Source of the DNA: Flammeovirgaceae bacterium
GTDB lineage: Bacteria; Bacteroidota; Bacteroidia; Cytophagales; Cyclobacteriaceae
Direction of reading: 5' to 3'
NCBI GenBank assembly: GCA_021300095.1
Contig: JAJTHV010000015.1
Coordinates: 1-32,472 of the forward strand
Length of the DNA: 32,472 nucleotides
Shown here: positions 1 through 32,472 of the stretch, in pieces
How the letters are laid out: the number at the start of each line of letters is the position of its first letter
Numbering within the stretch: position 1 is the stretch's first letter
Notes under the pieces: generated by a model
Seen by the model: the letters and a program-made list of their open reading frames with translations, nothing else
Databases searched by the model: none
Told to the model about the DNA's origin: nothing
Translations under genes and position numbers: made by a program

Positions 1-277
1 TCAGTTTGTAAAAGTAGAATTGATCTTAGAGTCGTTGCCGAATGCTTTGTTGGTGCCAACCGAAGCAGTTATTCCCGACCAAGGAGGGAAGAAGGTATTT
101 CTGGCGAAAGCTGGGAAAGCGCAAGAAGTAAAAATTGAAACGGGTATTCGCACAGAGAATTCATTGGAAGTGTTATCAGGCCTGAAAGCTGGAGATACGC
201 TGCTCATGACAGGTATTCTTCAACTGCGACAAGGGCTTGATATTGAAATTATTAAAACCAACGTGGCGCAAAAATAG
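1..277 (+). CDS. RND efflux periplasmic adaptor subunit, C-terminal part (5' end outside window)
   Basis: This is the last 91 or so codons of a membrane-fusion (adaptor) protein, read in frame from base 2. The visible part matches the C-terminal beta-barrel and membrane-proximal domain of RND adaptors: residues such as ALLVPTEAVIPD, then a GKKVFLAKAGKA strand pair, then VLSGLKAGDTLLMTGILQLR. The adaptor bridges the inner-membrane pump and the outer-membrane channel in the periplasm. It lies 31 bp upstream of the RND pump gene on the same strand, with a TolC-family gene after that, so the three genes form a standard tripartite efflux operon. The N-terminus, coiled-coil hairpin and lipoyl domain are outside the window, so the signal peptide cannot be judged. 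Confidence 0.9.
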   Translation, partial: QFVKVELILESLPNALLVPTEAVIPDQGGKKVFLAKAGKAQEVKIETGIRTENSLEVLSGLKAGDTLLMTGILQLRQGLDIEIIKTNVAQK

Positions 278-308
278 TGTCGTTGAAAACTTATAAATAA
301 AAAACAGA

Positions 309-3300
309 ATGGCAAGTCTTTCTATCACCAGCATTAACCGTCCGGTACTGGCGATTGTGATGTCGTTGGTGATCATTCTTTTTGGAGTGATCGGTTTTTC
401 GTTTTTGGGCGTACGCGAGTTTCCCAGTGTCGATCCTCCGGTAGTTACTGTATCGACAAGTTACGTAGGCGCCAATGCCGATGTAATGGAATCACAGATT
501 ACCGAGCCATTGGAGGATGCAATCAATGGTGTGCCAGGCATTCGCACATTAACTTCCGTTAGCCGCGAGGGCCGTAGCAATATTACAATTGAGTTTGAAT
601 TGGGTGTAAACATCGAAGCTGCTGCGAATGATGTGCGCGATAAAGTGTCCGGTGCACTCAATAGATTACCACAAGATGTCGATCCACCAGTTGTTGAGAA
701 AGCCGATGCGGATTCCAGCCCAATCATTTTCTTAACCGTGCGCAGCGACAAGCGCAACCTCCTGGAGATTTCGCGCATTGCAGAAGTGATGTTCAAAGAA
801 CGTATTCAAACGATTCCCGGAGTGAGTGCCGTACAAATCTGGGGACAACAGCGCTACTCCATGCGCTTGTGGATGGATCCGATTAAACTCGCATCACTCA
901 AGCTCGCACCTTCGGATGTATTGCAAGCTTTGAATCGCGAAAATGTAGAGTTGCCTTCTGGACGTGTGGAAGGACAAAACACGGAACTCACCGTTCGCAC
1001 CATGGGCCGCCTCACCAACGAAGAAGATTTTAATAACCTCATCATAAAAGAAGATGGCGACAATGTGGTGCGCTTTAGCGATGTAGGGTATGCCAAGCTC
1101 GGCCCTGAAAACGAGCGAACCATTTTGCGCAGAGATGGAATACCCGGCTGTGCACTCGCCATTGTGGCGCAACCCGGAGCTAATAACATTGACATTGCTA
1201 ATCGATTGTATAAAAAATTAGATCAGATTCAGCGCGACTTGCCGCAGGATGTGAGTTACCAGATGAGTTATGATTCCACCAAATACATTCGTGCCTCCAT
1301 TGCCGAAGTAGGCGAAACCATCATCATAGCATTTTGCCTCGTGCTCTCCATCATCTTTATCTTCTTGCGTGATTGGCGCACTACTATCATTCCGGTTGCC
1401 ACCATTCCAATTTCATTGATTGGTTCTTTCTTTGTGATGTACATGCTGGGCTTCACCATCAATGTGCTTACGCTGTTGGGAATTGTGCTTGCCATCGGGA
1501 TTGTGGTGGACGATGCCATTGTGGTGTTGGAAAATATTTATGTGAAAGTAGAAGAAGGGGAGGATCCGGATACCGCAGCACGCAAAGGATCAACAGAAAT
1601 TTATTTTGCGGTGATTTCTACTACCGTATCGGTGGTAGCTGTTTTCCTTCCAGTGATTTTCTTACAAGGATTAACGGGTCGGTTGTTCAGAGAGTTTGGG
1701 TTGGTGGTAGCCAGTGCAGTCGCTATTTCTGCTTTCGTGTCGCTCACACTCACCCCCATGATGAGTTCAAAAATTTTAAGACGCAGAGAAGTTCAGCCTT
1801 GGCTATATCGGAAAACGGAGCCTTTTTTCAACTCTTTAACACAAGGCTATTCTTCAGCTTTGGAAGGTTTTATGAGCCGCAGATGGTTGGGATTTGTCGT
1901 GATTGTGGTAGCCATCGGGCTTATTGTTCTTCTTGGAAAAGTTACTCCTTCCGAGTTATCACCCCTTGAAGATCGCAGCGAGTTTCGCCTTCAAGCTCAA
2001 GCACAAGAGGGTGCCACTTTTGAGTATATGGATCGTTACGTAAAAGAGTTAACTCAATTTATTAGTGACGAAGTGCCGGAGCGAAATGGTATGGTGAGCG
2101 TAACGGCACCTGGATTTGGTGGTAATGGTGTGAACTCCGGATTTGTGAGAGTTATTTTAAAAGACCCGAAAGACAGAGATCGTACACAGCAGCAAATTGT
2201 GGATGATATTACTGGCAAAGTCCGGAAATATACCGGTGTGCGAACCTTCAGTACACAAGCGCAAACCATTGGCGATCGCAGAGGAGGTTTCCCGGTTCAG
2301 TTTGTAATTCAAGCAGCCGATATCGAAAAGTTAAAGAAAGTATTGCCTGAGTTTATGGTGAAGGCTTCGGCTAGTCCGAAGTTTGCTTTTGTAGATTTGG
2401 ACTTGAAGTTTAATAAGCCGGAGATCAACATCACGATTGATCGTGACAAAGCGAGAAACTTAGGAGTAAATGTGTTAGACATTTCGCAAACACTTCAATT
2501 GGGATTGAGTGGTTCGCGCTTCGGTAACTTTATCATGGATGGAAAACAATATCAGATCATCGGTCAGGTAGAACGTGGGAATCGCAATGAGCCGTTGGAT
2601 TTGAAAACATTGTATGTTAAGAACAAACGAGGTGAATTAATTCAGTTAGATAATCTGGTAACTTTTGAAGAGCGAAGCAGTCCACCGCAATTATATCGAT
2701 TCAATCGCTATTCGTCTGCTAAAGTACAAGCCCAATTAGCCAAAGGAGTTGCCTTGGGTGATGGTATCAAAGAAATGCAGCGTATTGCATCGGAAGTATT
2801 GGATGAAAGTTATACTACGAGTTTGGACGGAGCATCTCGTGAATTTGCGGAAAGCTCTTCCAGTATCATTCTGGCATTTTTAATTGCGCTGGCCATTATT
2901 TATTTAATCTTAGCCGGGCAATTTGAAAGTTTTAAAGATCCTTTTGTGATTATGTTCACAGTTCCCTTGGCGCTTGCAGGCGCCTTGATTTCACTTTGGT
3001 ACTTTAATCAAACGCTCAATGTTTTTAGCCAAATTGGAATTATCATGTTGATTGGCTTGGTAACCAAAAACGGTATTTTGATTGTAGAGTTTGCCAACCA
3101 AAGAAAGGAGCAAGGACTTGCCGTCCTCGATGCGGTGAAAGAAGCAGCCGTTTCGCGTTTCCGTCCCATCATTATGACGAGCCTTTCTACCATATTAGGG
3201 ATTTTGCCCATTGCATTGGCGTTGGGCGCAGGTTCTGAAAGCCGCGTGTCTATGGGTATTGCCGTAATCGGAGGAATGTTGTTTGCTACCGTTCTCACCT

Positions 3301-3359
3301 TGTTTGTTATTCCAGCTATTTATTCATACATCAGCAGTAAGCATGTTAGCGTTAAGTAA
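309..3359 (+). CDS. RND multidrug efflux transporter permease (AcrB/MexB-like, HAE-1 type)
   Basis: This 1016-residue protein has the length and layout of an AcrB-type proton-driven pump: TM1 at the N-terminus, a large periplasmic loop starting with GVREFPSVDPP, a TM2-TM6 block around residues 335-480, a second periplasmic loop, and a final TM block from about residue 855. The proton-relay residues are present: adjacent D401 and D402 in TM4 (GIVVDDAIVVLEN) and K920 in TM10 (GLVTKNGILIVEF). The protein exports drugs or other amphiphiles from the inner membrane and periplasm through the adaptor upstream and the TolC protein downstream. ATG at 309 follows an A-rich leader. Substrate cannot be predicted. 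There is no local regulator in view; it may lie upstream of the window. Confidence 0.96.
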   Translation: MASLSITSINRPVLAIVMSLVIILFGVIGFSFLGVREFPSVDPPVVTVSTSYVGANADVMESQITEPLEDAINGVPGIRTLTSVSREGRSNITIEFELGVNIEAAANDVRDKVSGALNRLPQDVDPPVVEKADADSSPIIFLTVRSDKRNLLEISRIAEVMFKERIQTIPGVSAVQIWGQQRYSMRLWMDPIKLASLKLAPSDVLQALNRENVELPSGRVEGQNTELTVRTMGRLTNEEDFNNLIIKEDGDNVVRFSDVGYAKLGPENERTILRRDGIPGCALAIVAQPGANNIDIANRLYKKLDQIQRDLPQDVSYQMSYDSTKYIRASIAEVGETIIIAFCLVLSIIFIFLRDWRTTIIPVATIPISLIGSFFVMYMLGFTINVLTLLGIVLAIGIVVDDAIVVLENIYVKVEEGEDPDTAARKGSTEIYFAVISTTVSVVAVFLPVIFLQGLTGRLFREFGLVVASAVAISAFVSLTLTPMMSSKILRRREVQPWLYRKTEPFFNSLTQGYSSALEGFMSRRWLGFVVIVVAIGLIVLLGKVTPSELSPLEDRSEFRLQAQAQEGATFEYMDRYVKELTQFISDEVPERNGMVSVTAPGFGGNGVNSGFVRVILKDPKDRDRTQQQIVDDITGKVRKYTGVRTFSTQAQTIGDRRGGFPVQFVIQAADIEKLKKVLPEFMVKASASPKFAFVDLDLKFNKPEINITIDRDKARNLGVNVLDISQTLQLGLSGSRFGNFIMDGKQYQIIGQVERGNRNEPLDLKTLYVKNKRGELIQLDNLVTFEERSSPPQLYRFNRYSSAKVQAQLAKGVALGDGIKEMQRIASEVLDESYTTSLDGASREFAESSSSIILAFLIALAIIYLILAGQFESFKDPFVIMFTVPLALAGALISLWYFNQTLNVFSQIGIIMLIGLVTKNGILIVEFANQRKEQGLAVLDAVKEAAVSRFRPIIMTSLSTILGILPIALALGAGSESRVSMGIAVIGGMLFATVLTLFVIPAIYSYISSKHVSVK

Positions 3360-3399
3360 TACTAAGACCGCAGGCACTACGCAGGCACCCGTGGAAAGA

Positions 3400-4836
3400 A
3401 TGTGCAACCGTCACTTTTTTGCAAACTGCATAGGGGCAGTGATTTTGTTCTTAGTGATTTCGATGGCATCGATGGCACAAGAAAAATTGAGCCTGGCAAA
3501 TGCAGTGCAGATTGGTTTGAAAAATAATTTTGGTGTTCAAATTCAACAACTCAACGTGGAATCCGCCAAGCTCAATAATAACTGGGGACAAGCGGGTTTA
3601 TTGCCAGCGGTAAACCTAACAATCAATCAGAACAACAATGCAATAGAACGTGTCCCAGCTAACCCATTTGCAGTACCTGGTTTAAATATAACAGATAACG
3701 TATTGGGTCAATTAGATGTACAATTTACTTTATTCGATGGCTTTGCTGTTAAAATTGCTAAGCAACGTCTCGAGCAATTGGAAGCGCTCAGCATAGGAAA
3801 TGCAGCATTTGTAATGGAGAATACAGTACAGTCGATTATCCTAAGTTATTATCAGGCTACGCTGGAAAAAGAAAGATTACAAGTGCTCATTAAAAACCGT
3901 GCATTTTCTAAAGAGCGCTATGACTATGTAAAATTGAAAAAGAGTTTAGGCTCTGCCATTTCATTTGACGTATTGCAAGAACAAAACAATTATCTCACCG
4001 ATTCATCCAACGTGTTGCGTCAGGAAATCATTGTGAAGAATGCAACCCGCACGTTGAATGTATTGTTGAATGAGAATATCACGAAAACGTATGAATTTAC
4101 CAACCCATTAGAATTTACAGATGAGTCTTATTTATACGAAGACTTGCACGGCAAAATGGTGAGCTCAAATACCAATCTCAAAAATCAGTTCATCAGTCAG
4201 GAATTGTTTCATAATGCCACTCGCAACGCACAAGCTAATTTGTCTCCAGCTATTTTATTAAACATTGGTGCCACCGGAAGCCTGGATCAACAATATGCTA
4301 AGTTTAGACCTCAATCGGGCGGAACAATAGTTAAGAGTACAAACCCAATAGGATTTGTAAATGATGACCCCTCCCTTCCAGTGGTAGGAACAAGTATTGC
4401 ATCTGAGTATTTGACACAAAACGGTAACTCGTATGGTGCTTATGGAAACATTTCTTTGCGCTACACACTATTTAATGGCGGACAATTAAGAAGAACCATC
4501 GAGAATGCACAAATACAAGAAAAGATAGCCAAACTTACTACCGATCAGTTGAAAGCGTCATTAGAAAATAGTTTACTTGCTACATATGATTTGTACAATC
4601 TGCGCAAGCAATTGGTGTTGATTGCACAAACAAAACTTCAGGCGGCTGAATTAAATCTTTCTTTGGCGAATGAACGATACAAAAATGGCGCACTCAGTGC
4701 CATTGACCTTCGCATCGTGCAAGAGAATTATCAGGCTGCCGCACTGGAAAAATTTGCGGCTATTTTTGATGGCCTCTCCAGCCGCATTGATTTAGTACGC
4801 CTCACCGGTGGGCTGATTGATAATGCCGCTAAGTAA
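3400..4836 (+). CDS. TolC family outer-membrane efflux protein (partner of the RND pump)
   Basis: An outer-membrane efflux protein that supplies the exit duct for the RND pump encoded just before it. The reading frame is open from 3283 and has an in-frame ATG at 3343 that would overlap the pump gene by 17 bp. I prefer ATG 3400 because it directly gives a signal peptide (short basic start, hydrophobic stretch AVILFLVISM, cleavage near ASMAQ). The mature protein of about 450 residues shows two OEP-type repeats: LANAVQIGLKNN helices, QFTLFDGF, later RYTLFNGGQLRR, and a long C-terminal helix with LNLSLANERYKNGALSAIDL. It ends 2 bp from the stop of the convergent decarboxylase gene, with no obvious hairpin terminator between them. 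Start choice is the main uncertainty. Confidence 0.93.
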   Translation: MCNRHFFANCIGAVILFLVISMASMAQEKLSLANAVQIGLKNNFGVQIQQLNVESAKLNNNWGQAGLLPAVNLTINQNNNAIERVPANPFAVPGLNITDNVLGQLDVQFTLFDGFAVKIAKQRLEQLEALSIGNAAFVMENTVQSIILSYYQATLEKERLQVLIKNRAFSKERYDYVKLKKSLGSAISFDVLQEQNNYLTDSSNVLRQEIIVKNATRTLNVLLNENITKTYEFTNPLEFTDESYLYEDLHGKMVSSNTNLKNQFISQELFHNATRNAQANLSPAILLNIGATGSLDQQYAKFRPQSGGTIVKSTNPIGFVNDDPSLPVVGTSIASEYLTQNGNSYGAYGNISLRYTLFNGGQLRRTIENAQIQEKIAKLTTDQLKASLENSLLATYDLYNLRKQLVLIAQTKLQAAELNLSLANERYKNGALSAIDLRIVQENYQAAALEKFAAIFDGLSSRIDLVRLTGGLIDNAAK

Positions 4837-4838
4837 AT

Positions 4839-6044
4839 CTAGTGATCGAGGAAACTCTGCACCATCGATTCATTCACGTGATCCATTAGCACCACTTTCC
4901 ACCAGGTAGGGTGATCGTGATTATCCGGAACTAAATTATAATGATGTTGTATTTCGCGCACCATGTGACGGTTGTGGATGGCCACAATATTCATGTACGG
5001 ATCGTGGATGTATTCAATCTTTTTCTTATCCAGATCAGCGCACATTTTTTTCTTCAAATCCATCACTCGCTTCACTTTGGCTTGCAATCCTTTTGAACCA
5101 AACGCTCGCAAAATCATCCACACAGAAATAGCATTAGCACCCGAGCGACTTCCCGAAAGGGTATGAATTTTATGCGCCATGAAGTGTGGCTCATTAGTCG
5201 CCAGATAATTCAAGTACCCTTTGCGAATGAGAAACACACCCGTGCCATACGGTGCTTGCAACATTTTGTGGGCGTCTAAACTGATACTGGTTACTTTGCT
5301 GTTCGAAAAATTCAAACTGTTCTTGGGATGCGTGAATGGATAGGTAAATCCTCCAAAGGCCCCATCGACATGTACTTTGTAATATACTTCTTCTTCATCC
5401 AGCACCGTGGTGAGGTCGTCTATATTATCGACTGTTCCAAACATGGTGGTGCCCATGTTGGCGACTACTATGAAGTACTCAATCTTTTCTGATTTCGCTT
5501 TTTTGATTTTCGTGCGCAAGTCTTGCAAGTTGATTTGCCGGGAAGTTTTGTGAACATCAACAACCAGTTGTTGAATCCCCAGAAGGTTGGCGATTTTCCA
5601 CACCGAGTAGTGCGTATCTTCCGAGTGCACAATGGCAATTTGATGCGACTCAGCCTTGTACTTTCGCTTGAACAGATTACGAAATATCCAGGCTGCCTGC
5701 ATGTTGCATTCGGTACCGCCTGCAGCAATGTATCCATCTTGCATACCCGGTTTACCGGCCATCAATTGTTCAGCACAAATTTGGATGGCCTCCATCTCAA
5801 GTTGCTCAGTACCTTCAAAAAAATCTCCTGAGATTCCCTGCGTGGGGCATCCACCGTGATTGGCATTTTGAAGCATGGCATACAAGAAGGGAGATTGCTG
5901 CACACCTTCTTTTTGAAAAATGCGCGGATCCATAGATGAGATCGGTAAGCCCATCACTTTGCTTTTGCCAAAGCGCACATTACGATCAAATGCCTTTTTA
6001 ATCGTGTTTCGTATTTCAGACCCGGGGAGACGTTTCCAATACAT
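4839..6044 (-). CDS. Pyridoxal-phosphate-dependent decarboxylase, group II type (canonical copy)
   Basis: A 401-residue fold-type I PLP enzyme of the group II decarboxylase / sphingosine-phosphate-lyase-like superfamily. The visible active-site set is complete: stacking His145 in EDTHYSVWK, Asp227 in HVDGAFGGF that pairs with the pyridine nitrogen, and Schiff-base Lys260 in SLDAHKMLQAPYGTG. GGTECNMQA at about residues 109-117 matches the phosphate-binding turn. Such enzymes usually decarboxylate an amino acid (Glu, Asp, His, Tyr and others) to the amine; the substrate cannot be read from sequence. It lies 3 bp downstream of a paralogue of almost identical length and is the last gene of a three-gene operon that begins with a GNAT acyltransferase. 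Both paralogues start with MYWKRL, which supports the start. Confidence 0.9.
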   Translation of the reverse strand: MYWKRLPGSEIRNTIKKAFDRNVRFGKSKVMGLPISSMDPRIFQKEGVQQSPFLYAMLQNANHGGCPTQGISGDFFEGTEQLEMEAIQICAEQLMAGKPGMQDGYIAAGGTECNMQAAWIFRNLFKRKYKAESHQIAIVHSEDTHYSVWKIANLLGIQQLVVDVHKTSRQINLQDLRTKIKKAKSEKIEYFIVVANMGTTMFGTVDNIDDLTTVLDEEEVYYKVHVDGAFGGFTYPFTHPKNSLNFSNSKVTSISLDAHKMLQAPYGTGVFLIRKGYLNYLATNEPHFMAHKIHTLSGSRSGANAISVWMILRAFGSKGLQAKVKRVMDLKKKMCADLDKKKIEYIHDPYMNIVAIHNRHMVREIQHHYNLVPDNHDHPTWWKVVLMDHVNESMVQSFLDH

Positions 6045-6047
6045 AAT

Positions 6048-7256
6048 TTAATGATCTATAAAAGCATCGATAAGGGCATTGTCTACATGATCCATTACAA
6101 TGACACGCCACCATTTTGGGTTTTCGGTGTCATCGGGCACCAGCCCATAGAGGCTTTCAATTTGCCGTGTCATGTGTTTGTTTTTGATTGCCACGATATT
6201 CATTCCGGCTTCATGAAAATAGTCGATGTGTTTTGCATCGAGTGCTTCGCAGAGTTGACGCGTGCGTATGAATATGCGCTGCATTTTGTAATTCATTCCT
6301 TTTGACCCCAATGTTTTCAGCAGCATCCAGATGGCGATTGCGTTCGCTCCGGATCTACTGCCGATGATGGTATGATCTTTTCCGGCCACGTAGCGAGCTT
6401 CTTCGGTTAAAGCAAAGTCCATATACCCTTTACGAATCATAAACAAACTCGTGCCAAAGGGAGCGCGCAGAATTTTATACGCATCGGTATTGATGGAAGT
6501 GATTTTGGGATTTTTGAAGCTGAGCTTGTGATCGGGTTGGGTAAAAGGATAAATAAATCCACCAATGCCTGCATCCACATGAATTTTGTACGGCACATTT
6601 TGTTCTTCCAACTGGGCACATACCAAATCGGGATCGTCTACTGACCCAAAGATTTCGGTGCCCATATTTAGTATCACAATAAAATAATGGATGCCGCGGT
6701 CTTTGGCGGAAACAATTTGCTGGCGCAAATGTGCTTTATCAATTTTTCGTGTGGATGTGTTTACGTTGACTACGATCGGGCGAATATCGAGCAGGTCGCA
6801 TCCTTTGATAATCGAGATGCTGCTGTCTTCGGAGAAGAGTACCCCAATCTCAGATGTGCGGCATCGATAGGTTTGTGTGAAATAGTTTCGGTAGATCCAC
6901 AATGCTTCCATGTTGCTCTCGGTTCCACCACCTGCAATGTACCCGTCTTGCTGGTTCGGTAGGCCTTGCATAATTTTTTCAGCGCAGAGTTTGATGGCTT
7001 CACATTCAATTTCATGTGTGCCGCTGAAAAACGATTCTGATTTTTTATCGATCGTGTGACACCCGATGTGGTTGGGGTTCTCAAGCATGGCGCTCAACAG
7101 CGGGTCGCCTTCAGCAACTTTATGGTAAAATACCCGCCAATCCAGAAAGGACCCCGGCACTCCCATGATCTTGTTGCGCTTGTAGGAAACGTTCTTCTTC
7201 AACGCCTGAAAAACGCGCTCACTAATTTGTTCTTTGGTAAGCCGTTTCCAGTACAT
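6048..7256 (-). CDS. Diverged group II PLP-decarboxylase paralogue with altered active site
   Basis: A 402-residue protein, collinear with the decarboxylase at 4839-6044 (same MYWKRL start, same GGGTESNMEA phosphate turn, same ending VMDHV...DH), so the two arose by tandem duplication. Lys261 (TDAYKILRAPFGTS) and Asp228 (HVDAGIGGF) are kept, so PLP binding is likely. However, the His that normally stacks on the PLP ring is Ser146 (EDSSISIIK), and the usual DAHK is DAYK. This suggests changed chemistry (for example a different substrate, or oxidative or aldehyde-forming activity) or a partner or regulatory role for the first enzyme; these are inferences. It is separated by 9 bp from the upstream acyltransferase gene and by 3 bp from the downstream paralogue, so the three are surely co-transcribed. 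Confidence 0.87.
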   Translation of the reverse strand: MYWKRLTKEQISERVFQALKKNVSYKRNKIMGVPGSFLDWRVFYHKVAEGDPLLSAMLENPNHIGCHTIDKKSESFFSGTHEIECEAIKLCAEKIMQGLPNQQDGYIAGGGTESNMEALWIYRNYFTQTYRCRTSEIGVLFSEDSSISIIKGCDLLDIRPIVVNVNTSTRKIDKAHLRQQIVSAKDRGIHYFIVILNMGTEIFGSVDDPDLVCAQLEEQNVPYKIHVDAGIGGFIYPFTQPDHKLSFKNPKITSINTDAYKILRAPFGTSLFMIRKGYMDFALTEEARYVAGKDHTIIGSRSGANAIAIWMLLKTLGSKGMNYKMQRIFIRTRQLCEALDAKHIDYFHEAGMNIVAIKNKHMTRQIESLYGLVPDDTENPKWWRVIVMDHVDNALIDAFIDH

Positions 7257-7265
7257 ACGGTTGGT

Positions 7266-7940
7266 TTAGTTGAGGAGGCTTTTTTCCATCAGTACACAAG
7301 ATAGAGACTGATCTTCAATGTTGCCAAATATGGCTTCACCTTCAAAAAGAAACTCGCGATATAAAATGCTGGCGTAGGGCGTAAAAGCGTAGCGTCTTCT
7401 CACACCATTCTGCGATAACCGACCAGTTACTTCGGTGATCATTTTTTTATAGTCTTTTGATTTGGCAAGTTCTAGAGACTGTCCAAAAAGAAGATAAGCG
7501 ACTTTCGTTCCCTGGTACTCGGGATGTACACCGGTTACAAAAGAAACCACTACTTCTCCGTAGGCTGTAATTTTTTTATCGGCAATGTATTTGCTTTGTA
7601 ATTGCCCCAACATTTCGAAAATGGGTAAGAAGTTTTGGTGGGCAGAAATGTCAAACTGAATTTCATCTAGCGCATCTTGCAAGATGGTGAAGCCGGCAAT
7701 TTCTTCGGTATTTTCATCAATGGCTACTAGCCCCATACCCTGCTCGATGGCTTGTTGGCAGCAGACGAGTGCAAACGGTATAAATTCCTCTTTTTGAATT
7801 CCGAGCTGCCTCACCATCGGCTCCCGTTGAAAGCTCATAGCAAAGCATTCTGCAGCTGTCTGTAAATCGTTTGGCTGCATCGTTCGATAACAAATTCCTT
7901 CCTCAACTAAAGTTTGTGATAAAATTGATGCTTCTTTCAT
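7266..7940 (-). CDS. GNAT-like N-acyltransferase
   Basis: A 224-residue protein of probable GNAT fold. The central part reads as beta4 and the acyl-CoA loop (VSFVTGVHPEYQGTKVAYLL), followed by the alpha3 helix and an ITEVTG strand. The overall pattern, with an N-terminal acidic-then-PMVR segment, resembles the arylalkylamine N-acetyltransferase branch. The usual Q/R-x-x-G-x-G/A loop appears here as Q-G-T-K-V-A, with Lys where Gly is expected, so acyl-CoA binding may be unusual. As first gene of the operon with two PLP decarboxylases, it may acylate the amine they form; this is inference from context. Its ATG lies about 48 nt from a -7 box on the same strand (7988-7995). Family assignment is likely, substrate unknown. 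Confidence 0.75.
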   Translation of the reverse strand: MKEASILSQTLVEEGICYRTMQPNDLQTAAECFAMSFQREPMVRQLGIQKEEFIPFALVCCQQAIEQGMGLVAIDENTEEIAGFTILQDALDEIQFDISAHQNFLPIFEMLGQLQSKYIADKKITAYGEVVVSFVTGVHPEYQGTKVAYLLFGQSLELAKSKDYKKMITEVTGRLSQNGVRRRYAFTPYASILYREFLFEGEAIFGNIEDQSLSCVLMEKSLLN

Positions 7941-7955
7941 GGAAAAGATTTATTT

Positions 7956-7963
7956 TAAGTTTG
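7956..7963 (+). promoter_or_regulatory. Possible -7 box for the kinase/histidine-kinase gene
   Basis: TAAGTTTG matches TAnnTTTG and would give a leader of about 145 nt before the ATG at 8114. It faces the minus-strand box at 7988-7995, so the two would fire through each other; no -33 element is evident. Weak. Confidence 0.25.
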
Positions 7964-7987
7964 ACTTCCCGTCATTTTTTCGGGGCG

Positions 7988-7995
7988 CAAATATA
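7988..7995 (-). promoter_or_regulatory. Candidate Bacteroidetes -7 box for the acyltransferase/decarboxylase operon
   Basis: On the minus strand this reads TATATTTG, a perfect match to the TAnnTTTG -7 element. It lies 48 nt upstream of the ATG at 7940. No good TTTG -33 element is seen 19-22 nt further upstream. Confidence 0.45.
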
Positions 7996-8113
7996 CGATA
8001 CAATTAATAGATTGGTGGATGGATGTGACTATTTCCCGATTCCTCCACAATTTTGATAGAATACAACTCAACGGAAGCGCATAGATGATTTAAAATCGGA
8101 ATAGCTACAGCGA

Positions 8114-11100
8114 ATGAAAGATCTTCCCCCCGATGCTATTGTCTTAAAAGAGAACTCCTTTTGGTCGGTTTACCGCTGGAGGAGTGCCGAATGGAACCAA
8201 GTCGTTATTTTAAAGTTGTTAAATCCTACAAGTGTAAGAAATGGTCATCTAAAGCAGTTGACAGATGAATTCAATGTCACCCGCCAACTCGACCTGCCTT
8301 TCGTTCGCAAGGCATTAGAGAAACTGAAACTCAACAACCGCGAAGGACTTGTGTTGGAATATGTACCCGGCAAAACACTGAAGGACTGGATTAAGAATAA
8401 CGGTGGTCTGGATACAAAAAAATTTCTTGAATTATCCATTCAGTTGACAGATCAACTATTTCAGATTCATGAAAAAGGATTTTATCATCGGGATATCAAC
8501 CCCGAAAATATCATCGTAAACGATTCGCTTACTTCCTCAACGTTTATTGACTTTGATCTGGCTACCCCATTTGGTGTACTGCGCGAACAGCCCATAAAAG
8601 AATCATTAGAAGGCACACTGGCGTATCTTTCTCCTGAGCAAACAGGACGAACCAACCGAAAAATAGATTATCGCACCGACTTGTATTCACTGGGCATCAC
8701 CTTGTACGAATGCATTACCGGTCAGCTTCCGTTTTCGTTTGCCGATCCTACCGAAATGATTCACGCTCATTTGGCGATTGAACCTAAAAGCGTTTATGAA
8801 TTGAATAGCGAAGTGCCGATGATGATTTCGCTGATCATCAAAAAAATGATGGCGAAGAACGCTGAAATGCGCTATCAGTCTTTGGAAGGTGTAAAATATG
8901 ATTTGGTAAAATGTAAATCGCAGCTCGAGCAAGCAGGCACAATCAGTGAGTTTCCTTTGGCCGAGAGTGATCATTTTGGTCGTTTTAATATTCCTCATCT
9001 ATTGCTGGGTCGTGAACGCGAAACCGCATTGCTCCGCGAGATGTTGGCGCGCGTTATTCAAAGTTCTTCTTGCGAAATCTTACTTATCACTGGTGAGGCA
9101 GGATCTGGCAAATCAACACTGGCCGCACATCTGCATCCGTATTTGCTGGAACAGCATGGCTACTTTGTTTCAGGTAAATACGATATTCCGCAATTGAGCT
9201 CACCGTATAGCGCCATCATTTCCGCATTCAAGGGATTAACAAATATTCTTTTAAGCGAACCGGAGGAATCTATTAAAGAGTGGAAAGAAGTATTGAATCA
9301 GGCCGTGGGCGATTCGGGAAATGTGCTGACGGAGGTACTACCTGAGTTACAACTGATCCTGGGGCCGCAGCCTCAATTAACGCAACTGGGATCGCGCGAA
9401 GCGGGCTTCCGGTTTAATTATGTGTTCACCAACTTTATCAAAACAATAAGTGCCAAGCATCCACTGGTTTTGTTCTTAGATGATTTGCAATGGGCAGATG
9501 AAGCTTCGTTGATATTGATCAAAGCCATTCTTACTGAAAAAGATTTAGGAAAGGTCTTTTTGATAGCCACCTGTCGGGAAGAAGAAAGAATTGCCAATAC
9601 GCAATTGGTTGCCATTCTAAATGATATTGAAAAAAGTAAGCCAATCGAATATTTGTCGCTGGTGCCTTTGCCGCTGGAGGCGATTCAACAGATTGTATTG
9701 GAAACCATCAACTGCACGATCAGTCAGGCACATGCGCTGGCACAAGCCGTTCAGCGCAAAACATTAGGCAATGCTTTTTTTGTTAATCAGTTTTTAAAGT
9801 CGCTGTATGAGCGAAACTACCTCCGTTGGCAAAATGCAATTGGCTGGACGTGGGACGAAACGGAAATCGAAAATCTTACGATCACGGATAATGTGGTGGA
9901 GTTACTTTGTCAATCCATTCGAAAAATGGAGCCCACCACACAACAATCGTTAATGGTAGCTTCCTGCATTGGCCGCGACTTTTCAGTATATCAGCTGGCC
10001 AGTGTGTTAGAAAATCATGATCAGGTAATCTTGGCTTTTTTACAAGATGCCATCAAAAACGGTTTGATTACCTACGCAGCGATTGGGCGTGTCATGCATC
10101 AAAACGAATCACAAAAGTTCCGCTTTACACACGATCGTATTCAACAAGCTTCGTATTCATTATTAGACGAAGAACAAAAACAGCAGTGGCATTATAAAAT
10201 TGCCATGAATCTGGTGCAGTTTCAATCGGAAGATACTGACCAGCATCTCTTTGAAATTGTCAACCATTTTCGCTTATCCAAATCACTGATTCGGGATGAT
10301 AAGTTGAAACAACAAGTGGCGCGTTTTAATTTGGATGCCGGTATGCGAGCGAAACGCTCGGTCGCATTCCCTCAAGCGAATGGGTATTTTCAAGATGCAT
10401 GGTTTTGGCTTCAACCCTTTAAGCCTTGGACTACCGATTACCAAGTTACTTTGCAGTTGTTTAATGAGATCGCTGATACTTCTTATCTAGTGGGCAATTT
10501 CGAACGAATGGAGTATGCCATTGCCGAAATTTTAAACCACACCCCATCACTGCTCGATAAAATCAAAGCCTATGAAGTAAAGATTCATTATTACCAATCG
10601 CGGAATAAACTAGTGGAAGCCGTTACATTGGCAATCGATGTGGCTGCCATGTTGGGCGTTCGCTTCCCTGCTCACCCCAATAAAGTAAACATTCTTGCCT
10701 CACTTTTTACACTCCAATTTTCGTTGGCCCGTAAAAGCGATGATGCCCTGGTGCACTTGCCAGCCATGAAGAACGAAAAAATATTGGCGGCTATGCGCAT
10801 CTTGGTGAGTGTAAATAGTGCCGCTTATTTTGCAAACCCGAATCTTTTTCCGCTGCTGGTTTTTAAGCAAGTAGAACTTTCATTGAAATATGGCAATTGC
10901 GAGTTTTCGCCTTTCGCTTATGCCTCTTTCGGTGTGGTAAAAACAGGTGTATTAGGAGATATTGAAGGAGGATACAAATTAGGACAGGTGGCCGAGAAGC
11001 TCCTAGATCAATTTCCTTCCAAAAGCTTGCGTGTCCGCACCTTGATTGTGATCAATGGATTTCTCAATCATTGGAAGATACATCCCGGTCATTTTGTGCT

Positions 11101-13396
11101 GGCACTTCCTTCCTTCTTTGATGCGGCCAAAGAATCCGGAGATATCGAATATGCCGCTTTGTGTTTGTTTAATCAGACACTGTACAGTTTTTGTTTGGGT
11201 CAATCGCTCTTGCGCCTTGAACAGGAAGCAACACAGCGCGATGAAATCATTCAATCGTACAATCAAAACACGCCTCTATTCTTCAATAAAATATTTCTGC
11301 AAACGGTCATCAACTTACGAAGTGGTGCGGCAAATCCAACAGAACTCATTGGACGAGGATATGATGAGTCGGTGATGATTGACATCCACTTGCAGGCGAA
11401 AGACAATACCTCTCTTTTTGCGTGCTACATGCAAAAGGCATATCTCCATTATCTGTTTTATCAATATGACCATGCACTCACCTATATCAACAAAACCGAG
11501 CAGTTTATAGAAAGCGCCATCGCTTCGGTGATCTACCCGGTTTATTTCTTTTACGAAGCGTTGATTTACGCATCACAAGTGCAAGGCAAAGAAGCTTCTA
11601 GTGCAGTTCTCAAACGGATCAAAAAAAATCTTCGAAAACTGGAAAAGTGGGCAAAGCTCTCACCGGAGCATCACGGTCATCGCCATCAGCTATTGTTGGC
11701 AGAATATTACCGACTCACCAATCAAGGACATGAAGCAGCCACTTGTTATGAGGAGGCCGCCAAACGAGCCAGTGAAAATCAGTTTACTCAGGAAGCTGCT
11801 CTTGCGTTTGAATTGGCCGGAAAATATTACCTCGATCAGGAGCGCGAGTCAATTGCTGTTTATTATTTGGAGAGCGCAGTACGCGCCTATGCGCAGTGGG
11901 GTGCCATTGAGAAAGTAAAGCACCTTACCGCCCAGTTCGGCAAGCTATTGCGCTATAGACGTGTAGAAGAGTTTACCGTATTTGAAAACAACGATTCCTT
12001 ACGGCTGAACAATAGTCAGGCCTTGGATTTGAATACAGTGGTAAAAGCCAATCAGGCCATTTCGCAAGAGCTGGTATTGGGTGCCCTGCTCGAAAAGATG
12101 ATGGTAATTGTTGAACAAAGTGCCGGTGCGCAGCGTGGTGCATTGATCGATAATGATAACAATCAATTGAAAGTCTTGGTTGATCGTCATGCGATGATGC
12201 ATAGCCCTTTGGAGTCAGCCAAGGACTTACCCTTGTCGGTGATTCATTATGTAGCACGCACGAAGAAGAGTTTGGTTTTTGGCAATGCGTATAAGGATTT
12301 GCAATTTGGAAATGATGAGTACATCATGCGCGAGCGCCCCAAATCCATTCTCTGTTATCCGGTTATTCGCAAAGGCAAATTGAGTTGCATCTTTTATCTG
12401 GAGAACAATCTGGCTTACGATACATTTACGGCACAACGATTGGAGTTGCTGGATATCCTTGCACCGCAAATGGCGATCTCTATTGAGAATGCATTGCTTT
12501 ATGAAAACCTGGAGGCAAAAGTGAAGATGCGCACGGAAGAAATTCAGGTGAAGAATGAAAAGTTGGAACAACAGAAAGCTGAAATCGGCTACCAGCGCGA
12601 CCGACTGGAAGACGCCCAAAAAGAAATCATTTTCAAAAACGAAGAACTGCGAAAAGTCAACTCGAATCTGGAATTGATTGTGGAAGACCGCACCCGCGAG
12701 TTGATGGTTACGCTAGAGAAACTCAAAGAAAGCAATAAAGAACTCGATACATTCATCTACAGGGCTTCGCATGATTTGAAAGGCCCGATCCTTCGCATAC
12801 AGGGCTTGACGATGATCACACAGCGCGAGCCTGATCCAGCCTTGCAAAAATTGAATATCAACCGGATTGAATTCACCGCTATTGAAATGGGCCGTGTGCT
12901 TTCCAAGTTGTTAAATATTCATCAGGTATTTAAGGATGAAATAGAAAAAACCAAAGTCAACTTTGAGCAACTCATCAGCGATGTGGCCAAAACGTTGCAA
13001 CCGTTAATTTGGGAGAACACAGACTTTTTGGTAGCCGATATTCCAAATGAAATTGTGTTCTATTCAGATATTCAATTTCTGAAAACGATTTTAGAAAATC
13101 TGATTGAAAATTCAATTGTATTTCGGAAAGAAGGGGTTGATCTGAAAATCCATGTCACCATTGGCGTGCAGCAAGACAAACTGATTTTATCCGTTCGTGA
13201 TAATGGTTCCGGCATCAATCCGGAAATCAAAAATCAATTGTTCAATATGTTTTACCGCGGCTCGGAAAAATCCATTGGCAATGGATTGGGATTGTACCTC
13301 GTCAAGAAAGCCACCGAAAAATTAGGTGGCGAAGTACACATTCAAAGCACTCAATTTGAGTTTACCGAAGTTACGGTAGCAATTCCTGTGACTTAG
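8114..13396 (+). CDS. Giant hybrid: Ser/Thr kinase, AAA ATPase, GAF and sensor histidine kinase
   Basis: A 1760-residue cytoplasmic signalling protein. Residues 1-265 are a Hanks-type kinase with Lys34 (VVILKLL), Asp127 in HRDINPEN and Asp146 in DFDLA; the glycine-rich loop is poor. Residues 300-600 form an AAA/ATPase module with Walker A GEAGSGKST (Lys333) and Walker B LVLFLDDLQWAD (Asp456, Asp457). About 650-1280 is helical, TPR-like. About 1290-1445 is a GAF domain, then a coiled coil to about 1530. The histidine kinase follows: His1553 in RASHDLKGP, N-box NLIENSI, DNGSGI and GNGLGLYLVKK. This layout is known as the trifunctional kinase/ATPase/histidine-kinase family. There is no receiver domain in the protein and no response regulator nearby. 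No transmembrane segment is seen, so the signal is probably intracellular. Its stop overlaps that of scpA by 4 bp. Confidence 0.94.
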   Translation: MKDLPPDAIVLKENSFWSVYRWRSAEWNQVVILKLLNPTSVRNGHLKQLTDEFNVTRQLDLPFVRKALEKLKLNNREGLVLEYVPGKTLKDWIKNNGGLDTKKFLELSIQLTDQLFQIHEKGFYHRDINPENIIVNDSLTSSTFIDFDLATPFGVLREQPIKESLEGTLAYLSPEQTGRTNRKIDYRTDLYSLGITLYECITGQLPFSFADPTEMIHAHLAIEPKSVYELNSEVPMMISLIIKKMMAKNAEMRYQSLEGVKYDLVKCKSQLEQAGTISEFPLAESDHFGRFNIPHLLLGRERETALLREMLARVIQSSSCEILLITGEAGSGKSTLAAHLHPYLLEQHGYFVSGKYDIPQLSSPYSAIISAFKGLTNILLSEPEESIKEWKEVLNQAVGDSGNVLTEVLPELQLILGPQPQLTQLGSREAGFRFNYVFTNFIKTISAKHPLVLFLDDLQWADEASLILIKAILTEKDLGKVFLIATCREEERIANTQLVAILNDIEKSKPIEYLSLVPLPLEAIQQIVLETINCTISQAHALAQAVQRKTLGNAFFVNQFLKSLYERNYLRWQNAIGWTWDETEIENLTITDNVVELLCQSIRKMEPTTQQSLMVASCIGRDFSVYQLASVLENHDQVILAFLQDAIKNGLITYAAIGRVMHQNESQKFRFTHDRIQQASYSLLDEEQKQQWHYKIAMNLVQFQSEDTDQHLFEIVNHFRLSKSLIRDDKLKQQVARFNLDAGMRAKRSVAFPQANGYFQDAWFWLQPFKPWTTDYQVTLQLFNEIADTSYLVGNFERMEYAIAEILNHTPSLLDKIKAYEVKIHYYQSRNKLVEAVTLAIDVAAMLGVRFPAHPNKVNILASLFTLQFSLARKSDDALVHLPAMKNEKILAAMRILVSVNSAAYFANPNLFPLLVFKQVELSLKYGNCEFSPFAYASFGVVKTGVLGDIEGGYKLGQVAEKLLDQFPSKSLRVRTLIVINGFLNHWKIHPGHFVLALPSFFDAAKESGDIEYAALCLFNQTLYSFCLGQSLLRLEQEATQRDEIIQSYNQNTPLFFNKIFLQTVINLRSGAANPTELIGRGYDESVMIDIHLQAKDNTSLFACYMQKAYLHYLFYQYDHALTYINKTEQFIESAIASVIYPVYFFYEALIYASQVQGKEASSAVLKRIKKNLRKLEKWAKLSPEHHGHRHQLLLAEYYRLTNQGHEAATCYEEAAKRASENQFTQEAALAFELAGKYYLDQERESIAVYYLESAVRAYAQWGAIEKVKHLTAQFGKLLRYRRVEEFTVFENNDSLRLNNSQALDLNTVVKANQAISQELVLGALLEKMMVIVEQSAGAQRGALIDNDNNQLKVLVDRHAMMHSPLESAKDLPLSVIHYVARTKKSLVFGNAYKDLQFGNDEYIMRERPKSILCYPVIRKGKLSCIFYLENNLAYDTFTAQRLELLDILAPQMAISIENALLYENLEAKVKMRTEEIQVKNEKLEQQKAEIGYQRDRLEDAQKEIIFKNEELRKVNSNLELIVEDRTRELMVTLEKLKESNKELDTFIYRASHDLKGPILRIQGLTMITQREPDPALQKLNINRIEFTAIEMGRVLSKLLNIHQVFKDEIEKTKVNFEQLISDVAKTLQPLIWENTDFLVADIPNEIVFYSDIQFLKTILENLIENSIVFRKEGVDLKIHVTIGVQQDKLILSVRDNGSGINPEIKNQLFNMFYRGSEKSIGNGLGLYLVKKATEKLGGEVHIQSTQFEFTEVTVAIPVT

Positions 13397-14178
13397 CCTT
13401 CCGAAGGTACGTCAGAAGGTATTTCAGACGACACTTCTTCATGACGCATCACCCAGAAATTATTAAACCCTTCGCCTTGCTGAATGTTGATAAAGCCATT
13501 GGCCAACAATTCTAAAATGGAAAGGAAATTAAAAATTAAAGCAATGCGGGTGGGTGTATTTTCAAACAACTCGATAAAAGCAACCCGTGGCTTGCTGCCG
13601 ATTTGTTCTAAAATATATTGCTTCTGCCCCTCGATGGTGTATGGATATTGAATTACCTGATGAACCGGCTTGTTCTTTTCTTCATCTTGACGCTTGAGCA
13701 CTTTTTCGAAAACCGTTAGCAGTTTAAAGAGGTCAACATCTTGTAATTCCGCCTCCACATTGGTGCTTTCGGCCAACTGACGAAGTTCTTTCATCAAATT
13801 GCCGCGCTTTTCTTTCATCAACTCGCTCTCCTCCATTTTATGGAACTGCTCCACCACCGATTTGTACTTTTTGTACTCCATCAGATGCTTCACCAATTCC
13901 TCGCGCGGATCAATTTCATTGCCTTGTTCATCGAGTTGAGGTCTGGGCAATAGCATCTTCGATTTAATCCGCATCAGCGTGGCCGCTACCAGAATAAACT
14001 CGCTGGCCACCTCTATATTCATGGTTTCAAGCTGCCGCAGATACTCCAAGAAATCGTTGGTAATCTTTGAAATCGGTATGTCGTTTATCTCTAATTCATC
14101 GCGTTCGATGAAGAATAACAGCAAGTCGAAAGGCCCTTCAAATAAGGGCAAGTGAATCTCAAACGGTTTTTGTTCCAT
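13393..14178 (-). CDS. scpA: Segregation and condensation protein A
   Basis: A 261-residue kleisin that bridges SMC heads, with ScpB, for chromosome condensation and segregation. The N-terminal SMC-binding helix region is typical (FEIHLPLFEGPFDLLLFFI, then ELEINDIPISKITNDFLEYL), followed by the EFILVAATLMRIKSKMLLPRP segment. The C-terminal winged-helix part contains RVAFIELFENTPTRIALIFNFLSILELL. The frame is open to a TTG at 14196, but the ATG at 14178 (MEQKPFEIHLP) fits the family and lies 15 nt from a minus-strand TAATTTTG box. No scpB or smc is present in the window. The 3' end overlaps the convergent hybrid kinase stop within the sequence TTAG. Confidence 0.93.
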   Translation of the reverse strand: MEQKPFEIHLPLFEGPFDLLLFFIERDELEINDIPISKITNDFLEYLRQLETMNIEVASEFILVAATLMRIKSKMLLPRPQLDEQGNEIDPREELVKHLMEYKKYKSVVEQFHKMEESELMKEKRGNLMKELRQLAESTNVEAELQDVDLFKLLTVFEKVLKRQDEEKNKPVHQVIQYPYTIEGQKQYILEQIGSKPRVAFIELFENTPTRIALIFNFLSILELLANGFINIQQGEGFNNFWVMRHEEVSSEIPSDVPSEG

Positions 14179-14193
14179 AAAAATAGTGGGCGA

Positions 14194-14201
14194 CAAAATT
14201 A
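14194..14201 (-). promoter_or_regulatory. Candidate -7 box for scpA
   Basis: Minus-strand TAATTTTG fits TAnnTTTG and is 15 nt upstream of the scpA ATG at 14178, implying a very short leader. No clear -33 element is seen. Confidence 0.4.
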
Positions 14202-14241
14202 TCCAAAACCAACTAGAAATCCGTAGTAATTATGAAATCTG

Positions 14242-14249
14242 TAAATTTG
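14242..14249 (+). promoter_or_regulatory. Candidate -7 box for dxs
   Basis: TAAATTTG matches the TAnnTTTG element and is about 80 nt upstream of the dxs ATG at 14332. It is divergent from the scpA box 40 bp away. The -33 element is not evident. Confidence 0.4.
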
Positions 14250-14331
14250 TGGCTAAACCCGCCTAAAACATTATAAAACACTTACATTGGGTTGCTGTTT
14301 TAATAGGAAGCTGCCCCAAAACACCCAAAAA

Positions 14332-16260
14332 ATGCTCATCACACCCGGAAAATTGTTATCGAAAATCGAAAGCCCAGCCGATCTCAAAAAATTAGATCAG
14401 GTGCAGTTGGTGCAGCTTTGCGATGAACTGCGTCAATTTATTGTAGATAATGTGTCCGTTTATGGAGGTCATTTTGGCGCCAGCTTAGGTGTGGTGGAAT
14501 TGACGGTGGCTCTTCATTATGTTTTAAATACCCCGTATGACCAACTCGTGTGGGACGTAGGCCATCAGGCGTATGGTCATAAAATCCTTACGGGAAGGCG
14601 CGATAATTTTTATACCAACCGTGTTTATAAAGGCATTTCCGGATTTCCTAAGAGAAAAGAAAGTGAGTATGATGCATTTGGTGTAGGTCACTCATCTACT
14701 TCAGTGTCTGCTGCTTTAGGAATGGCCATGGCTTCGAAGTATCAAAAACTGGACGACAAGCAACACGTGGCCGTTATTGGCGATGGCGCATTAACCGGAG
14801 GAATGGCCTTTGAAGGTCTGAACCATGCCGGAGTTTCAGATACCAATTTGCTCATTATCCTCAATGACAATTGCATGTCCATCGACCCGAATGTGGGCGC
14901 TTTGAAAGATTATCTGACCGACATCACTACTTCACAAACCTATAACCGGTTGAAGGAAGATGTTTGGAACATGCTAGGCAAACTATCCACGTTTGGCAAA
15001 AGCGCACAAGAGATCGTTTCGAAAATTGAAACAGGCATCAAATCCACTTTGCTGAGTCAAAGCAACTTATTTGAATCGCTCAATCTCCGTTATTTCGGCC
15101 CGGTTGATGGCCATGATGTGGATCATCTGGTCGCCATATTGAATGACCTCAAACAGATCAAAGGCCCAAAGATTTTGCATTGCATTACCACCAAAGGAAA
15201 AGGCTACGGTCCGGCTGAAAAAGGAAACGCCACCACCTGGCACGCACCCGGCACATTCGATAAGATAACCGGAGAAATTCATAAGAAAATTTACGATCAG
15301 CCACAGGCTCCAAAATACCAAGATGTATTTGGACACACGCTGGTGGAATTGGCCAAAACCAACGACAAAATTGTAGGAATTACTCCTGCCATGCCTTCCG
15401 GCTCATCGATGAATATCATGATGAAAGAGATGCCGACACGTGCATTTGATGTAGGCATTGCCGAACAACATGCTGTTACTTTTTCGGCAGGCTTGGCTAC
15501 ACAAGGACTTGTGCCATTCTGTAATATCTATAGCTCGTTTATGCAGCGTGCGTATGATCAAGTAGTGCACGATGTGTGTATTCAAAATTTGCCTGTCAAC
15601 TTTTGCTTAGATAGAGCTGGTTTTGCAGGTGCCGATGGACCGACACACCATGGTGCGTATGACATCGCTTACTTCCGCTGCATACCTAATATTATTGTGG
15701 CTTCGCCCATGAACGAATCAGAGTTACGAAACCTGATGTATACCGCACAACTTCCCCGCAAAGGGCAGGCATTTTCTATTCGCTACCCACGCGGCCAGGG
15801 TGTGATGCCTAATTGGAAAACTCCGTTTGAGGAAATTCAAATCGGAACCGGAAGAAAAATCAAAGAAGGACAGGATGTGGCCATCCTTACCATTGGTCAT
15901 ATCGGGAACTATGCCATAGAAGTTTGCGAGAAGTTAGAGAAGCAAGGCATTTCCATCGGCCACTATGATATGCGCTTTGTGAAGCCTTTGGATGAGGCGC
16001 TTTTGCACGAAGTATTTTCGAATTACTCCAAGATAATCACTGTAGAAGATGGCTGCATCCAGGGAGGTTTGGGAAGTGCGATATTAGAATTCATGGGCGA
16101 TCACCAATACAATGCTTGGATCAAGCGCTTGGGCATTCCCGATCTGGTGATTGAACACGGTGAACAATCCGAGTTGCACAAAGAATGTGGATTTGATCCA
16201 GATGCCATCGAGCAAACAGTTTTAATGATGCTTGAGAATTCAAAGGCTTTGGTTCATTGA
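14332..16260 (+). CDS. dxs: 1-deoxy-D-xylulose-5-phosphate synthase
   Basis: This enzyme condenses pyruvate and glyceraldehyde 3-phosphate to DXP using thiamine diphosphate, the first step of the MEP isoprenoid pathway (DXP also feeds thiamine and pyridoxal in many bacteria). The 642-residue length is usual. Visible marks: GHSSTSVSAALGMA, the ThDP/Mg motif VIGDGALTGGMAFEGLNHAG with LNDNCMSIDPNVG, the catalytic Glu in VGIAEQHAVTFSAG, and DRAGFAGADGPTHHGAYD. A longer frame starts at a TTG (14287), but ATG 14332 (MLITPGKLL) matches the family N-terminus. The stop TGA shares its last base with the ATG of the following hydrolase (TGATG), so translation is coupled. Confidence 0.97.
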   Translation: MLITPGKLLSKIESPADLKKLDQVQLVQLCDELRQFIVDNVSVYGGHFGASLGVVELTVALHYVLNTPYDQLVWDVGHQAYGHKILTGRRDNFYTNRVYKGISGFPKRKESEYDAFGVGHSSTSVSAALGMAMASKYQKLDDKQHVAVIGDGALTGGMAFEGLNHAGVSDTNLLIILNDNCMSIDPNVGALKDYLTDITTSQTYNRLKEDVWNMLGKLSTFGKSAQEIVSKIETGIKSTLLSQSNLFESLNLRYFGPVDGHDVDHLVAILNDLKQIKGPKILHCITTKGKGYGPAEKGNATTWHAPGTFDKITGEIHKKIYDQPQAPKYQDVFGHTLVELAKTNDKIVGITPAMPSGSSMNIMMKEMPTRAFDVGIAEQHAVTFSAGLATQGLVPFCNIYSSFMQRAYDQVVHDVCIQNLPVNFCLDRAGFAGADGPTHHGAYDIAYFRCIPNIIVASPMNESELRNLMYTAQLPRKGQAFSIRYPRGQGVMPNWKTPFEEIQIGTGRKIKEGQDVAILTIGHIGNYAIEVCEKLEKQGISIGHYDMRFVKPLDEALLHEVFSNYSKIITVEDGCIQGGLGSAILEFMGDHQYNAWIKRLGIPDLVIEHGEQSELHKECGFDPDAIEQTVLMMLENSKALVH

Positions 16261-17012
16261 TGAGCAATTTGTTCCACAAGAAATCAGGTTCTGGCCCCCC
16301 GATCATTTTACTACACGGCTTTTGCGAAACTCACGACATATGGGATGGGTTTTCAGAATCATTGGCGACTGACTTCTCGGTTTTTAGTTTTGATTTGCCC
16401 GGTTTTGGCCAGAGTAACTTGATTACTCCGCTTTCCATTGATACGGTGGCCCAAAGATTGATTGAAGAATTGGAATCTTTGAAAGTAAAGCATTCTATTA
16501 TAATAGGGCATTCGCTGGGCGGCTATGTAGCGTTGGCCATGCAGCAGGCAGCACCAGAATTGTTTGCTGGATTGGTTTTGTTTCAATCCACCGTATTTGC
16601 CGATACGGAAGAAAAAAAAGCGAACCGGAATAAAACCATTGAATTTGTACATCAATATGGAGTTGCCCCTTTTGTAGATACGTTTGTCCCCAACCTATTT
16701 CATCAAAAAGAGCATGCAGCCGTTCCTGGTGTGCGAGACATGGCATTGAAAACGTCATTGGAAACACTTGTACAGTATTCGGCAGCAATGCGCGACCGGC
16801 CGGCCAGAGATCAGATAAATGCTTTTGACATGTTGATTTTGGCCGGCCGATTTGATGCCATCATTCCAATTTCGGTATCTGAACAAATTGCCGCCCTTTC
16901 TGGCCGAGCTACCCTCAAAGTTCTCGAATTCAGTGGCCATATGGGCATGTTGGAAGATCGAGAAGAATGCTTAAAAAGCATTCGAGACTTTAGTTTGCCC
17001 CGACTTGTTTAA
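16260..17012 (+). CDS. Alpha/beta hydrolase
   Basis: A 250-residue soluble alpha/beta-fold hydrolase with a full catalytic triad visible: nucleophile Ser85 in IIIGHSLGGY, acid Asp199 in LAGRFDAIIP and His227 in FSGHMGMLED. The oxyanion-hole segment is ILLHGFCETHDIW near residues 18-30. A lid-like helical insert lies about residues 120-185. It could be an esterase, lactonase or thioesterase; the substrate cannot be told. Its ATG overlaps the dxs stop by one base (TGATG), so it is co-translated with dxs, though a link to isoprenoid metabolism is only suggested by that. I take ATG 16260 rather than the TTG one codon earlier. Confidence 0.88.
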   Translation: MSNLFHKKSGSGPPIILLHGFCETHDIWDGFSESLATDFSVFSFDLPGFGQSNLITPLSIDTVAQRLIEELESLKVKHSIIIGHSLGGYVALAMQQAAPELFAGLVLFQSTVFADTEEKKANRNKTIEFVHQYGVAPFVDTFVPNLFHQKEHAAVPGVRDMALKTSLETLVQYSAAMRDRPARDQINAFDMLILAGRFDAIIPISVSEQIAALSGRATLKVLEFSGHMGMLEDREECLKSIRDFSLPRLV

Positions 17013-17047
17013 GCTTAACGATTAATTATTCTCTTTTTCTGGATTTT

Positions 17048-17080
17048 TTGATGCGGATTTTGGTGTTTTGGCTATATTTG
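17048..17080 (+). promoter_or_regulatory. Bacteroidetes-type promoter for the zinc-ribbon membrane protein gene
   Basis: TTTTTTG ending at 17050 is followed after 22 nt by TATATTTG (17073-17080), fitting the TTG-N19-23-TAnnTTTG layout. It lies 37 nt upstream of the ATG at 17118, and is the best-formed promoter candidate in the window. Confidence 0.6.
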
Positions 17081-17117
17081 GAATTGATAACATCGTAAAC
17101 CCTAAAGTTTAAAACCT

Positions 17118-17873
17118 ATGACATCACCTTTAGATCCGATTGATCCCCACAAATACGATGATTGGAATAATCTCGCAGCTAATCTCGGCTATGTTTTTTG
17201 GGCTATAGGCATTTTAGTAGCGGTTGGGTATTTTATCCGCCTTTCTACAACCGGAGGTAACAAAAACAAGTACGACTTCATCAACAAGCATGAAATCAAA
17301 TATTTGTGGATTGCATCAATCATTATCGTCATCGGTTTATGCTTTTATGGAAACTCTAACATTGAAAAAATGAACTCAGTGCTCTTTTTTGTGAGAGGTT
17401 TCTTGACGATTGCTGTGGGTCTGGTGATTGCCATGATTTTGCAAAACTTGCTTAAATTCTACTATCCTTTCTTTATCGAAAAACGCTTGAAAGTATTGCG
17501 TTACAAACCACGGATTTCTCCAAAAACCGGCAAGCCAATGAAATTGCTGAGTGAAGAAGAAGAAGATGCGTATTTGGATGAGGGTATGCAAGCTGAAGAA
17601 AACGTGTTTTCGGTTGACTACGATGTATGGAAAGATGAAGAGACGGGCTTTATTCAAATTGAAAAATATGCTGGCCACTTACATGCAATCCAATGTCCTG
17701 AGTGTAACTACCAAACATTCAAAGTGGTAAAAGAAGAGATCACCAAAACTCCTTCAGCTACAGAAGAGGGTGAAATCATAAAGCACTATTTGTGTGGATA
17801 TTGTGGTTACAAGGCAAAGAAAATTGTCGTGCTGAAGCAGCAAGCTAAAACCGAAGAGACGGTAGCAGCTTAA
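17118..17873 (+). CDS. Membrane protein with C-terminal zinc-ribbon-like domain, function unknown
   Basis: A 251-residue protein I do not recognise by name. Three hydrophobic segments are seen: about residues 24-46 (GYVFWAIGILVAVGYFI), 59-79 (IKYLWIASIIIVIGLCFYG) and 89-114 (VLFFVRGFLTIAVGLVIAMI). The rest is hydrophilic, with an acidic stretch (SEEEEDAYLDEGMQAEE) and a tail carrying two CxxC pairs, CPECNY and CGYCGY, spaced about 35 residues, which is a probable zinc ribbon. The tail would face the cytoplasm or periplasm depending on topology, which I cannot fix. It stands alone between its own promoter (17048-17080) and a terminator (17896-17927), so it is a single-gene transcription unit. 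Confidence 0.85.
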   Translation: MTSPLDPIDPHKYDDWNNLAANLGYVFWAIGILVAVGYFIRLSTTGGNKNKYDFINKHEIKYLWIASIIIVIGLCFYGNSNIEKMNSVLFFVRGFLTIAVGLVIAMILQNLLKFYYPFFIEKRLKVLRYKPRISPKTGKPMKLLSEEEEDAYLDEGMQAEENVFSVDYDVWKDEETGFIQIEKYAGHLHAIQCPECNYQTFKVVKEEITKTPSATEEGEIIKHYLCGYCGYKAKKIVVLKQQAKTEETVAA

Positions 17874-17895
17874 CCGATAGAAATTGAATGGATTG

Positions 17896-17927
17896 AAGAG
17901 GTTTCATTTATGGAGCCTCTTTTTTTT
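17896..17927 (+). terminator. Rho-independent terminator after the zinc-ribbon membrane protein gene
   Basis: AAGAGG (17896-17901) pairs with CCTCTT, extended inward by G-T and A-T pairs, and is followed by a run of eight or more T. It sits 22 nt after the stop at 17873 and just before the convergent gene end at 17931. Confidence 0.8.
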
Positions 17928-17930
17928 GCC

Positions 17931-18188
17931 TTACCCGTTGTAGAGTTCCGGTAACTTAATCTGGTCAGAGTAAAACTTCATTCGCGTATGTGCCCGATCC
18001 AACAGAGCAATTCGCTCGATAATGGTTTGTTTGTGATTGATAAATACTTCCACGTATTCATCGCCCAGTAAGTATAAGTTTACTTTATGTTTATAATAGC
18101 GAATGGCCATGATGAATTGGGCGTGTTCGTAGAGTACTGAAATTTTCTTCTCCAGTGGATATTTGGCCAAATCACTCCACGAAATCAT
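17931..18188 (-). CDS. Small protein of unknown function downstream of rocD
   Basis: An 85-residue soluble, helix-rich, basic protein (ISWSDLAKYPLEKKISVLYE start; many Tyr, His and Lys). No signal peptide, TM segment or known motif is seen, and I do not recognise the family. ATG at 18188 is 3 bp past the rocD stop on the same strand, so the two genes are co-transcribed. The frame ends 3 nt from the T-run of the convergent terminator. It is likely real because of the tight spacing and ordinary codon use, but a role in ornithine metabolism is not shown. Confidence 0.7.
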   Translation of the reverse strand: MISWSDLAKYPLEKKISVLYEHAQFIMAIRYYKHKVNLYLLGDEYVEVFINHKQTIIERIALLDRAHTRMKFYSDQIKLPELYNG

Positions 18189-18191
18189 ACG

Positions 18192-19430
18192 CTACTTTGC
18201 TATTTCTAAAATTGATTTTTCAATAATATCACAACATTCATGAATCTGCTCTTCGGTTATCACTAAGGGAGGTGCTAAGCGTATAATGTTTCCATGCGTT
18301 GGTTTTGCCAACAATCCATACTCTGCAAATTTCAAACAGATGTTCCAGGCTGTTTCACTATCGGGCGTGTCGTTAATCACGATTGCATTCAGAAGACCTT
18401 TCCCTCGCACCAATTTTACCATGGTTGATTTTTGCATGAAGGCGGTCATTCGGTTACGGAACACCTTGCCGAGTCGTTCGGCATTTTCAGCCAATTTTTC
18501 TTCTTCTACCACACGCATAGCTTCAACTACCACAGCTGCTGCCAAAGGATTACCGCCAAAAGTAGATCCATGTTCACCGGGTTTGATCACGAGCATAATT
18601 TCATCATCGGCCAAAACCAACGAAATGGGCAACACACCTCCGGATAATGCTTTGCCTAGGATCAATAAGTCGGGGCGCACATTTTCATGTGATGAGGCCA
18701 GCATTTTGCCGGTGCGGGCAATACCCGTTTGAATTTCGTCCATCATCAGCAACACGTTGTGCTGCTTGCATAACTTTTCGCCTGCTTTTAAATAACCTTC
18801 TTGCGGAACATACACTCCAGCTTCGCCTTGAATCGGTTCAATCCACAGTCCGCATACATTCGGATTGGCCAGAGCTTTTTCGAGGGCCGCCACATGATCA
18901 TAGTCAACAATTTCGAAGCCCGGCATAAACGGGCCAAAACCTTTTTGTGAAGAAGGATCGGTAGATGCACTAATGATGGTAGTTGTGCGGCCGTGAAAAT
19001 TTTTCTTCACAGCCACAATCACCGCCTGATTTTCAGGAATTCCTTTTTTGGTATAACCCCATTTGCGCGCCAGCTTGATAGCCGTTTCATTAGCCTCGGC
19101 ACCACTGTTCATAAATAAGGCCTTTTCGTACCCAAACAACTCGCAAACGAATTTTTCGGCTACGCCCAGTTTGTCATTATAAAAGGCACGTGAAGTAAGT
19201 GTCAATTCTTTGGCTTGATCGATCAATGCTTGAATAATTCGCGGATGGCAATGTCCTTGGTTTACGGCACTGTAAGCCGATAAGAAATCGAAATAGCGCT
19301 TGCCTTCTACATCCCATAAAAAAACACCTTCACCTTTGCTCAACACCACCGGTAGAGGATGGTAATTATGCGCTCCAAATTTTTCTTCTAAAGCAATGGC
19401 TTCCTGGCTGGTGGTAATCGTGTCGATCAT
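18192..19430 (-). CDS. rocD: Ornithine--oxo-acid transaminase
   Basis: A 412-residue class III PLP aminotransferase that moves the delta-amino group of ornithine to 2-oxoglutarate, giving glutamate semialdehyde for proline or glutamate. Ornithine aminotransferase marks: [15 protein letters not shown] near the N-terminus, [37 protein letters not shown], and the PLP lysine Lys260 in [26 protein letters not shown] follows. The frame stays open upstream to 19673, but that extension runs antisense to the next gene and looks random; ATG 19430 ([12 protein letters not shown]) is the family-like start. No other arginine or proline catabolic gene is adjacent. Confidence 0.94.
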
Positions 19431-19522
19431 AATTTTAAAATACTCGTGTTGGTAAAGGTACTCAAACCACCTGAATTTTATATTGTAAACACGCAAGGTG
19501 CATGAAGCTAACCGAAATGCTC

Positions 19523-19530
19523 TAAATTTG
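19523..19530 (+). promoter_or_regulatory. Candidate -7 box very close to the RmuC-like gene start
   Basis: TAAATTTG matches TAnnTTTG and ends only 8 nt before the ATG at 19539. If used, the mRNA would be leaderless or nearly so and the upstream GTG at 19530 could not be the start. No -33 TTTG is seen at the right distance. Confidence 0.35.
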
Positions 19531-19538
19531 TGTACCGA

Positions 19539-20930
19539 ATGATGCGTATGGAATTGGATCAGGAAAATTTGAGGCGTTTTTTTGAAAAGTTGCGAAGCAT
19601 TGGTTTGCTCGAGCGAATTTTCGGTTGGGGAAAAGTGATCGCTCAATTGGTAGATGCCAATGGCGAATTGCAAAAACTCATAACGAAAGCAGAATCATTA
19701 AAAACAGAAAGCGCTCGACTGGATAATGCCCTTACCGTAGAAAAAGTTGCGAGTACGAATTTACAACAAACTGTAAGCCGATTGGAGTCTGAAAACGTGC
19801 GGCTCAGTGGATCTACCGATCATTTGTTGAAAGAAAAGGAGGAACGTGTAAAAGAACTATCATCACTTTCCGAAGCCAACAAGATTTATTTGCGCAGAGG
19901 CACCGAGCTATCCAATGAACTGGCGGTGACGAAAAGCAGCTTAGAACGTTTGGAACTGGAAGCCAAACGAATCAAAGAGCAACTCACGCAGTTTCAAAGT
20001 TTAGAAGAGCACCGCAAAAGTGAGTACGAAAAGTCGATGGCTGCACTCAACCAAATTCAGCACAAAATTCAGAAAGATCGCGAAGCAGAAGTTGATATCA
20101 GAAATCGCACCGAAATTGAGCGATTAAAACGCTTGAAAGAAACATGGACGGCCCACGAAGAAAACGTGAAAGGCCGTATCAAAGCGATCTGCAATCGGCA
20201 TGGCATTGACTACATTGATAAAGTGCCATTCAAGGGGAGTCCGGATAACACCATCAAAATCAAAGATGAGTTTATCATTTTCGATGCCAAGAGCCCGGCC
20301 AGCGATGACTTATCCAATTTTCCATCGTACATAAAAAATCAAACGGATAGTATCAGCAAGTACGTAAAGGAAGAGGGTGTGCGCAGAGAGTTGTTTTTGG
20401 TTGTACCCACCAACACACTCGATGCCCTTGGCCAATATGAATACAAGTTGCCTGACTACACGGTGTTTGTGATTTCGATTGATTCGCTCGAACCCATTAT
20501 TTTGTCATTGAAGAAAATTGAAGACTACGATTTTGTAGATCAACTGAGTCCCGAAGAGCGCGAAAACATTTGTAGAGTAATTGGCAAATTTGTTCACCTA
20601 TCGAAAAGGAGAATTCAGATTGACGGATTTTTTGCGAAGCAGTTCTTTGAATTAGTCTACCGCAGTGAGGCCGATCTGCCAAAAGATATTCTGGATAAGG
20701 TAGTGGAGTTTGAAAAATCAGAGAAGTTAAATCCACCCATCGAAAAGCGCGCCAAGCAAATCAACCTCAAAGAATTGGAAGTGGAGAATGATAAAATTAA
20801 TAGCGAAGCCAACCAGAAGGGAATTGTTACTCATGATTCGTTGTTAATAAAAGAAATCAACAAACTGCCGTTGTATACCACGCAGGTTGAAACCCAGAGT
20901 AAAAAAGATCAAGCAAATCTTTTCGAGTAA
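19539..20930 (+). CDS. Coiled-coil protein with RmuC-like / PD-(D/E)xK nuclease-like domain
   Basis: About 463 residues. After a short N-terminus ([25 protein letters not shown]), residues about 40-205 are a long coiled coil. A mixed domain follows with [18 protein letters not shown], which resembles the core of RmuC-type proteins (DAKFP) and the D...(D/E)xK pattern of restriction-like nucleases, then [17 protein letters not shown]. RmuC limits DNA rearrangement; this protein lacks a clear N-terminal TM anchor, so it is at most a relative. The track-length frame begins at GTG 19530; ATGs occur at 19539, 19542 and 19548. I chose 19539 because of the -7-like box ending at 19530. The end is followed by a toxin-antitoxin pair 18 bp on. 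Confidence 0.7.
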
Positions 20931-20948
20931 AAATTTTTAATTTTAGGA

Positions 20949-21176
20949 ATGGATATTACACTTAAGTATAGTTTGATAGAAAAACTCGTAAATACAGAAG
21001 ACGAGGCTGTTCTTAATCAGGTAAAGGATTTCTTATCCTTGGAGAAAAATTATTGGGAGACCATCAATCCCAAATTAAAAGCATCGCTCGAAGAAGCCCT
21101 GCTTCAAGTTGAGAAAAAGGAGTATGTAGAACATGAACAGGTCATTAAAAACATCAAACAAACAGGTCGGGCATGA
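20949..21176 (+). CDS. Antitoxin of a RelB/ParD-like type II toxin-antitoxin pair
   Basis: A 75-residue, mostly helical, acidic-plus-lysine protein (ITLKYSLIEKLVNTEDEAVL, then a KASLEEALLQVEKKEYVEHE helix). It has no recognisable long domain, but its size, its position directly before a ParE/RelE-like gene and the ATGA overlap with it (4 bp) are typical of antitoxins in Bacteroidota. It would bind and block the toxin and probably repress the pair. An AGGA sequence sits just before the ATG at 20949. Confidence 0.78.
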   Translation: MDITLKYSLIEKLVNTEDEAVLNQVKDFLSLEKNYWETINPKLKASLEEALLQVEKKEYVEHEQVIKNIKQTGRA

Positions 21177-21469
21177 CCTATCAAGTTATTTGGACTAATA
21201 AAGCTAGGGAGACATACAATCAAAATCTGGACTACCTTCTACAAAATTGGGAAGATAAAGTATACAACGATTTTGTTAATCGTGTAGAAGTTGTGGTGGA
21301 TCACCTCAGGCAAAACCCAAAGATGTTTATAGCAATTGACGTTAATCGGAATATTTATCGCTGTGTTGTAACAAAGCACATTTCTTTGTTTTATCAACTT
21401 ACTGGGAACTCCGTTTTGCTGCTTCTTTTTTGGAATAATTTTCAAGAACCGGAAAAACTGCCTTTATAG
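21173..21469 (+). CDS. ParE/RelE-superfamily toxin
   Basis: A 98-residue protein with the ParE/RelE fold pattern: MTYQVIWTNKARETYNQNLDY start (strand then helix), a second helix with VYNDFVNRVEVVVDHLRQNP, then NIYRCVVTKHISLFYQL and a final VLLLLFWNNFQEPEKL strand. The C-terminal DxR-type ending is N-N-F-Q-E-P here. ParE poisons gyrase and RelE cleaves mRNA on the ribosome; sequence alone does not separate these, though the lack of a clear RelE catalytic set favours ParE-like. Translation starts inside the antitoxin stop (ATGA). Confidence 0.85.
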   Translation: MTYQVIWTNKARETYNQNLDYLLQNWEDKVYNDFVNRVEVVVDHLRQNPKMFIAIDVNRNIYRCVVTKHISLFYQLTGNSVLLLLFWNNFQEPEKLPL

Positions 21470-21489
21470 TATCTATTTTGTGATGTAAG

Positions 21490-21867
21490 ATGAAAGTAAC
21501 TGCAGATAATAAACTCAAAAAATTGATTGTCGTTGGCGATCGGGTTTTGATCCGTCCGGCCAAAGAATCGGATAAAACAGAAAGTGGACTTTATTTACCA
21601 CCCAGCGTTCAAGAGAAAGAAAAAATTCAGCGCGGCTATGTGATCAAAGCAGGGCCAGGTTATCCTTTGCCAATGCCGGCCGATGAAGATGACTCCTGGA
21701 AAGGCAGAGAAGAGCAGGTAAAATATTTGCCTTTGCAAGCGCAGGAAGGAGACCTTGCTATTTATCTGCAAAAAGGAGCTATTGAAGTCGTATACGAAGG
21801 AGAGAAATATTTCATTGTGCCTCAAGCTTCCATATTGATGCTAGAGCGAGAAGAAGACCTGATTTAG
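21490..21867 (+). CDS. GroES-like co-chaperone family protein
   Basis: A 125-residue protein with a Cpn10 core: VVGDRVLIRPAKESDKTESGLYLPP corresponds to the first strand, and the T-E-S-G-L segment to the mobile loop that contacts GroEL. The remainder (VIKAGPGYPLP, then GDLAIYLQKGAIEVVYEGEKYFIVPQASILM) completes a GroES-like barrel with an insert containing ADEDDSWKGREEQ. It is about 30 residues longer than GroES (about 95). It is not next to groL, so it is probably a second, paralogous GroES-like protein of the kind found in Bacteroidota. It precedes the next small gene by 3 bp. Confidence 0.85.
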   Translation: MKVTADNKLKKLIVVGDRVLIRPAKESDKTESGLYLPPSVQEKEKIQRGYVIKAGPGYPLPMPADEDDSWKGREEQVKYLPLQAQEGDLAIYLQKGAIEVVYEGEKYFIVPQASILMLEREEDLI

Positions 21868-21870
21868 TTT

Positions 21871-22080
21871 ATGGCAGGACTTTCATTTGCATCACTTCGG
21901 GCCGGAAGAAAATATTATCTGATCAATTATGGCGATCGGTATGAGTTCGAATTAGAAACAGTGCTATCCAATGAAGATTTTCGGGTGAAAGATTTGCATA
22001 CTCTTGAGCGCTACACCATTAGCGATCTGCTTAAGTTTGGAAAAGGCAAAGATTTTGAAATACGTGAACTGCGCGAATAA
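21871..22080 (+). CDS. Conserved small protein of unknown function
   Basis: A 69-residue protein without signal peptide or TM segment. The alternating pattern (AGRKYYLINYGDRYEFELE, then FRVKDLHTLERYTISDLL) suggests a small beta-barrel, perhaps SH3-like, but this is inference. ATG at 21871 lies 3 bp after the GroES-like gene, so they are co-transcribed and may be functionally linked. I do not recognise the family. Confidence 0.7.
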   Translation: MAGLSFASLRAGRKYYLINYGDRYEFELETVLSNEDFRVKDLHTLERYTISDLLKFGKGKDFEIRELRE

Positions 22081-22128
22081 ATTTTTGATTTCATCATAGA
22101 TGTCCCTTACCTTTTTTAGCTTGCCTTC

Positions 22129-22926
22129 ATGTACTTAGAGTATTTCGGCTATGTAGCCTCTATTTTAATTGGACTACTATTAGGTTTATTGGGAGGTGGC
22201 GGCTCGATCATGTCAATTCCAATTCTGGTTTACTTGTTTCAAATTGATGCTGTCAATGCCTCAGCCTATTCATTGTTTATCGTAGGTGCTACCAGCTTTG
22301 CCGGTGCGGTGCCCAAATACCGCGATCACCTGGTGAATATCCGCACAGGCTTTTTATTTGGCATTCCTTCCATTGTCACTATTTTCATCACCCGAAAGTT
22401 TATAGTTCCTGCTATTCCCGATGTGCTCTTTCAATGCAATGAATTCTTGTTTACCAAGAGGTTGTTGCTACTCGGGATCTTTGCCATTTTGATGGTACTG
22501 GCCTCCGTGCCAATGATTAAAGGCCGCAGAGACATTCAGCCACGAAGAAAGGAATTTCAGACGCAATTGATCATTATTGAAGGTGCGCTGATTGGGTTTT
22601 TAACTGGTTTGGTGGGTGCGGGTGGAGGCTTTTTAATTATACCCGCTTTAGTACTACTTACCGGTTTACCCATGAAAACAGCAGCTGGAACTTCCCTATT
22701 TATAATCGCTATCAATTCATTGACCGGTTTTGTGGGAGATGCCCTCAATTCAAAAATGGACTGGCAATTTTTATTAACCATTACCGCCATTGCCATCGTT
22801 GGCGTTCACATTGGCAATGTCCTTTCGCGTAAAATCCCCGGAATCAAGCTAAAAAAGGCATTTGGCTGGTTTACGCTAGCAATGGGTTGCTGGATTTTGA
22901 TGCGAGAGACAATCCTTAAGCCTTAA
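22129..22926 (+). CDS. Sulfite exporter TauE/SafE family membrane protein
   Basis: A 265-residue integral membrane protein with about eight hydrophobic segments arranged as two related halves. Each half begins with a glycine-rich turn: LLGLLGGGGSIMSIPILVYL near residue 17 and GFLTGLVGAGGGFLIIPALV near residue 153, each followed by the alanine/serine-rich stretch NASAYSLFIVGATSF or MKTAAGTSLFIIAIN. This is the TauE/SafE signature. Members export sulfite, sulfoacetate or other organic anions; the substrate here is unknown. It follows the small protein gene by 48 bp and has no sulfur-metabolism gene nearby. Confidence 0.92.
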   Translation: MYLEYFGYVASILIGLLLGLLGGGGSIMSIPILVYLFQIDAVNASAYSLFIVGATSFAGAVPKYRDHLVNIRTGFLFGIPSIVTIFITRKFIVPAIPDVLFQCNEFLFTKRLLLLGIFAILMVLASVPMIKGRRDIQPRRKEFQTQLIIIEGALIGFLTGLVGAGGGFLIIPALVLLTGLPMKTAAGTSLFIIAINSLTGFVGDALNSKMDWQFLLTITAIAIVGVHIGNVLSRKIPGIKLKKAFGWFTLAMGCWILMRETILKP

Positions 22927-22983
22927 TTTTTTTCAACCTTTTACAGCTGGATTGAAACCTTTTAACTGGTTTTACGATTATTG

Positions 22984-23004
22984 ATAGTAATACTATTACA
23001 TTTG
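22984..23004 (+). promoter_or_regulatory. TetR-operon operator/promoter candidate
   Basis: A perfect 13-bp palindrome, ATAGTA-A-TACTAT (22984-22996), directly abuts TACATTTG (22997-23004), a -7 box. A second overlapping palindrome, GTAATA-C-TATTAC (22987-22999), shares its bases and reaches into the box. This would place a repressor dimer on the promoter of the operon beginning at 23061. Confidence 0.5.
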
Positions 23005-23060
23005 ATTGTAAAATTATCAAAATTGCTACACTTGCTTTCAAGCTAAACGAGCATTTATTC

Positions 23061-23696
23061 TTGCGCGATCCACAGCATACTCAATTGGGTCAAAACATCA
23101 TCCAAAAAAGTGTTGAAATGATCGACCGACTCGGGTTTGAGCACTTTACATTCAAAAAACTGGCCGAAGAGATTAATTCTACAGAAGCTTCGATTTATCG
23201 TTATTTCGAAAACAAACACAAACTCTTGGTTTACCTGATTTCGTGGTATTGGCATTGGATCGAGTATCGGATCGATATTGCTACCGGATCACTGCAAAAT
23301 TCAAGTGACAAATTGCGCGCTTGCCTGCGTTTGCTGGCGCAAGAAAAAAAGTACGATGAAGCGTTTGAGTTCGTTAATCAAGAGGCGTTGCATCGAATTG
23401 TCATTGCAGAATTAGATAAAACGTATTTGACCAAAGGTGTTGATGATTACAATAAAGAGGGTTTATTCAGAGGTTTCAAATCCGTTAACCGAAAGATAGC
23501 TGCTGTTGTTTTGGAGATAAATCCATCGTATGAGCATGCCTCATCATTGATAAGTACTATTTTAGTGACGGGCCACCAGCAGTTGTTTTTTTCAGACCAC
23601 CTGCCATCATTAACCGCCATTGGAACAGGCAAAGAGAGATATACCAAGCTATATGAATTTATGGAAAACGTAGTGTTTAACGCCATTCAATCATAA
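23061..23696 (+). CDS. TetR/AcrR family transcriptional regulator
   Basis: A 211-residue protein with an N-terminal TetR helix-turn-helix at about residues 12-55: KSVEMIDRLGFEHFTFKKLA, then STEASIYRYFENKHKLLVYL, and a helical ligand-binding C-terminal region. It is the first gene of an operon with an ABC exporter, HlyD and TolC genes, and its stop is 2 bp before the exporter ATG, so it most likely regulates its own operon. No ATG gives a full HTH; the first in-frame ATG (Met20, MIDRLGF) would cut the first helix. I therefore call TTG at 23061 (with GTG/ATG alternatives absent upstream). An adjacent palindrome (22984-22996) is a candidate operator. Confidence 0.87.
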   Translation: MRDPQHTQLGQNIIQKSVEMIDRLGFEHFTFKKLAEEINSTEASIYRYFENKHKLLVYLISWYWHWIEYRIDIATGSLQNSSDKLRACLRLLAQEKKYDEAFEFVNQEALHRIVIAELDKTYLTKGVDDYNKEGLFRGFKSVNRKIAAVVLEINPSYEHASSLISTILVTGHQQLFFSDHLPSLTAIGTGKERYTKLYEFMENVVFNAIQS

Positions 23697-23698
23697 CT

Positions 23699-25858
23699 AT
23701 GTTGAATAACGATCAAATCCACCGCTGTTTGCGTGAAGTAGCAGTTGCAACGCACCACAGTTTTAACTTAGAAGACCTTCGCCATGTAGAGGCCAACCAG
23801 CGTTTTTACAACAATGACGATTTTGTAGAATTTAAAAGAGATTTAGCCGAAGCTGGAAATAAGATTCGGATTCTGTTGATGGAAAATCAACTGGATGAGA
23901 AAACCTTTTTTGATTTTTTTGAAGAGCAGTCTACACCCGTACTTACTTTTTTTGCTGACGGTGCAGAAATGTATCCGGCATTGTTGGTTCCGGGGAAGAA
24001 AGAAGTGAAGGTAGCTTGCATCAAAAAGACAGAAACTACCATTGTAAGCTTTGATAGAACGCAACTTTTAAAAAATGAGAAGGGCGAGATCACATTCTTC
24101 GCTATTTTCTCGTATGAAAGCCCGGTAAGCGTTACATCAGAAGAAGGCATAAAGCCAACCCCCGCGCGCAGATTGTTTCAATTGCTGAAAACCGAGAAAA
24201 AAGAAATTTTTTACATTCTGTTTTACGCAGTAGTGGTTGGTTTAATCAGTTTGATTGTTCCGCTCGGTATTCAAACAACCGTAGAATTGATTTCGGGAGG
24301 TGTCATCTTTAGCTCCGTTTACCTGATGATCGGCTTGGTGATTGTTGGCGTGATTTTGAGCGGAGGATTGCAGATGGTACAAATCAGTTTGGTAGAATTT
24401 CTTCAACGAAGAATTTTTACGAAGGCTGCATTTGAATTTGCTTTTCGTATTCCGCGCATTCGATTAGAAGCATTGCATCGAAATTATGCCCCTGAGTTGA
24501 TCAATCGGTTTTTTGATGTAATGACCATTCAAAAAGGGTTGCCCAAATTATTGATTGATTTATCGTCATCGGTCATCCAGATTTTATTTGGATTGTTACT
24601 GATTTCACTATACCACCCGTTCTTCGTTTTCTTTGGATTGATTTTGCTTTTATCGCTTACGCTGATTTTCTACTATACGGGGCCACGTGGATTGAACTCA
24701 TCCATTCAGGAATCAAAATATAAATACAAAGTAGCACAGTGGCTGGAGGAATTGGGCCGTGCGATTCATTCATTTAAGTTGGCAGGTAATACCGAGTTGC
24801 CCATTCGCAAAACCGACTACAACGTAAACAGCTATTTGAAGAACCGGAAGATTCATTTTAATGTGCTGCTGTTGCAATATGCATGCATTGTGCTCTTCAA
24901 AGCTCTGATCATTGGTGGATTGTTGATCATGGGAACGCTGCTGGTGGTGGATCGTCAAATTACGTTAGGTCAGTTGGTAGCTTCCGAAATTGTGATCATT
25001 CTGATTTTGAATGCAGTTGAAAAAATAATCATGTACATGGATGTGGTTTATGATTTGTTAACGGCTGTCGATAAAGTAGCGCATGTTACCGATTTGCCCA
25101 TTGAACGCACAGGCGGTTTTGACTTTCCGAAATTGAATGACGATGGTTTTTCGGTGCGCTTGAAAAATCTGAAATACAAATACACCGATTCATCTACCTA
25201 CGCACTTGCTGGAGTAGATCTGGATATTAAGGGAGGAGAAAAAATCTGTTTAACCGGCACAACCAACTCAGGAAAATCTACATTGGTGAATATCATCTCG
25301 GGATTGTATAGCAACTACGAAGGAGTGGCCACCATCAATCAATACTCTCTTCGCGATTTGGACCTTACGCACTTACACGATTATGTGGCTAAAAATATTT
25401 CGCGTGAAGATTTATTTGACGGCACCATCTTAGAGAACGTAACTGTAGGTAAGCCGACCGAAACAGTGGAGGATGCGTTGGAGGCCCTCAAAGAAGTTGG
25501 CATTATAGATCAGGTACATGCCATGCCCGAGGGAATCAGTACCCCGCTGCTCAGTGGGGGAATCGGCTTGTCCAATTCATTTTGTTACAAATTGATATTG
25601 GCACGTTGTCTGGCCGAGAAACCCCGGCTCCTAATCTTAAAGGATTTTTTTCAGGTACTTTCAAAAAAGGAAAAGATGCAGTTGTTAGCTACATTAAATC
25701 ACCCTTCGGTGAAGCGCACGATTGTGTATGTTTCCAATGATCCGTTGATCATGAGCAGTTGCGATCGGGTGGTGGTGATGGATCAAGGTAGGGTAAAGGC
25801 CATCGGTACGATGGAAGAATTATTGAAGAACGAACAGTTAAAAGGAATTTTAGACTAA
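23699..25858 (+). CDS. Type I secretion style ABC transporter with degenerate nucleotide-binding domain
   Basis: 719 residues, the usual length for a type I secretion ABC protein. Residues 1-150 form a soluble C39-peptidase-like domain without the DCG catalytic motif, then six TM segments at about 168-440, then an ATPase domain. Walker A is normal (TGTTNSGKST, Lys526) and LSGG is present (618-621), but the rest is altered: Q-loop Gln is Ser568 (NISREDLF), Walker B is LLILKDFF with Lys648-Asp649 in place of Asp-Glu, and the switch His is Asn680 (YVSNDPLI). ATP can probably bind but hydrolysis by a homodimer should be poor. It sits 6 bp before the HlyD gene, so it acts with the adaptor and TolC encoded downstream. 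No toxin or RTX cargo gene is next to it. Confidence 0.9.
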   Translation: MLNNDQIHRCLREVAVATHHSFNLEDLRHVEANQRFYNNDDFVEFKRDLAEAGNKIRILLMENQLDEKTFFDFFEEQSTPVLTFFADGAEMYPALLVPGKKEVKVACIKKTETTIVSFDRTQLLKNEKGEITFFAIFSYESPVSVTSEEGIKPTPARRLFQLLKTEKKEIFYILFYAVVVGLISLIVPLGIQTTVELISGGVIFSSVYLMIGLVIVGVILSGGLQMVQISLVEFLQRRIFTKAAFEFAFRIPRIRLEALHRNYAPELINRFFDVMTIQKGLPKLLIDLSSSVIQILFGLLLISLYHPFFVFFGLILLLSLTLIFYYTGPRGLNSSIQESKYKYKVAQWLEELGRAIHSFKLAGNTELPIRKTDYNVNSYLKNRKIHFNVLLLQYACIVLFKALIIGGLLIMGTLLVVDRQITLGQLVASEIVIILILNAVEKIIMYMDVVYDLLTAVDKVAHVTDLPIERTGGFDFPKLNDDGFSVRLKNLKYKYTDSSTYALAGVDLDIKGGEKICLTGTTNSGKSTLVNIISGLYSNYEGVATINQYSLRDLDLTHLHDYVAKNISREDLFDGTILENVTVGKPTETVEDALEALKEVGIIDQVHAMPEGISTPLLSGGIGLSNSFCYKLILARCLAEKPRLLILKDFFQVLSKKEKMQLLATLNHPSVKRTIVYVSNDPLIMSSCDRVVVMDQGRVKAIGTMEELLKNEQLKGILD

Positions 25859-25864
25859 GCAGGT

Positions 25865-27154
25865 ATGCTGAACATTTCACCTCAATCGGTCAAAGAGAAA
25901 ATGCCGCAAGAGAAATTATACTCTTTGCGCTCGCTGGAAACGCCACTAGCTGGTAAGTTATTAGCCAAGTGGTTACTCGGTATGCTCATTTTATTCTTTG
26001 TTATTTTATTTCTGCCCTGGCAGCAAAATATTCGTGGCAAAGGCAAGGTAACCGCGCTGTCGCCCAGCAATCGCCCGCAAACCATAGAGACCACCATTGC
26101 AGGTCGAATTCAAGTTTGGAAAATAAAAGAAGGGCAGTTTGTAAACAGGCTAGATACGATTGCAATTATCAGCGAGGTGAAAGAAAAATACTTTGACCCG
26201 CAAATGCTCAAGCGATTGCAGCAGGTGATTACTGCGAAAGAGCAAAGTTTGCAATCGAAAGACCAGAAAGCAAAAGCCTTGCAGCGGCAAATTGGCGCGT
26301 TGGAAGATGGGATGCGAACAAAAACCGATCAGGCAAAATCCAAATTGGAAGCAGAGCGAGTGCGATTCAATAACTTTAAAAATCAATATGAACGAAGCAA
26401 AAAGCTTTTTGAAGCAGGCAATATTACGCTCACCAAGTTTCAGGATATTGAGTACAAGTATCAGGGCAGTGAAGCCGACTTTGTCAATGCCGAAATTGAA
26501 ATTGAACGTGTGCAGGCCGAGTACCTGGACAAAATAAATAAAGCAGAGTCCGATTTAAATAACACGCTGGCGGAGCAGTTTGATACACAAGCGGACTTGG
26601 CCAAGCTGCGCAATGAACTGACCAACATGGAAATTCGCAGCCAGCAATATTTCATTCTGGCACCGCAGGCCGGCTATGTGGTGAAAGCCACACAAGCGGG
26701 TATTGGAGAAACCATTAAAGAGGGAGATCCGGTTTGTACGATTATGCCACAATCAGAAGATGTAGCAGTAGAGATGCATGTAAAAGCAATGGATGTACCG
26801 TTAATTAGTAGAGGGCGTAAAGTGCGGATTGAGTTTGACGGATTCCCGGCTTTACAGTTCAGCGGTTGGCCTAGCATTTCAGTGGGTACGTTTGGTGGAA
26901 CGGTCGAAGTAATTGATTATGTCAACACAAAACCGGGTGAGTTTCGTATTTTGGTAATCCCTGATCAAACGGATATACCGTGGCCCAAACAAATACGAAT
27001 GGGCTCAGGCATCAAAGGCTGGGTGATGCTGGATGATGTGAGTGTGTGGTACGAACTGTGGCGTCAGTTGAACGGCTTCCCGCCAAGCTTATATGAAGAA
27101 CCAGCAGATGAAGAGACCAAGACAAAAAGTAAAGAATCGAAAGAAGCGGAGTAA
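25865..27154 (+). CDS. HlyD family adaptor (membrane-fusion) protein
   Basis: A 429-residue periplasmic adaptor. A short cytoplasmic N-terminus is followed by one TM segment at about residues 38-53 (LLGMLILFFVILFLPW), then the conserved GKGKVTALSPSNRPQ entry into the barrel, a long coiled coil at about 110-255 with EAGNITLTKFQDIEYKYQG at its turn, and a second barrel portion with APQAGYVVKATQAG. The C-terminal end (about 20 residues) is acidic and lysine-rich (EEPADEETKTKSKESKEAE). It links the ABC protein to the TolC-like protein encoded 3 bp downstream. It is distinct in sequence from the RND adaptor at the start of the window. Confidence 0.92.
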   Translation: MLNISPQSVKEKMPQEKLYSLRSLETPLAGKLLAKWLLGMLILFFVILFLPWQQNIRGKGKVTALSPSNRPQTIETTIAGRIQVWKIKEGQFVNRLDTIAIISEVKEKYFDPQMLKRLQQVITAKEQSLQSKDQKAKALQRQIGALEDGMRTKTDQAKSKLEAERVRFNNFKNQYERSKKLFEAGNITLTKFQDIEYKYQGSEADFVNAEIEIERVQAEYLDKINKAESDLNNTLAEQFDTQADLAKLRNELTNMEIRSQQYFILAPQAGYVVKATQAGIGETIKEGDPVCTIMPQSEDVAVEMHVKAMDVPLISRGRKVRIEFDGFPALQFSGWPSISVGTFGGTVEVIDYVNTKPGEFRILVIPDQTDIPWPKQIRMGSGIKGWVMLDDVSVWYELWRQLNGFPPSLYEEPADEETKTKSKESKEAE

Positions 27155-27157
27155 CTC

Positions 27158-28624
27158 ATGAACAAAAAAATTCTCTCAGGTTTGTTTCTTTTGCTGGCAT
27201 TTGCCGCTCACGCGCAAATATCTCTTGATTCGGTTTTTGTATTGCCTGATTCGGTTAAACCATTTTCATTGGATGGGATGTATGCGGCCATGTTGGAATA
27301 CCATCCGGTGGTCAAGCAGGCGTATCTGTTAAATGAAACAGCTCGCCAGGAAATTCGGATGGCGCGCGGTGCCTTCGATCCGAAAGTGCAAGCCGATTTG
27401 AATATTAAAGAATTTAAAGACAAAGAGTATTATAACAAGTTTAAAACTTCATTGAGCATTCCCACCTGGTTTCCGCTCGATCCTAAAATCGGATTTGAAC
27501 GAAACACGGGTCAATTTATCGACCCGGAAAATGTAATTGGCACTGCGATGGACAACAGCCAGCTAACTACCGGAGTTTCGCTTCCATTGGGTAGAGGATT
27601 ATTCACAGATGACAGACGTGCCGCACTAAAGCAGGCAAAGCTGTTTACCAAACTAGCAGAAGCCGAGCAAATCAAATTGGTGAACAAAATTTTGCTGGAG
27701 GCCGCAAAGGATTACTGGCAATGGTATTTTTCCTATTATAATTATCGCTTGCTCAGCCGTAGCACAGATATAGCTACTGAAATTTTCAGACGCGTAAAGT
27801 TAGATGCCAGCTTTGGCGAAGCATCGGCCATCGATACCGTTCAGGCCAAGATTACCTTGCAACAGCGGTTGGTAGAGCGGCAAGAATCGTATTTGGAATT
27901 TCTGAATTCCGGAATCCGGATTTCAATTTACTTGTGGAACAATGCGGGTTACCCCGTGCAACTACCGGTGGACGTAGCTCCGGTTTTATCACCCACCGAA
28001 TCACAGTTGCTATCCACTCAAACCCTCAACGAACTGATTTTTTTAGCGAAACAAAATCATCCCGAACTAGTAAAGCTGAGAACTAAAATTGATCAACTGG
28101 AAATAGAACGTAAGCTGGCATCGGAATACCTGAAGCCTCGATTGGATTTGAATTACAACTTCATCAACCAGCCCTTAATGACCAACGGAACATTCAACTC
28201 CATTTCGGTCGGTAAGGATTACAAATTCGGATTGGATTTTTCCATGCCGCTTTTTTTGCGAAAGGAGCGCGCCAAATTAGCACTGACGAAAGTAAAAATT
28301 CAAAGTACCCAGTGGGAGCAATCGCAAGCGGAGCGTGAAATTTTGAATCAAATCAATATAGTGTACAACCAGATTGTGAACACCAACCAGATACTGAGGC
28401 AGCAAACCGATGTGGCTGAAAATTACACCCGCTTATTGCAAGCGGAGTTGATTAATTTAGAAAATGGCGAAAGCGATTTGTTTAAGATCAACGTGCAGCA
28501 GGAAAAGTTAATTCAGGCACAATCCAAACTACTCAAGCTAAAGGCAGAGTATGAAAAGATGAAAGCCACGATGTATTGGGCCGCTGGAGTTCGCAATCTC
28601 AACTACAATGCGAACCAAGATTAA
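27158..28624 (+). CDS. TolC family outer-membrane protein (partner of the ABC exporter)
   Basis: A 488-residue outer-membrane efflux protein. MNKKILSGLFLLLAFAAHAQ is a clear signal peptide with cleavage after the second AHA. The two OEP halves show LDGMYAAMLEYHPVVKQAYL, GVSLPLGRGLFTDDRRAALK and later FSMPLFLRKERAKLALTKVK and a LINLENGESDLFKINVQQEK helix. It would form the exit duct for the ABC/HlyD complex encoded directly before it (3 bp gap). It is only distantly like the RND-linked TolC protein at 3400-4836. Its stop overlaps the stop of the convergent flavin oxidase in TTAA. Confidence 0.93.
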   Translation: MNKKILSGLFLLLAFAAHAQISLDSVFVLPDSVKPFSLDGMYAAMLEYHPVVKQAYLLNETARQEIRMARGAFDPKVQADLNIKEFKDKEYYNKFKTSLSIPTWFPLDPKIGFERNTGQFIDPENVIGTAMDNSQLTTGVSLPLGRGLFTDDRRAALKQAKLFTKLAEAEQIKLVNKILLEAAKDYWQWYFSYYNYRLLSRSTDIATEIFRRVKLDASFGEASAIDTVQAKITLQQRLVERQESYLEFLNSGIRISIYLWNNAGYPVQLPVDVAPVLSPTESQLLSTQTLNELIFLAKQNHPELVKLRTKIDQLEIERKLASEYLKPRLDLNYNFINQPLMTNGTFNSISVGKDYKFGLDFSMPLFLRKERAKLALTKVKIQSTQWEQSQAEREILNQINIVYNQIVNTNQILRQQTDVAENYTRLLQAELINLENGESDLFKINVQQEKLIQAQSKLLKLKAEYEKMKATMYWAAGVRNLNYNANQD

Positions 28625-30072
28625 GCGTTGAGTATGGAATCGACAATTTCTGTAGAGACTCGGACAGCCGAATTCAACGCGCCACTCACAAAGCCTGCAT
28701 CGCCACTGAAATCAGTAGCCTCTCCGGCAAAATAAAGTTTCTTCGAAACAGGCGCAGCCAGATTTTTTCGATCTTGTAAAGTAGCCCCCACCAGCGGATA
28801 CGAGAAGCCCCCTTTTGTAAACTCATCGGTAGTCCAATCTTTCACTAGCGAAAGAATGTTGCTGTCGTTGTTATTATTGTTCAGGTCACGTCTGATGTAT
28901 TTCGTGCCATCGCCATTGTAGATTGCATCCAACTCGGCCAACACCGCCAATGTTTTATCATAATCGGAAAGCGCAGAAAGTTCTTGTGCTTTTTGTCCAT
29001 ATACCGTGAGCGACATGGTGCGGAAATATTTGCTTCGATTCAAGCCGGAGTTAAAATATTGTGGCATGGTAGTGCCGCCCCAGATGAAACTAGAATCCAA
29101 TCCCCAAAAGTTACTCTTAAAATCCAGAATCAACCGCACCGCAGCGTCCATTCCAAATTTGCTCATGGCCGATGTTGTGCCTGAAGGCAACGAGGGAGTA
29201 AAGGTTATTCCACCCGTTTTTAATATGGAAAGAGGAACGGTAATGACAATTTTTGTTGCCGTATACGTTTTGTTATTGCTATCCGTCACGGTGATAACGT
29301 TGCCACTCCAATCGATCTTTTTTACAATGGTATTGTATTTTATCTCCGGCAATATTCCATTGAAGCGGGAGAGCAAAATATCTTGCCATGGGTTGGAGAA
29401 GGTGGTGAGTTGTTTTTGATCGTGCGTAATTAGCTTCAGTGATTCCGCCAACCCCTTGGTTCCAATTTTATTTGCGTTTGAGCCATAGTGATTGGCCACC
29501 TGGGCATTTAACAACGCCTGCGCACGGCTCGATACATTCGCAGCATTTTGAAGGGAGGCAGAGGAAGTATTGTCAGCCAATGTGGACAGAAAACTTTGAA
29601 CAGCTAAGTAATCTGCATCGGTCGATAGATCGGTCGCTTTTTTTGCGGTGTTATCCAAAATATAACGAGCGGCTGCCGGATCAATTTCTTTCGTGATAAT
29701 GCCCAGGTCGCTGATGATTTTTCCCCACGATGAATTGGATCCATAAATTACTTCAGCTCCTAATTCAATGGGAAAATCGGCTTGCGAGGCGTTGCTGAAC
29801 GTTTGGTATTGTACATCGGTTTGATTGCGCAGCGAGCGCACGCGTCCTCCCGGTTGCGAGGCCGCTTCTAACACCGTTACCCTGATTCCCTTAACCCGCA
29901 GAATATCGGCTGCATACAATCCGGCTGCACCTGCACCGATCACAATCACATTACCATTGTAGGGAACTTCCGGCCCCGGATCATCTTTTTGGCAACTTGC
30001 CAGAAAACCGGGCATCACCATGCCAGCGGTAAGACCGATGCCAATATGCTCAAGTGCTTTTCTTCTTTTCAT
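28621..30072 (-). CDS. Flavin monoamine oxidase family protein, Tat-type lipoprotein
   Basis: A 483-residue FAD-dependent amine oxidase. The N-terminal FAD dinucleotide motif is NVIVIGAGAAGLYAADILR followed by VLEAASQPGGRVRS, and the C-terminal flavin motif is KLYFAGEATDFSGDAGFVSG. The N-terminus (MKRRKALEHIGIGLTAGM, FLASC) combines an RR motif with a lipobox ending in Cys27 or so, so the protein should leave the cytoplasm by Tat and become lipid anchored, an unusual setting for a flavin amine oxidase. Substrate amine is unknown. It lies alone on the minus strand and is convergent to the TolC gene (4-bp stop overlap). Confidence 0.88.
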   Translation of the reverse strand: MKRRKALEHIGIGLTAGMVMPGFLASCQKDDPGPEVPYNGNVIVIGAGAAGLYAADILRVKGIRVTVLEAASQPGGRVRSLRNQTDVQYQTFSNASQADFPIELGAEVIYGSNSSWGKIISDLGIITKEIDPAAARYILDNTAKKATDLSTDADYLAVQSFLSTLADNTSSASLQNAANVSSRAQALLNAQVANHYGSNANKIGTKGLAESLKLITHDQKQLTTFSNPWQDILLSRFNGILPEIKYNTIVKKIDWSGNVITVTDSNNKTYTATKIVITVPLSILKTGGITFTPSLPSGTTSAMSKFGMDAAVRLILDFKSNFWGLDSSFIWGGTTMPQYFNSGLNRSKYFRTMSLTVYGQKAQELSALSDYDKTLAVLAELDAIYNGDGTKYIRRDLNNNNNDSNILSLVKDWTTDEFTKGGFSYPLVGATLQDRKNLAAPVSKKLYFAGEATDFSGDAGFVSGALNSAVRVSTEIVDSILNA

Positions 30073-30181
30073 TCAATTCGAAAGATAAATAATTTTAGCG
30101 GGTGTGCGTAGATTCTGATCGGATTGAATAATAATTGATGGTTTATAGTGGCTTATTATCTATTTTGGAAAGAAAAAGAGT

Positions 30182-30724
30182 ATGGCATTTTTACCCCATG
30201 CAAGCGCTACTGCCAAGAAAGTATGTGTAATAGGCCCCGAGTGCACAGGCAAAACCGATCTGTCAAAGTTTTTGGCCGATTACTTTAAGACGGCCTGGGT
30301 AGAAGAATATGCGCGGGCATACCTCAATAAATTAGGCAAACCCTATACCCAACCCGACCTCACGAAAATAGCGCATGGCCAATTGCGCATGGAGCAAGAA
30401 TGGATGATTGGCGCCAACAAGGCTTTAATTTGCGATACCAACCTCATCGTGATCAAAGTGTGGAGTGAACATAAATTTGGCAACTGCGATGAAGAAATTT
30501 TAGAGCACATGCACAAGCAAAAGTATGATCTCTATTTGCTGACCAATATTGATGTTCCCTGGGAGAATGACCCGCAGCGCGAGCACCCAGATAAACGCGA
30601 GCACTTTTTGGAAATCTACCGTAATGAGTTGGCGCAAACGGGCGTTCCCATTGTAGAAATTTCAGGCGATCGCGAGGCGCGCAGAAAAAAAGCGATAGAA
30701 GCAGTACAAGCCATCTTAAACTAG
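30182..30724 (+). CDS. AAA/P-loop kinase, NadR nicotinamide-riboside-kinase-like
   Basis: A 180-residue P-loop protein. VCVIGPECTGKTDLSKFLA gives the Walker A (Lys24), followed by WVEEYARAYLNKLGKPYTQ and later DLYLLTNIDVPWENDPQREHP, both matching the kinase domain of NadR (nicotinamide riboside phosphorylation for NAD salvage) and of its stand-alone AAA_28 relatives. No adenylyltransferase domain and no pnuC transporter gene are adjacent. It is the first gene of a short plus-strand pair with the MFS gene, 21 bp apart. Confidence 0.85.
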   Translation: MAFLPHASATAKKVCVIGPECTGKTDLSKFLADYFKTAWVEEYARAYLNKLGKPYTQPDLTKIAHGQLRMEQEWMIGANKALICDTNLIVIKVWSEHKFGNCDEEILEHMHKQKYDLYLLTNIDVPWENDPQREHPDKREHFLEIYRNELAQTGVPIVEISGDREARRKKAIEAVQAILN

Positions 30725-30745
30725 GATAGCATTTTTTAATTACTT

Positions 30746-31975
30746 ATGAGTGATCCCTACGCAGCGCTGCAAGTAAGAGACTTTCGATTTTTTGTTTTTG
30801 CCCGAATGTTTATCACCCTCGCCATCATGATTCAGGCGGTGGTGGTCGGGTGGCAGGTATACGAGATTACCAAAGATGCACTCTCACTCGGATTGATTGG
30901 TTTGGCAGAAGCTATTCCGGCTATCACGGTTTCGTTGTATGCCGGACATTTGGCCGATGTGGTAGAGCGCAAGAAAATAATTGTGGTGTGTGTAAGCACA
31001 TTGGTGGTGTGCTCGGTAGCGCTGCTCTACTTCACCACAAACACCGGAGCGTTTATATTGGCCAATGGAGCCTTCCCGATTTACACAGTGATTTTTGTAA
31101 GTGGTATTGCCCGTGGTTTTTTATCGCCCGCCAGCTTTTCGTTTATGCCGCAATTGATCAGCCGCGACTTATATCAAAATGCGATTGTGTGGAACAGCAC
31201 CTTGTGGGAAGGTGCCTCGGTGGGCGGACCGATCATTGGTGGTTTGGTATACGGATTTTTTGATATCACTGCCGCCTATTCGGTAGACGTAGCCTTGATG
31301 TTGCTCGGACTTACCTGCATTGTGCTAATACCCAATCGCGAATTGCCACCGGTAAGTGAAGAGCAAAGCATCTTTGCCAAGATCAAAGCGGGGATACAGT
31401 TCGTGTTCAAAAATCAGATTATCCTCAGCGCCATTTCACTGGATCTATTTGCTGTATTGTTTGGAGGAGCCGTGGCGCTGTTGCCCATTTTTGCCGATGA
31501 TATTTTGCACGTGGGCAAAGAAGGGTTGGGCTTTCTTCGATCGGCACAAGGCATTGGCGCGGTGATCATGGCCGTTTACATTACCCGCAATCCTATCAGA
31601 AAGAACATAGGCAAGATATTGTTGTGGTGTGTGGCCGGCTTTGGTGTGTGCATGATCGGCTTTGGATTGTCCACTTTCTTTTGGCTGTCGATGGGCTTGT
31701 TGATTTTAAGCGGCATGTTTGATTGCGTGAGCGTGATCGTTCGCAGCACCCTCATCCACACCCTCACCCCCGAAAACATGAAAGGCCGCGTGTCGGCCGT
31801 GAATAGCATCTTCATAGGTTCCTCCAACGAGATTGGTTCTTTCGAATCCGGAGTGGCCGCGCGACTGCTGGGCGTGGTGCCGTCCGTCATCTTTGGTGGA
31901 CTGATGACACTGGGCGTAGTGGGCATTACCGCCTGGAAAGCTGATAAGCTAAGGGCGCTGGATAAGGTGGGGTGA
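30746..31975 (+). CDS. MFS transporter, EntS-like exporter
   Basis: A 409-residue major facilitator with about 12 TM segments. The loop-2 motif is clear as YAGHLADVVERKK, and the N-terminus (YAALQVRDFRFFVFARMF) and the mid region (SFMPQLISRDLYQNAIVWNS) match the MFS_3/EntS branch that exports siderophores and drugs. ATG 30746 follows the NadR-like gene closely. The cargo is not indicated. It is the last ordinary gene before the 21-bp repeat array. Confidence 0.9.
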   Translation: MSDPYAALQVRDFRFFVFARMFITLAIMIQAVVVGWQVYEITKDALSLGLIGLAEAIPAITVSLYAGHLADVVERKKIIVVCVSTLVVCSVALLYFTTNTGAFILANGAFPIYTVIFVSGIARGFLSPASFSFMPQLISRDLYQNAIVWNSTLWEGASVGGPIIGGLVYGFFDITAAYSVDVALMLLGLTCIVLIPNRELPPVSEEQSIFAKIKAGIQFVFKNQIILSAISLDLFAVLFGGAVALLPIFADDILHVGKEGLGFLRSAQGIGAVIMAVYITRNPIRKNIGKILLWCVAGFGVCMIGFGLSTFFWLSMGLLILSGMFDCVSVIVRSTLIHTLTPENMKGRVSAVNSIFIGSSNEIGSFESGVAARLLGVVPSVIFGGLMTLGVVGITAWKADKLRALDKVG

Positions 31976-32006
31976 GATTAATGTAATTCAATCGCTAAAA
32001 ACTTAA

Positions 32007-32021
32007 GGGTGCCCTTCACCC
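32007..32021. other. Short hairpin before the repeat array
   Basis: GGGTG (32007-32011) and CACCC (32017-32021) form a 5-bp stem around CCCTT, between the MFS stop and the array. No T-run follows, so it is a poor terminator; it may be part of the array boundary. Confidence 0.3.
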
Positions 32022-32027
32022 AATGCC

Positions 32028-32342
32028 TGGAAGACAGCTCCCGAAAATGGGTAGACATCTCCCGATGACAGGGAGATACCCACGGAGCTTCGGTGGGCTT
32101 CTACCAGTGCCGGGGAGAACCTCCCGGAGGTTTTGTATACATCTACCGATGGCGGGGAGACATCTCCCGATGATGGGGAGATACCCACGGAGCTTCGGTG
32201 GGCTTGAACCAATGATAGGGAGACACCTCCCGATCACGGGGAGACGTCTACCATTGCCCCGTAGATATGTCCCAGTGATTTTGCGACACCTCCCGATGAT
32301 TCTGTCAAGCGCACTGATGGCTTGGAGATGCCTGTCTTGTCC
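32028..32342. repeat. 21-bp tandem array with internal dyads (15 units)
   Basis: Fifteen units of exactly 21 bp fill 315 bp without a frame slip; the last two are decayed. The commonest unit is GGGAGACATCTCCCGATGATG, with GGGAGA/TCTCCC arms around a 2-nt centre. Where arms change they often still pair, for example GGGAG-AAC-CTCCC at 32113-32125. A 30-bp segment (32071-32100) recurs exactly at 32176-32205, five units on. Since 21 is a multiple of 3, open frames occur in both strands, each giving heptads like M-x-G-R-x-L-P; no ribosome site supports translation. Function unknown; see findings. Confidence 0.9.
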
Positions 32343-32472
32343 TGAAATAGGTTGACACTAAAGTCAACCAAAATGAATCACATACAATTAAAAGAAAGTA
32401 TTATTGCAGAGTATTTATCCACTGGGTTAAGTTTTCGCAAATTGGGCTCCAAATACGGAGTGAATTTTCGGA
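32338..32472 (+). mobile_element. Left end of an insertion sequence (truncated by window edge)
   Basis: Just past the array the sequence changes character: TGAAATAGGTTGACAC is followed by GGTTGAC (32350-32356) and its exact reverse complement GTCAACC (32363-32369), a 7-bp stem, then a transposase-like start codon. This is the layout of an IS left end. The exact border and any target duplication cannot be set without the right end; the border may overlap the last decayed array unit. Confidence 0.6.
32373..32472 (+). CDS. Transposase N-terminus (partial), helix-turn-helix type
   Basis: The 33 visible codons read MNHIQLKESIIAEYLSTGLS, then FRKLGSKYGVNFR, which is the helix-turn-helix beginning of IS3-type OrfA or related transposases of Bacteroidota. 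The frame runs off the window edge. The ATG is a few nt past an inverted repeat at 32350-32369. Family within the IS groups cannot be decided from this length. Confidence 0.65.
   Translation, partial: MNHIQLKESIIAEYLSTGLSFRKLGSKYGVNFR

Follow-up and report, generated by a model that had tools for sequence, protein, structure and literature searches.

A 21-bp tandem array at a transporter locus in a Flammeovirgaceae bacterium resembles palindromic arrays upstream of FN3-like genes

Results

A 21-bp array between a transporter gene and an IS element

The window, by which we mean the whole 32,472-bp stretch of DNA that was analysed, is an entire contig (C205) of the genome. Near its right end, an MFS transporter gene (30746-31975, + strand) is followed by a tandem array of about 15.5 units of 21 bp (32007-32332), which in terms of the array family described below has its gene sense on the - strand, and by the left end of an IS element (32333-32472, + strand), inside which the contig stops. 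The 3' end of the MFS gene is located where a gene of the FN3 family would be expected, and the array is an orphan in that it has no adjoining gene of this kind. Elsewhere, the window contains two adjoining genes with pyridoxal-dependent decarboxylase domains (4839-7256, - strand) and a gene for a 1,760-aa protein with protein kinase, AAA_16 ATPase, GAF and histidine-kinase-type ATPase domains (8114-13396, + strand).

The identity of array positions at a lag of 21 bp was 0.47, as compared to 0.27 and 0.29 at lags of 20 and 22 bp, and 2,000 single-base shuffles of the array gave a mean of 0.25 and a maximum of 0.34 at lag 21. The periodicity is thus beyond chance, as judged both from the shuffle test and from relatives with the same anatomy. 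Among the computed lags, the strongest was 105 bp, corresponding to five units (0.61), and TRF identified a higher-order repeat of this length at 32049-32252 (no strand assigned; 1.9 copies, 80% matches), which is a local amplification. An earlier note on this DNA had placed fifteen 21-bp units at 32028-32342; the period stands, but the array starts one unit further left (32007-32027) and stops at 32332, half of the last unit noted being part of the IS. The units abut without spacers. The dyads that had been described for the units hold for most but not for each of them, since at least 4 of the 8 pairs on the family axis were kept in 8 of the 14 full units and only 1 or 2 pairs in 3 of the 14.

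Both strands are open through the array, as had also been noted. On the + strand, a frame of 110 codons (32023-32355) extends from the array into the IS, and the frame on the - strand is open over more than 100 codons. We rejected the former as a gene, since it runs antiparallel to the family sense strand, enters the IS and has no Pfam family, the only other result for this frame being one insignificant NCBIfam row. The window had no match in Rfam at the gathering score, the array had none among plasmids, and no exact match of its unit was obtained in viral contigs. With 3 mismatches allowed, the unit pattern was present in 1 of 118 genomes of the taxonomic family, namely the window's own. A match within the same genome, on contig C335, was discarded as a candidate second array because it consists of other sequence without any array.

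An array apparently divided between two contigs

From position 32333 onwards, the window is 100% identical to stretches on three further contigs of its genome, and the IS end was therefore placed at this position; it follows that the previously noted unit at 32322-32342 straddles the IS edge. The terminal TG, an orfA-like start and a 3-bp repeat at the junction suggest that the element is IS3-like; 33 aa of its ORF had no hit in Pfam. An array in the related genome G128 matches, with 72% identity, a 137-bp piece on contig C155 of the window genome. This piece also ends at an IS end, which agrees with the IS end in the window at 21 of 30 positions in inverted orientation, and GGC is present at the junction on both flanks (window, C155 near 7735, L226). 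C155 could be aligned without gaps to the region past the G128 MFS-locus array in segments of 116 bp (91%), 235 bp (81%) and 137 bp (72%), the last two of which are mutually offset by 189 bp, or exactly nine units. The half-array in the window gave no alignment to the G128 array at E 1e-5. We infer from these sequence comparisons that insertion of the IS, with a 3-bp target duplication, divided a single MFS-locus array; the IS seems to have one end on C205 and the other on C155.

Arrays at the same locus in relatives

In two related genomes, G128 and G175, with MFS genes that are 98% and 99% identical to the one in the window, respectively, a longer 21-bp array lies behind the MFS gene. The alignment of these two arrays spans 708 bp, is ungapped and contains 123 differences. 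Ungapped comparisons of MFS-locus arrays with paralogous arrays in G128 yielded 106 differences in 572 bp (C16) and 120 differences in 444 bp (C52), and the differences in the three comparisons were evenly distributed over codon positions (42/35/46, 37/35/34 and 41/44/35). A gapped alignment of the upstream regions of C16 and C52 gave a net difference of 42 bp, that is, two units. No array was present at the MFS locus of WB-IL-14 (MFS 98%). The sequence closest to the window array was a gene-linked array in G178, with 86% identity over 131 bp. A chance local expansion, which the earlier note had allowed for, is refuted, since two related genomes carry 21-bp arrays at the same MFS locus and arrays are also present at the FN3-family loci.

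A family of FN3-like proteins

Two of the arrays in G128 are located inside ORFs that end 63 bp before genes for 225-aa proteins, and the G178 array is situated just 5' of a gene for a protein of this type. The family comprises proteins of about 225 aa with a C-terminal FN3-like domain. An AlphaFold2 model based on nine aligned members predicts an N-terminal part with a long helix and a C-terminal domain of seven strands (pLDDT 78.7, pTM 0.51), and a Foldseek search with the seven-strand domain retrieved mostly FN3 domains (best E 6.9e-4). Members were identified in 6 of 60 genomes of the genus, in 25 of 395 genomes of the class (E <= 1e-8), representing 12 of 196 genera, and, as distant members in another class of the phylum, in 5 of 395 genomes, two of which had already been counted. 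The class search returned 68 rows, some of which were two pieces of one gene, and 30 loci were taken from it plus 20 more; one class-search locus, G201:C77 (L223), equals L210 over 1,000 bp.

None of the family members scanned could be assigned significantly to a family in Pfam, NCBIfam, PHROGs or PADLOC, and one 225-aa member had no match among plasmids and phages. Given these results from plasmids and phages for the one member and from PHROGs and PADLOC, a mobile or phage origin was rejected. Inspection by eye of the neighbouring genes at seven family loci revealed no constant partner. On three contigs (G403:C67, G403:C68 and G295:C55) the family genes start no more than about 70 bp from the contig start, as if assemblies break in arrays.

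Association of arrays with the gene family

A lag-21 identity of at least 0.50 within 600 bp upstream of the FN3-family gene was observed at 49 of 53 loci. This count leaves out two partial protein matches, L180 and L184 (0.37 and 0.43), and becomes 49 of 55 if these are included. All 10 loci of the genus reached at least 0.51 upstream of the gene, as compared to at least 0.50 for 22 of the 26 testable class loci, and 21 was the top period at all of 19 further loci (L167, L170, L188 and L193 are too near a contig end and are not in the counts). Among members in the distant class, five of ten reached 0.50 and five were without arrays. The median distance from a detected array to the gene was 58.5 bp (quartiles 24.5 and 150.75). 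The helical-phase tandem array next to an FN3 gene is thus seen at the family loci, while the gene is absent from the window.

As controls, we used stretches upstream of MFS homologues, none of which reached a lag-21 identity of 0.50 (0/79), and ordinary windows of 600 bp, 24 of 1,277 of which did so, among them the two MFS-locus arrays. While 21 was the top period at 47 of the 53 family loci, it was also the commonest top lag in the control windows (184/1,277), with other multiples of three behaving likewise, because coding DNA favours multiples of three; it is therefore the strength rather than the rank of the period that separates the family arrays. Of the five lag-21 segments detected over 400 kb of G128, four corresponded to the MFS-locus array and one gene-linked array. 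A 400-kb portion of G147 without a known family gene contained four weak lag-21 segments (0.51-0.53), with a strength equal to that of segments at lags 18 and 27. Two further repeats were noted: bases 1-600 of L111 from Pseudochryseolinea flava form another stretch with a lag-21 identity of 0.57, and a separate repeat at 603-866 of L270 (G128:C16) has lags of 16 and 24 with identities of 0.67 and 0.72.

Free unit sequence, fixed register and dyad axis

The unit sequences look unrelated between most loci, although some related pairs exist. At L195 and L196, paralogues within genome G260, the proteins are 92% identical and the 113-bp stretch adjoining the matched gene start is 96% identical, whereas the array similarity (0.318) is that of the mean for all pairs (0.322). 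Three of the six closest pairs had related arrays (L205/L208, 0.478; L182/L204, 0.462; L191/L192, 0.411), and across 813 pairs the similarity of the arrays showed a weak correlation with the identity of the proteins (Spearman 0.095, p 0.007). The phase was imperfect in places, since small gaps that were not multiples of 21 occurred when L205/L208, L182/L204 and L196/L212 were aligned over short stretches.

To describe what the arrays share, we built a register and axis model from 46 of the 53 loci (568 units), six having been dropped by hand as weak or mixed with other repeats (L160, L179, L185, L186, L187 and L189) and L203 as a near copy of L182. A search that was blind to pairing found a common cyclic register with 2.71 bits, as compared to 2.05 (sd 0.06) for a null of permuted columns. 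In this register there is a weak linker consensus near TCAT, which favours the sense orientation in 39 of 46 arrays, the orientation in which the model was built. One axis displayed Watson-Crick covariation between arrays (0.373 versus 0.285, z 11.2), all other axes being below 2.8 in size. After removal of 11 more arrays as redundant, the axis retained a z of 8.4 in the 35 remaining arrays, with 1.8 for the next. In ten split halves, the learned axis ranked first in the held-out half in 8, ranked second in one and failed in one.

The window array, which is outside the model, had its best register on the - strand (6.04), followed there by -0.44, with a best value of 3.57 on the + strand. Its dyad axis, 15, was the best of the 21 scanned (0.46) and is the same as the family axis. 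The two-turn phasing with a dyad that had been read from the window alone thus recurs at the scale of the family, in period, axis and linker, over unrelated sequences. What defines the array family is its period, axis and linker together with its gene partner, and in the light of these comparisons the window array looks like a stray, orphan member of it.

The dyad was less evident within arrays. Compensatory change within arrays had a z of 2.6, with 3.0 for another axis, and compensation is therefore not demonstrated at this level; symmetry may accordingly matter more for the origin of an array than for its individual units later on. The stem test was significant on its own in 9 of 27 arrays, and a strict palindrome score of consensus units was insignificant in most arrays with a combined p of 4e-4 (the palindrome, stem and folding tests each cover 27 of 34 arrays).

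Coding sequence, RNA or DNA

The period is also that of seven codons, and the earlier note had raised a heptad-peptide gene. As a leader ORF, the array would encode a heptad-repeat peptide of free sequence whose translation precedes that of the FN3 gene. Stops are depleted on the sense strand, which keeps such an ORF among the candidates: a fully open sense frame was present in 25 of 46 arrays as compared to an open antisense frame in 10 of 46, and sense frame 2 contained 117 stops versus 208 (sd 30) after column permutation. Codons with a single change were synonymous in 193 cases versus 164 expected. ORFs through the arrays end 18-65 bp before the gene at five loci (L227, L229, L230, L231 and L232), the array ORFs of L153, L155 and L159 have the N-terminus MHKV in common, and those of L153, L154, L155 and L159 end in PRPP and that of L156 in RPP, even though the units differ. 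However, mismatches between neighbouring units were distributed without codon-position bias (980/969/1030, p 0.34; 30 of 34 arrays), like the differences between paralogous arrays above, and heptad-repeat coding as a conserved function is not supported and was rejected. Moreover, the open frame varies relative to the common register (frames 0, 1 and 2 open in 8, 9 and 16 arrays), 21 of 46 arrays have stops in all sense frames, and a peptide gives no reason to expect a dyad axis. Altogether, the heptad-peptide reading is weakened, and we consider a leader ORF unlikely.

Equally improbable, in our view, is an RNA leader, in which a string of short hairpins in the 5' UTR would set the stability or translation of the FN3 mRNA. 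Pairing with free sequence is typical of RNA, the folding energy was lower than after column permutation (mean z -1.99, 27 arrays), the arrays end close to the gene and the linker has a preferred orientation. In addition, three homologous loci have a conserved leader with a sigma54-like site upstream of their arrays. Against this, G-T pairs were not in excess over A-C pairs (0.90 and 0.88 of expectation), the folding z was similar on the other strand (-1.84), compensation within arrays is wanting, RNA hairpins have no need of a strict 21-nt step and the window has no Rfam match at the gathering score. Because of the lack of a G-T excess and the similar folding values on both strands, the dyad points, weakly, to DNA rather than RNA.

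Promoter-like signals were searched for upstream of the genes with the sigma54 motif. This gave 8 hits in 34 upstream regions versus 2.2 in shuffles. A perfect site, TTGGCACGCCCCTTGCA, is located between array and gene in L190 (-92). In the three homologous loci with the conserved leader, L153, L155 and L159, a sigma54-like TTGGCATGAGAGTTGGT lies ahead of the arrays (-823, -489 and -655 in gene sense). Most loci are without any site, and sigma54 control of the arrays was rejected. The sequence TANNTTTG, the -7 box of Bacteroidota, occurred 7 times in 9,811 bp upstream of arrays and 0 times in the 5,148 bp that separate arrays from genes.

Discussion

Our tentative preference, held with less than even confidence, is that the array is a cis-acting DNA scaffold constrained in phase and symmetry, by which a symmetric protein controls the FN3 gene. 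With a spacing of two helical turns, the units would expose sites of two-fold symmetry along the same side of the double helix, and a symmetric (dimeric) protein might read the spacing, the symmetry and the TCAT-like linker rather than any fixed sequence. Such a protein would line up along the array and control the downstream FN3 gene. The gene association, the common register and axis, the preserved phase at the MFS locus and the free unit sequence speak for this scaffold; the depletion of sense stops, the weak signals within single arrays (compensation and stems), the split half in which the axis failed, the related arrays of some close pairs, the out-of-step gaps and the distant members without arrays speak against it. 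The array in the window, located behind the MFS gene and split by the IS, would have lost its FN3 gene or never had one. The earlier idea of a protein-binding array is retained here in the form of a putative scaffold. The FN3 product itself is probably not the protein that reads the array, since near-identical products can have unrelated arrays; a sequence-specific binding of its own array is made improbable by L195/L196, with the three related close pairs as exceptions.

It may also be that a process exists specifically for writing palindromes of arbitrary letters, repeated every 21 bp, into the leader of one gene family, with its machinery fixing step, symmetry and linker and with whole arrays being exchanged between conserved flanks. 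The chances of this are slim, but if true it would amount to a sequence-free cis element coded by geometry. We give still less credence to a self-propagating minisatellite without a function for the gene, in which some replication or recombination process would copy an initial hairpin repeatedly at a step of 21 bp. A dyad that is strong between arrays and weak within them, as if needed only at birth, would be expected of such an element, as would unrelated units between conserved flanks, the 105-bp block repeat in the window, and the length differences of nine units between the window genome and G128 and of net two units between L153 and L159. However, the arrays are frequent upstream of one gene family and rare elsewhere, and the orphan arrays of G128 and G175 have stayed free of gaps over 708 bp.

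Regulatory DNA is usually recognised by its letters, whereas here the period, the axis and the gene partner recur while the letters change, across several families of the class and, within one genome, even between two paralogues that are nearly identical. A functional array, as in the scaffold that we favour, would be a cis element whose code is geometric, and would offer a way into a protein family of Bacteroidota that is so far uncharacterised. Should the array instead be a product of amplification, the fixed step of 21 bp needs explaining.

The earlier note knew of no described element with such a unit, and narrow queries of an open-access library brought up only BrickBuilt of P. gingivalis, which is compared below, preprints and most subscription journals being outside this search; within these limits, the array family is novel. 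In iteron and centromere arrays, which precede replication or partition genes, the unit is kept because the product of the adjacent gene binds it. The arrays here are similar to these in that tandem sites in helical phase immediately precede a gene. In iteron and centromere arrays the unit tracks the protein, whereas here paralogues with 92% identity have unrelated units. We rejected membership in this class, both because the unit does not track the protein (the similarity for L195/L196 and the rank correlation given above, although three of the six closest pairs have related arrays) and because the partner is an FN3-like gene without a significant Pfam or NCBIfam family. REP and BIME elements are short palindromes outside genes, with many copies of conserved sequence, and, unlike the arrays here, they are not strung head to tail with a 21-bp period in front of a single gene family. 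CRISPR arrays also have partly palindromic units that vary between arrays, but have unique spacers, whereas the units in the window abut, and this identity was likewise rejected.

Perhaps the nearest comparison is to BrickBuilt, a 23-nt minisatellite MITE of Porphyromonas gingivalis with 19 intergenic copies in ATCC 33277 (PMC4596501). It is similar to the arrays studied here in belonging to the Bacteroidota and in having tandem units of about 20 nt without spacers between conserved flanks, with 1 to 22.8 units per BrickBuilt element. However, we rejected membership in a BrickBuilt-type MITE, since the period is 21 in the window and at most family loci rather than 23. BrickBuilt has one common unit with 0-6% indels within elements, whereas the unit of the 21-bp arrays differs for each locus. 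BrickBuilt also has a leader and a tail with inverted-repeat ends and many neighbouring genes, whereas the arrays described here have one gene family as their partner.
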